This document shows positions 1 to 64,000 of a stretch of 64,000 nt of DNA, in pieces. The stretch covers positions 2,480,001 through 2,544,000 of the forward strand of contig NZ_AP024854.1 in assembly GCF_024529955.1 (NCBI RefSeq), read 5' to 3'. The DNA comes from Photobacterium toruni. Lineage in GTDB: Bacteria > Pseudomonadota > Gammaproteobacteria > Enterobacterales > Vibrionaceae. The first letter of the stretch is position 1. The number at the start of each line of letters is the position of its first letter. The translations under genes were made by a program, and so were the position numbers. Below the pieces are notes generated by a model, which was not told the DNA's origin, searched no databases, and saw only the letters and a program-made list of their open reading frames with translations.

Positions 1-1136
1 AGTTGAGGTTCAGCAGTTTCACCAAAGATCTCTTCTAATAGCTGACCACACGTCCAGAAGCTTTCAACTTCAACATGCACTGACTTAGCAATCTTAACCA
101 TTAGCTCACGATCAGCAACGCCTTCGTAAGTTAATGCTTGGATTTCTGCGTGATCAGGGTTGTATTGCTTGATTGCATCTAACATGCTGATACGCGCGTA
201 AGGGCCAGCAAATTCAACTTCAAACTCACCGTAAGGCATTTTTGAAGAACCTAGCACATCAATCGCAACGCTGCTTAGCATTTCTTCAGTAAGATCCATT
301 AGATCATGGTAATCAGCATACGCCATGTAGAATTCCATCATGGTGAATTCAGGGTTATGACGTGGAGATAGACCTTCGTTACGGAAGTTACGGTTAATTT
401 CAAACACACGCTCAAAACCACCAACCACTAGACGCTTAAGGTAAAGCTCAGGCGCAACACGTAGGTACATGTCGATATCTAATGCATTATGATGAGTCAC
501 AAATGGACGTGCTGTTGCACCACCAGGGATCACGTGCATCATTGGCGTTTCAACTTCCATGAAGTTTTTTGTTACCATGAAATTACGAATCGCTGAAACC
601 ACTTTTGAACGAATGATAAATGCACGACGAGAATCGTCATTTACAATAAGATCAACATAACGTTGGCGGTAACGCATCTCTTGGTCAGTTAGACCATGGA
701 ATTTTTCTGGTAATGGACGTAGTGCTTTAGTTAGCAACTCGTAGCTATCCATTTCGATGTAAAGATCACCTTTACCCGATTTGTGTAGCGCCCCTTTAAC
801 ACCGATGATGTCACCGATATCTAGACCAGAATATTTTTCTTTTAGTTCTTTCTGAACATCTTTAGATGCATAAGCCTGAATACGGCCAGATACATCTTGA
901 ATTGCAAGGAAAGGACCACGCTTAGCCATGATACGACCAGCAATTGCAAATACATGACCGGCTTGTTCAAGCTCTTCCTTAGTCATCTCACCGTATTTTG
1001 CTTCTAGATCTGCCGCTAAACTATCACGACGGAAATCATTTGGGTGGCCATTTGCTTTACAACCTTTGCGGATCATGTCTAATTTAGCACGACGTTCAGC
1101 AATCAGTTTATTTTCATCTTGTACTTGGTCAGTCAT
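1..1136 (-). CDS. lysS: Lysyl-tRNA synthetase, class II (3' end beyond window)
   Basis: Charges tRNA-Lys with lysine in the cytoplasm. The reading frame is open from an ATG at 1136 to the window edge, giving about 378 residues of a family that is usually about 505, so roughly the last quarter lies outside the window. The N-terminal OB-fold anticodon-binding domain is followed by class II motif 1 (around FMEVETPMM) and motif 2 ([20 protein letters not shown]), which bind ATP and the acceptor end. AAGGGA lies about 8 nt before the start and supports it. The gene starts 32 nt after the prfB stop on the same strand, the conserved prfB-lysS operon of gammaproteobacteria. The truncation is only the window boundary. 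Confidence 0.97.
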
Positions 1137-1168
1137 GGAGTATCCCTTAAAATTTTACTGAAATTCGG

Positions 1169-2267
1169 TTAAAGACCTGATTTCAAGCTAGCTTCAATAA
1201 AACGGTCTAAATCACCGTCCAATACTGCTTGGGTGTTTCGATTTTCCACCCCAGTACGTAAATCTTTTATGCGAGAGTCATCCAATACATAAGAACGGAT
1301 TTGACTACCCCAACCAATGTCTGATTTAGTATCTTCACTGGCTTGCTTTTCAGCATTTTGCTTCTGCATTTCATATTCAAACAATTTCGCTTTTAATTGC
1401 TTCATTGCTTGATCTTTGTTCTTATGCTGAGAGCGATCGTTCTGACACTGTACAACAAGGTTTGTTGGTAAGTGTGTAATACGTACCGCAGATTCAGTGG
1501 TGTTGACGTGTTGACCACCCGCACCTGATGCACGGTATACGTCAATACGTAAATCAGAAGGATTGATATCAATCACGATGTTGTCATCAATTTCTGGATA
1601 CACAAATGCTGATGCGAATGAAGTATGACGACGGCCGCCGGAGTCAAAAGGTGATTTACGTACTAAGCGGTGAACACCTGTTTCAGTCCGTAACCAGCCA
1701 TAAGCATACTCACCGCTAATACGTACTGTGACAGATTTAAGACCTGCAACGTCGCCATCAGAAATTTCAATGATTTCGCTCTTAAAGCCTTTAGCATCAG
1801 CCCAACGCAAATACATGCGGAGCATCATTGATGTCCAATCTTGTGCTTCAGTACCACCAGAACCTGCTTGCAAGTCAAGATAGCAATCTGAACTATCGTG
1901 ATCGCCTGCAAACATACGACGAAATTCTAATTTAGCTAACTTTGCTTCAAGTTCTGCTAATTCAGGTTCAATTTCATCAAAAGTTTCTTGGTCGTATTCT
2001 TCAACCGCTAACTCAAGTAGACCTGCAACGTCTTCAACGCCTTGATCTAATAAGTCAATGGTTTCCACTACTGCTTCCAATGCTGCACGTTCTTTACCTA
2101 ACGCTTGAGCGCGTTCAGGTTCACTCCATACATCTGGTTGCTCTAACTCTGCATTGACCTCTTCTAGACGCTCTTTTTTAGCATCATAGTCAAAGGTACC
2201 CCCTAAGGGTATCAGTACGTACTGACACATCCTCAAGTCGGTTTTTTATAGGATTAATTTCGAACAT
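1169..2267 (-). CDS. prfB: Peptide chain release factor 2, made by programmed +1 frameshift
   Basis: RF2 recognises UGA and UAA stop codons and triggers peptide release on the ribosome. The gene is in two frames. An ATG at 2267 opens 25 codons starting [11 protein letters not shown] and ending LRGYL, then meets an in-frame UGA at 2192-2190. Reading continues in the +1 frame as DYDAKKERL and onwards to 1169. The total is 365 residues, the same as E. coli RF2. The shift site CTT TGA C (2195-2189) is preceded by AGGGGG, the internal Shine-Dalgarno-like element that drives the shift. SPF (stop-codon recognition) and GGQ (peptidyl hydrolysis) are both present. Alanine precedes SGAGGQ, where E. coli K-12 has the unusual Thr246. 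Start codon and frameshift follow the known family pattern exactly. Confidence 0.97.
2189..2203 (-). promoter_or_regulatory. prfB: RF2 autoregulatory +1 frameshift site
   Basis: On the minus strand the element reads AGGGGGTACCTTTGAC: an anti-SD-binding AGGGGG, a short spacer, then the slippery CTT followed by UGA and C. When RF2 is scarce, the ribosome pauses at UGA and slips +1, so RF2 level controls its own synthesis. Element order and spacing match the established family mechanism. Confidence 0.95.
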
Positions 2268-2304
2268 CGCCACACTTCATTACCGAAATAGATATAACCG
2301 CAAG

Positions 2305-2328
2305 ATTCTATCGAATTGTAGATAGAAT
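2305..2328. repeat. 8-bp inverted repeat upstream of prfB
   Basis: ATTCTATC and GATAGAAT are separated by 8 nt, beginning 38 nt upstream of the prfB start in the 167-nt recJ-prfB gap. It could be an operator or a weak hairpin in the recJ-prfB transcript. There is no T-run, so it is not a typical terminator. Confidence 0.4.
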
Positions 2329-2434
2329 ATACAGGGGGAGAGAAAGGTTATCAGAAAATTAATCCAAATATGGTGACAATCTAGGCGCTCAACGCCAAGA
2401 TCCCCCTCTTAAGCCTTTACAAAGCACACTCACT

Positions 2435-4159
2435 TTATTTTGCTGCTAAATGTTCAACCATTAACTGCACACTACGATTACCGCGAAATTCATTAATATC
2501 GAGCCGATATGCCAATTCAATTTGTTGCACAGAAGCATCAGGCCAGCGTTTAAGATCAACATTAAATGCAATTGCATCGATCACACAGCCACCAACTAAA
2601 GGCTCAACCATCATTTTTAGATGTTTACCTCCCACCAGCTTTTGGTGTAATAATCGAAAATTACCGTCAAATGTTGGTTCGGGAAATTGTTGTCCCCATG
2701 GCCCACCAGCTCGTAATATTTCTGCAATTTCAAGCGTCAATTCAGAAGGCTGTAATTCACCATCGCTGAGTAATACACCTTGCAGTGCATCTTCATCTAA
2801 AATTTCACGTACCGTAGTATCAAATGCCGCACTAAATGCATCAAGTTGGGCCTCAGGAATCGTTAGTCCAGCAGCCATCGCATGGCCACCAAATTTTAAA
2901 ATCATTCCTGGATGTTGTGTATCAACCACATCCAATACATCACGCATATGTAAACCAGCAATAGAACGACAAGATCCTTTAATTTCGCCATTGCCCGCAT
3001 CAGCAAAAGCAATCACTGGACGATGGTATTTATCTTTGATTCGTGAAGCTAAAATACCAATCACCCCTTGGTGCCAATCACGTTGAAACAGCACTAAGCC
3101 ATAAGGCATATTTTGGTGGTTAAACTGTAACCGTTCACAAATAGCGAGCCCTTCTTCTTTCATTCCTTGTTCGATTTCTTTGCGAGTCTGATTGAGTGCA
3201 TCAAGTTCTGATGCCATACGACGGGCGGCTTGAATATTGTCACACAAGAGCAATTCAACCCCAAATGACATATCGTCTAGTCGCCCAGCCGCATTGATCC
3301 GTGGTCCTAAAGCAAAACCAAGATCACTTGCTACTAAACGGGCGGGATCACGATTAGCCACTTCAATTAATGCTTGAATACCCGGACGACATTTTCCCGC
3401 ACGAATACGTTGTAATCCTTGATGAACAAGAATGCGGTTATTACCATCTAAGGCCACCACATCTGCAACTGTACCCAGCGCCACTAAATCAAGTAATTCA
3501 GCTAAATTAGGCACAGCCAGTGCTTGTTGTTCAAACCAGCCGTTATTACGTAACTCTGCTCGCAGCGCCAACATTAAATAGAATGCAACACCAACACCGC
3601 ATAATGCTTTTGATGGAAAACCACATTGATTAAGATTAGGGTTTACCATTGCATCAGCGGCAGGTAAACAATCGCCTGGCAGGTGATGATCAGTAACAAG
3701 TACTTGTACCCCTTGTGCTTTTGCCGCTGCAACACCGCTAATCGAAGAAACACCGTTATCCACCGTCATGATAAGCTCTGCACCACGAGCAATCGCTTGT
3801 TGTGCTACTTCAGGGCTTAGTCCATAACCATCATCAAATCGATTTGGCACGAGGTAATCAACGTTATGGCAACCCAACATTTTCAATGCCAGCACAGATA
3901 ATGCGGAACTGGTGGCACCATCGGCATCAAAATCACCCACAATAATAATTCGCGTATTATTAGCGAGCGCAGTCACTAATAACGCTACGGCATCAGCCAT
4001 ACCATAAAGCTGATTATAATTAAGCAATCCTTTTGCACCGCGTTCAAGTTCAGCATCATGAGTGATACCACGGCTAGCATAAATACGTTGTAAAATGGAA
4101 GGGATCGCACTAGAGAAGCCTTGAGGATCGGCAACAGGACGGCGCTTAATTTCTATCAT
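2435..4159 (-). CDS. recJ: Single-stranded-DNA-specific exonuclease RecJ
   Basis: A 5'-3' exonuclease on single-stranded DNA that acts in RecF-pathway recombination, mismatch repair and base-excision repair. The protein has 574 residues, close to the E. coli length. The DHH phosphoesterase core is visible: motif I GDFDADGATSS near residue 76, a TVDNG motif, and the signature VTDHH. The DHHA1 motif FGGHAMAAG follows about two-thirds along, then the C-terminal OB-like region. It starts at ATG 4159 (MIEIKRRPVAD). It lies downstream of dsbC and upstream of prfB, the order seen in E. coli. An intrinsic terminator separates it from dsbC, so it probably has its own promoter or depends on readthrough. 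Confidence 0.96.
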   Translation of the reverse strand: MIEIKRRPVADPQGFSSAIPSILQRIYASRGITHDAELERGAKGLLNYNQLYGMADAVALLVTALANNTRIIIVGDFDADGATSSALSVLALKMLGCHNVDYLVPNRFDDGYGLSPEVAQQAIARGAELIMTVDNGVSSISGVAAAKAQGVQVLVTDHHLPGDCLPAADAMVNPNLNQCGFPSKALCGVGVAFYLMLALRAELRNNGWFEQQALAVPNLAELLDLVALGTVADVVALDGNNRILVHQGLQRIRAGKCRPGIQALIEVANRDPARLVASDLGFALGPRINAAGRLDDMSFGVELLLCDNIQAARRMASELDALNQTRKEIEQGMKEEGLAICERLQFNHQNMPYGLVLFQRDWHQGVIGILASRIKDKYHRPVIAFADAGNGEIKGSCRSIAGLHMRDVLDVVDTQHPGMILKFGGHAMAAGLTIPEAQLDAFSAAFDTTVREILDEDALQGVLLSDGELQPSELTLEIAEILRAGGPWGQQFPEPTFDGNFRLLHQKLVGGKHLKMMVEPLVGGCVIDAIAFNVDLKRWPDASVQQIELAYRLDINEFRGNRSVQLMVEHLAAK

Positions 4160-4215
4160 AATAACGGCTTCTTTAATGGCATGATTATCTTTTCATCTTA
4201 ACCAAATCACTGCGA

Positions 4216-4246
4216 ACAAAAAAGCCTGATATTACTATCAGGCTTT
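4216..4246 (-). terminator. Intrinsic terminator after dsbC
   Basis: An 11-bp perfect stem (AAAGCCTGATA / TATCAGGCTTT) with a 4-nt loop is followed on the minus strand by a run of T. It lies between the dsbC stop and the recJ start. Confidence 0.85.
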
Positions 4247-4281
4247 TATATACGATAACCAATGATCATAAAGAGTCGTAA

Positions 4282-5010
4282 TTAGCTTTTCGCTTTGCTC
4301 TTTAATAACTGTAGCAATGCGGCTGGCGGTTGGTATCCTGGAATCATAGTGCCATCTTCAAGTACTATCGCAGGTGTACCGTTAACGCCCATCGCAACAC
4401 CTAATTGGTATTGTTCCATCACTAAATCAGGACGTGGCGTGATTTTTGATTCATCAAAAGTGCCACTTTTAGCATCATGCATTGCTTTTGCACGATCTTT
4501 AGCGCCCCAAATTGCACTCATTTGATTAAAGTTACTTGAACGTTCTCCGCCCCGAGGGAAAGCAAGGTAACGTACCGTAATGCCAGCATCGTTATAACCT
4601 TGCATTTCATTATGCAATTTACGGCAGTAACCACAGCTAGTATCGGTAAATACTGTTACTACATATTTTTCATTTTTAGCAGGATAAACAATCATGTCTT
4701 TATCCATACCCGCTAATTTAGCTTTATTTAACTGTGCCATTTTTTGCTCAGTTAAATTCACAGGTTCAGCTCCGGTATTTTGGTATAAATGACCCGCTAA
4801 AAAATATTGTCCGTCATCAGAGGTATAAACAACACCACGTTCAGTCACAACTTCATTTACACCCGCCATTGGCGAAGCTGTAATTGAGCTTGGTGTTAAA
4901 CCAATAGTTGATAGTTGCTTAGTAATAGCCGTTACATCAGGCTTTGCTACTGCAGAAAAAGCAGTCAGTGCAATGGTCGTGGCTAGCACAGTGCGACGAA
5001 TAAAATGCAT
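4282..5010 (-). CDS. dsbC: Periplasmic disulfide isomerase DsbC
   Basis: Rearranges wrong disulfide bonds in periplasmic proteins and is kept reduced by DsbD. The 242-residue protein begins with a Sec signal peptide (MHFIRRTVLATTIALTAFSAVA, cleavage likely after AVA). An N-terminal dimerisation domain follows, then a thioredoxin fold with the active site CGYC at precursor residues 126-129 and a later cis-proline in the GTPAIV segment. Length and order fit the family. It sits between xerD and recJ on the same strand, as in E. coli, with its own terminator downstream. Confidence 0.96.
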   Translation of the reverse strand: MHFIRRTVLATTIALTAFSAVAKPDVTAITKQLSTIGLTPSSITASPMAGVNEVVTERGVVYTSDDGQYFLAGHLYQNTGAEPVNLTEQKMAQLNKAKLAGMDKDMIVYPAKNEKYVVTVFTDTSCGYCRKLHNEMQGYNDAGITVRYLAFPRGGERSSNFNQMSAIWGAKDRAKAMHDAKSGTFDESKITPRPDLVMEQYQLGVAMGVNGTPAIVLEDGTMIPGYQPPAALLQLLKSKAKS

Positions 5011-5169
5011 CTTGTTATCCCTTTTAAAATGATGACAATCTCGGTATAAAACAGACCGTGATTTAGACTATATAGTTTCAATTACGCTATTATTTTTATG
5101 AGCGCAGCATAAATGAAGTATTCCTAAATACAAATATTATCGCTAGTTTTAGCTAACAACCTCTCATAA

Positions 5170-6066
5170 TTATGCACGAGGATGATGGCTTTGGTGCAAT
5201 TGTTTCAATCTTTCAGTCGCAACATGAGTATATATTTGCGTTGTTGAAAGATCACTATGACCAAGCAACATTTGTACCACCCGTAAATCAGCACCATAAT
5301 TAAGTAAATGTGTCGCAAAAGCATGACGCATAACATGGGGAGATAATGTATCAGCATCAATCCCCGCTAATACCGCATAATGTTTAATACGATGCCAAAA
5401 TGTCTGGCGCGTCATTTGCCTTGCACGTCTGCTTGGAAACAGTACATCTGAGCTTTTCTCGCCTAATAATACTGGGCGCCCACTGTCAATAAACTGCTCA
5501 ATCCAATCAACAGCATTTTCACCCATTGGTACTAAGCGTTCTTTATCACCTTTACCTGTTACTCTAACTACACCTTGGCGTAAGCTGACTTTATCCATGG
5601 TTAATGTGACTAATTCGGTTACACGAAGTCCCGTGGCATACAATAATTCCAACATTGCCTTGTCACGCAATTCAAGTGGATCATTCACATCTGGTGCTTC
5701 TAATAAAGCATCAACTTGCGCTTCGCTCAGATCTTTGGGCAACCGCTTGGGTAATTTAGGGGTTACTAGCATTGCACTAGGATCATCAATCCGTACTTTT
5801 TCACGGTATAAATATTGAAATAAACGTCGAATTGCCGACACCATTCGCGCCCTTGACGTCTGTTTATAGTTTTGATCAAACAACCATAGTTGATAGCGTT
5901 GTAAATCATCAATAGAGGCTTGAGAAACTGTAATCGCTTGTTGCTGCATCCATTGCTGTAATTTTTTCAAATCATTACGGTAAGAGGCGAGAGTATTGTC
6001 TGATAATCCTCGCTCCATCCACATCGCATCAAGAAAGCGTTCAATAATAACATCATCGGTTACCAT
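5170..6066 (-). CDS. xerD: Site-specific tyrosine recombinase XerD
   Basis: Works with XerC at the chromosomal dif site to resolve chromosome dimers at the septum, activated by FtsK. I chose ATG 6066 (MVTDDVIIERF) because GAGGT lies 5 nt upstream and the product is then 298 residues, the E. coli length. The open frame continues to 6306, but the extra residues do not resemble the family and overlap fldB. The SAM-like N-terminal domain is followed by the catalytic residues in order: Arg in ATGLRVTEL, Lys in GKGDKERLV, His and Arg in HVMRHAFATH, His in LGHSDLSTTQ and the nucleophile Tyr in QIYTH. First gene of the xerD-dsbC-recJ cluster. Confidence 0.96.
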   Translation of the reverse strand: MVTDDVIIERFLDAMWMERGLSDNTLASYRNDLKKLQQWMQQQAITVSQASIDDLQRYQLWLFDQNYKQTSRARMVSAIRRLFQYLYREKVRIDDPSAMLVTPKLPKRLPKDLSEAQVDALLEAPDVNDPLELRDKAMLELLYATGLRVTELVTLTMDKVSLRQGVVRVTGKGDKERLVPMGENAVDWIEQFIDSGRPVLLGEKSSDVLFPSRRARQMTRQTFWHRIKHYAVLAGIDADTLSPHVMRHAFATHLLNYGADLRVVQMLLGHSDLSTTQIYTHVATERLKQLHQSHHPRA

Positions 6067-6278
6067 TTTTACCTCATCATAAGCTGTGTCATAAAACGGT
6101 TTAAATACATGGATAAAAACACAGTATTCAGCGCATGATAGGATATTTAATCTTAAAAGTAACCTCGTTATCCATTTATTCAGCCTAATGTTATGCCTTA
6201 CCAGACCATGCAAACCTTGAGCTCTGCGATCAATACCGAGTACACTTTGGTTAAAAATAAAAACATAGGATACACAGC

Positions 6279-6800
6279 ATGAAAATTGGTTTGTTTTATG
6301 GCTCAACCACCTGCTATACCGAAATGGCCGCAGAAAAAATTCGTGAATGTCTCGGCGCTGATATCGTTGAATTACACAATATTAAACACACGCCATTAGC
6401 AACAATGAACCAGTACGATATGCTGATTTTAGGTATTTCAACCTGGGATTTTGGTGAAATTCAAGAAGATTGGGAAGCGGTGTGGCAACAACTTGATGGC
6501 TTACAATTACAACAAAAAACAGTGGCACTATTTGGTTTAGGGGATCAAGAAGGCTATACCGAATGGTTTTTAGATGCGATGGGCATGTTACATGATCAAC
6601 TTAGTCCAACAGGCGTACAATTTATTGGTTATTGGCCAAATGATGACAGCTATCAATTTCAGGCTTCAAAAGCACTAACCGCTGATAACTCATTGTTTGT
6701 TGGCCTTGCGTTAGATGAAGATAGTCAATATGAATTAAGCGATGCTCGCATTGAGAAATGGTGTGAACAAATCATGCTTGAATATGCTCAACTTTTATAA
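6279..6800 (+). CDS. fldB: Flavodoxin FldB
   Basis: A small FMN-binding electron carrier of the long-chain flavodoxin group, 173 residues. The phosphate-binding loop is [12 protein letters not shown] at residues 4-15. A STWDFGE segment follows that stacks on the flavin, and the [13 protein letters not shown] region is the second flavin loop, typical of FldA/FldB. The name FldB rests mainly on position: in E. coli fldB is likewise divergent from xerD. It starts at ATG 6279 with AGGA upstream. A bidirectional terminator follows. Confidence 0.9.
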
Positions 6801-6830
6801 TTCTTGTTCTATAAAAATCAGCGTTATAAA

Positions 6831-6854
6831 AAAGGGATGCAATTGCATCCCTTT
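6831..6854. terminator. Bidirectional terminator between fldB and brnQ
   Basis: A perfect 24-bp palindrome with arms AAAGGGATGCAA and TTGCATCCCTTT, A-rich on one side and T-rich on the other. It separates two convergent genes and can serve both. Confidence 0.85.
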
Positions 6855-6877
6855 TCCTTCTTTATATCACAATTAGA

Positions 6878-8197
6878 TTAGATGATAACAGTATGTTTAT
6901 CATCATCTTTCGGCTGTTTCCCACCAATAAAACGCGTCACAATTAATGCGATCAACGTTGGTAAAACCCATGCCATACCATAATTAAATAAAGGTAATGA
7001 ACTAAATAATGACATATCAAATTTAAGATACTTAGCAACATCAATCATGCTAAAGATAAACGAAACTAACAATACTACACGATATGCTAAACGTGGATTA
7101 GGTAGCCATTTACGAATCAAAGTTAATGCAACCAACGCAATAGCAACTGGGTATAGTGCAAATAATACTGGTACTGATAACGTAATTAGCATATTCAGAC
7201 CAACATTTGCCACTACCGCACACACTACCGCTAATAACACCGCCCATTTTTTATAAGACATCGGCGTTAGCGTACTGAAATAATCGGCACATGCGCTGAT
7301 TAAACCAATTGCCGTAGTTAAACAAGCAAGTAATACAATCGCAGATAAAATAATTTGACCCGTTGAGCCAAATAAAGCCATGACATACGTTGTTAATATC
7401 GTGCCACCATTACCAACACCCGCAGCGATACTTGAGCTAGTTGCACCAAGATAAAATAACGATACGTAAACAAACGCTAAACCTGCTGCTGCAATTAAAC
7501 CGGCATAGATAAGATAAGTACACGTTGTCTTATCATCCGTTACACCTTTACTACGGATCACATCGACAATCAGCATACCAAACATCAATGCGGCAAAAGT
7601 ATCCATGGTGTTATAACCTTCAAGGAAACCGGTAGTAAACGCTTGAGTGACATAATCACCTTGAGCGGCAACAATTGTTCCTTGTGGGTTAACAAAAACC
7701 GCAATCGCTAATACTGTTAATACTACAAATAAAGCTGGTGTTAAAAACTTACCAATCATGTCGATCAATTTACCGCGAGACCAAGCGAAAAACAGTGCCA
7801 CAGCAAAAAAGAGAATAGAAAAAATAGTTAAGCTGGTTTGGCTAGCATCAGTGATAAAAGGTTTTACTGCCATCTCATAAGCAACAAGACCTGTACGAGG
7901 AGCAGCAAACGCAGGACCAATAATGATAAAAATCAACACTGCCATTAAGGTTGCTACTTTTGAGGGTAAATCACGGGTTAACCCTTTCCAGCCACCACCT
8001 GCAATTGCTACTGCGATAATACCGATTAAAGGTAAACCTACAGCTGTCACTAAAAAGCCGGACATTGCAGGTAGCATATTATCACCAGCCAGCTGTCCAG
8101 CTAACGGTGGAAAAATAATGTTGCCAGCACCAAGAAAGAACGCAAAGGTCATAAAACCAAGCGCGATAATATCTGTTATTTTGAGCGTTTTTTTCAA
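6878..8197 (-). CDS. brnQ: Branched-chain amino acid carrier BrnQ (LIVCS family)
   Basis: An inner-membrane sodium-coupled symporter for leucine, isoleucine and valine. The protein is hydrophobic throughout, with about 12 predicted membrane spans, and begins TLKITDIIALGFMTFAFFLG followed by AGNIIFPP, a hallmark of the family. I prefer the TTG at 8197: GGAAGG lies 6 nt upstream and the product is 439 residues, the E. coli length. An in-frame ATG at 8215 would place that same GGAAGG inside the coding region, and the open frame runs to 8260. Convergent with fldB. The promoter probably lies in the unusual A/C-rich gap before trmN6. Confidence 0.93.
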   Translation of the reverse strand: MKKTLKITDIIALGFMTFAFFLGAGNIIFPPLAGQLAGDNMLPAMSGFLVTAVGLPLIGIIAVAIAGGGWKGLTRDLPSKVATLMAVLIFIIIGPAFAAPRTGLVAYEMAVKPFITDASQTSLTIFSILFFAVALFFAWSRGKLIDMIGKFLTPALFVVLTVLAIAVFVNPQGTIVAAQGDYVTQAFTTGFLEGYNTMDTFAALMFGMLIVDVIRSKGVTDDKTTCTYLIYAGLIAAAGLAFVYVSLFYLGATSSSIAAGVGNGGTILTTYVMALFGSTGQIILSAIVLLACLTTAIGLISACADYFSTLTPMSYKKWAVLLAVVCAVVANVGLNMLITLSVPVLFALYPVAIALVALTLIRKWLPNPRLAYRVVLLVSFIFSMIDVAKYLKFDMSLFSSLPLFNYGMAWVLPTLIALIVTRFIGGKQPKDDDKHTVII

Positions 8198-8594
8198 ACT
8201 GCACCTTCCACTCATTAATGGGTTATATATTGTGTCTGCATTTTTTATAATAAGTAGCACGTGTTATATGTTGCTATTAATTACGTGCCTTACAGCATAA
8301 TGACTAAAAAGACTAACCTTAGCAATAGAGTAGCTAAAAACACCATATAATCCAGCTTTAAACATAAAAAACCAGAATTAATAACCACACAGAAACATCA
8401 AAACAAAACAAAAAACCAATCAAAACAAAAAAAACCATACTTACAAAAAAGATATAACACCACACCACACAGATAAAAACAGAAGATTAATAAAACAATC
8501 ATCACTTACATGGCTTGGTCATATAATATGCGGTTATATGCTTTTGTGTATTTTATCAACCCACGACCTATTTTAAAAATTAAGGGTAATAATA
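8198..8594. other. Divergent intergenic region, A/C-rich low-complexity stretch
   Basis: No gene is supported between brnQ and trmN6. From about 8361 to 8500 the plus strand is almost only A and C, with a single G between 8401 and 8460; the brnQ-sense strand is therefore T/G-rich. CCACACAG occurs twice (8385-8392 and 8465-8472). A TATAAT at 8522-8527 is a plausible -10 for trmN6. Confidence 0.5.
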
Positions 8595-9305
8595 ATGAGT
8601 CGCAGTTTTAGTTTTAAACAATTTACCATCAATGATCATGGCTGCGGCATGCCAATCAGTACCGATGGTGTATTATTAGGCTCATGGGCTAGCCTTCCGC
8701 GACAAGGGCATATTGTTGATATTGGGACTGGCAGTGGATTGTTAGCATTAATGGCAGCCCAACGCACATCTGTAACAACAATCACAGCAATTGAATTAGA
8801 TCCAACCGCAGTGATAGCAGCAACAGCAAACTTTGCAGCATCGCCTTGGCAATCACGATTACAATGTATTGAAAATGATATTACTCATTGGTGTCAGCAT
8901 ATTACACCAGCCTCTATTGATAATATTATTTGTAACCCTCCCTATTTTAATGCTGGTCAGCAAGCACAACAGCAACATCGTGCAACAGCGCGCCACACTG
9001 ATAGCTTTACTCATCAACAATTACTTGCAACGATCAGTCATTTATTAACCCTCAATGGAAGTGCCAACATAATTTTACCTACTTATGAAGGCCAACAATT
9101 AATCACTCAAGCACACGCTTACGGATTATACTGCCAGCGCCGATGTGACGTTCGTACCACTGAGAAAAAACCGATAATGAGAATATTAATCGAATTAACT
9201 AAAAAATGTTCTCTTACTCAGCAACAACAGCTTTGTATTCATACCAACAACACTTATTCGTCTGATTTTATTGCACTTACTAAAGATTTTTATTTAAAAA
9301 TGTAA
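8595..9305 (+). CDS. trmN6: tRNA1(Val) adenine-37 N6-methyltransferase
   Basis: Methylates N6 of adenine 37 in tRNA-Val1 using S-adenosylmethionine. The 236-residue protein has a Rossmann methyltransferase fold: the SAM-binding motif VDIGTGSGLLAL lies near residues 37-48 and the amino-methyltransferase motif NPPYF is at 114-118, which marks methylation of an exocyclic amine. The N-terminus FKQFTINDHGCGMPISTDGV is typical of the YfiC/TrmN6 family. It starts at ATG 8595 after AAGGGTAAT. It lies next to srmB, as in E. coli, although there the pair is divergent and here both read the same way. Confidence 0.93.
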   Translation: MSRSFSFKQFTINDHGCGMPISTDGVLLGSWASLPRQGHIVDIGTGSGLLALMAAQRTSVTTITAIELDPTAVIAATANFAASPWQSRLQCIENDITHWCQHITPASIDNIICNPPYFNAGQQAQQQHRATARHTDSFTHQQLLATISHLLTLNGSANIILPTYEGQQLITQAHAYGLYCQRRCDVRTTEKKPIMRILIELTKKCSLTQQQQLCIHTNNTYSSDFIALTKDFYLKM

Positions 9306-9401
9306 TCTGTCACCGTATAAAATATAATCAAGCAATAACGAATATTGATCATTAACTGAAGTTTTTATGTTTTAATCGGTGTTACTTACGCCAAGAGTGG
9401 C

Positions 9402-9470
9402 TATAATGCCGCCCCTTAATATAAATACCCATGTTCTGGTTACACTGCATAAGCACAGTGACGAGAACAT
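9402..9470 (+). promoter_or_regulatory. srmB promoter -10 and 5' UTR hairpin
   Basis: TATAAT at 9402-9407 would start transcription near 9414. The resulting leader of about 87 nt contains an imperfect hairpin at 9431-9470: ATGTTCT pairs with AGAACAT (7 bp) and, inside it, CACTG with CAGTG (5 bp). There is no T-run, so it is not a terminator. A role in helicase autoregulation is only a guess. Confidence 0.5.
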
Positions 9471-9500
9471 ATTTAGCATTTGTCTTGGGAGAGATAACTG

Positions 9501-10751
9501 GTGAAAGACTTTTCCGAATTAGAGTTAGATAGCGAGCTATTACGAGCGATTGACGAGATCGGCTATAGCCGCCCAACCGTAGTTCAAGCGCAGGCTATCC
9601 CTCATGCCCTTGACGGTAAAGATGTCATGGCTTCTGCACCAACAGGGACCGGAAAAACAGCTGCGTTTCTGCTTCCAATGATTCAGCATTTGCAGGATTT
9701 TCCACGCAAAAAGCCGGGGCCTGCACGTGTATTAATCTTAACGCCAACCCGTGAGTTAGCGATTCAAGTTGCTGAACATGCAAAAGCACTGTCTAAATAC
9801 ACTAACTTAAAAGTATTCACTATTACTGGTGGTATTTCTTACGATGAGCATGCTGAGCTACTGGGTAAAACGCAAGATATCGTCGTTGCAACACCTGGCC
9901 GCTTAATGGAATACATTGAGTCTGAGAAATTTGATTGCCGCGCAATTGAATGTCTGATCCTTGATGAAGCTGACCGTATGTTAGATATGGGCTTTGGTAA
10001 AATTGTTGAGCGCATCAACCATGAGTGCCGCTGGCGTCGTCAGAGCTTATTATTCTCTGCAACCTTAGAAGGTAAAGGCGTACGTGAGTTCTCAGAAACA
10101 ATTTTAAATGAACCGCTTGAAGTTAACGCCGATCCTTCTCGTCGTGAGCGTAAGAAGATCCAACAGATGTATCTTCGTTGCGATAGTATGGAGCACAAGC
10201 TTGCTCTATTAGAAAACATCATTAAAGATCAAGCTGAACGTACAATCATCTTTGTAAAAACACGTGAGCGCCTAGGTATCCTTCGCAGTCAATTAGACGC
10301 AATGGGCATTCCTTGTAACTGGATTCAAGGTGAGATGGCACAAGCGGCACGTACTAACATGATCACTCGTTTCCGTGATGGCGTAGTAAACGTACTGATT
10401 GCGACCGACGTTGCTGCGCGTGGTATTGATTTACCTGACGTAAGCCATGTTATTAACTTTGACCTGCCACGTACTGCTGAAGTATATGTGCACCGTATTG
10501 GTCGTACTGCTCGTGCAGGCAAAAAAGGTACCGCTATTGCATTGGTTGAAGCGCATGACCAAGGCATGATCGAACGTATTAGCCGTTACATGAAAGAAGA
10601 AGTGCAAGAGCGCTTTATTCATGGTCTGCGTCCACAGACAAAGAAAGCAAATACCGCCAAGAAAAAGAAAAAAGTTAATAAGAAAGTAAAAGAAGCGAAA
10701 GCGAAAAAGAAAATCAAACAAGCGGCTAAAAAGAGCCAAGCTAAGTCGTAA
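9501..10751 (+). CDS. srmB: DEAD-box ATP-dependent RNA helicase SrmB
   Basis: Helps early assembly of the 50S ribosomal subunit. The 416-residue protein starts at GTG 9501 behind GGGAGAG (MKDFSELELDSELLRAIDEI). Motifs in order: the Q motif region, Walker A APTGTGKT near 46-53, PTRELA, TPGR, DEAD at 155-158, SAT, and in the second domain TDVAARGID and HRIGRTARAG. The final 40 residues are mostly Lys and Ala, a basic RNA-binding tail. An intrinsic terminator follows directly. Confidence 0.95.
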   Translation: MKDFSELELDSELLRAIDEIGYSRPTVVQAQAIPHALDGKDVMASAPTGTGKTAAFLLPMIQHLQDFPRKKPGPARVLILTPTRELAIQVAEHAKALSKYTNLKVFTITGGISYDEHAELLGKTQDIVVATPGRLMEYIESEKFDCRAIECLILDEADRMLDMGFGKIVERINHECRWRRQSLLFSATLEGKGVREFSETILNEPLEVNADPSRRERKKIQQMYLRCDSMEHKLALLENIIKDQAERTIIFVKTRERLGILRSQLDAMGIPCNWIQGEMAQAARTNMITRFRDGVVNVLIATDVAARGIDLPDVSHVINFDLPRTAEVYVHRIGRTARAGKKGTAIALVEAHDQGMIERISRYMKEEVQERFIHGLRPQTKKANTAKKKKKVNKKVKEAKAKKKIKQAAKKSQAKS

Positions 10752-10780
10752 TTTCTCTTTTACAAGATAGATAAAATAAT

Positions 10781-10811
10781 AAGGCCAACGCTACGACGTT
10801 GGCCTTTTTTT
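10781..10811 (+). terminator. Intrinsic terminator after srmB
   Basis: The stem AAGGCCAACG / CGTTGGCCTT has a 6-nt loop and is followed by seven T on the plus strand. Confidence 0.88.
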
Positions 10812-10859
10812 ATCTTAAAAAACGATAACAGCATTAATGATGGTTGTTTACGATACGAA

Positions 10860-11633
10860 TTATTGCTGTTCGCGCTTAAACACTAATTCTGTTGATGTTG
10901 ATTCCGCAGCAACAAAATAATAACCCGCACTATCAAATTGTTGTAATTGAGCGATAGACGTTAATTGATTATCTAAAATATAACGAGCCATCATTCCACG
11001 GGCTCTTTTAGCATAGAAACTAATCACTTTATAGGTGCCATTTTTACAATCTTTAAAAACTGGAGTAATTAATTGAGCTTTAAGTTGCTTAGGCTTAACC
11101 GCTTTAAAATACTCATTAGAGGCCAAATTAACTACAATATCATCACCTTGTTCAGCAACTGCCGCGTTGAGTTTATCTGTAACAATATCACCCCAAAATT
11201 GATATAAATTACTGCCGCGAGGGTTCACTAACCGAGTACCCATTTCTAAACGGTAAGGTTGCATCAAATCAAGTGGACGTAATACACCATACAACCCAGA
11301 CAGCATTCGTAAATGTTGTTGTGTATAAGCAAATTGGGCTTCAGTCATAGTTTCAGCGGCTAACCCCGTATAAACATCACCTTTAAATGCCAAAATTGCC
11401 TGTCGTGCATTATCTACCGTAAACGTTGGCTGCCACTCAGCAAAACGGGCGGCATTTAACCCGGCAATTTTATCACTAACTTTCATTAAGCTTGCAATAT
11501 CCATCGGTGTAAGCTCGCGGCATACATCAATTAATTCAGCTGAATCCACGGTTAATTCAGGTAATGTGTAAGTCGTTGTTGCTAACGGCGAAGTGTAATC
11601 TAATGTTTTTGCTGGTGATATCACGATTAACAT
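10860..11633 (-). CDS. yaaA: Peroxide stress protein YaaA
   Basis: A DUF328/UPF0246 family protein. In E. coli, YaaA is induced by OxyR and limits free iron, protecting DNA from Fenton damage during peroxide stress. I chose ATG 11633 ([13 protein letters not shown]), giving 257 residues, one fewer than E. coli; the open frame extends to 11699 but that region is not family-like. Family signatures include ISPAKTLD at the N-terminus, [13 protein letters not shown] in the middle, and [17 protein letters not shown] near the C-terminus. AAAGGGAAA stands about 10 nt before the start. It is paired with the alanine/sodium symporter gene as in E. coli yaaA-yaaJ. Confidence 0.93.
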
Positions 11634-11741
11634 GAGCCATTTCCCTTTAAAGTCTGATACATTTAGCCTACCACCATCAATCACAAAAACCACGCACAAC
11701 TGCCATGATTGTGGCTATTTTATTAATAGGCATAACAACGG

Positions 11742-13193
11742 CTAACGATCTCGATCAGGTCTTGATAATACTGGTAATTGTTCCCAAATTTCGGCATCAA
11801 GTTGAGCATGCAATTCAGGATAATCTTGACGATTAAATATCGGGATCTTTCCTAATGCTAACTGCTGATTATAATCTTGCGCTAACTTAACCACCGTCCC
11901 GGACAGTAATACTATTGCCGCTAAATTAATCATCGCCATCATTGCCATTGAAATATCAGCCATTGCCCATACCGTTGGTAAATCAGCTAATGCGCCAAAC
12001 ATCACCATACCCAGCACGACGACTCGAAATATATTCATACTCATTTTATTGTTATGCTTTAAAAAAATAAGATTTGTTTCAGCATAAGAATAATTTGCAA
12101 CCAATGACGTAAAAGAAAAAAAGAAAATGGCAACCGCAATAAAAATCCCACCCCAATCACCCACTTGTGAGCTAATTGCTTTTTGAGTTAATTCAATGCC
12201 AGTAATACTACTGTGTAGTTCATATTCGCCAGACATCAAAATAATTGCGACGGTTGCCGAACAAATAACGATGGTATCAATAAAGACACCTAACATCTGT
12301 ACATAACCTTGTGATGCAGGATGCGGAGGGTAAGGCGTTGCTGATGCTGCTGCATTTGGTGCCGATCCCATACCAGCTTCATTTGAGAATAACCCTCGTT
12401 TTAAACCATTAATCATCCCTTGAGCAATGGTATAGCCCAATGCTCCAGATGCGGCCTCTTCAAATCCAAACGCACTTCGAAAAATAAGCAGTAAGATATG
12501 CGGCAATTGATCTATATTGCTCAGCATAATGAATAATGCTAATCCGAGGTAACACAATGCCATTGTCGGTACTAAAATTTCAGCAGTACGAGCGATGGTT
12601 CGTAGCCCACCAAAAATAATTATCCCCGTTAATACTACCAAGCCAAAGCCGACATACAGGGGTTGCCACCCAAAAGCGACATATGTAGCTTGAGTAATAG
12701 AATTGGCTTGCACAGCATTAAAGACTAATCCAAATGCAATGATAAGACAGATAGAAAATACGACGCCCATCCACCGCATATCTAAGCCTCGCTCCATGTA
12801 ATAAGCAGGGCCACCACGATAATTACCATCATCATCACGGGTTTTATATAACTGTGCTAATGCACTTTCTGCAAAAGCCGTCGCCATGCCTAGCATCGCG
12901 ATCAGCCACATCCAAAAAATAGCACCAGGACCCCCTAAGGTTAGAGCAACAGCCACGCCCGCCATATTGCCAGACCCCACTCTGGCCGCCAAACTGGTGC
13001 ACAATGCTTGAAAAGAAGAAATACCCGACGAGTCTGACTTACGGCTATTTTTCATTATGGAAAACATATGTTTAAAGTGGCGAAACTGAATAAAGTTAAG
13101 ACGATAGGTGAAATAAATGCCAATACCAATCAGCACATATATCAATATCGACCCCCACAGCAAATCATTGATAAAGTTAATTTGACTGGTCAC
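11742..13193 (-). CDS. Alanine/glycine:cation symporter (AGCS family, YaaJ-like)
   Basis: An inner-membrane sodium-coupled amino acid importer, probably for alanine or glycine. The 483-residue protein has 10 or more membrane segments. The family signatures are clear: ALCTSLAARVGSGNMAGVA near the N-terminus, NYRGGPAYYMERGL, and GLFSNEAGMGSAPNAAA in the second half. The start is a GTG at 13193 with GAAGGCG upstream. Its position next to yaaA and close to the thr operon parallels E. coli yaaJ. The exact substrate is not determined by the sequence. Confidence 0.92.
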   Translation of the reverse strand: MTSQINFINDLLWGSILIYVLIGIGIYFTYRLNFIQFRHFKHMFSIMKNSRKSDSSGISSFQALCTSLAARVGSGNMAGVAVALTLGGPGAIFWMWLIAMLGMATAFAESALAQLYKTRDDDGNYRGGPAYYMERGLDMRWMGVVFSICLIIAFGLVFNAVQANSITQATYVAFGWQPLYVGFGLVVLTGIIIFGGLRTIARTAEILVPTMALCYLGLALFIMLSNIDQLPHILLLIFRSAFGFEEAASGALGYTIAQGMINGLKRGLFSNEAGMGSAPNAAASATPYPPHPASQGYVQMLGVFIDTIVICSATVAIILMSGEYELHSSITGIELTQKAISSQVGDWGGIFIAVAIFFFSFTSLVANYSYAETNLIFLKHNNKMSMNIFRVVVLGMVMFGALADLPTVWAMADISMAMMAMINLAAIVLLSGTVVKLAQDYNQQLALGKIPIFNRQDYPELHAQLDAEIWEQLPVLSRPDRDR

Positions 13194-13656
13194 ATTTTAC
13201 GCCTTCAAGATTAATAATTAGCAAAAAAATGGTGCCAACATTGGCAGTAATGCGTTACAGGTATTATTTCTAATCTTATAAAATTCAGACTAAAAGCTTA
13301 GCTATAGAGTGCCAAGTTGTTATAAAAATAATAATTATCTAATTGTCTTAAATTTTACAATGAGTTACAAAACTTATAACTTTTATATATTGGGTGACTA
13401 TTATCCTTTAAAAATTAAACTTATTTATACAATTAACTTTTAAAACTTAATCTCGTTGCCAAAAATAATAAAAAACCTATTTAACACTAATAATGGTTTC
13501 TTTTTTAATCACCAACGCAACAATTGTGATATCAAGCACACAAAAAATTCATCTATCGGTAACAAATGAGAAACAGTTCAATTTTATTATTCGTCATTCT
13601 ATGGTAATAAATACTCAAATCGCTTACACCGAGCGAAAAGTAGGAATAGGTGCTTT
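13194..13656. other. AT-rich intergenic region with no recognised feature
   Basis: Lies between the divergent symporter gene and the DUF3545-like gene. Strongly AT-rich. A 63-codon open frame at 13493-13684 has no ribosome-binding site and resembles nothing. It presumably carries promoters for both flanking genes, but I cannot place them. Confidence 0.4.
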
Positions 13657-13839
13657 ATGGATAGCTTTGCATTTGATGACATGATGACAATTGATACGGT
13701 TTCTCGTCGCTCTCGTGCTAAACCTGAAAAACGAAAGTGGCGTGAAATTGAGGCATTGAAAGACCGTCAAAGACTACGTCGAGAACTACAAGACATGGAT
13801 ATGTGTGGTAGTTTTAATAGTGATGATTTTGATTTCTAA
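13657..13839 (+). CDS. Small DUF3545-like protein
   Basis: A 60-residue soluble protein: an acidic N-terminus (MDSFAFDDMMTIDT), a strongly basic middle (SRAKPEKRKWREIEALKDRQ) predicted helical, and an acidic C-terminus ending SDDFDF. AGGAATAGGTG precedes the ATG at a workable distance, and a good terminator follows 12 nt after the stop, so it looks like a complete one-gene unit. From memory it resembles the short DUF3545 family of Vibrio and relatives; function is unknown. The charge pattern suggests nucleic-acid or ribosome contact, which is speculation. Confidence 0.75.
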   Translation: MDSFAFDDMMTIDTVSRRSRAKPEKRKWREIEALKDRQRLRRELQDMDMCGSFNSDDFDF

Positions 13840-13850
13840 CTATATTATTA

Positions 13851-13878
13851 AAAAGGCCAGCATAACCGCTGGCCTTTT
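13851..13878. terminator. Bidirectional terminator between the DUF3545-like gene and ung
   Basis: AAAAGGCCAGC pairs with GCTGGCCTTTT around a 6-nt loop, between convergent genes. Confidence 0.87.
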
Positions 13879-13909
13879 CATTCCTAAAAACAATATTTTC
13901 TAAGATAAC

Positions 13910-14572
13910 TTATAATTGCCAATTAATTGGTGATTTATTCATGGTCGTTAATAATTTATTCGTCTCAGAAAAGTGCTTACAACCAAAAAAACCACGGTAA
14001 GCAGACAATGGTGAAGGATGAGCCGACGTTAGAACATGATGTCGTGCCAAATCGATTTTCTTACCTTTTTTCTGAGCATGTGCGCCCCACAATAAAAAAA
14101 TCACTCCTTCCGTATTGTCATTAATGTATTCAATCGCACGATCAGTAAACGTTTCCCAACCAATTTTAGCGTGAGAATGTGCATTGCCTTGTTCCACCGT
14201 TAAAACAGTATTAAGTAACAATACCCCTTGCTCTGCCCATGACTGTAAATAACCATGATCAGGAATAGTAAAGCCATTGATATCCGTTGCTAATTCTTTA
14301 TACATATTAACCAATGATGGCGGTGTTTTTACTCCAGGCAATACTGAAAAACTCAAACCATGAGCCTGATTTGGACCATGATAAGGATCTTGGCCTAAAA
14401 TCACCACTTTCGTCTCCATTAATGGTGTACTAAAAAAAGCATTAAATACATCCTCCTGAGGAGGAAAAACAGTTTTACCTTCCGCACGAGCAGTAGTAAC
14501 AGATTGATCTATACTATTAAAATACGGTAATTGTTGTTGCTGCTCGATAAATGTTTGCCAGCTTGCCGTCAT
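13910..14572 (-). CDS. ung: Uracil-DNA glycosylase
   Basis: Removes uracil from DNA as the first step of base-excision repair. The 220-residue protein is close to the E. coli length. The water-activating loop [16 protein letters not shown] lies near residue 60 and includes the catalytic Asp. The DNA-intercalating loop [14 protein letters not shown] near the C-terminus carries the catalytic His and the Leu finger. It starts 3 nt after the stop of nfo on the same strand, so the glycosylase and the AP endonuclease that acts on its product are co-transcribed. Ends at a shared bidirectional terminator. Confidence 0.97.
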
Positions 14573-14575
14573 AAG

Positions 14576-15424
14576 TTAACTCTCTTGTTCAAAACGACGT
14601 AAAGTCGCAATTTCATGGTGCCAAATATCAGAATTAATCGTCTCCAATATCAATGGCATATTATTAAATCGATGATCTTGCATTAAGAACTGAAAACAAT
14701 CCCAGCCAATCATCCCTTCACCTAAACTATGATGACGATCTAAATGGCTGCCTAAATCACCTTTTGAATCATTTAAGTGCATTGCTCGTAAGTACGACAT
14801 TCCAACCACCTGATCAAATTCAGCGAAAGTGGCCTCTGTTGCTTCCATCGTCCGTAAGTCATAACCCGCAGCAAAAGTATGGCAAGTATCAATACACACT
14901 CCTACTCGTGATTTATCGTCTACTTGATCAATAATTTCAGCCAAATGCTCAAAACGCCACCCTAAGTTAGATCCTTGCCCTGCAGTATTTTCAATCACCG
15001 CCACCACATCATCAACTTGCTGATGGGCTAGATTTATTGATTCTGCAATCAATGTTAGACACGCTGTTTCTGATATCTTTTTCAAATGACTGCCAGGATG
15101 AAAATTCAGTAAATGTAATCCTAGTTGCTGACAACGCTGCATTTCATCAATAAAAGCTAAACGTGACTTTTGTAATTTTTCCGCTTCAGGAGCCCCTAAA
15201 TTAATCAGATAAGAGTCATGCGGTAAAATAGCACTCGCATCAAAACCAAGCTGTAGGCAACGAGCCTTAAATAGTTTAATCGTCTCTGCCTCTAATGGTT
15301 TAGCCTGCCATTGACGTTGATTTTTTGTAAACAATGCGAATGCATTTGCATTTATTGCCTGAGCGTTAACAGGCGCATTAAATACTCCCCCCGCAGCTGA
15401 TACATGTGCACCAATTAGTTTCAT
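14576..15424 (-). CDS. nfo: Endonuclease IV (AP endonuclease)
   Basis: Cuts DNA 5' to abasic sites and repairs some oxidative lesions, using three zinc ions. The protein has 282 residues, starting [13 protein letters not shown], the first signature of the family. Zinc ligands are visible in [53 protein letters not shown] and ILET. It is the first gene of an nfo-ung unit with a 3-nt gap. E. coli does not pair the two genes; here the arrangement joins consecutive steps of uracil repair. Confidence 0.96.
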
Positions 15425-15786
15425 AATAATATCCAGAAATAACAGTTAAATAACCGATTAGCAGCATCAATAGCGTCATCGTCATTTAACATAAAAACCC
15501 ATAAAAAATGATAAATGACTCACCAAATAATCATAACTGCGTCATTTAATGTTGTTATTTTACAACAAAATAACATTCAACTTATTTTTTAAATTTAATA
15601 ATTTTAGTTGATTAGTCAGCAAAATGCAGTTAGATTGACTTAGCTCAATAAAACAGCCTTATTATATTTAAGGTTTTTTGTAGTAATTTGATCTACATCA
15701 ATACCTGAATTCGCGTTAAAAGATATATAATAAGTAGCTCAATATAAAAATGAATAAATTAACAACAATTTTTTCGGAGAAAAGTT
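15425..15786. other. Divergent nfo/grcA regulatory region
   Basis: AT-rich, no gene. It contains a perfect 9-bp inverted repeat (TGTTATTTT / AAAATAACA, 15553-15575), two copies of CGTCATTTAA exactly 60 bp apart (15480 and 15540), and the grcA control elements listed separately. Confidence 0.5.
15688..15731 (+). promoter_or_regulatory. FNR box and -10 of grcA
   Basis: TTGATCTACATCAA at 15688-15701 is a perfect match to the FNR consensus TTGAT-N4-ATCAA. A consensus TATAAT lies at 15726-15731. The box centre is about 43 bp before the start site this implies (near 15738), the class II activator position. This fits oxygen-controlled induction of grcA, as known for E. coli yfiD. Confidence 0.85.
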
Positions 15787-16164
15787 ATGATTACTGGTAT
15801 TCAAATTACTAAAGCAGCAAACGATGATCTACTAAACTCAATCTGGATCCTAGATAGCGAGTCTAATGAAGCGCGTTGTGTTTGTGCACCTGGCAGCTAC
15901 GATGCTGACCAAATTATCGCACAAGCAGATCTTGGTGACATTGAGTACCGTGAACTAGCTATCGAAGCACCAGCTAAAATCGAAGGTGGTCAACACCTAA
16001 ACGTTAACGTTCTTAAGCGTGAAACACTACTAGATGCTGCTGCACACCCAGAGAAATACCCACAGCTAACAATCCGTGTATCAGGTTATGCTGTACGTTT
16101 TAACTCTCTAACAACTGAACAACAGCAAGACGTTATCGCTCGTACTTTCACTAACAGCCTATAA
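15787..16164 (+). CDS. grcA: Autonomous glycyl radical cofactor GrcA
   Basis: A spare glycyl-radical domain that replaces the damaged C-terminus of pyruvate formate-lyase after oxygen exposure; in E. coli this is YfiD. The 125-residue protein ends [20 protein letters not shown] and carries the radical glycine at position 100 in RVSGYAVRF. It starts at ATG 15787 behind CGGAGAAAA. Single-gene unit with an FNR-type promoter and a strong terminator. Codon choice looks biased towards optimal codons, suggesting high expression. Confidence 0.97.
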
Positions 16165-16211
16165 TTTTTGGGCATAGTGTAAGAGTCTTGATTTGAGCAA
16201 GATGCTGTAAT

Positions 16212-16241
16212 AAAAAAAGGAGCCTTAAGGCTCCTTTTTTA
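16212..16241. terminator. Bidirectional terminator between grcA and thrC
   Basis: AAAAAAGGAGCC and GGCTCCTTTTTT form a long stem, with A and T runs on either side, between convergent genes. Confidence 0.88.
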
Positions 16242-16265
16242 TATCATAATTTTACTGTTTTTATC

Positions 16266-17558
16266 TTATAACGTAGGTTGAACCGAATATAAAATTGACT
16301 TAATAGTCGCAAAATTATTATCAGCATCCAATGATAACAACGGTAGTGCATTATGCTTCTCAAGCGGTGCTGGTAACTCGATATCAGTCGCTAAAATAGT
16401 ATCAACCACATCTTTAAATTTCGCCGGATGTGCGGTACATAAAAATAATCCAGTTTCATTTTCTGCTAGTTGTTGCTCAAGCACGTTATAAGCAATCGCG
16501 CCATGAGGCTCACATAAATAACCATCAGCATACATCTGCTTTAACGTAATCGCTGTTTGCTTATCATCCACAGCACCATAACCTAACTCATCTAGCCCCC
16601 ACCCTTTAAGCTGACATAACTCTTCAATCCGAGGCCAGTTATTTGGTTGGCTCACATCCATCGCGTTAGAAATAGTGGCGACAGTTGTCTTTGGCGTCCA
16701 CTCTCCAGTGTGTAAATAACGTGGAACAGTATCATTAACATTGGTTGCAGCAATAAAGCGTTTAACTGGTAAACCTAATGATTTAGCTAATAAACCCGCC
16801 GTCAAATTACCGAAATTACCACTTGGCACTGAAATGACTAATTGCTCGCGTTCAGCTTTTGATAACTGAGAAACAGCTTCAAAGTAATAACAAATTTGTG
16901 CCATTAAGCGACTGATATTAATTGAGTTAGCTGAATTTAGACCAATATCATCACGTAATTCTGCATCATCAAAGGCTTGTTTAACAAGCGCCTGACAATC
17001 ATCAAAAGTACCATTAACCGCCACGGTAGTAATATTTTTTCCAAGTGTACAAAATAGCTTTTCTTGCAATGGACTAATTTTTCCTTTGGGATACAAAATC
17101 ACCACTTGGATATTATCCATACCATAAAAAGCATGAGCGACTGCCGCACCGGTATCCCCCGACGTTGCTGTTAGAATCGTAATCTTACCGTCACTATCGG
17201 TTACTGCCGCTAAAGATTGCGCCATAAAACGGCCACCAAAATCTTTAAACGCTAATGTCGGACCATGAAACAGTTCTAATGCATACACATTTGATTTAAC
17301 TTGCCTCAGCGGTGCGGGAAATTGAAAGGCACTATCGACCATTTGGGTAACAGTTTCACTACTTAATTCATCGCCAATAAAGGCTGATAAAATCTTACTA
17401 CTACGGCTAACAAAATCCATCGCAAGTAAGGTATCAATATCACCTAATTGTGGTAATTGTGCCGGAAAAAACAAGCCTTGTTGACGACCTAAACCTTGGC
17501 GTACTGCCTGACCAAATGATACCTGCTGTTGGTGATCTTTAAGATTATACAACTTCAT
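16266..17558 (-). CDS. thrC: Threonine synthase
   Basis: A PLP enzyme that converts O-phosphohomoserine to threonine, the last step of the pathway. The 430-residue protein begins MKLYNLKDHQQQVSFGQAV. The PLP lysine lies in ELFHGPTLAFKDFGGRF, and the phosphate-binding region in TATSGDTGAAVAHAF. It starts 2 nt after the thrB stop, so it is translated from the thrABC message. Last gene of the operon; ends at the bidirectional terminator shared with grcA. Confidence 0.97.
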   Translation of the reverse strand: MKLYNLKDHQQQVSFGQAVRQGLGRQQGLFFPAQLPQLGDIDTLLAMDFVSRSSKILSAFIGDELSSETVTQMVDSAFQFPAPLRQVKSNVYALELFHGPTLAFKDFGGRFMAQSLAAVTDSDGKITILTATSGDTGAAVAHAFYGMDNIQVVILYPKGKISPLQEKLFCTLGKNITTVAVNGTFDDCQALVKQAFDDAELRDDIGLNSANSINISRLMAQICYYFEAVSQLSKAEREQLVISVPSGNFGNLTAGLLAKSLGLPVKRFIAATNVNDTVPRYLHTGEWTPKTTVATISNAMDVSQPNNWPRIEELCQLKGWGLDELGYGAVDDKQTAITLKQMYADGYLCEPHGAIAYNVLEQQLAENETGLFLCTAHPAKFKDVVDTILATDIELPAPLEKHNALPLLSLDADNNFATIKSILYSVQPTL

Positions 17559-17560
17559 GG

Positions 17561-18517
17561 TTATAGCTCACTCCCTGTAACTTTTGCGCCTTGTTTATCG
17601 AGCTGACAAACATGCACAAATCCTTGATCATTTTGAACATAATTATCGGCTAGCCATTTTGCTAACCGCTGTGCGACTTCAAGATTAGTACAAACACTAA
17701 ACATCGTCGGTCCAGATCCCGAAATACCACTCGCAATCGCACCCGCTTCTAAAGCATATTTTCGAGCTTGATTAAAGTTAGGTAATAATTTTTCACGGTA
17801 AGGCTCAGCCACAACATCATGGATCATTTTAGCGGCGAGCAGCGGTTGCTGAGAATAACAAGCATGGATAAATCCGCCCAGATAACGTCCGTGTGCAATA
17901 ATATCCTGACGCCGATATTGTGCAGGTAAAATTGCCCGAGCTTCTGCAGTCGGCACTTTAATTCCCGGATATGCCATAACCCAATACCAATTATCAAAAC
18001 AAGGTATCTCTTGGCTAATAATCCCCATTTCTTGGACCATAAATTGCAAACCACCCAAGAAACAAGGAGCAACATTATCGTAATGCACACTGCCAGAAAC
18101 CTCGCCTTCCATTTCTCCCATTAAGGTCAGTAATTCATTACGGGTTAACGGTTGTTGATGGTATTGATTTAAAGCATCAAGGGCCGCCACAATAGAGCAA
18201 GCACTTGAACCTAAACCAGAACCAATAGGCATGTTCTTTTCTAGTGTGACCGCAACAGGTAATAAAGTGATCCCTTTATGATCAAGTTCACGCGCAAATA
18301 CTTGCCAGCAACGATAAACAATATTGTCTTCTGCCTGCGGCGGTAATTTATCAACAAAAGCACCGACACACTGCAAACTAAATGCTGCCGTGCCAGCAGT
18401 AACCTCGACTCGATCACCTAACAGAGAGCCATCAATAGGAGAAACAGCAGCACCTAAAACATCAAAACCAACACTTACGTTACCAATCGATGCTGGAGCA
18501 TAAACAACAACACTCAT
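17561..18517 (-). CDS. thrB: Homoserine kinase
   Basis: Phosphorylates homoserine using ATP (GHMP kinase family). The 318-residue protein begins [20 protein letters not shown]. The ATP-binding GHMP motif [17 protein letters not shown] lies near residues 91-107, and the C-terminal motif [16 protein letters not shown] is present. Gaps to thrA (1 nt) and thrC (2 nt) indicate tight coupling within the operon. Confidence 0.97.
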
Positions 18518-18518
18518 G

Positions 18519-20978
18519 TTAGATACCTCGCTTCCAACCTAATGTACGCATTAAATCAGCAAATACACCAGCTGCAGTCACTTCAGTACCTGCGCCATAA
18601 CCACGTAACACTAGTGGAATTGGTTGGTAATAGCGGCTATAAAACGCCAGTGCATTTTCACCATCTTTAATTTTAAACATTGGATCATCTGGGTTAACCG
18701 CAACAATTTTAACATTACAATTACCGTTATCAATCTCACCGACATAACGTAATACTTTATCTTCTTTTGCTGCTTCTGCTGCTAATTCAGCAAAATAAGC
18801 ATCAGCTTGTGGTAACCGTGCCATAAATTCATCAACAGATCCTGATGCATCAAAACCCGGTGGTAATGCTTGCTCAACCACAACATCTTCAAGTTCTAAT
18901 TCTAACCCTGCTTCACGGGCTAAAATCAACAACTTACGGGCAACATCCATACCCGAAAGATCATCACGTGCATCTGGCTCAGTAAAGCCATTATTACGCG
19001 CAACAGTCGTTGCTTCACTAAAACTCATACCATCATCTAACTTGCCAAAAATATAAGACAGAGAGCCAGATAAAATACCGGAGAAACGTACTAATTCATC
19101 ACCCGCGGCCAGTAAGTTTTGTAAGTTTTCAATAACGGGTAAACCAGCACCAACGGTAGTGTCATACATAAATTTACGATGACCGACTCGCGCAGCTTGA
19201 CGCAACTGTTGGTAGTACGCCATGCTGGCTGTATTGGCTTTTTTATTGGGTGTAATAACGTGAAAACCTGCCGCTAAGTAATCAGCGTATTGCTCTGCAA
19301 TGGTTTGATCAGACGTACAATCAATAATAACCGGATTAATAATATGGTTATGGCGGACTAATTCAACCATACGCTGTAACTGAAGTGGTTCATTCACCGC
19401 TCCCATCAGATCACGCCAGCTATCAAGCATAAAGCCATTACTTTCAAGTAATAAGCCTTTACTGTTAGCCATACCACAGACACGAATCACAATCCCTTTT
19501 TGAGCGAGTTTTTGTTGCTGACGGTGAATTTGGTCGATCAGCTCGCCACCAACGCCCCCAACACCCACCACAAATACATCTAACGTATGCTGGCTATTAA
19601 ATAAGTTTTCATGACAGGCTTTAACCGCCTCAGAAACTTTGTTTTGTGGAATAACTGCGGAGATAGCACGCTCAGAAGAGCCTTGGGCAATTGCTACAAT
19701 ATTGACATCTACCTCAGCCAATGCAGTGAAGAAACGAGATGCAATACCATGAGAAGTTCGCATACCATCGCCCACTAACGTCACAATCGATAAATCATCA
19801 CTAAACTCAACAGGCTCAAGTAAACCTTCTTTTAATTCAAGTTCAAAGCTGGCAATTAATGCTGCTCTAGCTGCAACTTTATCAGCGGTTTCAATACAGA
19901 AACTAATGCTGTATTCAGATGATGACTGAGTGATCAATACCACTGATACACCTGCGGTCGACATAGCACCAAAGACCCTAGCAGCCATACCAACCATCCC
20001 TTTCATTCCAGGCCCTGAAACGTTGACCATGGTTAGATCTTTTAAGGTGGTGATCCCTTTGATATCCAGCTTATCTTCGCCAGTATCTTGACCAATTAAG
20101 GTGCCAGCACCTTGAGGATTAAAGCTATTTTTAATCAAGCAAGGGATCTGAAATTGTGCAATAGGTGCTATCGTTTTTGGATGTAAAACAGATGCTCCAA
20201 AATAAGATAATTCCATCGCTTCTTGATAACTTAACGATTTCAATAATCGAGCATCAGGAACCAGCCGTGGATCGCAGCTATAAACGCCATCAACATCAGT
20301 CCAAATTTCACAACAATCAGCACGTAAACAAGCCGCTAAAACCGCCGCTGAATAGTCAGAACCATTACGTCCTAATGTGACTAACTCTCCTCGAGAATTA
20401 CCCGCAGTAAAACCAGGCATAATACAAACATGTCCCGTCGGCAATGGATTATTAATAAAATTCTGCGTTGAAATCTCAATATCGACATGGGCTTCAAGGT
20501 AATTACCATCAGCATGTAAATAGTGTAACGGGTCAATCAAACTAGCAGCTTGACCTTTAGCTTCTAATAACGACTTCATTGTCGCAATCGATAACCGCTC
20601 ACCTTTACTGATTACTTTGGCGTACACATTATCAGGGCATAATCCTAATAATCTGATTCCATGTACATATTGCTGTAATTGCTCAATAGTTGTTGCTAAT
20701 TTTGCCTCTAATAATTGTTGGTCAAAAGCCGGCTCAAGTACTTTAAGACCGGTAAATAGTTCATTAAATACACTCTCTAGGGTCACTATTTGTTGAGTGG
20801 CATTACCTGTAGTCACAGCACTTTCAATCACTGCGACTAAATTATTAGTTACTTTTCCGGGTGCTGACAACACCACTGCAACTTCGCCTTGTTTTGCATT
20901 ACTGGCAATAATATCTGCCGCTCTTAAAAATCGTTCTGCATCTGCTAGTGACGATCCGCCAAATTTAAATACTCGCAT
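18519..20978 (-). CDS. thrA: Bifunctional aspartokinase I / homoserine dehydrogenase I
   Basis: Catalyses the first and third steps of threonine synthesis. The 819-residue protein begins [17 protein letters not shown], the aspartokinase signature KFGGSS. The kinase domain runs to about residue 300, followed by paired ACT domains for threonine feedback (segments [19 protein letters not shown] and [12 protein letters not shown]). The dehydrogenase half begins near 460 with the NAD(P)-binding [13 protein letters not shown] and holds [20 protein letters not shown]. Length equals the E. coli fusion. Transcription is controlled by the thrL attenuator upstream. Confidence 0.97.
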
Positions 20979-21052
20979 TCCCTACTCCTGAGTGGTCATC
21001 CTGAACTATTTGTCGACAACAAATATTACTCAACATTGATAAATTTAAATTT

Positions 21053-21088
21053 AAAAAAAAGCCCGCAGCTCTTTTATGAGTTGCGGGC
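21053..21088 (-). terminator. thr operon attenuator
   Basis: On the minus strand GCCCGCAACTC can pair with GAGCTGCGGGC (one mismatch), followed by eight T: an intrinsic terminator about 75 nt before thrA. TGCGGGC at the end of thrL (21112-21118) can instead pair with GCCCGCA of the first arm, forming the antiterminator when the ribosome stalls in the Thr/Ile codons. This is the established E. coli mechanism, and every element is in place. Confidence 0.95.
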
Positions 21089-21108
21089 TTGTTATAATTT
21101 TGCGTATA

Positions 21109-21186
21109 TCAGCCCGCACCAACACCGGTAATGTTAATGGTAATAATCATGGTTGTGGTGATAGTTATACGGGATATATTTGCCAT
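21109..21186 (-). CDS. thrL: thr operon leader peptide
   Basis: A 25-codon reading frame from ATG 21186 to TGA at 21111-21109. The peptide holds 6 Thr and 7 Ile, clustered in RITITTTMIITINIT, and ends GVGAG, like E. coli ThrL (which ends GNGAG). Translation monitors charged tRNA-Thr and tRNA-Ile. The stop codon lies about 21 nt before the terminator hairpin. AAGAGAAA upstream is a modest ribosome site. A shorter start at the internal Met is possible but would remove half of the control codons. Confidence 0.93.
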   Translation of the reverse strand: MANISRITITTTMIITINITGVGAG

Positions 21187-21406
21187 AACTGCAATTTCTC
21201 TTTATACGCTGTTACCTTACGATTACATGGATCGTAATATATAGTCAATAAAGTTTTTACAATTATCACATAATAATTACCTGGTCTTATCGGCTCAGCA
21301 CACGTATTTTAACGCTCAAAAAAACAACAATAATATTTGCAGTACGCTACAGAGCATTGCATAGTAAATAATAGTGAATAAAATTATCATCATTAAGGAC
21401 TGACTG

Positions 21407-23158
21407 ATGAGTGCAGCGATGGAATCACTGATAGCGCATACGATTTTACAAGGCTCTGATGCCATGTTCGGCCGTTTTCTTGACGTAACAGCCGAAGCTC
21501 AACAACGATTTGAGCACCAACAGTGGGCTAAAATCCATCAAGCATTAAAAACCCGAATCAGTTTTTATGATCATCACGTTGAATTAGTGACTAACCAAAT
21601 TCAAATTATGTTGGGTGGTCAATATGCAAATCAGATATGCCTAATCGCGGTAAAATTAGCTTACCAAGATTTACTCGTTGATTATCCACGTTATGATATT
21701 GCGGAAAGTTTTTTTAATTCTGTTTACTGCCGCATTTTCAAACACCGTAATATTAACCGCGATAATATCTTCGTTCACAGCTCACAACAGCACCGAATTC
21801 CCACATATCCTAGTACATTAACCCGTCATTATCGTGTTCAAACAACAATCGCGGCAATGATAGAAAGAATGCTCGATGATCAACCATTTACTTTAGAGTG
21901 GAATGATAAACAACGAGACATTCAACTGCTTGTTAACCATTTAAAAACCGAACTAGGATCCGATCTTGATTCACAACTAACCTTAGAGCAAATTCGTGAA
22001 CCTTTTTATCGAAATAAAGCCGCTTATTTAGTGGGAAAACTCACTTTTTCAAATGGGAAATCACGCCCTTTAGTCTTACCAATACTCAATCAAAATGGTC
22101 AATTATTACTGGATGCGGGTATCTGTAACGTTAATGATGTCAGTGTTATTTTTGGATTTGCCCGTTCTTATTTCATGGTTTACAGCCCAGCACCCGCAGC
22201 GTTAGTGCGCTTTTTATCCCAACTGTTACCCAATAAAAATTTAGCCGAACTCTATACTGCCATTGGGTGTCAAAAACATGGAAAAACAGAATTTTATCGC
22301 CAATTTTTGAATCATTTAGAACACTCAGACGACCAATTTATTATCGCTCCAGGAATAAAAGGCATGGTAATGTCCGTGTTTACATTACCGTCTTATGACT
22401 TTGTTTTTAAAATAATTAAAGATAAATTCGCCCCACAAAAAGACATTAGTCCGCAAGTTGTTAAACAAAAATATCAACTGGTAAAAGAACATGATCGTGT
22501 TGGTAGAATGGCCGATACACAAGAATATCGTCATTTTAGCTTTCCACGTCATCGATTTAGCGATGAACTCATTCAAGAGCTACTTACTATCGCCCCTTCC
22601 ATCGTGACCCTTACCGATAATGAAGTCATTATTGAACACCTGTATATGGAACGGCGAATGATCCCATTTAATATCTACATTGAAACAGCCAATGATGCTG
22701 ACCTCCGCCATGCTGTAAATGAATATGGTAACGCAATTAAACAATTAGCCGCCGCTAATATATTTCCAGGTGACATGCTATTTAAGAACTTCGGCGTAAC
22801 CCGCCATAAACGCGTGGTGTTTTATGACTATGATGAAATTACTTATATGAGTGAAATGAACTTTAGAAAGATTCCAGCTGCGCGTTATCCTGAAGATGAA
22901 ATGGCTGCTGAACCTTGGTATAGCGTTGGAATTAATGATGTTTTTCCAGAAGAATTTCGTACCTTTTTACTGATCAACCCTAAAGTAAGAGCTCTATTTA
23001 ATGAGTTACATCAAGATCTGTTTGAGGCCAGCTATTGGCAGCATTTGCAGAATAATATCAATCAAGAACTATATCCTGATGTTTTTCCCTATCAAAATCG
23101 TCATCGACTACATATTAATATTAACAAAGACAATACTAACAAAGATGATCTTAACTAA
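21407..23158 (+). CDS. aceK: Isocitrate dehydrogenase kinase/phosphatase
   Basis: A bifunctional enzyme that phosphorylates and dephosphorylates isocitrate dehydrogenase, steering isocitrate into the glyoxylate shunt during growth on acetate or fatty acids. The 583-residue protein has the AceK ATP-binding segment [20 protein letters not shown] near residue 313, and later [17 protein letters not shown] and [12 protein letters not shown], the catalytic and metal-binding segments. The start ATG 21407 follows AAGGACTG. In E. coli it is the last gene of aceBAK, but here no aceB or aceA is adjacent, so it has its own promoter. Confidence 0.96.
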
Positions 23159-23304
23159 CGCTTGTAATAAACAGGAAAATTGCGGCTAAATTGTGGCTAT
23201 TATCATGTAATACGCCACTTGATGAATATTTATCACTTATAACACTTACACCGAACGCTATATGGCCTATCATTTTAAATAATGTCGATGTGATAGGAAT
23301 AAGT

Positions 23305-23781
23305 ATGATCAAATATTGTGTAAGTATAGTGGGATTACTTACTTTTTTAATGATGCCAATAACGGCATCAGCGGCAGCCGTGATTGAAACAAACTTAACG
23401 TATGATGGAGGCAAAAAACTAACATCAGGATGGTTTTTATCATCGCAATCACATCAGCAAAGTTTTGATATATGGCAAATAGACAGCGGTTATGCTTACT
23501 CAGTCACTGATAATACCCAACTGTATGTTAGCACTCATTTAACAACTAGCACTGATTCTCAACCAGCATCTAGTGGATTAGCTTCTGGAGTGAAATATAG
23601 CGTATCACCGCGAATCAGTATAAATAGTGCTATCACTTCAGAAACAGTGAATAACCAAACGACCTTAGGACTAGAACTGAGTAGTCAATATGATGTATCT
23701 CAAAAAGTTAATGTACGGGCAACCGTTGATTATGCTGAACTTGAAAAAATCATTGAGCTAGGATTAGGATTCAGTTTTTAA
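23305..23781 (+). CDS. Small secreted protein, probable outer-membrane beta-barrel
   Basis: Not assigned to a named family. I chose ATG 23305 because AGGAA stands 7 nt upstream and the product then begins with a clean signal peptide (MIKYCVSIVGLLTFLMMPITASA); the open frame extends back to 23191 without family sense. The mature part, about 135 residues, has alternating polar/hydrophobic strands, many Ser/Thr/Asn, and ends in phenylalanine (GLGFSF), typical of outer-membrane barrel proteins recognised by BAM. Such a size would fit a small 6-8-strand barrel. Its last 18 nt overlap the 3' end of the convergent RraA-like gene. Confidence 0.7.
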   Translation: MIKYCVSIVGLLTFLMMPITASAAAVIETNLTYDGGKKLTSGWFLSSQSHQQSFDIWQIDSGYAYSVTDNTQLYVSTHLTTSTDSQPASSGLASGVKYSVSPRISINSAITSETVNNQTTLGLELSSQYDVSQKVNVRATVDYAELEKIIELGLGFSF

Positions 23782-24267
23782 TACATTTAAATCTAGCTCT
23801 TTATTTGCCAAAATAATGCCATTTAAATCTGCATAAATATAATCATTTGGGTAGATTAGAGTATCTGCAATATTTAATACGACATTATCGTCACCCATTT
23901 GACGCTTATCCGTTTTTATTGGACACGCAGCAAGAGCTTTAATGCCTAATGGTAATTGTGCCAATGTCTCAACATCTCTGATAGCACCATTAACAACAAT
24001 TCCCTGCCAATTATTATTTATGGCTAATAATGCCAGCTGATCACCTAATAATGCGCGTCGACAACTGCCATGGCCATCAATAAACAGAACTTTACCACCA
24101 CCATCAATTGATAATAGATTACGCACTAAGCTATTATCTTCAAAACAGCGTAGTGTCACTATTTGTCCCCAAAAAGGTGTTTTACAACCATAATCGCGTA
24201 ATGTTAGCGGTAATAAACGAACATCTTCTGCATAGTAATCACATAAGTCTGGTAATAAATCCTTCAT
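23764..24267 (-). CDS. RraA-like protein (RNase E regulator / oxo-acid aldolase fold)
   Basis: A member of the RraA/dimethylmenaquinone-methyltransferase-like fold. The product is 167 residues from ATG 24267, preceded by GGGAGAAAG. Family motifs: GGGKVLFIDGHGSCRRALLG, then WQGIVVNGAIRDVETLAQL and YADLNGIILA. It keeps the Arg-Asp pair (AIRDV) that metal-dependent aldolase members use, where RNase-E-binding E. coli RraA has AVRQV. So it could be a 4-hydroxy-4-methyl-2-oxoglutarate aldolase-like enzyme rather than true RraA. An IS1595 element sits 82 bp upstream and may have displaced its promoter. Confidence 0.8.
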   Translation of the reverse strand: MKDLLPDLCDYYAEDVRLLPLTLRDYGCKTPFWGQIVTLRCFEDNSLVRNLLSIDGGGKVLFIDGHGSCRRALLGDQLALLAINNNWQGIVVNGAIRDVETLAQLPLGIKALAACPIKTDKRQMGDDNVVLNIADTLIYPNDYIYADLNGIILANKELDLNVLKTES

Positions 24268-24341
24268 TAGCTTTCTCCCATCACGATAAAACAAATAAAA
24301 AAAGACAAAATTGACCGTATTTCTCAACCATAATGACTATA

Positions 24342-24349
24342 TTAATTTA
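24342..24349. repeat. Left 8-bp target-site duplication of the insertion sequence
   Basis: TTAATTTA directly flanks the left inverted repeat and is identical to the copy at 25376-25383. Confidence 0.9.
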
Positions 24350-25375
24350 CCTGATTACCACCGAGACTCAGCCAGCGTTAATAATTTCTCTGGCATCGGT
24401 GGTGATTTTGCACCACATTTAATTAGCGTATTGAATATATCTTCAACTCGAAACCGATAATTAAATCGAAAACAGAATTCACCAAGATAACGAGGAATAT
24501 GCTTTTCTCTAATTGCGTGATATGTCCCTTTTATCGAATTTTTAACGTTACCAATCATGGTATCGACCCAATAAAATGCAGCTTCATATTGGTGAAGTTC
24601 TTTACCATTTTTTGGTAATGAACCATGAATAATATCTGCTGCTAACAGACCATTAAAACAGGGTAAACCATCTGATATGACTAACGTTTTTTCTTGTAAA
24701 TGCTTTTTAGCCCAATCTATAATTTCTTGTTTTTTAAAACAAGAAACAACACTTAGCCGCATATAAATAGGATGACCTTCTTCATTCAAAGAGATCGCTG
24801 ATACAAAAGGTGTTTTACCTTTGGCACCACGTCCTCGCTTTCCTTTTTGTTTACCTCCAATATATGCATCATCCAATTGCACGATATTGCCTAACTTTCG
24901 ATTATCATCATGCTCTTTCATCACTTGCATGAGCTTATGTTTTATTCGCCATGCTGCGTTATAAGAAACCCCTAATTTACGCTTTAGCTCTAATGCTGAA
25001 ATACTGTTTTTATCTTGTGTGATGAGATAAATAGCTAAAAACCAAGTAGTTAACGGTAATTTTGAATGGGAAAATAAAGTACCTGCCGTCAATGATGTCT
25101 GATGGTGACACTTATTACATTGATATAATGACCGCGATTTAAGTTCACAATAACTTTTAGAAGCACAGGTAGGGCAAACGTAACCATTTTTCCATCGAAT
25201 ATTAAATAAACGCTCTCTACATTGAATTTCTGTCCCATACATTTGCATAAATTCGGGTATAGAAAAGCCTTTCTGAAATTGGATTGAATTCTTAGGCATA
25301 ACGTCACTCCTATACTTCAATATCTTAAAGTATAGGAGATAATTTAACAGTGGCTGTTAAATAGTGGTAATCAGG
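24350..25375. mobile_element. Complete IS1595-family insertion sequence, 1026 bp
   Basis: Bounded by perfect 12-bp terminal inverted repeats (CCTGATTACCAC at 24350-24361 and its complement at 25364-25375) and by identical 8-bp target duplications, the duplication length known for IS1595. It holds one intact transposase gene, whose stop codon lies within the left repeat. Intact ends and duplications indicate a fairly recent transposition. It separates the RraA-like gene from the arcA control region. Confidence 0.93.
24355..25299 (-). CDS. IS1595-family (ISXO2-like) transposase
   Basis: 314 residues from ATG 25299, with AGGAGTGACG placed well upstream. An N-terminal zinc ribbon (CPTC and, further on, CNKC) precedes a helical segment and the ISXO2-like DDE domain. 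The first Asp lies in VQLDDAYIGGKQKG, a second acidic position in LVISDGLPCFN, and a later His/Asn region ends in GNVKNSIKGTYHAIREKHIP, typical of the family. The frame is uninterrupted, so the protein may be active. The stop codon overlaps the terminal inverted repeat. Confidence 0.93.
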   Translation of the reverse strand: MPKNSIQFQKGFSIPEFMQMYGTEIQCRERLFNIRWKNGYVCPTCASKSYCELKSRSLYQCNKCHHQTSLTAGTLFSHSKLPLTTWFLAIYLITQDKNSISALELKRKLGVSYNAAWRIKHKLMQVMKEHDDNRKLGNIVQLDDAYIGGKQKGKRGRGAKGKTPFVSAISLNEEGHPIYMRLSVVSCFKKQEIIDWAKKHLQEKTLVISDGLPCFNGLLAADIIHGSLPKNGKELHQYEAAFYWVDTMIGNVKNSIKGTYHAIREKHIPRYLGEFCFRFNYRFRVEDIFNTLIKCGAKSPPMPEKLLTLAESRW

Positions 25376-25383
25376 TTAATTTA
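25376..25383. repeat. Right 8-bp target-site duplication of the insertion sequence
   Basis: TTAATTTA, identical to 24342-24349. Confidence 0.9.
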
Positions 25384-25616
25384 TGAGATCTTTTTTACTG
25401 ATATCTCGCACCCATAATGAGTGCCAACCCTAACTGATACTGTTACAATATTTAGAGAAAGATGAACTATATGTTGTGTTTTTTATTATCGTTAAGTTTA
25501 AATATTAGTCAATGGTATTAGATTTTGTATCTTATGATTACTAGCATGACACTTTTTATCTACTTAGATATAAAAGTTAACTAAACTTTGAATATAACAA
25601 CTGCTTTTTTCGCTGT

Positions 25617-25630
25617 TTGATATAAATCAA
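25617..25630 (+). promoter_or_regulatory. FNR box upstream of arcA
   Basis: TTGATATAAATCAA is a perfect match to TTGAT-N4-ATCAA. A start site about 41 bp downstream (near 25665) would give a leader of about 245 nt; TCAAAT at 25652-25657 is a weak candidate -10. FNR activation of arcA is established in E. coli. Confidence 0.8.
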
Positions 25631-25696
25631 CAAATATATAAATAATCGACATCAAATAAGCTCTCCACATTGTTAGCGAGCTGTTAAGTGAATACA

Positions 25697-25806
25697 ATTG
25701 TTACATTATCAGGGAGATTGTAGCCAGCACCCCAAGCTTTATGGGGGATTTCAACATCTAAGACATGTTGAATGAAAGGATGGTGTACCACATAGGTTGT
25801 AACAAT
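25697..25806 (+). ncRNA. Predicted folded leader element of arcA
   Basis: Three helices found by eye. A closing stem of 9 bp (ATTGTTACA 25697-25705 with TGTAACAAT 25798-25806) encloses two hairpins: CCCCA/TGGGG (25730-25746) and TTCAACAT/ATGTTGAA (25750-25772). If transcription starts near 25665, this fold is inside the arcA 5' UTR, ending about 100 nt before the ATG. No ligand or regulator is known to me. The 525 nt between the insertion sequence and arcA hold no other gene. Confidence 0.4.
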
Positions 25807-25908
25807 AAAGTGTTTATTTGAACATTTTGCCTATATGTGAATTTTTTTATAGAATTTAACTATTCTGTGATTAACCAGATTTAGTTTCTGATATTAGGTA
25901 CTGCCAAA

Positions 25909-26628
25909 ATGCAAACCCCTCACATTCTGATTGTAGAAGACGAGCACGTAACACGTAACACCCTGAAAAGTATTTTTGAAGCAGAGGGTTATACTGTATT
26001 CGAAGCAAATGATGGCGCAGAAATGCACCAAATGCTTTCTGAAAACCCTGTGCATCTAGTTATTATGGATATTAATCTTCCAGGAAAGAATGGTCTTCTA
26101 CTTGCTCGTGAGCTTCGCGAACAAGGTGATATGGCATTAATGTTCTTAACAGGCCGTGATAACGAAGTTGATAAAATTTTAGGTCTTGAAATTGGTGCTG
26201 ATGATTACATCACAAAACCATTCAACCCGCGTGAATTAACTATTCGTGCGCGTAACCTATTAACTCGAGCAATGAACCAAGGTCTTCCAACTGAAGATAA
26301 AAAATTGGTTGAGCGTTACGAGTTCAATGGTTGGTCATTAGAAATCAATAGCCGTTCTTTAGTTAGCCCAAGTGGTGAACAATTCAAATTACCGCGTTCT
26401 GAGTTTCGTGCTCTGCTGCACTTCTGTGAGAACCCAGGTAAAATTCAAACACGCGCTGATTTACTAAAGAAAATGACGGGTCGTGAGCTTAAGCCACATG
26501 ATCGTACTGTTGATGTAACTATTCGTCGCATCCGTAAGCATTTTGAATCAGTTGCAGATACTCCAGAAATTATTGCAACTATTCATGGTGAAGGTTACCG
26601 CTTTTGTGGTGATTTAGGCGAAGAGTAA
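25909..26628 (+). CDS. arcA: Aerobic respiration response regulator ArcA
   Basis: An OmpR-family regulator that represses aerobic respiratory genes and activates fermentative ones when phosphorylated by ArcB. The 239-residue protein begins [20 protein letters not shown], nearly identical to E. coli. Receiver domain 1-120 with the phosphoacceptor Asp54 in VIMDINLPG and the conserved Lys in [11 protein letters not shown]; winged-helix domain from about 135, with [15 protein letters not shown] as the recognition region. It is convergent with its cognate kinase gene arcB; in E. coli the two are unlinked. A shared bidirectional terminator separates them. Confidence 0.98.
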
Positions 26629-26654
26629 TCTCTTTTCCCAGCTAACAGTAAAAC

Positions 26655-26682
26655 AAAAAGGCGACCAATGGTCGCCTTTTTT
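26655..26682. terminator. Bidirectional terminator between arcA and arcB
   Basis: AAAAGGCGACC pairs with GGTCGCCTTTT around a 3-nt loop, flanked by A and T runs, between convergent genes. Confidence 0.88.
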
Positions 26683-26690
26683 ATTGCTCA

Positions 26691-29048
26691 TTATTGCTGG
26701 CTTAGCCATGTTTTGAGTACAGTTATATCATCTTGATAACTGTATTTTATCTCATCAACCCAATCATTAATATTTTCCCACCACGCAGGTAATTCAGGTG
26801 ATTGTGCTTTTTGTGCTACTTGCTGAATATGTTTCAGTCCAATAGATCCCGCAGCACCTTTGATCTTATGTGCTTCAAATTTAATTCCATCTTGATCTTT
26901 AGCTGTCATATTTGAGTCTAGAATAGCAAGATAATCAGGCATCATTTTCTCAAACATCTCAATACTGGTATATACCGGTTCGGTACCAACAATATCAACG
27001 TATGAAGTCAACATTTCTAAATCTAATAATGTATCAACCATACCGTTATGCGTAATATTATCTTTACCTGCATCATCCAGCGTTATCGATTCAACTTCAT
27101 CACTGCAACTTAAAACAAGATTTTCAATCACACTGGTAATAGCTTTAACACTTAATGGCTTATTCAGTACTTCATCCATACCTTTAGTAAGGTATTCCGT
27201 TTTATCATTAACAACATTAGCCGTTAGTGCGACTAATGCTGGTAGATCTTGATATTGTTCACGTAATTTTTGAGCGATATCAAATCCAGTCATATCGGGT
27301 AACTGAATATCTAATAATACTAAATCATAATCTTCTGGTTTAAACATCGCTAATGCTTGATCACCACGCATTGCAACCGTAACCTCATGCCCTAAGCGTT
27401 CAAGCAATGATTTTGCGACCACAATATTCAACTCAATATCTTCGACCATAAAAATACTTAAGCCGCTCATTTCTGGGCGCACCTCAGTCACAAGATGATC
27501 TTCAACAACTGTTTCAACTAATGGCACTTTAATTCTAACGGTAAATGTACTACCAATGCCGACTTCAGAATCAACACGAATATTCCCTCCCATCAAGTGA
27601 ACTAATTGTTGTGAAACCGCTAAACCAATACCAGTACCGACCGCATGTAAATTATCACCACCTTGTTGGACCTGATAATACATTGCAAAGATATTATCAA
27701 TTTCAGTTTTAGGAATACCAATACCACTATCTTCTACTTCAAAAATAATATTCGCTTCATGATCATAAACTTCACTACTCACTGACAACACAACGCCACC
27801 TTGTTTAGTGAATTTGGTCGCATTACCAATCAAATTCCACAATACTTGTCGTAATCGCGTACTATCAACTTCAATATTTTTTGGAAGATCAGTTAGATAC
27901 TCTAAATTAAATCGTAATCCTTTTTGCTCAGCCATTAATTGTGAAATATTACCAATATCTTCAATAAACTCGTGGAAATCTAATGGCTGAGGTAACAACT
28001 CTAAACGACGACGATCTGATTTATCTAAATCGATAATATCATTAAAAATATTACCTAAAGTAATCGCGCTAACATGAACAGTACGTAAATAACCACGTTG
28101 CTCATCGGTTAACTCAGTTTCTAATAACATACGACTTAAACCTACAATACCATTTAACGGCGTACGTAATTCATGACTAATTGTCGAAATAAATGCCGTT
28201 TTATCACTGCTGGCTTTTTCTAATGCGTCTTCATATTTTTTGCGCTCGGTAATATCACGTCCAAAGCCCATCAACCCTAAACGTTTACCATTTCGATCAT
28301 AAAGTGGCACTTTACGCAATTCAAAGAGAGCCTTTCTACCATTAGGATAATCCAACCACTGTTCATCCGTCATGGCAGTATTATCGTCAAATAATTCTTG
28401 GTCAGTTTTCAGAATACGTTTAGCAACTTCTGCAGGATAAACATCCCATGGTGTTAACCCCACTAATTCTTTTTCGCTCTTACCAACCAATTCAGCCATC
28501 GCGCGATTACAACCAGAAAACTGATTTTTCTCGTTGCGGTAGTAAATCAGATCTGGCGAAGCATCTAAAAACGATTTCAATAATGCGCTTTTTTCAGCAA
28601 CTGCTAATTGTGCATTTTCACGCTGATAAACTTCATTTTCTAAATCTTGCATTGCTTCTTCGCGCGCTTCTTCTGCTTTCTCTCGCTCTTCAATTTCAGA
28701 ATTAAGCTGCGAAATATTTGCTTGTAACTGCTGATTTAGCTCCATATCGCGCGCACGCATTTGTTCAAGTTTAGTCACTAATTTAGATAATCTTTGGCGT
28801 GAATCTTCTAATTGATCAACCACCACGGATAAAAAATACACCGCCCATGGCGTGATAAATAAACCAAACGTTACTGAACGTATAATTTCAACATCACGCA
28901 TTGTTCCATGCAATAATAGAGTTACGCTAATTTGTACAACTAACGCTAATGCAACTAATGCTGCTGCTAATAATAAGCTAAAACGAAAAATACCTAACTT
29001 TACTAATAGATCGACATAAAATTGGGCTAAAATTTTGACTTGTTTCAT
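26691..29048 (-). CDS. arcB: Tripartite redox sensor kinase ArcB
   Basis: An inner-membrane kinase that senses the quinone pool and phosphorylates ArcA. I chose ATG 29048, aligned with E. coli; a GTG one codon upstream is also open. Two membrane segments lie near residues 22-43 and 57-77, then a coiled coil (about 78-150), a PAS domain (about 153-270), HisKA with His292 in ISHELRTPLNG, HATPase, a receiver with LVLLDIQLPD, and a C-terminal Hpt with the histidine in EAHKIKGAAGSIGL. In total 785 residues, against 778 in E. coli. Cys180 (FSGCNRAMAE) is kept, but the position of E. coli Cys241 is Leu (GRKALFELRK). Confidence 0.97.
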   Translation of the reverse strand: MKQVKILAQFYVDLLVKLGIFRFSLLLAAALVALALVVQISVTLLLHGTMRDVEIIRSVTFGLFITPWAVYFLSVVVDQLEDSRQRLSKLVTKLEQMRARDMELNQQLQANISQLNSEIEEREKAEEAREEAMQDLENEVYQRENAQLAVAEKSALLKSFLDASPDLIYYRNEKNQFSGCNRAMAELVGKSEKELVGLTPWDVYPAEVAKRILKTDQELFDDNTAMTDEQWLDYPNGRKALFELRKVPLYDRNGKRLGLMGFGRDITERKKYEDALEKASSDKTAFISTISHELRTPLNGIVGLSRMLLETELTDEQRGYLRTVHVSAITLGNIFNDIIDLDKSDRRRLELLPQPLDFHEFIEDIGNISQLMAEQKGLRFNLEYLTDLPKNIEVDSTRLRQVLWNLIGNATKFTKQGGVVLSVSSEVYDHEANIIFEVEDSGIGIPKTEIDNIFAMYYQVQQGGDNLHAVGTGIGLAVSQQLVHLMGGNIRVDSEVGIGSTFTVRIKVPLVETVVEDHLVTEVRPEMSGLSIFMVEDIELNIVVAKSLLERLGHEVTVAMRGDQALAMFKPEDYDLVLLDIQLPDMTGFDIAQKLREQYQDLPALVALTANVVNDKTEYLTKGMDEVLNKPLSVKAITSVIENLVLSCSDEVESITLDDAGKDNITHNGMVDTLLDLEMLTSYVDIVGTEPVYTSIEMFEKMMPDYLAILDSNMTAKDQDGIKFEAHKIKGAAGSIGLKHIQQVAQKAQSPELPAWWENINDWVDEIKYSYQDDITVLKTWLSQQ

Positions 29049-29161
29049 CACTGAATACCAATAAAAAACAACCTCGCCACCATGGCGAATATTGTTATTA
29101 ATAATAATCGCTCTCGCAGTCAGTACCTAAGCGAAAACAGTAAAGTTTTATTATGGCGCAC

Positions 29162-29187
29162 AAAAAAGCCTACTTTAAAGTAGGCTT
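29162..29187 (-). terminator. Intrinsic terminator after yhcC
   Basis: AAGCCTACTTT/AAAGTAGGCTT form a stem followed by a T-run on the minus strand, between yhcC and arcB. Confidence 0.82.
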
Positions 29188-29190
29188 CAT

Positions 29191-30138
29191 TTAATCCTTA
29201 TTATGTAATATCGGTAATTGATACACGAAAGGATTATCTAATCCACTGCCTTGTCCACCTTGTTTATCAAGGATCCGTTCAATCTCTACCATTGCTAACC
29301 ATCGATTCTCACACCACATAGGCGCTAATAATGTTGGTCGGCGCGCACTTGCCGCAACACGGTGATAAATAACATCAGGCGGAGTGAATCGAATCATTTC
29401 ACTGGCAATATCGGTATAAGTCTCAATGCTGATCGGTTGCAATCGCCCCGCTTTAAAAGCTTGTCCCATTTTGCTGCCTTCAACAATATGTAATGGATGT
29501 AATTTAATTCCATCAACACCAACGTCGACAACTTTTTGTAATGTCATTAAATTATCGGCCTTAGTGTCACCTGGCAATCCAACAATTAAATGGGTACAAA
29601 TTTTAATGCCTAATGCACGAGCTCGTTGAGTAATTTCGGCGTAACAAGCAAAATCATGACCACGATTAATTCGTTTAAGGGTTTTATCATTCGCAGTTTG
29701 TAAACCTAACTCAAGCCAAATTTCATAGCCTTGTTCTACATAACCAGCAAGTAATTCTAAGACGGTATCAGGTACACAATCAGGGCGAGTCCCCACACAT
29801 AAACCAACAATATCAGCAGATGTTAATGCTTGTTCATACATCGTTTTTAAACTTTGAACTTCCGCATAAGTGCTGGTGTAAGCCTGAAAGTAGGCTAAAT
29901 AACGTTTTGCACGATGGATCTCTCCAGCACGAGCTGTTAATTGTTGTTGAATGGGGACAAACTGATTATTTTCATCGGCAAATGATGCCACATTACAAAA
30001 TGTACAACCTCCGCGCCCAATAGTGCCATCACGATTAGGACAGCTAAAACCACCGTGCAAGGTAAGTTTATGAACTTTCTCTCCATAACGATGTTGAAGG
30101 TCTTGCCCAAAAGTATTGACGAGTTGATGTAATTGCAT
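29191..30138 (-). CDS. yhcC: Radical SAM protein YhcC (TIGR01212 family)
   Basis: A 315-residue radical SAM enzyme of unknown reaction. The [4Fe-4S]-binding cysteines are Cys33, Cys45 and Cys48 (SCPNRDGTIGRGGCTFC), a spacing wider than the common CX3CX2C and typical of this family. Further segments: VGLCVGTRPDCVPD, WLELGLQTANDKTLKRINRG and HLIVGLPGD, which build the SAM-binding barrel. It starts at ATG 30138. In E. coli yhcC lies near gltBD and arcB, and the same neighbourhood is seen here. Confidence 0.9.
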   Translation of the reverse strand: MQLHQLVNTFGQDLQHRYGEKVHKLTLHGGFSCPNRDGTIGRGGCTFCNVASFADENNQFVPIQQQLTARAGEIHRAKRYLAYFQAYTSTYAEVQSLKTMYEQALTSADIVGLCVGTRPDCVPDTVLELLAGYVEQGYEIWLELGLQTANDKTLKRINRGHDFACYAEITQRARALGIKICTHLIVGLPGDTKADNLMTLQKVVDVGVDGIKLHPLHIVEGSKMGQAFKAGRLQPISIETYTDIASEMIRFTPPDVIYHRVAASARRPTLLAPMWCENRWLAMVEIERILDKQGGQGSGLDNPFVYQLPILHNKD

Positions 30139-30294
30139 GGTATTACCTAGCGTTTAAAACAATGAATAATCTACGTCAACGCAGACCAATAAACAAAAGA
30201 GCCGCAACATAGCATCAATCATAATAATGTAGGTTGTGCTAAGACAAAGAACCCCTCTCTAAGAATATTTGGTCCTCACTTTAAACGTACATTT

Positions 30295-30436
30295 AAGCAG
30301 CATAATTGTATTTTAATATGATCCATTTATGCATTCACTATGTTAATTTTTATTGGTAATTAATGTATCAAAATTGTAGGATGGTGACACTTGTGTGCAA
30401 TTTGTGAACAAAAAAAGCCCTACAATTATGCTGCTT
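30295..30436 (+). repeat. 16-bp perfect inverted repeat in the gltB leader region
   Basis: AAGCAGCATAATTGTA (30295-30310) and its exact complement (30421-30436) are 110 bp apart. The right arm overlaps CCTACAATT (30419-30427), which can alternatively pair with AATTGTAGG (30372-30380), so the two pairings exclude each other. This could be a switchable leader RNA or a decayed miniature element; no target duplication is seen. Confidence 0.5.
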
Positions 30437-30510
30437 TAGCGTGATTAATATGGTTATTGAGCCATAAGTAACGTGTTTTGTTACTCATTATCGTAATACA
30501 ACAGAATTAA

Positions 30511-30544
30511 GTTTGTGAATAAAGCCAATTTCATCGTCACAAAC
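30511..30544 (+). repeat. 8-bp inverted repeat, GTTTGTGA/TCACAAAC
   Basis: Perfect arms separated by 18 nt, just before the short upstream reading frame of gltB. It might be an RNA stem; the spacing is too long for a standard CRP site despite the TGTGA/TCACA halves. Confidence 0.4.
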
Positions 30545-30579
30545 ACACGTTCAATGACGCAGGACAGGAGTCCATCTCA

Positions 30580-30624
30580 ATGTGCATTGATTGTGAAAAT
30601 AAATTAGGGATAACCAAGCCTTAG
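30580..30624 (+). CDS. Possible 14-residue leader peptide upstream of gltB
   Basis: The reading frame MCIDCENKLGITKP starts at ATG 30580, with AGGAG 9 nt upstream, and stops at TAG 30622-30624. The ribosome site lies within GGACAGGAGTCC, which can fold on itself. A hairpin (CAAGCC/GGCTTG, 30615-30636) covers the stop codon, and the gltB ribosome site GGAAGG follows 9 nt after the hairpin. The layout suggests translation-coupled control, with Cys, Asp, Glu and Asn codons as possible sensors. No homologue is known to me; it could be chance. Confidence 0.35.
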   Translation: MCIDCENKLGITKP

Positions 30625-30658
30625 GAATATGGCTTGATGTAACTGGAAGGATGTATCT

Positions 30659-33600
30659 ATGACAGCTCAAGAGCTTAGCACTCAGGGACTTTATGTGCCT
30701 GAATTAGAGCACGATGCTTGTGGCATCGGCTTTGTTGCCCACCTTAAAAACCGCAAATCACATCAAATTGTCACCCAAGCTCTCGATATGCTCGCGCGTA
30801 TGGAACACCGTGGTGGTCAGGGTTGTGATCCAAGCAGTGGTGATGGTGCCGGAATATTACTGCAAAAACCCCACGAATTTTTATTAGAAGAAACCGTTAA
30901 ACTAGGGATTAAGTTACCCGCTTTCGCACAATATGGTGTGGGAGTCGTACTGTTTCCAAAAGATGAACATAAACGTCAGCAATGCCGTGATATTCTTGAG
31001 CGTAATGCTAAACGTCTTGATCTAGAAATTATTGGTTATCGCGTTCTTCCGGTCGATAATTCAATGATTGGAGAAGATCCTCTCAGTACCGAACCTCAAT
31101 TTGAACACGTTTTTATTACAGGCGGTGCAAATTTAGACCCTGCGGTATTAGAACGTAAACTTTACGTATTGCGTAACTACACCGTACGCGTATGTTTAGA
31201 AAGCGTATCCAATATTGGTGATGACTTCTACATCAACTCACTGTCTTATAAAACCTTAGTCTATAAGGGTCAATTAACGACAGCCCAAGTGCCGCAGTAC
31301 TTCCTTGATTTACGAAATCCATCAATGGTAACCGCTTTAGCGTTAGTGCACTCCCGTTTTTCAACCAACACTTTCCCTCGCTGGCGATTAGCGCAACCTT
31401 TCCGTTATATTGCTCATAATGGTGAGATTAATACTGTTCGCGGCAACCTTAACTGGATGAAAGCTCGCGAAGCAATTCTTGAGTCGGACTTATTTAGCCC
31501 TCAAGAAATCAGTATGTTACTGCCAATCTGTCAGGAAGGTAGTTCAGATTCATCTAACTTTGATATGGCTCTTGAGCTATTAGTGCTCTCGGGGCGTAGT
31601 TTGCCACATGCACTAATGATGCTGATTCCAGAAGCATGGCAAGAAAATACCAGTATGGATCCTAAGCGTCGTGCTTTTTATCAGTATCATGCCAATATTA
31701 TGGAGCCATGGGATGGCCCTGCATCAGTATGTTTTACTGACGGGGTACAAGTCGGAGCCACATTAGATCGTAATGGTTTACGTCCATCACGTTATACAGT
31801 CACTAAAGATGATTTTCTGATTATGGCATCAGAATCTGGCGTAGTAAAAATTGAACCTGAAAATGTACAATTTCGCGGTCGTTTACAACCAGGACGAATC
31901 TTCGTTGCCGATCTTGAACAAGGTCGTATTATTTCAGATGAAGAAGTTAAAGACAGTATCGCGGCCTCACAACCGTATGAGCAATGGATAAAAGATAATC
32001 TCTTAACACTGAAAACACTCCCCGATGCCGACAATATGTATCACCAGCCAACCCCTGAACGTTTGTTACATCATCAACAAGCTTTTGGTGTTAGTTCAGA
32101 AGAAGTTAATGACATTATAGTGCCGCTCGCGAAGGTTGGTTATGAACCACTGAGTGCTATGGGGGCCGACTGGCCATTAGCTGTGCTATCACATCAATCA
32201 CAACATTTGTCCAATTACTTTAAACAGCTTTTTGCGCAGGTGACCAACCCACCCATCGATCCTATTCGTGAACGAATGGTGATGTCACTCAATACCTACT
32301 TAGGTAAAGATCAAAACCTGCTCACAGAAACAGCTGAGCATTGTCATAAAGTTGAGCTTGAATCCCCCGTACTGTCTAATGCTGAATTAGAAAAAATTCG
32401 TGCCATTGATAATGAACACCTGCAATCAAAAACATTGGATATTGTATTTCGAGCCAGTGGGGAACAAGGCAAACTTGATCGCGCACTAAAACGTATTTGT
32501 CAGTATTCTGAAGATGCCGTTATTGATGGCTACTCGATCATTATTTTGACTGACCGTGCGGTTAACTCTAACCATGCAGCTATTCCTGCAATGCTTGCTG
32601 TCGGCGCGGTTCATCATCATCTGATTCGTAAAGGTCTACGAGCCAAGTGTGACATCGTAGTTGAAACAGGTGATGCACGTGAAACTCACCACTTTGCGAC
32701 TTTAATTGGTTATGGCGCTAATGCAATTAACCCTTACTTAGTCACAGAAACACTGGTTGATCTTCAGCATAAACGTAAGCTTGATCCACAATTGCCAACA
32801 GATACCTTATTTAATAACTACCGCAAAGGTGTTAACGGCGGACTGCTAAAGATTTTTTCTAAAATGGGTATTTCAACGCTGCAGTCTTACCATGGCGCAC
32901 AAATTTTTGAAGCTCTTGGCATCAGCAAAGCGGTGGTTGATAAATATTTCACCGGAACGGTTACTCGTATTCAAGGGCTAACCATCGATGATATTGCTCA
33001 AGAAGTGTTAGTGCGTCACCGTGTTGGTTACCCAACCCGTGAAATTCCAGTACAAATTCTTGATGTGGGTGGTGTTTATCAATGGAAACAACGTGGTGAA
33101 AAACACCTATTTAACCCTGAAACCATTTCGTTACTGCAACAATCTACTCGCGAAAAAGATTACATTCAATTTAAGCAATATGCTAAAGCGGTCGATGATC
33201 AAGGTGACAACGCTGCCACATTGCGTAGTCAATTAGATTTTGTCAGCAACCCAGCAGGGGTAATTGCACTTGATGACGTCGAGCCGATTGAAAATATTCT
33301 TAAGCGTTTCGCAACAGGGGCGATGAGTTTTGGTTCAATTTCTTATGAAGCACACTCAACTCTAGCCGTTGCCATGAACCGTATTGGCGCTAAATCTAAC
33401 TCAGGCGAAGGTGGTGAAGATCCGATTCGTTTTGATAAAAAAGATAATGGCGACTGGGAACGTTCGGCAATCAAACAAGTAGCATCAGGTCGTTTTGGGG
33501 TTACCTCATACTACTTAACTAATGCTGCTGAACTGCAAATTAAAATGGCACAAGGCGCAAAACCTGGTGAAGGTGGTCAACTACCGGGTGATAAAGTCGA

Positions 33601-35206
33601 TGATTGGATCGGTGCAACCCGCCACTCAACCCCTGGAGTTGGCTTAATTTCACCGCCGCCTCACCACGATATTTATTCCATCGAAGATTTAGCCCAGCTG
33701 ATCTATGATTTGAAAAATGCCAACCGTGCTGGTCGTGTTAACGTCAAATTAGTTTCAGAAGCAGGCGTAGGCACCATTGCTTCAGGTGTTGCCAAAGCCA
33801 AAGCCGATGTGGTGCTTATTGCTGGCTTTGATGGCGGTACTGGTGCATCACCAATGTCATCAATTCGCCACACCGGTTTACCGTGGGAACTTGGCTTGGC
33901 AGAAACACATCAAACTCTACTTAAAAATGGCTTACGTAATCGTATTGTGGTGCAGTCTGATGGCCAAATGAAAACTCCGCGCGACCTTGCTATTGCTACT
34001 TTACTTGGCGCAGAAGAATGGGGCGTTGCAACTGCCGCCTTAGTTGTTGAAGGCTGTATTATGATGCGTAAGTGTCATAAAAACACCTGTCCAGTTGGCA
34101 TTGCCACTCAAAATAAAACCCTACGTGAGCGTTTTGATGGCCGCGTAGAAGATGTCGTTACCTTCTTCCAATACATGGCTCAAGGTTTACGTGAAGTGAT
34201 GGCTGAACTCGGTTTCCGCACTATCGATGAAATGGTTGGCCAAGCACATAAGTTAAAACTACGTGATGATATCGGTCACTGGAAATATAAGAACCTTGAT
34301 CTTAGCCCGGTACTGCACATTCAACCACCACGTGCTGAAGATGGAATTTACAACCAACGTCAGCAAGATCACGGTTTAGAGCATGTGCTTGATCGTACTT
34401 TGATTGAGTTTGCTCAACCTGCGCTGACAAAAGGTGAAACCGTCACCATGCAATTACCGATCATTAATACAGATCGTAGTGTCGGTACGATGTTATCCAA
34501 TGAAATATCTAAAGTGTATAAAGACCAAGGCTTACCACAGCCAATGACGGTTAAATTTAATGGTTCAGCCGGTCAGAGTTTTGGCGCATTCCTTGCCAAA
34601 GGGGTTCAATTTACAGTTGAAGGTGATGCTAATGACTACTGGGGTAAAGGACTTTCAGGCGGTACATTAGTGCTCTACCCTGATCGTCAATCGGACATTA
34701 TTGCCGAAGATAATATTGTCGTTGGTAATGTATGTTTCTACGGTGCAACCTCCGGTGAATCTTATATTCGCGGCCTTGCGGGTGAGCGTTTCTGTGTTCG
34801 TAATTCTGGCGCTAAAGTTGTCGTTGAGGGGATCGGCGATCATGGCTGTGAATACATGACAGGAGGCGTTGCAATTATTCTTGGTCCAACAGGACGAAAC
34901 TTTGCCGCAGGTATGAGTGGGGGTGTTGCCTATGTGTGGGATCAATTTGGTGATTTTGAAACCAAACTTAATGCAGAATTAGTCGATTTAGATCCAATCG
35001 AAACTGAAGATAAAGCACTGCTACTTGATATGCTAACCAAACATATTGAATTAACGGGCAGTACGGTTGCAGAACTATTCTTGTCTAACTTTGAGGCTAA
35101 TCTCAGTCAGATAAGAAAAGTAATGCCAAGGGATTACAAAGCCGTATTACAACAGCGTCAAGCTGCCACTCACAACAAGGAAACGTTGGAGGCCATCAAT
35201 GGGTAA
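30659..35206 (+). CDS. gltB: Glutamate synthase (NADPH) large subunit, first copy
   Basis: Transfers the amide of glutamine to 2-oxoglutarate, making two glutamates. The 1515-residue protein starts at ATG 30659 behind GGAAGG. The class II amidotransferase nucleophile is Cys21 (HDACGIGFVAH), exposed after removal of a 20-residue propeptide. The FMN-binding synthase domain lies around NSGEGGEDPIRF and GAKPGEGGQLPG. The 3Fe-4S cysteines are in CIMMRKCHKNTCPVG near residues 1133-1144, and a GXGXG-rich C-terminal beta-helix domain follows. It overlaps gltD by 8 nt. It differs clearly from the E. coli-like second copy downstream and is a separate subtype. Confidence 0.95.
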   Translation: MTAQELSTQGLYVPELEHDACGIGFVAHLKNRKSHQIVTQALDMLARMEHRGGQGCDPSSGDGAGILLQKPHEFLLEETVKLGIKLPAFAQYGVGVVLFPKDEHKRQQCRDILERNAKRLDLEIIGYRVLPVDNSMIGEDPLSTEPQFEHVFITGGANLDPAVLERKLYVLRNYTVRVCLESVSNIGDDFYINSLSYKTLVYKGQLTTAQVPQYFLDLRNPSMVTALALVHSRFSTNTFPRWRLAQPFRYIAHNGEINTVRGNLNWMKAREAILESDLFSPQEISMLLPICQEGSSDSSNFDMALELLVLSGRSLPHALMMLIPEAWQENTSMDPKRRAFYQYHANIMEPWDGPASVCFTDGVQVGATLDRNGLRPSRYTVTKDDFLIMASESGVVKIEPENVQFRGRLQPGRIFVADLEQGRIISDEEVKDSIAASQPYEQWIKDNLLTLKTLPDADNMYHQPTPERLLHHQQAFGVSSEEVNDIIVPLAKVGYEPLSAMGADWPLAVLSHQSQHLSNYFKQLFAQVTNPPIDPIRERMVMSLNTYLGKDQNLLTETAEHCHKVELESPVLSNAELEKIRAIDNEHLQSKTLDIVFRASGEQGKLDRALKRICQYSEDAVIDGYSIIILTDRAVNSNHAAIPAMLAVGAVHHHLIRKGLRAKCDIVVETGDARETHHFATLIGYGANAINPYLVTETLVDLQHKRKLDPQLPTDTLFNNYRKGVNGGLLKIFSKMGISTLQSYHGAQIFEALGISKAVVDKYFTGTVTRIQGLTIDDIAQEVLVRHRVGYPTREIPVQILDVGGVYQWKQRGEKHLFNPETISLLQQSTREKDYIQFKQYAKAVDDQGDNAATLRSQLDFVSNPAGVIALDDVEPIENILKRFATGAMSFGSISYEAHSTLAVAMNRIGAKSNSGEGGEDPIRFDKKDNGDWERSAIKQVASGRFGVTSYYLTNAAELQIKMAQGAKPGEGGQLPGDKVDDWIGATRHSTPGVGLISPPPHHDIYSIEDLAQLIYDLKNANRAGRVNVKLVSEAGVGTIASGVAKAKADVVLIAGFDGGTGASPMSSIRHTGLPWELGLAETHQTLLKNGLRNRIVVQSDGQMKTPRDLAIATLLGAEEWGVATAALVVEGCIMMRKCHKNTCPVGIATQNKTLRERFDGRVEDVVTFFQYMAQGLREVMAELGFRTIDEMVGQAHKLKLRDDIGHWKYKNLDLSPVLHIQPPRAEDGIYNQRQQDHGLEHVLDRTLIEFAQPALTKGETVTMQLPIINTDRSVGTMLSNEISKVYKDQGLPQPMTVKFNGSAGQSFGAFLAKGVQFTVEGDANDYWGKGLSGGTLVLYPDRQSDIIAEDNIVVGNVCFYGATSGESYIRGLAGERFCVRNSGAKVVVEGIGDHGCEYMTGGVAIILGPTGRNFAAGMSGGVAYVWDQFGDFETKLNAELVDLDPIETEDKALLLDMLTKHIELTGSTVAELFLSNFEANLSQIRKVMPRDYKAVLQQRQAATHNKETLEAING

Positions 35207-36665
35207 GCCTACGGGATTTTTAGAATTTGGTCGCGAACTGCCAGGTAAGTTAGATCCAAGTGTTCGTATTCAGAATAACAAAGAGTTTGTTCTTAACGAA
35301 GAATTTGGCGATAAAATTCAAGAACAAGCATCACGTTGTATGGATTGTGGAGTACCGTTTTGTCATAACGCGTGTCCGATTGGCAATATTATTCCTGAGT
35401 TCAACGATGCGGTTTATCGTGATAGCTGGGAAGAAGCATGGAACATTTTAAGTTCCACCAATAACTTCCCTGAATTTACAGGACGAGTGTGCCCAGCCCC
35501 TTGTGAAAGTGGCTGTGTGCTTGGCATCAATCAAGATCCAATCACTATCTGTAATATTGAAAAAACCATTGTTGAAACTGCTTATCGTAACGGTTATGCC
35601 AAACCTAAAACACCCCGTTCACGCACAGGAAAAACCATTGCCATTATTGGTTCAGGTCCTGCGGGATTATCAGCAGCCGAGCAATTAAACAGTGCTGGCC
35701 ATACTGTGACTGTATTTGAGCGAGATGAAAAAGTCGGTGGCTTACTGCGATTTGGAATTCCCGACTTTAAGCTCGGTATGGATATTATTGATCGTAAAAT
35801 CGACCTTATGGCGCAAGCTGGAGTCAAATTTGAAGTCAATGCCCATATCGGGGTCGATATTAATGCTCAACAATTACGTCAAGAATTTGATGTTATTTTG
35901 CTAACAGGCGGCTCAACCGTACCACGTAATTTACCAATTCCAGGACGTGAGCTTAATGGGGTTCATTTTGCGATGGACTTTTTAGCGCAAAATAACCGTC
36001 GTGCAAACGATATGGATTTAAAAACAGCAGCAATCTATGCAAAAGACAAGCATGTGGTTGTTATTGGCGGCGGTGATACGGGCTCTGACTGTGTGGGTAC
36101 TTCAAACCGTCATGGTGCAGCAAGTATCACCCAAGTTGAGATCATGCCATTACCGCCAGAAAAGCGCCCAGCGAATCAGCCATGGCCGTCATACCCAATG
36201 ATAATGAAAACATCGACTTCGCATGAAGAAGGCTGTGATCGTTATTGGAATATTCTCACCAAAGAATTTATTGATGATGGTAACGGCAATGTCAAAGGGC
36301 TACGAATTGCAGATATTGCTTGGCAAGACGCCAAACTGGGTGAAAGACCTAGCTTTGAAGAAATTGCAGGAACTGAACGTATCATTGCTTGTGATATGGC
36401 CTTCTTAGCGATGGGCTTTCTCCACCCTGAGCCAACGGGTGTATTAGCCCAATTAAATATTCAACTTGATGAACGCGGTAATGTTGCCACTCAACATTTC
36501 GCAACAAGTCAAGCAGGAGTGTTTGCCGCTGGGGATATGCGAACAGGACAATCACTAGTCGTACGCTGTATTAATGAAGGTCGAGAATCAGCACGAGTGA
36601 TTGATAGCTACTTGATGGGGAACTCTCATCTCGAAGCAAAAGCAAATTCATTAATGCTTTCTTAA
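35199..36665 (+). CDS. gltD: Glutamate synthase small subunit, first copy
   Basis: An FAD and Fe-S protein that passes electrons from NADPH to the large subunit. The 488-residue protein starts at ATG 35199 with GGAGG upstream, inside the end of gltB. The N-terminal [4Fe-4S] cysteines are in CMDCGVPFCHNACPIG and GRVCPAPCESGC. The FAD site is IIGSGPAGLSAAEQL, and the NADPH site is VVIGGGDTGSDC. Overlap with gltB points to translational coupling and equimolar subunits. A terminator follows. Confidence 0.95.
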   Translation: MGKPTGFLEFGRELPGKLDPSVRIQNNKEFVLNEEFGDKIQEQASRCMDCGVPFCHNACPIGNIIPEFNDAVYRDSWEEAWNILSSTNNFPEFTGRVCPAPCESGCVLGINQDPITICNIEKTIVETAYRNGYAKPKTPRSRTGKTIAIIGSGPAGLSAAEQLNSAGHTVTVFERDEKVGGLLRFGIPDFKLGMDIIDRKIDLMAQAGVKFEVNAHIGVDINAQQLRQEFDVILLTGGSTVPRNLPIPGRELNGVHFAMDFLAQNNRRANDMDLKTAAIYAKDKHVVVIGGGDTGSDCVGTSNRHGAASITQVEIMPLPPEKRPANQPWPSYPMIMKTSTSHEEGCDRYWNILTKEFIDDGNGNVKGLRIADIAWQDAKLGERPSFEEIAGTERIIACDMAFLAMGFLHPEPTGVLAQLNIQLDERGNVATQHFATSQAGVFAAGDMRTGQSLVVRCINEGRESARVIDSYLMGNSHLEAKANSLMLS

Positions 36666-36698
36666 ACTTTATTGTTGTTTGATCCCATTAAAAATTTT

Positions 36699-36728
36699 AA
36701 AGCCAGCTCATTAACGCTGGCTTTTATT
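36699..36728 (+). terminator. Intrinsic terminator after the first gltBD operon
   Basis: AAAGCCAGC/GCTGGCTTT with an 8-nt loop and a short T-run. It makes the two operons independent transcription units. Confidence 0.78.
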
Positions 36729-36986
36729 TATTACAGCTCAGAAGATTATTTACTTCGCTAATGTAATCCCCCCTCTCTCTTAAAACCCACCAGCAGTCTG
36801 CTTTGTTGCTGTAATCTAGTGTTATAACACTTTTCCCATTACCAACAAAAAACATATAGCTGTAATCAATCTGCATTTATTTTAAACGATTAATTTCAAT
36901 AGCGACCACTTCCCCACCACCTATAACATTTGTTATCAATATTTGACCTTCTTGTAAATTATCGTTAATTTGAAATGTCGTAGGAA

Positions 36987-37021
36987 GCAAAATGAGCAAT
37001 CACTATTTATTCTCATTTTGC
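36987..37021 (+). promoter_or_regulatory. Hairpin around an upstream in-frame start of the second gltB
   Basis: GCAAAATGAG (36987-36996) pairs perfectly with CTCATTTTGC (37012-37021) around a 15-nt loop. The left arm contains an ATG (36992) in frame with gltB, with AGGAAG just before it, so the stem would hide that start and leave the ATG at 37064 free. Confidence 0.45.
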
Positions 37022-37063
37022 AGTAAAACTGTTTACAACAAACAGGAGCAAGGGAGAATTGCA

Positions 37064-40000
37064 ATGTCACTGTATAACCCATCACTAGAAAAAGATAACT
37101 GTGGTTTCGGTCTTATCGCCAACATTGAAGGTAAAACCAGCCATAAACTTGTTCGTACCGCGATATCCGCCCTCGATCGCATGACCCACCGAGGAGGAAT
37201 TGCCGCAGATGGAAAAACTGGCGATGGCTGTGGTTTATTGATTAAAAAACCGGATAATTTTTATCGTATTATTGCCGCAGAAAAACAGTGGAATTTATCG
37301 CGTGAATTTGCAGTAGGCATGATATTTCTCAGTCAAGATCCGATCCTCGCTCAACATGCCCGTGAGATTATTAATCAAGAGTTAATCACTGAAACCTTGT
37401 CCATTGCGGGTTGGCGTGAAGTGCCAATTAATTCAACGGTTCTCGGTCCAATAGCTCAACAATCATTGCCTGCTATTGAGCAAGTCTTTATTAATGCGCC
37501 AGCAGGATGGAAACCTCGCGATATTGAACGTCGACTTTATATTGCTCGGCGTCGAATTGAAAAACGTATTACCGATGATAAAGAGTTCTATATTTGTAGC
37601 CTCTCCACTCAAGTCACGGTCTACAAAGGGTTATTTATGCCCGCTGATCTGCCTAAATTTTATCAAGATTTAGGGGATATTCGTTTAGAGTCATCGATCT
37701 GTTTATTCCACCAGCGGTTCTCAACCAACACTCAACCGCGATGGCCATTAGCGCAGCCTTTCCGTTACTTAGCCCATAATGGTGAAATTAATACCATAAC
37801 TGGTAACCGCCAATGGGCTCGCGCTCGCGCCTATAAATTTAGCTCGCCACTGCTGCCCGACTTAAAAACAGCTGCACCTTTTGTTAATGAAACGGGGTCA
37901 GACTCATCAAGCCTTGATAATATGCTGGAGCTATTTTTAGCTGGCGGTATGGATTTATTCCGCGCCATGCGGATGTTAGTCCCACCAGCATGGCAAAATC
38001 ACCCCGACATGGATCCCGCATTACGTGCCTTCTATGATTTTAACTCTAAACACATGGAACCCTGGGATGGCCCTGCTGGGATCGTAATGTCAGACGGTCG
38101 TTACGCTGCGTGTAACCTTGATCGGAATGGCTTACGCCCTGCACGTTATGTGATCACCAAAGATAAACTGATCACTATCGCCTCAGAGGTGGGAATTTGG
38201 GATTACACTCCAGATGAAGTAGCCGAAAAAGGCCGTGTTGGTCCCGGTGAATTATTGGTTATCGATACTAAATTTGCCAAAATCTGGCACTCACAAGATA
38301 TTGATAACGAACTGATGAGCCGCCATCCGTATAAGCAATGGATGGATACTCATGTTCAACATTTAGTGCCCATTGAGCAGTTAGATGATAGCCATATAAG
38401 CCAACGTAGTTTGAATGACAATCAACTTAATACTCACCACAAACAATTTAATGTTAGCCGCGAAGAACTCGATCAAGTACTGCGCGTTATTGGTGAAAAT
38501 GGCCAAGAAGCCACAGGCTCTATGGGTGATGATGCGCCAATGGCTGTACTGTCGTCACAGCAACGTCCCATCACCGATTATTTTCGGCAAATGTTTGCTC
38601 AGGTAACTAACCCGCCGATCGATCCCTTACGTGAAAAACATGTTATGTCACTTGCGAGCTGTATTGGGCGTGAGATTAATGTGTTCTGTGAAACAGATAG
38701 TCACGCTCAGCGAGTCGCATTTAAATCACCAGTATTATTACATTCAGATCTAAAACAATTATTGGCGCTCGACCAGCAATACTATGCTAGCAATCAACTT
38801 GATATTACTTTTGATCCTCAACACACAGACCTTGAACAAGCCATTGTCAGCCTATGTGATAAAGCACAACAGTTAGTTAAGCAAGGTGCCGTGCTGATTA
38901 TATTGTCCGATCGCGCTATCAGCAAAAACACATTACCGATCCCTGCTGCCATGGCCGTTGGTGCCGTTCAACGTCGATTAGTAGATAACAATTTACGTTG
39001 TGATACTAACATTGTGGTAGAAACTGCCACTGCACGCGATCCGCATCAATTTGCAGTTCTATTAGGCTTTGGCGCTACGGCTGTTTATCCCTACCTTGCT
39101 TATGAATCTTTAGCAAAAATGGTCGATAACAACGTCATTAATAAGTCTTACCGTGAAGTAATGATCAACTACCGTAATGGTATCGATAAAGGTCTATTTA
39201 AGATCATGTCTAAAATGGGGATCTCAACCATTTCCTCTTACCGTTGTTCAATGCTATTTGAAGCTATTGGCTTAGGTAATGACATTATTGAACTGTGTTT
39301 TAAAGGCGTTTCAAGTCGTATTGCAGGCGCTGATTTTAGTGATATTCAGCAAGACTTGCACAACCTTGCCCGTACAGCATGGCTTAAACGTAAACCGATT
39401 GATCACGGCGGTTTACTGAAATATGTTCATGGGGGCGAGTTCCACGCTTATAACCCTGACGTAGTATCAACCTTACAAAAAGCGGTTAAATCGGGTAATT
39501 ATCACGATTATCTCGCCTTTGCTGAACAAGTAAACCACCGCCCAGTGGCTGCTATTCGTGATTTATTAGCCTTGGCGGATACCGATAGTCCGATTGCGAT
39601 AGAGAAGGTTGAAGCAGCCACTGAATTGTATAAACGCTTTGACTCCGCGGCAATGTCAATTGGCGCACTGAGTCCTGAAGCCCATGAAGCTTTAGCGATT
39701 GCGATGAACCGTTTAGGCGGTTGCTCTAACTCAGGTGAAGGTGGTGAAGATCCACGTCGTTTTGGTACTGAGCGTAACTCACGTATTAAGCAAGTGGCGT
39801 CTGGTCGTTTTGGTGTCACTCCGCATTATTTAGTCAATGCAGATGTGATCCAAATTAAAGTCGCACAAGGGGCTAAACCCGGTGAAGGCGGTCAGCTTCC
39901 TGGGCATAAAGTCACCACTGAAATCGCTAAATTGCGCTTTGCCGTTCCAGGAGTGACCTTAATTTCACCACCACCGCATCACGATATTTATTCGATTGAA

Positions 40001-41527
40001 GATCTGGCGCAACTGATTTTCGATCTCAAACAAGTCAATCCCAAAGCATTAGTGTCCGTCAAACTGGTTTCTGAACCCGGTGTCGGCACTATCGCTACCG
40101 GTGTTGCCAAAGCCTATGCTGATTTAATCACTATTTCAGGTTATGACGGAGGAACCGGAGCCAGCCCACTGACTTCAGTCAAATATGCAGGCAGCCCGTG
40201 GGAACTGGGGCTAGCTGAAACCCAACAAGCTCTAGTCACTAACGGCTTACGACATAAGATCCGTCTGCAAGTGGATGGCGGCTTAAAAACAGGGCTAGAT
40301 GTGGTTAAGGCTACCATTTTAGGTGCAGAAAGCTTTGGCTTTGGTACTGCCCCCATGGTTGCGCTTGGGTGTAAATATCTGCGTATTTGTCACTTAAACA
40401 ACTGCGCAACGGGTGTCGCAACCCAAGATGAAAAACTGCGCCGTGATTTCTTTAAAGGCTTACCAGAACAGGTAATGAATTACTTTATCGGTGTCGGCGA
40501 AGAAGTGCGTCAATTATTAGCGCAGCTTGGAGTAAAACAATTAATAGACTTAATCGGCCGTACTGATCTATTACAGCAACTTGAAGGGGTTACAGCCAAA
40601 CAATCCAAACTGGATTTAAGCCCACTGTTAGTTGCACCGACACCGCAAGCAGGTAAAACAGTGTATTGCAGTGAAGCAAATTCGCCCTTTGATGATGCTC
40701 AGTTAAGCCAGCAATTACTAGAACATACCCTTAACGCCATAGAAAACCGCAGTGGCGGAGATTATCACTTCCCTATTTGCAACACTGATCGCTCAATTGG
40801 AGCCCGCTTATCCGGTGAAATTGCTCATCGCTATGGCAATCAAGGCATGGCATCAGCACCAATTAGACTCAACTTTATTGGCACCGCAGGGCAATCCTTT
40901 GGTGTTTGGAATGCTGGCGGTGTAAACCTGAATTTAACGGGTGATGCTAATGACTACGTTGGTAAAGGTATGGCCGGAGGCAAAATAGCAATTCGTCCAC
41001 CACTCGGCTCAGCGTTTAAATCCAACGACGCCACTATTATTGGCAACACCTGCTTATACGGCGCTACCGGTGGCAAATTATTTGCAGCAGGTAAAGCCGG
41101 CGAACGTTTTGCAGTACGTAACTCAGGCACAATTGCGGTTGTAGAAGGGGCTGGTGATAACGCCTGTGAATATATGACGGGCGGTATTGTGGCTATTTTA
41201 GGTAAGACTGGCGTCAACTTTGGTGCCGGAATGACGGGTGGTTTTGCGTATATCTTAGATGAAGATGGCGATTTTGCAGGACGAGTGAATCCAGAGTTAA
41301 TTGAGGCAGTCGCACTTGATCAACTCAAAATTCATCAAGAACATTTACGCGGGTTAATTGATCGTCACCTGCAAGAAACTGGCTCAACGCGCGCTAATGA
41401 AATTTTGGCTAACTTTGAACAATGGATACCAAAATTCTATCTTGCGAAGCCAAAATCAGCAGATATCAATACCCTATTAGGGCATCAAAGCCGTTCAGAA
41501 TCTGAGCTGCGTCTTCAGGCACAATAA
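37064..41527 (+). CDS. gltB: Glutamate synthase (NADPH) large subunit, second copy (E. coli type)
   Basis: Same reaction as the first copy. I chose ATG 37064 (MSLYNPSLEKDNCGFGL): AAGGGAGAA is close upstream, and the nucleophile Cys13 then follows a 12-residue propeptide, as in E. coli. The product is 1487 residues. An ATG at 36992 is also in frame and has a ribosome site but lies in a hairpin. 3Fe-4S cysteines are in CKYLRICHLNNC near 1103-1114. Long stretches match E. coli GltB, e.g. RRLYIARRRIEKR and HPYKQWM. The pairing of two subtypes may allow differing regulation or substrate affinity. Confidence 0.95.
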   Translation: MSLYNPSLEKDNCGFGLIANIEGKTSHKLVRTAISALDRMTHRGGIAADGKTGDGCGLLIKKPDNFYRIIAAEKQWNLSREFAVGMIFLSQDPILAQHAREIINQELITETLSIAGWREVPINSTVLGPIAQQSLPAIEQVFINAPAGWKPRDIERRLYIARRRIEKRITDDKEFYICSLSTQVTVYKGLFMPADLPKFYQDLGDIRLESSICLFHQRFSTNTQPRWPLAQPFRYLAHNGEINTITGNRQWARARAYKFSSPLLPDLKTAAPFVNETGSDSSSLDNMLELFLAGGMDLFRAMRMLVPPAWQNHPDMDPALRAFYDFNSKHMEPWDGPAGIVMSDGRYAACNLDRNGLRPARYVITKDKLITIASEVGIWDYTPDEVAEKGRVGPGELLVIDTKFAKIWHSQDIDNELMSRHPYKQWMDTHVQHLVPIEQLDDSHISQRSLNDNQLNTHHKQFNVSREELDQVLRVIGENGQEATGSMGDDAPMAVLSSQQRPITDYFRQMFAQVTNPPIDPLREKHVMSLASCIGREINVFCETDSHAQRVAFKSPVLLHSDLKQLLALDQQYYASNQLDITFDPQHTDLEQAIVSLCDKAQQLVKQGAVLIILSDRAISKNTLPIPAAMAVGAVQRRLVDNNLRCDTNIVVETATARDPHQFAVLLGFGATAVYPYLAYESLAKMVDNNVINKSYREVMINYRNGIDKGLFKIMSKMGISTISSYRCSMLFEAIGLGNDIIELCFKGVSSRIAGADFSDIQQDLHNLARTAWLKRKPIDHGGLLKYVHGGEFHAYNPDVVSTLQKAVKSGNYHDYLAFAEQVNHRPVAAIRDLLALADTDSPIAIEKVEAATELYKRFDSAAMSIGALSPEAHEALAIAMNRLGGCSNSGEGGEDPRRFGTERNSRIKQVASGRFGVTPHYLVNADVIQIKVAQGAKPGEGGQLPGHKVTTEIAKLRFAVPGVTLISPPPHHDIYSIEDLAQLIFDLKQVNPKALVSVKLVSEPGVGTIATGVAKAYADLITISGYDGGTGASPLTSVKYAGSPWELGLAETQQALVTNGLRHKIRLQVDGGLKTGLDVVKATILGAESFGFGTAPMVALGCKYLRICHLNNCATGVATQDEKLRRDFFKGLPEQVMNYFIGVGEEVRQLLAQLGVKQLIDLIGRTDLLQQLEGVTAKQSKLDLSPLLVAPTPQAGKTVYCSEANSPFDDAQLSQQLLEHTLNAIENRSGGDYHFPICNTDRSIGARLSGEIAHRYGNQGMASAPIRLNFIGTAGQSFGVWNAGGVNLNLTGDANDYVGKGMAGGKIAIRPPLGSAFKSNDATIIGNTCLYGATGGKLFAAGKAGERFAVRNSGTIAVVEGAGDNACEYMTGGIVAILGKTGVNFGAGMTGGFAYILDEDGDFAGRVNPELIEAVALDQLKIHQEHLRGLIDRHLQETGSTRANEILANFEQWIPKFYLAKPKSADINTLLGHQSRSESELRLQAQ

Positions 41528-42952
<1,425 letters not shown>

Positions 42953-42981
42953 CCGTTATCCCTCATAAAAACGGATGAACA

Positions 42982-43016
42982 ACACCGTGGTTGTGTGTAC
43001 CACCACGGTGTCTTTA
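42982..43016 (+). terminator. Probable terminator after the second gltBD operon
   Basis: ACACCGTGGT/ACCACGGTGT form a 10-bp perfect stem with a 10-nt loop. The T-run is weak (TCTTTATG), so termination may be partial. Confidence 0.6.
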
Positions 43017-43127
43017 TGTTGATTAACTGTGTTTAGACGAGAGTTTTGGAATAATGATTATGGCTCATGCTACAATCTTAACCATATTAGCACTGCAAGT
43101 GCACACCATTAAAAAGAGATACCATTC

Positions 43128-43826
43128 ATGAAAATCGGCATTATTGGCGCAATGGAGCAAGAAGTTGTCATCCTTAAAGAGCAACTTACTGACTGCGAAA
43201 CTCATAATAAAGCAGGTTGTACTATCTATACTGGTAAACTAAACGGTGCAGACGTTGCTTTACTACAATCAGGTATTGGCAAAGTATCAGCTGCAGTAGG
43301 TACGGCTATTTTACTTGAAACGTTTAAGCCTGATGTCGTGATTAATAGCGGTTCTGCTGGCGGTTTTGAGTCAAGCTTAAACGTCGGTGATGTGGTTATT
43401 TCAACTGAAGTACGTTACCACGATGCAGATGTAACAGCATTTGGTTACGAAATTGGTCAAATGGCACAGCAACCAGCAGCTTTCCTATCTGATGAAAAGT
43501 TAATGTCTGTCGCCGAGCAAGCACTAGCGGCATTACCACAACCACCACACGCGGTTCGTGGTTTGATTTGTACTGGCGATGCATTTGTCTGTTCAGCTGA
43601 AAAACAAAACTTTATTCGCACTCATTTCCCAACAGTGGTTGCTGTTGAAATGGAAGCGGCGGCAATTGCGCAAGCTTGCCATCAATTTAAAGTACCATTT
43701 GTGGTTGTTCGCGCAATTTCTGATGTTGCTGACAAAGAATCACCAATGAGCTTTGATGAGTTCCTGCCACTTGCAGCACAGAGTTCTTCAGTAATGGTTG
43801 CTAAAATGGTTGAATTGCTAAACTAA
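43128..43826 (+). CDS. mtnN: 5'-methylthioadenosine/S-adenosylhomocysteine nucleosidase
   Basis: Cleaves adenine from MTA and SAH, recycling by-products of SAM reactions and supplying S-ribosylhomocysteine for LuxS and autoinducer-2. The 232-residue protein begins [13 protein letters not shown]. Segments: [22 protein letters not shown], and [12 protein letters not shown] (substrate ribose binding), with the catalytic Asp in [14 protein letters not shown]. It starts at ATG 43128 after AAAGAGA. First gene of mtnN-cbiB-btuF, a common gammaproteobacterial grouping. Confidence 0.96.
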
Positions 43827-43854
43827 TTCACCTTAAATGAGATGATAACTACTG

Positions 43855-44817
43855 ATGACAACTTCGGCATTTATCGCCTCATTTATAACCAATAGCTCCC
43901 TACTGGCTTTGTGGGGAGCATTATTATTACATTGGTTATTACCCATACCCTATCCAATACACCCGTTGCGAATCTGGCACCGCTTAGCGCTATTAATTGC
44001 AACTCGGGTCAATCATCCTCATGATAATTACGCTCAACGCTTATTAGCGGGGTATTTAGCTTGGGCATTAATGTGGTTTACGGTCGTCGTGTTATTGTTC
44101 GCGACCAGTCAATTAGTCTGGTATCCCACTTTATTTCAATTAACATTATTATGGCTTGCCCTTGATTGGCAACATACCAGTCAACTTAGTCATCAATTTA
44201 CGCATGCTTATAACCGCAGCGATAAAGATCAATGTCGCCAGTTGCTCGCCCCTCATCTTAATCGAAATACCACCGTTTTATCACTCCTCGGTTTAGGTAA
44301 AGCTGGCGCTGAAACCATTATTTTAAGCTATGGGCGGCATGTGGTAGGAGTACTGTTTTGGTATGCACTCGGTGGTGGTATTGCAGCTATTTTGTATCGA
44401 TTAGCCATTGGTCTTGCTCGTGCATGGTCACCAACCCGTGCCCAGTATGCGATATTTGGATACCCAGCGATCCGCATTGCAGCCATCCTTGATATTGTAC
44501 CGCTAAGATTATTTGCTTTATTGTTAAGTCTTGGCCGTAATGGTCAAGTAGCAATACAAGGGTTACGGCAACAAGGTGAAAATTGGCACTTACCCGGTCC
44601 CGGCTGGTTATTAGTGGTCACAGGTTACAAGCTTGCTTTATCTCTCGGCGGCCCCGCTATTTACAACAATCTTAAAATGCAGCGACCTCGTCTTGGTGGC
44701 AGGATCACACCAGCAGCACTGCATATAGCACAAATACAACAACTCATAACCCAACGACTTTATGTGTGGATCGCTGTTGAGAGCTTATTATTATACTTTT
44801 GGAGCGGAATTTTATAG
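43855..44817 (+). CDS. CbiB/CobD-family cobalamin biosynthesis membrane protein
   Basis: A likely adenosylcobinamide-phosphate synthase, which attaches the aminopropanol arm to adenosylcobyric acid, or a related protein of that family. 320 residues with 5-6 predicted membrane spans. The family region GLGKAGAETIILSYGRHVV (equivalent of the ETxxxN/D-type motif) lies near 140-160. It is placed between mtnN and btuF, 28 nt after mtnN and overlapping btuF by 1 nt, the arrangement in Vibrio. Whether a full B12 route exists cannot be told from this window. Confidence 0.85.
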   Translation: MTTSAFIASFITNSSLLALWGALLLHWLLPIPYPIHPLRIWHRLALLIATRVNHPHDNYAQRLLAGYLAWALMWFTVVVLLFATSQLVWYPTLFQLTLLWLALDWQHTSQLSHQFTHAYNRSDKDQCRQLLAPHLNRNTTVLSLLGLGKAGAETIILSYGRHVVGVLFWYALGGGIAAILYRLAIGLARAWSPTRAQYAIFGYPAIRIAAILDIVPLRLFALLLSLGRNGQVAIQGLRQQGENWHLPGPGWLLVVTGYKLALSLGGPAIYNNLKMQRPRLGGRITPAALHIAQIQQLITQRLYVWIAVESLLLYFWSGIL

Positions 44818-45653
44818 TGCGTTTCTTATGTCTACTTCTGTTGGTTATCAGCACCATTACGCCAAGCGTTGCCGCAACGTTAGCCCAGCAAACCCAACGA
44901 ATTATTAGCTTGTCACCTCATACGACTGAAATGGCTTACGCCGCAGGTTTAGGCAATAAACTCATTGCCGCCAGTGCTTACAGTGACTATCCTTCCGCCG
45001 CTAAAAAATTAGAACGCGTAGCAAATTATCGTGGCCTTAAAATGGAACGTATTTTAACGCTGAAACCTGATTTGATTTTAGCGTGGCAAGGCGGCAATCC
45101 TAGTCGTGAATTAGCTCGCTTAGAGCAACTTGGGATTAAAATACTCTATTCAAACCCAAAAGTATTGGCTGACATTCCCAACACATTAGAACAACTAGGG
45201 CGCTATGCTGATTCTCCACAGTCGGCACAACAAGCTGCCGCTAAATTTAGGCAACAGTTACAACAACTGCAAATAGCCAATCACAATAAACCCAAGATAC
45301 GTTATTTTTATCAATTGGGTTCAACGCCATTAATGACAGTTGCTGATAGTGGTTGGCCAAGTCAAATTTTTCAATTTTGTGGTGGCGATAATATTTTTGC
45401 AAAAAGTCGTGCCGCCTATCCACAAGTCAATCAAGAACAAGTAGTAGTACGTCAGCCTCAAATAATATTTAGCGCTCAGCCAATAACAGAGACTCAACAA
45501 TTATGGGCGCAATGGAAAAATCAATTCGTTGCCGTTAAACAACAACATATTTATCAGCTAAACACAAACTGGTTAAACCGACCAACACCACGCGCTTTAC
45601 TGGCAATTAAACAAGTCTGTACATTGCTCGACCAAGTACGAGGTGATCACTAA
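44817..45653 (+). CDS. btuF: Vitamin B12 ABC-transporter periplasmic binding protein
   Basis: Carries cobalamin from the outer-membrane receptor BtuB to the BtuCD importer. I chose GTG 44817, which overlaps the cbiB-like stop by 1 nt, giving 278 residues; a TTG at 44799 is also open but would place the GGAGCGG ribosome site inside the gene. Signal peptide up to about PSVAA. Family motifs: RIISLSPHTTEMAYAAG and LKPDLILAWQGG, then the helical backbone and the second lobe with QFCGGDNIF. The genes for BtuC and BtuD are not in the window. Confidence 0.92.
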   Translation: MRFLCLLLLVISTITPSVAATLAQQTQRIISLSPHTTEMAYAAGLGNKLIAASAYSDYPSAAKKLERVANYRGLKMERILTLKPDLILAWQGGNPSRELARLEQLGIKILYSNPKVLADIPNTLEQLGRYADSPQSAQQAAAKFRQQLQQLQIANHNKPKIRYFYQLGSTPLMTVADSGWPSQIFQFCGGDNIFAKSRAAYPQVNQEQVVVRQPQIIFSAQPITETQQLWAQWKNQFVAVKQQHIYQLNTNWLNRPTPRALLAIKQVCTLLDQVRGDH

Positions 45654-45674
45654 TCACACTATTGTGATAAACCC

Positions 45675-45690
45675 TGTGAATAACCTCACA
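45675..45690 (+). promoter_or_regulatory. Perfect CRP-type site upstream of the TRIC-channel gene
   Basis: TGTGA-ATAACC-TCACA matches the CRP core consensus in both halves. TACAAT at 45729-45734 is a possible -10, putting the site about 59 bp before the start of transcription, close to a class I position (-61.5). Confidence 0.65.
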
Positions 45691-45777
45691 AAGCATTTTA
45701 TTACGGTTGTTCCTGATGAATTTATTCGTACAATCTCTGCCGCTTAACTCAACTTCATTATTCTTGTAGGTACAGAG

Positions 45778-46389
45778 ATGCTCATTTATTTTCTCGATAT
45801 GTTTGGTACTGCCATTTTTGCCGCATCAGGTGTACTTATGGCTGGACGACTACGAATGGACCCTTTTGGTGTCGTGGTGCTTGCAAGTGTAACGGCTATT
45901 GGTGGCGGTACGATTCGTGATATGGCATTAGGGGCAACACCAGTATTTTGGATCCACGATACTAACTACTTATGGGTAATTTTTATTACTTGTATTATCA
46001 CTATGATCGCGACTCAACGCCCACGACGGATGCCATGGTATTTTCTCCCTGTTGCTGATGCAATTGGACTTGCGGTGTTCGTGGCCATTGGCGTTGAGAA
46101 ATCATTACGTTATGGCGCATCACCATTAGTAGCAGTGATTATGGGAGTTATTACAGGGTGTGGTGGCGGTGTTATTCGTGATGTCTTAGGTCGTGAAGTA
46201 CCGATGATTTTCCGTACAGAAGTTTATGCTACAGCTTGTATCATTGGTGGCGTTATCCATACGCTAAGCTTATCGCTCGGTGTCCTGCCTTCAATGGCGG
46301 CAATCATGGGAATTATCACCACCTTATCAATTCGTTTAGCTGCAATTCGATGGAACCTTTCGTTACCGACTTTTGCATTACGTAATTAA
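45778..46389 (+). CDS. TRIC-type cation channel family protein (YadS-like)
   Basis: A 203-residue integral membrane protein of UPF0126. Two homologous halves each carry the family motif: [11 protein letters not shown] near residue 43 and [10 protein letters not shown] near 129, with about 7 membrane spans. Bacterial members are homologous to TRIC potassium channels. In E. coli yadS also follows btuF. Here a 124-nt gap with its own CRP-type site precedes it, so it may be expressed separately. Physiological role unknown. Confidence 0.88.
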
Positions 46390-46417
46390 CGAAATAGCAC
46401 TAACTACACTTAAATGA

Positions 46418-46452
46418 AAAAACCGCCAGCGTTAAACGTTGGCGGTTTTTTT
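46418..46452. terminator. Bidirectional terminator between the TRIC and DedA genes
   Basis: AACCGCCAGCG pairs with CGTTGGCGGTT (one G-T), with an A-run before and seven T after, between convergent genes. Confidence 0.87.
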
Positions 46453-46470
46453 CACTAAAACAGCACGTTT

Positions 46471-47091
46471 TTATTTTTCAATCACGATTCGACTACGCTG
46501 AAAACGGCGGTAAACCAACCATATTATTGCGATAACGATAACAGCAACCACGACCCAACATTGAGTTTGATATTTATGGTAGAACGCTAAAATAGGGGCA
46601 ATTTCATCCCGTAAATAAGCAGGCGCAACACCAAAAATAAGTAACCAAACCGTCACGGCTAAAAAGTTACCCATAAAAAACAATTTAGCGGGCATAGCAG
46701 CAATACCACAACCAATACACATAAATTGTTTAATACCTTCCACAAAACGGCTAATGATCAGCCCTAGCATGCCATAGCGATCAATAAAACCATGCAGTTT
46801 AGTTAGTGTTTTAGGTTTTATCCATTGCTTGCGAGTTAGTACATGTCCAAATTGGCGTCCAATAAAATAACCAATGCTATTACCAATAAAGCTGGCTCCC
46901 CAGCCAACCATAAGTACAGCAGGTAATGACATTTTGCCTGATGCCGCTAATAAACTAGCCACGACTAATAATGACTGTCCAGGCGCAGGGATCCCCATAC
47001 CTTCCACGGCAATCGCCAGCGCTAAAATATAATAACCATATTGCTGCAGCAATGGCGTGAGCTCAGTAATAATATGTTGAATCGATTCCAT
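46471..47091 (-). CDS. DedA-family membrane protein
   Basis: A 206-residue inner-membrane protein. DedA proteins are now regarded as flippases for undecaprenyl phosphate or phosphatidyl lipids. Family motifs: EGMGIPAPGQSLLVVASLLA, GNSIGYFIGRQFG and, after a helix, ISRFVEGIKQFMCIGCGIAA (equivalent of the conserved FxRF/G motif). A reentrant N-terminal hairpin and a final helix (about 178-196) followed by a basic tail are visible. Monocistronic, with its start at ATG 47091. Confidence 0.9.
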   Translation of the reverse strand: MESIQHIITELTPLLQQYGYYILALAIAVEGMGIPAPGQSLLVVASLLAASGKMSLPAVLMVGWGASFIGNSIGYFIGRQFGHVLTRKQWIKPKTLTKLHGFIDRYGMLGLIISRFVEGIKQFMCIGCGIAAMPAKLFFMGNFLAVTVWLLIFGVAPAYLRDEIAPILAFYHKYQTQCWVVVAVIVIAIIWLVYRRFQRSRIVIEK

Positions 47092-47390
47092 GGCCAGTCT
47101 ATATCAAAAAATGAACGTTAATTTGTGATAATAGACTGAATTTAACAGAGACCCTAACGATCAAAGCTAAAAATTAAGCTTACTAAAATGAACCTATTCA
47201 AAAAAAACGACTCTCAATAGGTAAGAATTGTTTTTAAAGCCGGCTAACCTATCGGTTACCACTGTTCTAAAATCAACCATTTTCGATCATTACCACAAAT
47301 TTATAAAAAACAACATTGGTTATTTTAACTTCAATAGCACCTTATATTGAAAGCCGTTACACTTAATATTATTTATTTTTTACTCTCATC

Positions 47391-48698
47391 ATGAATGGAA
47401 GCTCATCACCTCATATGCCAAGAATAAATAAAATACTGATCGGGATAATCAGTAGTGCGCTTATTGCCCTTATTATAGCGCCTGATATTTATGCCGAGCC
47501 GCCAGCCCAAACAGATGTCACCTACCAATTAGGCCAATCTTATCCGCTCGAATTGCCGCCATCATCAATCACTGAAACGACACCACTCACAAAATCCTCG
47601 TTAGTGTGGAAAACGTACACAATCAAAAATGGTGAAAGCTTAGCAGTGGCATTTGATCAAATAGGCTTAGACAATGGGCTATTACATCAAATAATGGCAA
47701 CCAGTAATAAAACTAAAAAACTAATCTCACTCCGTCCTGGTGATCATTTAAATTTTGGGTTTGACGCCTCAGGTAAATTAATGGAATTACACCAACCATT
47801 AACGCCTCTTGAAACCTTAGTGGTAAAACGTAATCACAATAGCTTTACCGCGACGATGACTAAACAGCAGATAGAAACCCAAACCAACTATGCACAAGCA
47901 ACGATTGAATCTAGTTTTTGGAATGCCGCAGATAAAGCAGGATTAACCGCGACTCAAATTATGGAAATAGCAGTGCTATTTGGTTGGGATATCGATTTTG
48001 CACTTGATATTCGAGCAGGAGATAAATTTGAGGTGCTATTTGAGCAACATTATCTTAATGGTCATCCGATTGACCATGGCAATATTCTTACTGCTACATT
48101 TACCAACATGGGACAAACTTTTACCGCAATACGTCACCAAGATGGTAAATATTATGATAAAAATGGTCAGGCTATGCGTAAAGCCTTTTTACGCTCACCC
48201 ATTAACTTCCGTTATGTCAGTTCAAACTTTAACCCTCGCCGTTTACACCCTGTCACTAAGCAAGTAAAAGCACACCGAGGTACTGATTATGTGGCTCCCG
48301 TCGGCACACCGATTTGGGCTGCTGGCGATGGTGTGGTTATGGAATCAAGCTATAATAAATTTAACGGCAACTATGTCTTTATTCGCCATAATGGTAATTA
48401 CGTTACTAAGTATTTACACATGACGAAACGGATGGTTAAAAGTGGTCAACGTATAAAACAAGGACAAACCATTGGAACGCTAGGTGGAACAGGACGAGTG
48501 ACGGGACCACATCTGCATTATGAATTTTTAGTCAATGGTAAACATAAAAACCCACGTACAGTCGATTTACCTCAAGCCCATTCACTTTCAGGTGTAACGC
48601 AAACGGTATTTAAACAACAAGCAAATAGCAAACTAGGGCAGGTAAAAAGCTACCGTCACTTATTAGCTAAAAATGACATTTTATTACCACAAAGTTAA
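47391..48698 (+). CDS. M23-family murein DD-endopeptidase (MepM/ShyA-like)
   Basis: Cleaves D-Ala-mDAP crosslinks to allow cell-wall growth. The 435-residue protein has an N-terminal signal anchor (about residues 13-35), an OapA/LysM-like region (about 70-130), a second beta domain and the LytM/M23 catalytic domain. Zinc ligands are His295 and Asp299 in HRGTDY and His376 in HLHYE, with His374 catalytic. No degenerate residues were seen, so it should be active. ATG 47391 has no clear ribosome site; ATG 47415 would shorten the anchor by 8 residues. Followed by a strong terminator. Confidence 0.9.
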   Translation: MNGSSSPHMPRINKILIGIISSALIALIIAPDIYAEPPAQTDVTYQLGQSYPLELPPSSITETTPLTKSSLVWKTYTIKNGESLAVAFDQIGLDNGLLHQIMATSNKTKKLISLRPGDHLNFGFDASGKLMELHQPLTPLETLVVKRNHNSFTATMTKQQIETQTNYAQATIESSFWNAADKAGLTATQIMEIAVLFGWDIDFALDIRAGDKFEVLFEQHYLNGHPIDHGNILTATFTNMGQTFTAIRHQDGKYYDKNGQAMRKAFLRSPINFRYVSSNFNPRRLHPVTKQVKAHRGTDYVAPVGTPIWAAGDGVVMESSYNKFNGNYVFIRHNGNYVTKYLHMTKRMVKSGQRIKQGQTIGTLGGTGRVTGPHLHYEFLVNGKHKNPRTVDLPQAHSLSGVTQTVFKQQANSKLGQVKSYRHLLAKNDILLPQS

Positions 48699-48724
48699 TT
48701 TCAAACCGTTATAACTGTTTGAAA

Positions 48725-48757
48725 TAAAAAAAGCCGTCAAAATAGACGGCTTTTTTA
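48725..48757. terminator. Bidirectional terminator between the endopeptidase gene and erpA
   Basis: AAAAAAGCCGTC pairs with GACGGCTTTTTT around a 6-nt loop, between convergent genes. Confidence 0.9.
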
Positions 48758-48784
48758 TTTTTATAGCACAAATATGTCACAGCA

Positions 48785-49126
48785 TTAAACGCTAAATGAC
48801 GCACCACAGCCACATGTTGTAGTCGCATTAGGGTTATTAACAAAGAAACGTGAACCTTCTAAGCCTTCAGTGTAATCTACAACACCACCAACTAAATACT
48901 GTAAGCTCATTGGATCAACAACTAATGTCACGCCATTGTTTTCAATGGTCATATCACCATCATTAACTTTTTCATCAAACGTAAAGCCATATTGAAACCC
49001 ACTACAACCACCACCTGTAATATATACACGTAGTTTTAATTCTGGATTTTCTTCTTCAGCGATAAGCGTTTTCACTTTATTCGCAGCCACATCAGAAAAA
49101 GTCAGCGGCAAATTAACATCGCTCAT
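48785..49126 (-). CDS. erpA: Iron-sulfur cluster insertion protein ErpA
   Basis: An A-type carrier that delivers Fe-S clusters to enzymes, including those of isoprenoid synthesis. 113 residues from ATG 49126 ([18 protein letters not shown]), with GAGAGG upstream. The cluster ligands are Cys41 (GGGCSGF) and Cys105 and Cys107 ([11 protein letters not shown]). Length is one less than E. coli. Same strand as clcA, 62 nt downstream of it. Confidence 0.96.
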
Positions 49127-49187
49127 TACAAAACCTCTCAAACACTTCCATTAATTAAAGGGATTATCTAATACCTGACTATTGTGT

Positions 49188-50603
49188 TCAAGTATTAGCC
49201 GTCTCAACCGGAGCATCATGGGGTGAATCGTGACCTAATTTCTCTTTTTTAATCGTACGATGAAGCAATTGAGAGTAAATCGGCTGACCACCTAACATTT
49301 GAGCCATCATGGTTGCACCCAATGTTGTTACAACTAATGGTAAAATAAGGTGATAGTTATTGGTCATTTCAATGACTAATAGAATACCGGTAATAGGTGC
49401 GCGTACAGTTGCTGCAAATAATGCCCCCATTCCTGCAATAGCGAATAAACCCGGAGCAATGCCTAAATGAGGATAAATATCGAGTGCTACCGTACCAAAA
49501 AATGTACCAAATAGCGTACCTAATGCCAACATCGGCGCAAAAATACCACCAGGAGCACCGGATCCAAAACATAATAATGTTGTTACAACACGAGCAAAGA
49601 ACAACAGCAGAAGCATGTTTAAGCTATAGTCGCCATTAGTTGCCGGTGGAATAAGGAACACACCACCGCCAGTTAGCTCAGGGAAGTAAAGTAATAATAA
49701 ACCAAAACACCCCCCTAATAATCCACCAGTAATTAAATAACGAGTACGATTATTATGGTGAATATTAACAAACCAATCTAATGTAAAAATAATTAAGCGA
49801 TTAAAAAGAACCCCGAAGCCACCAAAGAGTAATCCTAGCACTAAGAATAGCCATAAAGACGTTAGCGCAGGAGCATCATATTGCGGCATGGTAATAACCG
49901 CACTTTGACCAGATATAAATCGAAATACAATCGTCGACATCATCGCTGAAATCATTACACATTTAACCGAAATTAAACTGTAACGAAATTGCGGACGCAT
50001 CTCTTCAATCACAAACATAATACCCGCCATTGGGGCATTAAATGCTGCCGCTAAACCACCAGCCGCACCAGCAGCCAATAATGAGTGACGACCTTCTTTA
50101 TCTTTTAAACGGAAAATATCTGAGATCATACGACCGATATTACCGCCCATTTGTACCGTTGGACCTTCACGGCCCAAGACCATACCTGAACCTAATGCAC
50201 CTAAGCCACCAAAGAACTTAACGGGAATAACACGCCACCAACGCACAGGACGCATCTCATCCATTGCGCCTTCAATTTCTGGAATACCAGAGCCTCCGGC
50301 TTCAGGAGCAAAGCGGCACACTAAAAAGTAACCAATAAAAGCGAGTATGCCACTAACAAGAAACGCCGCTAACCACAAAGGCAGTACGTTAGTAATCTCA
50401 TCACGTAACCAGACGGTACGCTGCTCACTAACCCACCGCACACCAATTTCAAATAGCGTACCAACCAAGCCAGCAAGAGTACCAACTAGCGCCGAAAGAA
50501 ATATAACAGAAGCAGGTGTTTTATCTTGGGTCAAGAAACGCCGAACCAAACCACTCGGTTGTAGATGGAAGGGCATATGAAGACCGCGCGATTTTTCAGT
50601 CAT
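49188..50603 (-). CDS. clcA: Chloride/proton exchange transporter ClcA
   Basis: Exchanges two chloride ions for one proton across the inner membrane and aids extreme acid resistance. The 471-residue protein has the CLC filter segments [26 protein letters not shown] and [16 protein letters not shown]. The gating glutamate is Glu146 in GREGP, and the internal proton glutamate lies in VIEEMRPQF near 201, so it is an exchanger rather than a channel. The start at ATG 50603 has only a weak ribosome site; MPFHLQ, ten codons on, is an alternative. Confidence 0.94.
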
Positions 50604-50921
50604 TAGAGAGCCGTATTATATAAGATAACGCCATTACAGCGAGAATATGAAGATAGAATCAGTTCTATAGCCTAATTCAATGTGGTTATGATTTACACTG
50701 CTAATGTTGAAAAATAGCTTTGCAACTGTGACTTGTTTCTCAAAATTAGAGTATCTACTTTTAGATTAGCATTCATTTTAAACAGTAAAATGACTCTATC
50801 TTCAGCACCACTTTAGGTACAATAAGGCAGTTTCATTCTCCACACTTCCCTACCTATAATGAATTAGGATCGAATTTTTTGTGGATTGAATCATCGCCTT
50901 ACTTTTTTTATAGGATTTAAC
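50604..50921. other. Divergent clcA/hemL intergenic region
   Basis: AT-rich, 318 nt. It must hold promoters for both genes, but I found no convincing operator, hairpin or reading frame. Confidence 0.4.
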
Positions 50922-52226
50922 ATGAGCAAAACGAACAAGTCAGCTGATTTATTTGCCAAAGCACAACAAAAAATCCCGGGGGGTGTTAACTCACCAGTAA
51001 GAGCTTTTGCTGGCGTTGGTGGCACACCATTATTTATTGATCGCGCTGATGGCGCTTATATTTTTGATGCTGATGGTAATGCATATATTGATTACGTTGG
51101 TTCATGGGGTCCAATGATACTGGGCCACAATCATGCTGCAATTCGTGATGCTGTTATTGATGCTGCACAACAAGGCTTAAGCTTTGGCGCACCAACAGCA
51201 ATGGAAATCACTATGGCTGAATTAGTATCAGAGCTTGTGCCATCAATGGAAATGGTTCGTATGGTAAGTTCAGGTACAGAAGCTACCATGAGTGCTATAC
51301 GTCTTGCTCGAGGCTTTACTGGTCGTGATAAGATTCTTAAATTTGAAGGATGCTACCACGGTCATGCTGACTGCCTATTAGTAAAAGCAGGATCTGGTGC
51401 CTTAACACTTGGCCAGCCAAGCTCTCCTGGTGTTCCCGCTGATTTTGCTAAACATACTTTAACTGCAACTTATAACGATCTTGATTCAGTTCGTGAAGCA
51501 TTTATGGCTCAACCAGATCAAATCGCTTGTATTATCGTTGAGCCTGTTGCCGGAAATATGAATTGCATTCCACCTGTACCAGGATTCCTTCAAGGCCTAC
51601 GTGAAATTTGTGATGAATTTGGTGCATTATTAATTTTAGATGAAGTTATGACAGGCTTCCGTGTCGCGCAAGGCGGTGCTCAAGCATATTATAATGTTAA
51701 ACCTGATATCACTACATTAGGAAAAATCATTGGTGGTGGTATGCCTGTCGGTGCTTTTGGTGGTCGTCGTGATGTAATGGAATTTGTTGCACCAACAGGT
51801 CCAGTATATCAAGCAGGTACGCTATCAGGTAACCCTGTGGCAATGGCTGCAGGCCATGCTTGCTTAACGGTATTAACAGAAGAAGGTAATGAAAAACGCT
51901 TAGCAAATACCACTAAACGTTTAGCAAACGGCTTTAAAGCACTTGCTGACAAACATGGCATACCTTTAGCGGTAAACCAAGTTGGCGCAATGTTTGGTTT
52001 CTTCTTTATCGATCAAGATAGCGTTACTTGCTATGAAGATGTGACTAAGTGTGATGTTGAGCGCTTCAAACGTTTCTTTAATCTAATGCTTGATAAAGGG
52101 GTTTACCTTGCACCTTCAGCCTATGAAGCGTGTTTTACCTCTCTTGCACATAACGAAAAAGAAATTGATGCCACATTAGAAGCGGCAGATTTTGCCTTTG
52201 CAACACTGGCGGAAGAAGCAAAATAG
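50922..52226 (+). CDS. hemL: Glutamate-1-semialdehyde 2,1-aminomutase
   Basis: A PLP enzyme that converts glutamate-1-semialdehyde to 5-aminolevulinate, the committed precursor of haem. I chose ATG 50922 ([16 protein letters not shown]), with AGGA 8 nt upstream, giving 434 residues; the frame opens earlier at 50886 without family sense. Motifs: [12 protein letters not shown] at the N-terminus, [25 protein letters not shown], and the PLP lysine 268 in [12 protein letters not shown]. Monocistronic with a terminator about 65 nt downstream. Confidence 0.97.
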
Positions 52227-52289
52227 CACCATTTAAAATAAATACTACAATGTTATTAAAAACATTATTTTATTAATGCTATCATAAAA

Positions 52290-52317
52290 CAAAGGTCACT
52301 TATTGTGGCCTTTTTTT
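52290..52317 (+). terminator. Intrinsic terminator after hemL
   Basis: AAAGGTCAC pairs with GTGGCCTTT (one G-T) around TTATT, followed by a T-run. Confidence 0.82.
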
Positions 52318-52382
52318 ACGGCGAGTGTTTACCATCACGTCGGTCATATACAACCAATAAGTGATGAATAATATTGGTTAAT

Positions 52383-52490
52383 TTACTGCCAAAAATAAAC
52401 GGCAAGTCCAATAACAAGTACTACAACAATGAGTACTAACGATGGCTTCCATTTTTTTTTGTCATCACACCCACAATTACAACATCCCAT
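52383..52490 (-). CDS. 35-residue Cys-rich single-pass membrane protein
   Basis: A short gene easily missed. From ATG 52490 it encodes MGCCNCGCDDKKKWK, then a hydrophobic helix (SLVLIVVVLVIGLAVYFW), and ends in Q before TAA at 52385-52383. GAGGAG stands 7 nt before the start, one of the best ribosome sites in the window. Four cysteines (CCxCxC) followed by Lys residues predict a cytoplasmic metal- or cluster-binding head anchored by one helix, by the positive-inside rule. A near-consensus Fur box lies 48 bp upstream of the start, and hemL is downstream on the other strand. No family assigned; the function is inferred only. Confidence 0.62.
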   Translation of the reverse strand: MGCCNCGCDDKKKWKPSLVLIVVVLVIGLAVYFWQ

Positions 52491-52538
52491 AAGTTATCTC
52501 CTCGATAAAGACTATAATCATCAAACAACAGCAATGAT

Positions 52539-52557
52539 TATAATGATAATCTTTATC
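52539..52557. promoter_or_regulatory. Predicted Fur box between the small membrane protein and the permease gene
   Basis: The sequence at 52539-52557 matches the 19-bp Fur consensus GATAATGATAATCATTATC at 17 positions (differences at positions 1 and 14). It lies 48 bp before the minus-strand small gene and 51 bp before the plus-strand permease start, so it could control either or both by iron. Confidence 0.7.
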
Positions 52558-52608
52558 AGTTACAGTGAGAATAACTTTTATCGATGGATTTAAAAAAGGA
52601 TAAATACC

Positions 52609-53694
52609 GTGTCTCAACCCTTTAAGGTAGAACCACGTCATTGGATGCTGATAGTGGCACTATTTGTCGCTTCTTACGCAAGTTATAAATTAATCGAACC
52701 CTATCTTGGTCCGATTGTATTAGCGTTTATCATCTCTTTGTTATTTACGCCATTGCACAAGCGCTTACTTGCTAAAATGCCAACGCGTGAAAATACAGCT
52801 GCAATGCTGTCATGTTTTATAATGACAGTCATTATTGTTATTCCTCTGTTAGTGGTGTTTTCATCCATCGTTCACCAAGGCACGACAGTATCAAAAGAAA
52901 GCTATACCTGGTTAACAACTGGCGGGCCAAAAGAACTGTTTTCCCACCCTTTTGCTCAAAAAGCACTGGCCTTAATTGATAAATATTCGCCATTCCATGA
53001 TTTTGATCCGCAGGTAATTATTCAAAAAATAGCGACAACCGCCTCTCAAGTTGGCTCTCAAGCACTGAATATCAGCGCCAAAATATTAGGTGATGCAACA
53101 AATTTACTCGTTAATTTTATGATGATGTTGTTCGTATTATTTTTCTTATTACGTGATAACGATAAAATGATCTCTGCCATTCGCCACGTTATTCCATTAT
53201 CTCGTAGTCAAGAAGACGCAATCATGGAAGAGGTTGAACAAGTTGCACGATCTGCGGTACTCGGTTCTTTCTTAACCGCTCTTGCACAAGGACTTGCCGG
53301 TGGTTTTGCAATGTGGCTATGTGGATTCCAAGGTTTATTTTGGGGCTCAATGATGGCCTTTGCCTCATTAATTCCTGTTGTTGGTACCGCTTTAATTTGG
53401 ATTCCAGCATCTCTGTATTTACTCTTGATTGGCGACTGGCAATGGGCTCTCTTTCTTGCAAGTTGGGGAGTTCTTGTTGTGGGATCTATCGATAACATCG
53501 TTCGCCCACTATTAATGCAAGGCAGTTCAAGTATGAATACCTTATTGATTTTCTTTTCAATTATTGGTGGTATTCAATTGTTTGGTTTAATCGGCATGAT
53601 TTATGGACCCATTATTTTTGGGGTGACACTAGTGCTATTTAAAATGTATGAAGTTGAATTTCAATCCTTCCTTAAACAACAAGATAACAATTAA
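52609..53694 (+). CDS. AI-2E family transporter (YdiK/PerM-like permease)
   Basis: A 361-residue membrane protein. The AI-2E exporter superfamily includes E. coli TqsA, PerM and YdiK. About 8 hydrophobic spans: two near the N-terminus (12-50), one near 65-85, then a soluble segment, and a cluster in the second half, including the family motif region SLIPVVGTALIWIPASLYLL and the end GLIGMIYGPIIFGVTLVLF. The start is GTG 52609 behind AAAGGATAA. Substrate unknown; the adjacent Fur box hints at iron-linked regulation. Confidence 0.85.
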   Translation: MSQPFKVEPRHWMLIVALFVASYASYKLIEPYLGPIVLAFIISLLFTPLHKRLLAKMPTRENTAAMLSCFIMTVIIVIPLLVVFSSIVHQGTTVSKESYTWLTTGGPKELFSHPFAQKALALIDKYSPFHDFDPQVIIQKIATTASQVGSQALNISAKILGDATNLLVNFMMMLFVLFFLLRDNDKMISAIRHVIPLSRSQEDAIMEEVEQVARSAVLGSFLTALAQGLAGGFAMWLCGFQGLFWGSMMAFASLIPVVGTALIWIPASLYLLLIGDWQWALFLASWGVLVVGSIDNIVRPLLMQGSSSMNTLLIFFSIIGGIQLFGLIGMIYGPIIFGVTLVLFKMYEVEFQSFLKQQDNN

Positions 53695-53850
53695 TACTAA
53701 GTTATCACTGTCTAGCCAGCCGTTATTATTAACAACAATAACGGCGGCTCATGATTATACTTATTCTCTCTAGCTGCGCCTTTCCATCTGTCACTATTTA
53801 TGGAACAATCCGCGCTCTTGAACCATGATGTCTATTTTGAGGCCAGTTAA

Positions 53851-54870
53851 ATGTCTTACTCTGCTGCGAGCCAAGTGGTTGCTCGTCAATCTGAATTTTT
53901 TGAAAACCGCAAAGTCCTTATTGCTGGTGAATTAAATGATACCTTTGCCTCAGAATTGCTCACCACAGCACAATCGGTAACAGTATTCACGACCAATTAT
54001 GGTTACTTAGGCAATATTGAACACCATCAAGCAATCGACTGCCATTTTGGTGCCGAACTTAACGCCGATCTCGATATTGATATGATCCTGCTTTATTGGC
54101 CAAAAGCAAAAGCTGAAGCTGATTATTTACTATCAATGCTACTGAGTAAATTTGCAGCTGGCGTTGAAATTTGTATTGTCGGTGAAAACCGTTGTGGCGT
54201 CAGAAGTGCAGAAAAAATGTTTGCACAATATGGTCCATTAACTAAATATGACTCAGCCCGTCGTTGTAGTTTTTACTGGGGACGTTGTGACAACCCAGCT
54301 CCAACGTTTGACATCAATAAATGGTTCCGCAGCTACCCAATTAATATTGCAGGTGTTAGCCTTACCGTCCGCTCTTTACCCGGTGTCTTTAGCCACGGTG
54401 AATTTGATAAAGGTTCAGAACTTTTACTCAATAACTTACCGGCTCTTAACGGTAAAGTTCTCGATTTTGGTTGTGGTGCAGGTGTTATTGGCGCAGTAAT
54501 GAAAGCCAAGTACCCTCAAATTGACTTAGATCTGTGTGATATCAGCGCACTCGCAATTGAATCAGCAAAAGAAACATTTAAAGTTAATCAGCTCACTGCC
54601 AACTTTATCGCTACCGATGTCTATAAAAACATTGATGGTCCTTACCAATATTTAATCAGTAATCCCCCCTTTCACGCTGGCCTTAAAACATTTTATGCCG
54701 CGACTGAAACCTTTATTAATCAAGCACCGAATTATTTAAATAGTAATGGTGAATTAGTCATTGTGGCTAACTGTTTTCTACAATATCCACCATTGATTGA
54801 AGCTAGCCTTGGTCAGTGTGAGATCAGTTCGCATACCAATAAATTCAATGTCTACACTGCCAAAAAATAA
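53851..54870 (+). CDS. rsmC: 16S rRNA guanine-1207 N2-methyltransferase RsmC
   Basis: Methylates N2 of G1207 in 16S rRNA on the 30S subunit. 339 residues in two homologous halves. The N-terminal half is a degenerate methyltransferase domain; the C-terminal half is catalytic, with the SAM motif VLDFGCGAGVIGAVM near 207-221 and NPPFHAG near 271. It starts at ATG 53851 after GAGGCCAG. Monocistronic, with a terminator. Confidence 0.95.
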   Translation: MSYSAASQVVARQSEFFENRKVLIAGELNDTFASELLTTAQSVTVFTTNYGYLGNIEHHQAIDCHFGAELNADLDIDMILLYWPKAKAEADYLLSMLLSKFAAGVEICIVGENRCGVRSAEKMFAQYGPLTKYDSARRCSFYWGRCDNPAPTFDINKWFRSYPINIAGVSLTVRSLPGVFSHGEFDKGSELLLNNLPALNGKVLDFGCGAGVIGAVMKAKYPQIDLDLCDISALAIESAKETFKVNQLTANFIATDVYKNIDGPYQYLISNPPFHAGLKTFYAATETFINQAPNYLNSNGELVIVANCFLQYPPLIEASLGQCEISSHTNKFNVYTAKK

Positions 54871-54904
54871 CGAATAGCAGTCAATAATCAAAATTTTCAT
54901 TTTA

Positions 54905-54932
54905 TAAAGGGCAGTCAATACTGCCCTTTTTT
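54905..54932 (+). terminator. Intrinsic terminator after rsmC
   Basis: AAAGGGCAGT/ACTGCCCTTT with a CAAT loop and a T-run. Confidence 0.88.
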
Positions 54933-55139
54933 ATGACGTTAAATTTGTTAATTTTGCGTCTCTTGACACGATTCCCTTTCTAGTAACTTGATTCATAATA
55001 AAAATCCAGTATAAACACGATTACTCATCACATTAATATATTAACAATTAGGACAACCGTTAATATATTAATATCTATTTTAACGTGGCTATATTCATCG
55101 TTAAAACCATAAACACTAATATCTTATTCAGGCACCGGA

Positions 55140-58100
55140 ATGCAGAATACTAAACGTTTCAAACGTCTTCAGCACACACTTATGCTCGCATTTTTAGTTC
55201 TCAGTATCACTCCGCTGATATTGTCGGCACTCTATTTCCTTAATTCTCATACTAAAGATTTGGCAGAACAGAGCATCAACCACCTTGCTTCATTGCGTGA
55301 TAATAAACATAAACAATTACAGAGTTTCTTTACAGCTAAAGAATCAGAAGTGAAAAGTTTCGCGCGATCAGAGCTATCAAATAACAGTGGCGGAAGATTT
55401 TACGGTTTAGTTGGCGCATTCCATCAATTAGGTAATATTGATTCACAACTTGATGCTCAAGGTCGAGCTAATTATTTTAATTCAACCCTTACCACTAAAA
55501 GCAATCAAACAGCGAATAGTGGTTATCTTGGTCATGAGCGTTACCGATTAATGTTTAAACGGTATAACGCCGTTTATAATGAGTACCTAAAACGCTCTGA
55601 TTTCAAAGATATTATGCTCGTCGATATTTCTGGTGATGTTGTTTACTCAGTTAAAAATCATGGTCTTTTTGGGGTTAATCTATTAGCTAAAAACACCTCT
55701 CACATAGCTTTACAGAAAACCTTTGAGGCCATTAAAAAGAAAACGCAACAAAATCCCAATAATCCAGAACAAGTCCCTGTTGTGTTTACTGACTTTAGTA
55801 CCAATCAACACAATAATGATACAACAGCATGGTTTGCCGCACCGATTATTCAACAAGGCTACCTACATAGTTATGTCTTTATGGAACTAAGTAACCAAAA
55901 GATCACCGAACTAATCCAAGACAATACTAAGCATATTCAAACCCTATTAGTCGGTAGTGATCATAAATTACGTTTTGAAACGCAAACTACATTGCCAATA
56001 CAATTACAAAGCCAAAGTATCAATCAAGCCCTTGCTGGTAAATCCGGCATTGGTAGCTTTATTAACTATGACAATATTCCAGTATTAGGCGCATTTTCAC
56101 CGCTAAATATATTAAATCACCACTGGGCATTGGTGGTTGAACTTCCAGAAAAAGAAGCCTTTGCGCGTATCTTTGAGTTAGAAAAAATCTTTGTTGCGGC
56201 CATGGTTTCCGCCATTATTTTAGTGATCATTACTTCACATTGGCTCTCAAATTCTATTACAGCACCATTATTACGCTTAACTTGGGCCGCAGAAAAAGCC
56301 TCTGGTGGTGATTTAGAGCAAAAAATTGATGGCACCGAACGCCCCGATGAAATTGGACGGCTAGCGATCAGCTTTGCCCGTATGCAACGCTCAATTCGTG
56401 AGAAAATTGGTCTTATTCGGCAACAAAATAAAGAGTTAGAGCATAACCTAACGATTATTCGTCAACAAAATAATGAACTGCAAACTGCAGATAAAATGAA
56501 AGATGAATTTCTAGCCACAACATCACACGAATTGCGTACTCCATTGCATGGTATGGTGGGAATTGCAGAGTCTTTATTAGCGGGAGCTAATGGTGCATTA
56601 CATCAATCACAACGACGCCAATTAGAAATGATCATCAATAGTGGTCAACGTTTAACTACACTCGTTGATGATCTGCTTGATTACCACAAAATGCGTTATG
56701 GCGATCTTGATATTAACCATCAAGCGGTTGATATATCAGTAGCTATTCGCTTGGTTCTAGAATTATCAAGTCATTTGTTAGGTAATAAACCAATTCGAAT
56801 TATTAATCAAATTCCAACGGATCTCCCTCTCGTTGATGCCGATGAACAACGCCTAGAACAAGTGCTTTATAACTTGGTTGGTAATGCAATTAAATATACC
56901 TCTGAAGGTAAAATCATCTTATCGGCAACGGTATTAGAGCACCAATTACGTATTCAAGTTGTTGATACTGGACAAGGTATTCCTAGCGAACAATTGGAGC
57001 ATATTTTTGAGCCACTTATTCAAGCTAATACGGGATCAGCAAATTACCGTCAAGGCGCAGGACTTGGGTTATCAATTAGTCGTCAATTGATTGAACTTAT
57101 GGGCGGGCGATTATATGTGAGTAGCCAACAAATGATTGGTACCACCTTTAGTTTTACCCTTAATTTAGCCAATGCAAATCAAATCGCAGCCATGGCAGCA
57201 AACCCTAATAATAATCACTTTAAAGCACCATTATTAAATGCGGCAAATTATGATGCGTCTGATTTACCTGAAAATCCAGATGGTGAATTATTACTGATTG
57301 TTGATGATGAGCCTGTCAATTTACAAATATTAACCAATTTCTTACGTCTTGCAGGATATCGTGTTCAAACCGCAGAAAGCGGCCCTCAAGCATTAACTTT
57401 GATTGCTAAACAACAGCCAGATTTAGTACTGCTTGATATTATGATGCCTGAAATGAGTGGCTATGAAGTCTGTAATAAATTACGACAAACACATTCAATG
57501 TTGGAATTACCAATCATCATGTTATCAGCACTGGGGCAAGTACAAGATCGCTTAAAAGGATTTGAATGTGGCGCCAATGACTATTTAACCAAACCGTTTA
57601 ATAAAGAAGAGTTAATGGCGCGTATTCGCGCCTATCTTCAAGCAGGTAAAACTGAAATTGAACGCAAAAAAAACCACGCGTTAGAACAAGAAATTCATCG
57701 TCGTGAACAAGTTGAAATCGGTCTTTTAGAAACTCAAAGTCGTTTACTAGGATTATTAGATTCAACCAGTGAGGCTATTATTTGTGTGCAGCAGGAAGGT
57801 CGCATTCGGTACGCTAATAGCGCCGCTGGCAAACTGTTTAAACGCGCACCTGAATTATTAGAACGTTATACCATTGATGATATTTTAGTCACACCATTAC
57901 CAATCGCAATCACTGATAATCATCATTTTAATGGTTATCTAAATTATTATATTGGTGAGCAACAGCAACAATTAATGACCGATATCATCAATTTACCTAT
58001 AGAGTCCGGACTCAAACAAATGTTTGTTTTTGATAGCCAAGGACCATCAGCTGATCACCGTATTCATCTACTTGAAAGTGCGATTGATGTGTTATCTGAA

Positions 58101-58517
58101 TTTACATTTAATGGCGATAAAAATAACCTTCAGCAGCTGCGAGAACTTGGCGGCGAATTTACCCGTTTGGCAGATAAACTTGGTGATGGAGAACACAACA
58201 AAACTGAAATAATTCGCCAATTATTAGTCGATTCAATGAAAGCAACCCTACTATTTTGGGAAGCAGAATCTCATAAAAGTAAGTTTGAATTGGCGGAAGA
58301 GAGTGGTTTATGGCGAGTCTATTTAGATCGTAGTACGCTTCAAACTCGAACGTTAGATAAATACCTTCAGCTTGAAACGTTACCCAAAACACCTCGTTGG
58401 CGAACCGTTATTAATACGATTGATTTTGTATTAGACCGTTGTCCACAACCTAATACTAGCCGCCAAGAACTAGTAATAATGCGAGATAAATTACATCACA
58501 TTATTAGTCATCACTAA
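55140..58517 (+). CDS. chiS: Chitin catabolic cascade sensor ChiS (hybrid kinase with DNA-binding end)
   Basis: Regulates chitin use in Vibrio. 1125 residues: TM1 (about 12-32), a large periplasmic sensor region, TM2 (about 350-371), HAMP, HisKA with His463 in SHELRTPLHGM, HATPase with the N box NLVGNAIKYT, a receiver with Asp766 in LVLLDIMMPE, a coiled coil, a PAS-like region (about 860-900), and a C-terminal domain to 1125. In V. cholerae ChiS the C-terminal domain binds DNA directly, and the kinase is held off by the periplasmic chitin-binding protein. Assignment rests on domain order and on the adjacent chitin-oligosaccharide operon. No strong ribosome site precedes ATG 55140. Confidence 0.92.
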   Translation: MQNTKRFKRLQHTLMLAFLVLSITPLILSALYFLNSHTKDLAEQSINHLASLRDNKHKQLQSFFTAKESEVKSFARSELSNNSGGRFYGLVGAFHQLGNIDSQLDAQGRANYFNSTLTTKSNQTANSGYLGHERYRLMFKRYNAVYNEYLKRSDFKDIMLVDISGDVVYSVKNHGLFGVNLLAKNTSHIALQKTFEAIKKKTQQNPNNPEQVPVVFTDFSTNQHNNDTTAWFAAPIIQQGYLHSYVFMELSNQKITELIQDNTKHIQTLLVGSDHKLRFETQTTLPIQLQSQSINQALAGKSGIGSFINYDNIPVLGAFSPLNILNHHWALVVELPEKEAFARIFELEKIFVAAMVSAIILVIITSHWLSNSITAPLLRLTWAAEKASGGDLEQKIDGTERPDEIGRLAISFARMQRSIREKIGLIRQQNKELEHNLTIIRQQNNELQTADKMKDEFLATTSHELRTPLHGMVGIAESLLAGANGALHQSQRRQLEMIINSGQRLTTLVDDLLDYHKMRYGDLDINHQAVDISVAIRLVLELSSHLLGNKPIRIINQIPTDLPLVDADEQRLEQVLYNLVGNAIKYTSEGKIILSATVLEHQLRIQVVDTGQGIPSEQLEHIFEPLIQANTGSANYRQGAGLGLSISRQLIELMGGRLYVSSQQMIGTTFSFTLNLANANQIAAMAANPNNNHFKAPLLNAANYDASDLPENPDGELLLIVDDEPVNLQILTNFLRLAGYRVQTAESGPQALTLIAKQQPDLVLLDIMMPEMSGYEVCNKLRQTHSMLELPIIMLSALGQVQDRLKGFECGANDYLTKPFNKEELMARIRAYLQAGKTEIERKKNHALEQEIHRREQVEIGLLETQSRLLGLLDSTSEAIICVQQEGRIRYANSAAGKLFKRAPELLERYTIDDILVTPLPIAITDNHHFNGYLNYYIGEQQQQLMTDIINLPIESGLKQMFVFDSQGPSADHRIHLLESAIDVLSEFTFNGDKNNLQQLRELGGEFTRLADKLGDGEHNKTEIIRQLLVDSMKATLLFWEAESHKSKFELAEESGLWRVYLDRSTLQTRTLDKYLQLETLPKTPRWRTVINTIDFVLDRCPQPNTSRQELVIMRDKLHHIISHH

Positions 58518-58544
58518 CGTTATTCACAATAAATAGCGGCATTT

Positions 58545-58571
58545 AAAAGGCTCTTTCAGAGCCTTTTTTTA
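58545..58571 (+). terminator. Intrinsic terminator after chiS
   Basis: AAAGGCTCT/AGAGCCTTT around a TTC loop, followed by a T-run. Confidence 0.87.
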
Positions 58572-59041
58572 TCTTCTACAGCATTCTATTAATCACAATT
58601 ATAACGCTCAACACTGCCACAACCACCTTAACATCAACAACCAGCTTATCCATTATCGATGGTAATAATGCGCCACAATCACTTTTTTAATCATTGAAAT
58701 AATCACGGTCAAATCAGTATAAATGATCAAGGTCACACTATCATTAGTGGTCAAATTTAAAGCAGATCAATCAAAAAACACCAGTCTTAGACGCCAAAAA
58801 TAAATTCTTTTAGTTTATGAGAACCGAATCACAACAAACTAACAGCCCAAAATTTCCGTATAAAAATAAGCACAAAAAAGCAGGTGCGTTACATCACACA
58901 TTTAACGACAGTACACAAAGACCATTAAAAGCAGAGACAAAACAAGATAGTAAGCACTAACAATTAAAATGTAACAACCACGTCCATCTGTGATACTAAG
59001 CACGCTACTTACAAAATGCTCAATCACGTAAAATAGCAAAA

Positions 59042-59087
59042 TTAACGTTTTTAACGGCAAATATATTAATTTTAACGTTTTTGACGG
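59042..59087 (+). repeat. 16-bp direct repeat spaced 30 bp, upstream of the binding-protein gene
   Basis: TTAACGTTTTTAACGG (59042-59057) and TTAACGTTTTTGACGG (59072-59087) differ at one base. The start-to-start distance is 30 bp, about three helical turns, so both copies face the same side of the DNA. Candidate tandem sites for ChiS or another regulator. Confidence 0.55.
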
Positions 59088-59261
59088 GCGACCACGTTGA
59101 CGATTAAGCCAATCCAGCCAATATTGAAGCCACTGAGAACCTACAAGGCCATTCAGTGGTTCAGCGTTACTCAGTTCCAATGAAGTAGGTTTACAGCGCT
59201 CCAATGACGGAGTTCATTTTTATTTCCATTAGTGAAACAGAGCTAAGAGTAAGGAACAGCT

Positions 59262-60938
59262 ATGCTTGCCAATATAAACAAAACTAAGTTAGCACTTGCA
59301 GTCGTTGCAGCAGCAACCGCTTTTACAGCACCCGTTGCTACTGCATCAGAAAAAAGCCAGCTAACAATCGTACCCGATTTTTACCCTACAATGGTACGTA
59401 ACTTTAACCCGTTTTTAGCAACAAACCTTCGCACAACAACTGAGTTCGTTTATGAGCCATTGGTAATCTTTAACCAAATGAAAGGCAACGAGCCTGTAAT
59501 GCGTTTGGCAAAAGACTACTACATGTCTGATGACCTAATGAATGTTACGTTTGAAATTCGTGATGGCGTAAAATGGTCTGACGGTAAACCTTTTACAGCT
59601 GAAGATGTTGTTTACTCTTTTAATCTAGTAAAAGACAAACCAGAACTAGACCAAATCGGTATCAACAAGTGGGTTAAATCTGTTAAGCAAGACGGTAACA
59701 AAGTTATCTTTGCACTAACAGCTGCTAACTCAAACGTACCGTTTGAAATTTCTAAAGTGCCGGTTGTTCCTAAGCACATTTGGAGCAAAGTTAAGAACCC
59801 TACAACTTTCACTAACGAAAACCCAGTAGGTACTGGTCCATTTACTGAGATCGAGACATTTACTCCGCAACTTTACGTTCAATGTCGTAACCCTAATTAC
59901 TGGGATAACGCGAACCTAGAAGTTGATTGTTTACGTGTACCTCAAATCGCGAACAACGACCAACTACTAACTAAGATCATCAATTCTGAGTTAGATTGGA
60001 CATCATCGTTCATTCCTGACATCGACAGCACTTATGCTGCGGCAAATCCAAACCACAAATACTGGTACCCTGCTGCTGGTACGATGGCATTCATGCTGAA
60101 CTATAAGTCGCCAAAAGCGGGTAACAACGAAGCAATCAACAATGTTGACTTCCGTCGTGCATTCTCTATGGCAATTGACCGTCAAACAATCATCGATATC
60201 GCATTTTACGGTGCTGGTACGCCAAACGATTATGCATCAGGTCTAGGTGATAGCTTTAAGTCATGGTCTGACGAAAGCGTTCATAACAAATATAAAGCAT
60301 TCAATACTTACAACATCAAAGGTGCTAAAGATCTTCTTGCGAAAGCAGGCTTTAAAGACCTAGATGGTGATGGATTTGTTGAGTCACCAAAAGGTGAGAA
60401 AATTGAGCTTGAAGTTCAATCACCAAACGGCTGGACTGACTTCAACAATACTGTACAACTAGGTGTTGAGCAGCTTCAAGAAGCGGGTATCAATGCAAAA
60501 GCACGTACACCTGACTTTGCTGTTTACAATGAATCAATGCTGAAAGGCACTTACGATGTAGCATTTACTAACTACTTCCACGGTGCAGATCCACACCTAT
60601 ACTGGGACAGTGCGTACAACTCACGTCTACAGCAAGGTGACGGTATGCCACGTTTCGCAATGCATTACTTTAAAAATGCAGAGCTAGACACGCTACTAGA
60701 CAGCTTCTACAAAACAGCTAATAAGGGCGAGCAAATCAAGATTGCTCACAGTATTCAAAAGATCATTGCTGAAAATCAAGTAACAATCCCAGTAATCTCT
60801 GGTGCTAATAACTTCCAATACAATGAAGGTCGCTTCACTGGTTGGTGGAATGAGAAGAACCCTAAAGGCCGTCCAATGGTATGGGCTGGTGTTCAAGAGC
60901 GTCTACTTCAAGTTCTAGACCTAAAACCAAAAGCGTAA
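59262..60938 (+). CDS. Periplasmic chitin-oligosaccharide-binding protein (SBP family 5)
   Basis: Binds chitin oligosaccharides in the periplasm and delivers them to the ABC importer encoded next. In V. cholerae the homologue also binds ChiS and keeps it inactive until sugar is bound. 558 residues with a Sec signal peptide (cut near VATASEK). The SBP_bac_5 fold is clear: EFVYEPLVIFNQM, FEIRDGVKWSDGKPFTAEDV, NPVGTGPF and, in lobe II, FRRAFSMAIDRQTI. AAGGAACAG precedes ATG 59262. Codon use is strongly biased, indicating high expression. The chitin role is assigned from linkage to chiS; the fold alone would also allow peptides. Confidence 0.88.
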   Translation: MLANINKTKLALAVVAAATAFTAPVATASEKSQLTIVPDFYPTMVRNFNPFLATNLRTTTEFVYEPLVIFNQMKGNEPVMRLAKDYYMSDDLMNVTFEIRDGVKWSDGKPFTAEDVVYSFNLVKDKPELDQIGINKWVKSVKQDGNKVIFALTAANSNVPFEISKVPVVPKHIWSKVKNPTTFTNENPVGTGPFTEIETFTPQLYVQCRNPNYWDNANLEVDCLRVPQIANNDQLLTKIINSELDWTSSFIPDIDSTYAAANPNHKYWYPAAGTMAFMLNYKSPKAGNNEAINNVDFRRAFSMAIDRQTIIDIAFYGAGTPNDYASGLGDSFKSWSDESVHNKYKAFNTYNIKGAKDLLAKAGFKDLDGDGFVESPKGEKIELEVQSPNGWTDFNNTVQLGVEQLQEAGINAKARTPDFAVYNESMLKGTYDVAFTNYFHGADPHLYWDSAYNSRLQQGDGMPRFAMHYFKNAELDTLLDSFYKTANKGEQIKIAHSIQKIIAENQVTIPVISGANNFQYNEGRFTGWWNEKNPKGRPMVWAGVQERLLQVLDLKPKA

Positions 60939-60953
60939 TTTCTGCTTAAATTT

Positions 60954-60976
60954 GCGGTGCACGCCTTGTGCACCGC
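60954..60976 (+). other. Strong intercistronic hairpin after the binding-protein gene
   Basis: GCGGTGCAC and GTGCACCGC form a 9-bp perfect, GC-rich stem with a 5-nt loop, 15 nt after the stop. No T-run follows, so it is more likely an mRNA stabiliser or partial terminator that raises binding protein over permease levels, as seen in other ABC operons. Confidence 0.6.
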
Positions 60977-61084
60977 CTCTTCCCTCTAATCCTTTTTGCA
61001 ATCAAAGGTATGGCGTTTGCGTCAGGGGGTTTTACGTCCTGAATTCAGCTCAGGAAGGCAAGCTGGATGTGTAAGGTGTGAGTT

Positions 61085-62071
61085 ATGGGATTCTTTTTAC
61101 GTCGTTTATCGTTTTATTTTATCGCGCTAATTTTCGCGGCAACGCTAAACTTTATTCTTCCGCGTGCGATGCCAGGTGACCCAGTTACCATGATGTTCGC
61201 AAACGCAACTGCACAGGTAACCCCTGAGCGAATTGAAGCCATGAAGAAGCTACTAGGCTTTGTTGATGGTCCTCTTTATGAACAATACTTTTCGTATTTA
61301 GCGAACGTATTTACTTGGAACCTTGGTACTTCAATCAAATTTTATCCATTGTCAGTAAATGACTTACTTGGTGGCGCAATTGGCTGGTCACTATTTTTAG
61401 CAGGTTCTGCTGTAATTCTTTCATTCTGTGTCGGTTCAGTATTTGGTATTTTCGCTGCATGGAAACGAGGCAGTAGCTACGATACTTTTATCTCTCCAGG
61501 GATGTTAGTTGTTCAAGCCGTTCCACCCGTTGTTATCGCTATGCTAGTGATGTTTACCTTTGCTATTGGCTTAAAGTGGTTCCCAACAGGCAATGCATAT
61601 ACTGCAGGTATTGTTCCTGACTGGAGTAGCTTTGCATTCTATAAAGATGTGCTTTACCACGCAGCCCTACCCCTTTTCTGTGCCACGATCATTCAAATTG
61701 GTGGCTTTTTAATTGGCATGCGTAACAACATGATTAACTTGCTAAACGAAGACTACATCACGATGGCAAAAGGAAAAGGCCTGAGTGAAAACCGTGTGGT
61801 ATTCAACTACGCAGCACGAAATGCAATGCTACCAAGTGTTACCGCACTATCAATGGCATTAGGTATGGCTATCGGTGGTCAGTTAATTATCGAAATGATT
61901 TTCAACTACCCAGGCCTGGGTACAGTGATGCTAAACGCTATCCATGCGCGTGATTATCAAGTACTGCAAGGTCAGCTACTTATTATGACTATGTTTATGT
62001 TGTTCTTTAACTTTATGGCCGACATCCTAATCGTTGCGCTAGACCCTCGTCTACGTAAAGGAGGCAAGTAA
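61085..62071 (+). CDS. Chitin-oligosaccharide ABC transporter permease 1 (DppB-type)
   Basis: First of two inner-membrane permeases. 328 residues with 6 spans: an N-terminal helix, a periplasmic segment with PRAMPGDPVTMMF, then the core. The EAA loop that contacts the ATPase is visible as MRNNMINLLNEDYITMAKGK. Start ATG 61085 after AAGGTGTGAG. It lies 146 nt after the binding protein and 2 nt before the second permease. The substrate is inferred from the operon; it belongs to the dipeptide/oligopeptide permease family. Confidence 0.9.
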   Translation: MGFFLRRLSFYFIALIFAATLNFILPRAMPGDPVTMMFANATAQVTPERIEAMKKLLGFVDGPLYEQYFSYLANVFTWNLGTSIKFYPLSVNDLLGGAIGWSLFLAGSAVILSFCVGSVFGIFAAWKRGSSYDTFISPGMLVVQAVPPVVIAMLVMFTFAIGLKWFPTGNAYTAGIVPDWSSFAFYKDVLYHAALPLFCATIIQIGGFLIGMRNNMINLLNEDYITMAKGKGLSENRVVFNYAARNAMLPSVTALSMALGMAIGGQLIIEMIFNYPGLGTVMLNAIHARDYQVLQGQLLIMTMFMLFFNFMADILIVALDPRLRKGGK

Positions 62072-62073
62072 TC

Positions 62074-63102
62074 ATGAAAGCCTTATTTAAATTACTCTCT
62101 AGCAATCCGAAAGCCATGTTTGGTCTTGGTATTATTATCATTTTCATTCTAACAGCGCTATTTGCACCTTTTATTACGCAATATGCACCAGACAAAAGAA
62201 CGGGTAATCCCCATGAATACCCAGCTTTTGTTGTAAAAGCTGCACAAGATAATCCAGATGGTTGGATCGCTAAAAACTTGGCAACCAACAAACGTACGCT
62301 ATTAATGTCAAAAGATGCTGATCACGTACTAGGTACTTCGCGTATGGGTCGTGACATCTGGTCTCAACTTGTTTATGGCGCACGTACATCATTAGCTGTT
62401 GGCTTTGGTGCCGGTCTTCTAGTGTGCTTCCTGGCAACGATTATCGGTATTTCAGCAGGTTACTTTGGTGGGCGAGTCGATGAATTCCTCACCGCGTGTA
62501 TGAATATCATGCTGGTCATGCCACAACTACCAATTCTATTTGTTATCGCAGCGTTTGTTGGCCAAGCAGGACCATTAACCATTGCCATCGTTATTGCGGT
62601 CACCTCTTGGGCATGGGGCGCACGTGTCGTACGCGCACAGACCCTATCGATTAGAGAAAAAGAATTTGTAAAAGCGGCTGAAGTATTAGGTGAATCCTCT
62701 CCTCGTATCATTTTCGTTGAGATTCTTCCTAACCTTATCTCTATCGTGGGTGCGAGTTTCATTGGTTCGGTGATGTATGCGATTAACGTTGAAGCAACAC
62801 TCTCATTCCTAGGTCTAGGCGATCCAAACGGCATTAGCTGGGGCGTGATGCTATATAACGTTCAAACCTCATCTTCAATGTTAGTTGGCGCATGGTGGGA
62901 AGTATTAGCACCTTGTATTGCACTGATATTTATCGCTATTGGCCTTGCTATGTTGAACTTTGCTGTCGATGAAATTGCTAACCCACAATTACGTTCACAT
63001 AAAGGCATGCGACGCTGGAAAAACCTTGCCAAAGAAACGGCAAAACAAGAACAACAGGTTGATATTATTCCTCAACCAGCACTAGAAGGCGGGACTAAAT
63101 AA
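62074..63102 (+). CDS. Chitin-oligosaccharide ABC transporter permease 2 (DppC-type)
   Basis: Second permease, 342 residues. The N-terminal helix (about 13-33) is followed by a periplasmic segment, then LGTSRMGRDIWSQLVYGART, the family signature at the start of the core. The EAA loop is REKEFVKAAEVLGESSPRII. GGAGGCAAG precedes ATG 62074. The stop overlaps the start of the ATPase gene by 1 nt, implying coupled translation. Confidence 0.9.
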   Translation: MKALFKLLSSNPKAMFGLGIIIIFILTALFAPFITQYAPDKRTGNPHEYPAFVVKAAQDNPDGWIAKNLATNKRTLLMSKDADHVLGTSRMGRDIWSQLVYGARTSLAVGFGAGLLVCFLATIIGISAGYFGGRVDEFLTACMNIMLVMPQLPILFVIAAFVGQAGPLTIAIVIAVTSWAWGARVVRAQTLSIREKEFVKAAEVLGESSPRIIFVEILPNLISIVGASFIGSVMYAINVEATLSFLGLGDPNGISWGVMLYNVQTSSSMLVGAWWEVLAPCIALIFIAIGLAMLNFAVDEIANPQLRSHKGMRRWKNLAKETAKQEQQVDIIPQPALEGGTK

Positions 63103-64000
63103 TGACCGATCCACAAATCTCAATTCGTAATTTATGTGTTGATTATATTACAGATGCCGGTGATGTCCGTGCGGTTAACAATGTTAGTTTTGACATTGGT
63201 AAAGGTGAAATATTTGGTCTTGCAGGTGAATCAGGCTGTGGTAAATCAACCGTTGCCTTCTCACTGATGCGTTTACATAAGCCACCAGCATTCATAACCG
63301 GTGGCGAGGTGATCTTTGATGGCCACGGTGACATTTTAAAGAAAACGGATATGGCAATGTCAGCCTTCCGTTGGAGTGAAATGTCAATGGTATTCCAAAG
63401 TGCAATGAATGCCTTAAATCCCGTATTAACCATGGAAGAGCAATTTTGTGATGTGATCATGCGTCACACCACCATGAACCGTAAGCAAGCAATTCGTCGT
63501 GCTGAAGGATTATTAGAGATTGTTGATATTCACCCAAGCCGTTTACGTGATTACCCACACCAGTTCTCTGGTGGTATGCGCCAGCGTTTAGTTATCGCAA
63601 TTGCGTTAGCGCTGAATCCAAAGATGATCATCATGGATGAACCAACAACAGCTCTTGATGTAGTGGTTCAACGTGAAATTCTACAAAAGATTTATGCACT
63701 AAAAGAAGAATTTGGTTTCTCAATTTTATTTATCACTCATGATTTATCACTGATGGTCGAGTTCTCAGATCGTATCGGCATCATGTATTCAGGTGAACTA
63801 ATTGAAGTTGCGCCATCAAAGCAAATTCTTGAAACACCGTACCATCCATATACAGAAGGTTTGGGTAGTTCATTCCCACCGCTGACAGGCCCCAAAACAC
63901 GCTTAACTGGCATTCCAGGTAACCCATTGAACTTACTTGAAATACCTCAAGGTTGTCGCTTCCAAGCTCGCTGTGGGAAAACCCATCCAGCGTGCTTTAG
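63102..64000 (+). CDS. Chitin-oligosaccharide ABC transporter ATPase (DppD-type; 3' end beyond window)
   Basis: Powers uptake through the two permeases. 299 complete codons are visible from ATG 63102 and the frame is still open at the edge. Walker A GESGCGKST at about 43-51, Q-loop MVFQSAMNALNP, signature FSGGMRQRL, Walker B MIIMDEP and H-loop FITHDLS are all intact. The oligopeptide-type C-terminal region has begun (CRFQARCGKTHPAC). A second ATPase gene is expected just outside the window. Confidence 0.93.
   Translation, partial: MTDPQISIRNLCVDYITDAGDVRAVNNVSFDIGKGEIFGLAGESGCGKSTVAFSLMRLHKPPAFITGGEVIFDGHGDILKKTDMAMSAFRWSEMSMVFQSAMNALNPVLTMEEQFCDVIMRHTTMNRKQAIRRAEGLLEIVDIHPSRLRDYPHQFSGGMRQRLVIAIALALNPKMIIMDEPTTALDVVVQREILQKIYALKEEFGFSILFITHDLSLMVEFSDRIGIMYSGELIEVAPSKQILETPYHPYTEGLGSSFPPLTGPKTRLTGIPGNPLNLLEIPQGCRFQARCGKTHPACF

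Follow-up and report, generated by a model that had tools for sequence, protein, structure and literature searches.

The 64-kb window analysed here (the whole stretch of 64,000 nucleotides from Photobacterium toruni, contig NZ_AP024854.1) contains a 35-codon open reading frame between hemL and a gene of the AI-2E transporter family, and the questions that it raises are whether such a short frame is a real gene and what its product could do. An earlier note, made from the letters alone, had described a minus-strand peptide with a CCxCxC motif, a lysine cluster and one hydrophobic helix, preceded by a ribosome site and lying beside hemL and an AI-2E-family gene. All of these elements were found (Table 1), with TIGR00713 and PF01594 matches on either side, and the frame is a genuine gene, conserved among relatives. 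We refer to its product as the MGCC micropeptide.

Table 1. Features of the micropeptide locus, in positions of the window.
Feature	Position	Strand	Evidence or context
hemL, convergent neighbour	50922..52226	+	TIGR00713
MGCC micropeptide gene, 35 codons plus stop codon TAA	52383..52490	-	ORF, conservation and omega 0.09
Predicted membrane helix, codons 16-34, followed by Q35	52389..52445	-	AlphaFold2 and alignment
Basic cluster KKKWK, codons 11-15	52446..52460	-	Sequence alignment
CCNCGC, codons 3-8	52467..52484	-	Alignment of 35-residue members
Ribosome site GAGGAG, 7 nt from the ATG	52498..52503	-	Sequence
Fur-box-like 19-mer, 17/19	52539..52557		Between the two divergent genes
AI-2E-family transporter gene, divergent neighbour	52609..53694	+	PF01594, E 1.3e-52

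The gene translates into MGCCNCGCDDKKKWKPSLVLIVVVLVIGLAVYFWQ (35 aa). AlphaFold2 places a helix at residues 16 to 34, with a block pLDDT of 93 for residues 21 to 30 and of 86 for residues 31 to 35; the N-terminal half is loose (block pLDDT of 57 and 64), and the model as a whole has a mean of 73.4 and a pTM of 0.36. Among the aligned members of 35 residues, C3 and C4 are present in all 39, C8 in 37 and C6 in 34, and F33, W34 and Q35 are near invariant at the C terminus. Position 14, inside the basic cluster, is a tryptophan in the window's peptide and an arginine in 35 of the 39 aligned relatives. The constant core of the relatives consists of M[GS]CC, the basic cluster, usually followed by a proline, the hydrophobic helix and a C-terminal tryptophan (mostly W-Q). 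The start is MGCC or MSCC in 66 of the 67 loci that we read, the exception being L046 with MGCGC; MGCCN is the form of the window's own lineage and MGCCD that of most other Photobacterium loci. The third and fourth cysteines shift or vanish (MGCCDCGTKKK, MGCCDNQC, and many Vibrio forms with a cysteine about five residues further on), so that there are four cysteines in most Photobacterium members, three in many members and two in L054. As these two cysteines are so mobile, the CCxCxC motif of the window's peptide is a Photobacterium form of a simpler vicinal-cysteine design.

Conservation was assessed with a protein search of 99 genomes, in which a match had to reach an E value of 0.03 or less and adjoin the same AI-2E gene. 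There were 46 such matches, 44 from the 52 genus genomes, that of the window among them, with the frame in the same place at the hemL locus, and two from other genera; the peptides are 33 to 37 aa long. A codon model over 35 distinct ORFs gave an omega of 0.09, with a log likelihood of -1901.0 against -2127.4 at omega 1 (a cost of 226 units), and omega was also 0.09 for the 15 distinct ORFs of the window's own lineage (-510.7 against -562.1, a cost of 51). This test omitted 8 of 47 peptides that were not of 35 residues or were too divergent (L019, L025, L041, L043-L046 and L054). C3, C4 and K13 never vary among the 39 members with 35 residues, yet both codons are used for each. Two of the checks that the earlier note had proposed, conservation at the hemL locus and dN/dS, came out in favour of the gene: omega is far below 1 in the family-wide set and in the own lineage alike, and this codon comparison shows strong purifying selection on the micropeptide ORF. 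The protein search did not find the gene in 8 of the 52 genus genomes, and it is therefore dispensable. At six of these eight loci (Photobacterium loci among L047-L053), hemL and the AI-2E gene lie close together, with a gap of 175 to 239 nt and no similar ORF; the gap in L001-L045 is 240 to 425 nt.

Within the Vibrionaceae, a profile built from 31 Photobacterium-type members matched 249 of 329 genomes (E of 0.1 or less), and a profile of 48 members matched 266 of them (E of 0.01 or less), a few weakly. One of these weak genome-wide matches (E 0.005) is in G044, which is among the eight genomes lacking the gene by the protein search. All 20 loci chosen from other Vibrionaceae genera encode an MGCC peptide of 35 to 40 aa divergent from AI-2E, one of them starting with GTG. 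An additional member, with an MSCC start, was found by reading the AI-2E locus of G058 (L054), a genome that the protein search had left without a credited match, and the 48-member profile matches it with E 9e-11. A scan of genome_contigs with the pattern MGCC[DN][CN][GQ]C, which detects one form of the peptide only, returned 54 stretches, including 27 confirmed relatives, all 27 from Photobacterium. Among the matches listed for the order (394 genomes, those of Vibrionaceae among them), none outside the family spans both the MGCC start and the helix at E below 0.001; the best one outside Vibrionaceae, in a list reaching E of about 0.095, is a helix within a 287-aa frame (E 1.3e-4). In 248 genomes of the class there were two matches besides the window's own, both of them helices within frames of 427 and 204 aa.

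The suggestion that the peptide might be undescribed is supported for the libraries searched, with no convincing match for the 48 members in four of them. The best Pfam match (E 0.0035) is a transmembrane-segment model and not credible, nor is the best one in NCBIfam (E 0.0065); PHROGs gave nothing credible (best E 0.016), although phrog_14275, of unknown function, touched 13 of the 48 members (best E 0.044), and the PDB search gave no match. A gene under strong selection and with a match in the great majority of the Vibrionaceae genomes is thus absent from the family libraries searched.

The peptide gene is divergent from the AI-2E gene in 67 of 67 loci read, which are a subset of the 266 matching genomes and include L054, fetched for its AI-2E gene; hemL is within the fetched stretch in 64 of them. 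Such an arrangement would suit a peptide that serves the transporter as a small subunit or as its regulator, packing its helix against it and using the cysteine tip to sense a ligand or the redox state, that is, a membrane-partner regulator that works without a metal. In agreement with this, AI-2E has a match in 59 of 60 Vibrionaceae genomes, and G053, the one without it, is also without a credible peptide match. The adjacency is there but joint gain and loss is not: 12 Vibrionaceae loci keep AI-2E without a recognisable peptide (L047-L053 and L055-L059, with the frames inspected in 11), which speaks against a subunit that the transporter cannot do without, and the synteny with hemL is nearly as strict, so that position alone is weak evidence. 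We regard this partnership as rather unlikely. A leader peptide or upstream ORF was also considered and rejected, as there is no co-directional downstream gene and the next gene is the convergent hemL. By eye, L093-L096, L101 and L102 show a TGACAC...TGTCC dyad in front of the peptide gene, about 20 bp ahead of a TATAAT box, and L097, L098, L108 and L109 have degenerate forms of it; the dyad is a possible operator of the divergent pair.

The regulation by Fur that had been proposed for the gene needs to be separated into what is seen in the window and what is seen in its relatives. Scored against GATAATGATAATCATTATC, which we take to be the Fur consensus, the announced 17/19 match 48 bp upstream of the peptide's ATG is confirmed; it also lies 51 bp from the AI-2E start, and is therefore not specific to the peptide gene. 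It is the only site with three or fewer mismatches in the 64-kb window (0.03 expected) and the only two-mismatch site in the whole genome, and a score of at least 17 in the 118 nt between the start codons arose in 0 of 20,000 shuffles and in 3 of 20,000 first-order Markov sequences. Genome-wide, 13 strand-matches have three or fewer mismatches against 15 for a reversed control pattern, so the consensus as such is not above the genomic background. The positive control failed, since 7 of the 11 other genomic places with three mismatches are inside ORFs and the total is not above that of the control pattern, and the two Plug-domain loci of the genome score 13/19 and 14/19. The case for a Fur box therefore rests on its conservation. 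In the own lineage (L001-L017) the box scores 17/19 in 16 loci and 16/19 in one, and 17 of its 19 columns are invariant, against 47 of 105 other columns; we take this lineage to hold P. phosphoreum, P. carnosum, P. iliopiscarium, P. kishitanii, P. piscicola, P. aquimaris, P. malacitanum, P. angustum and P. lucens. L018-L046, the remaining 29 of the 46 loci, do not exceed 13/19 over stretches of up to 400 nt, a score within the range of the 118-nt shuffles, and the 18 loci scored out of the 20 from other Vibrionaceae reach at most 14/19 (sense strand of the gene, up to 300 bases upstream). The loci without the box still encode the same kind of peptide.

From these scores, Fur control of the divergent region is likely in one Photobacterium lineage, where the box may serve the peptide gene, the AI-2E gene or both; if both, the two could be co-regulated there, which would also suit a peptide that works with the transporter. 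The proposal of Fur regulation is thus likely to hold for the 17 of 17 lineage genomes in which the box is conserved at 16 to 17 of 19 positions, and finds no support at the other loci scored, and the regulation looks like a lineage add-on and not a family-wide property. The regulatory box of a single genome can mislead, as what is widely conserved here is the peptide and not the Fur site. The same pattern bears on the interpretation offered by the earlier note, a Fur-repressed iron-stress peptide that would bind iron, haem or an Fe-S cluster. In favour of the idea are the best Fur-like box in the genome, conserved in its own lineage, and erpA and hemL close by in the window, but we judge it improbable, given that most loci have no box, that the gene stands alone with the convergent hemL next to it, that the third and fourth cysteines are not constant and that a similar MGCC type is found near copper genes instead.

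A small RNA as the owner of the box is unsupported, with no Rfam match over the gathering score in 52100-52800, and RyhB is not among the four Rfam matches listed for that interval. The best-scoring of these is a SraG match at the 3' end of hemL (52189-52315, plus strand), at 26.4 bits and below the gathering score of 50. The same Rfam result gave no candidate for the antisense RNA that would control a type I toxin-like hydrophobic peptide. The size, the single helix and the basic residues would fit such a toxin, but the peptide has mostly one match per genome, keeps a fixed place in the loci read, and has an omega of 0.09 and a conserved cysteine pair, and we find a toxin hardly credible.

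A different indication of function comes from a second type of MGCC micropeptide, which the study of the first one brought to light inside copper-export modules, some of them on plasmids. It was first seen as a weak match on another contig in four genomes (MGCCNQAPNGGG...FG, beside a Lon-like protease gene), and it consists of M[GS]CCN..P.GG and one helix, in 35 to 40 aa, mostly in Vibrionaceae and at several unrelated loci. Its profiles matched 31 genomes of the group that we take as Vibrio among 119 tested, with one partial match elsewhere, and 35 of the 52 Photobacterium genomes, the window's own included; outside Vibrionaceae it is present in G504 and G493 (MGCCS in G493). It has no convincing Pfam or NCBIfam match (the best in NCBIfam being E 0.0013 and 0.0015, with two members each). 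Among the 38 second-type loci read (L141-L160, L174-L187 and L124-L127), 10 yielded a match to one or more of nine queries for copper or metal-efflux genes (CueR-like, P-type ATPase, DUF411, CopCD and efflux genes), against 0 of 67 hemL/AI-2E loci, but the queries were chosen from the second type's own loci after inspection, so that the rate of 10 in 38 cannot be taken as unbiased, the flanks compared were of about 1.5 kb for the hemL/AI-2E type and about 2.5 to 3 kb for the second, and the ten include near-copies (L141/L153 and L142/L146). In six of the ten, genes for the peptide, a MerR-type regulator and a P-type ATPase are consecutive (the presence of HMA domains was checked in one, the others being 56-95% identical); two have a DUF411 (CopG-like) and a cytochrome-like protein (a weak Pfam match), one of these also with CopC and CopD, and two have an outer-membrane efflux protein, in one case with a cation-efflux protein.

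Four plasmid records (one of them L153) have MerR and heavy-metal P-type ATPase genes downstream of the second-type peptide, at which the PLSDB table, itself incomplete, lists no gene. In L191 (plasmid pTHAF190c_c) this module follows tniQ, csy3 and cas6f, an arrangement that would suit cargo carried by a CRISPR-associated transposon, and in L190 it comes after two transposase genes of the Tn3 family. L142 and L146 share the same peptide, MerR and P-type ATPase, with reverse transcriptase- or transposase-like ORFs nearby by eye, suggesting a mobile copper island. The copy in the window's own genome (L174:2757-2864, plus strand) has no copper gene among the ORFs listed around it, and it also ends in WQ. 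A complementary presence of the two types in Photobacterium was tried and rejected, with 7 of the 8 genomes without the hemL-locus peptide having the other one (P = 0.18). Profile comparison of the two types gives a 96% probability both ways, over 34 columns with the four-member set and eight columns with the 22-member set, and the likeness is mainly within the first eight residues; we treat it as an analogy that may be homology, common descent being unproven. Neither type is named in the titles or abstract openings that the literature searches returned; the list of V. cholerae membrane proteins in PMC10903887 may include the hemL-locus peptide, as the pipeline of that work detected 27 small membrane proteins in Vibrio cholerae, given in its supplement (PMC10903887).

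As a similar type of peptide sits in copper modules, a thiophilic metal is the best guess for what the cysteines bind. The reading that we prefer, while giving it somewhat less than an even chance, is that of an inner-membrane peptide whose cytosolic cysteines bind such a metal. Helix 16-34 would anchor the micropeptide in the inner membrane, and the basic cluster just before it would hold the N terminus in the cytosol, where basic residues flanking a helix stay according to the positive-inside rule; this N-in topology is favoured by the single helix with positive charges ahead of it and by the absence of a signal peptide. The first methionine is removed when position 2 is glycine, which would leave a tip that reads Gly-Cys-Cys, in most cases accompanied by one or two further cysteines a few residues away and kept near the membrane in the reducing cytosol. 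The chemistry of such a tip, with thiolates close together at the membrane surface, suits Cu(I), Zn(II) or an iron site (Fe or Fe-S), and its most likely task would be to bind one of these and hand it on, or signal its presence, to a partner in the membrane. A Fur-type operator in one Photobacterium lineage would cause the gene, AI-2E or both to be made under iron shortage, and iron would be favoured only by the Fur box of that lineage. Against binding of a metal in general are the lack of a known metal-binding motif and the variable number of cysteines.

The cysteine pair could also act without a metal, as a vicinal dithiol in thiol redox chemistry or as a site of S-acylation at GCC, making the peptide an anchor that recruits a protein to the membrane. 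That the vicinal pair varies least within the tail, the rest being changeable, fits this, but the occurrence of a similar MGCC type near copper genes points to a metal, and we know of no bacterial enzyme for N-terminal GCC acylation; a metal-free anchor seems to us quite improbable. Returning to metal binding, a broader form would unite both types in one superfamily of cytosolic-face metal docking tips in Vibrionaceae, with a copper-export branch, found also on plasmids, and a hemL/AI-2E branch for another metal or partner, under Fur in one lineage. This wider scheme is doubtful. In either form, the micropeptide is a testable candidate for metal handling at the inner membrane.

Compared with known systems, the closest parallel is the second MGCC type, which has in common with the hemL-locus peptide the M[GS]CC start, a short linker, one C-terminal helix and a length below 45 aa; the linker with P8 and GG10-11 belongs to the second type only, and the KKKRR cluster to the hemL-locus peptide only. 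The CutF-like and DUF2946 copper peptides are likewise small, carry a cysteine motif and are linked to copper genes; CutF, of 118 aa, combines a CxxxC motif with a PP motif at the C terminus and has a putative Sec signal (PMC8456105). The micropeptide differs from them in having no Sec signal, CxxxC or C-terminal PP, and no DUF2946 match. MgrB, AcrZ, KdpF and CydX are single-helix proteins of about 50 aa or less that as a rule bind a larger membrane protein and adjust its activity; to our knowledge they have no N-terminal vicinal cysteine motif, and no such family is among the Pfam or NCBIfam matches of the micropeptide. Cu(I) chaperones of the Atx1/CopZ type use a cytosolic cysteine pair for Cu(I), and the micropeptide, predicted to be membrane anchored and without an HMA match or MxCxxC, would be analogous to them in its own cytosolic pair. 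If the superfamily scheme is true, such a membrane-tethered cysteine pair would represent a class of metal carriers that is new and, as far as we know, the smallest.
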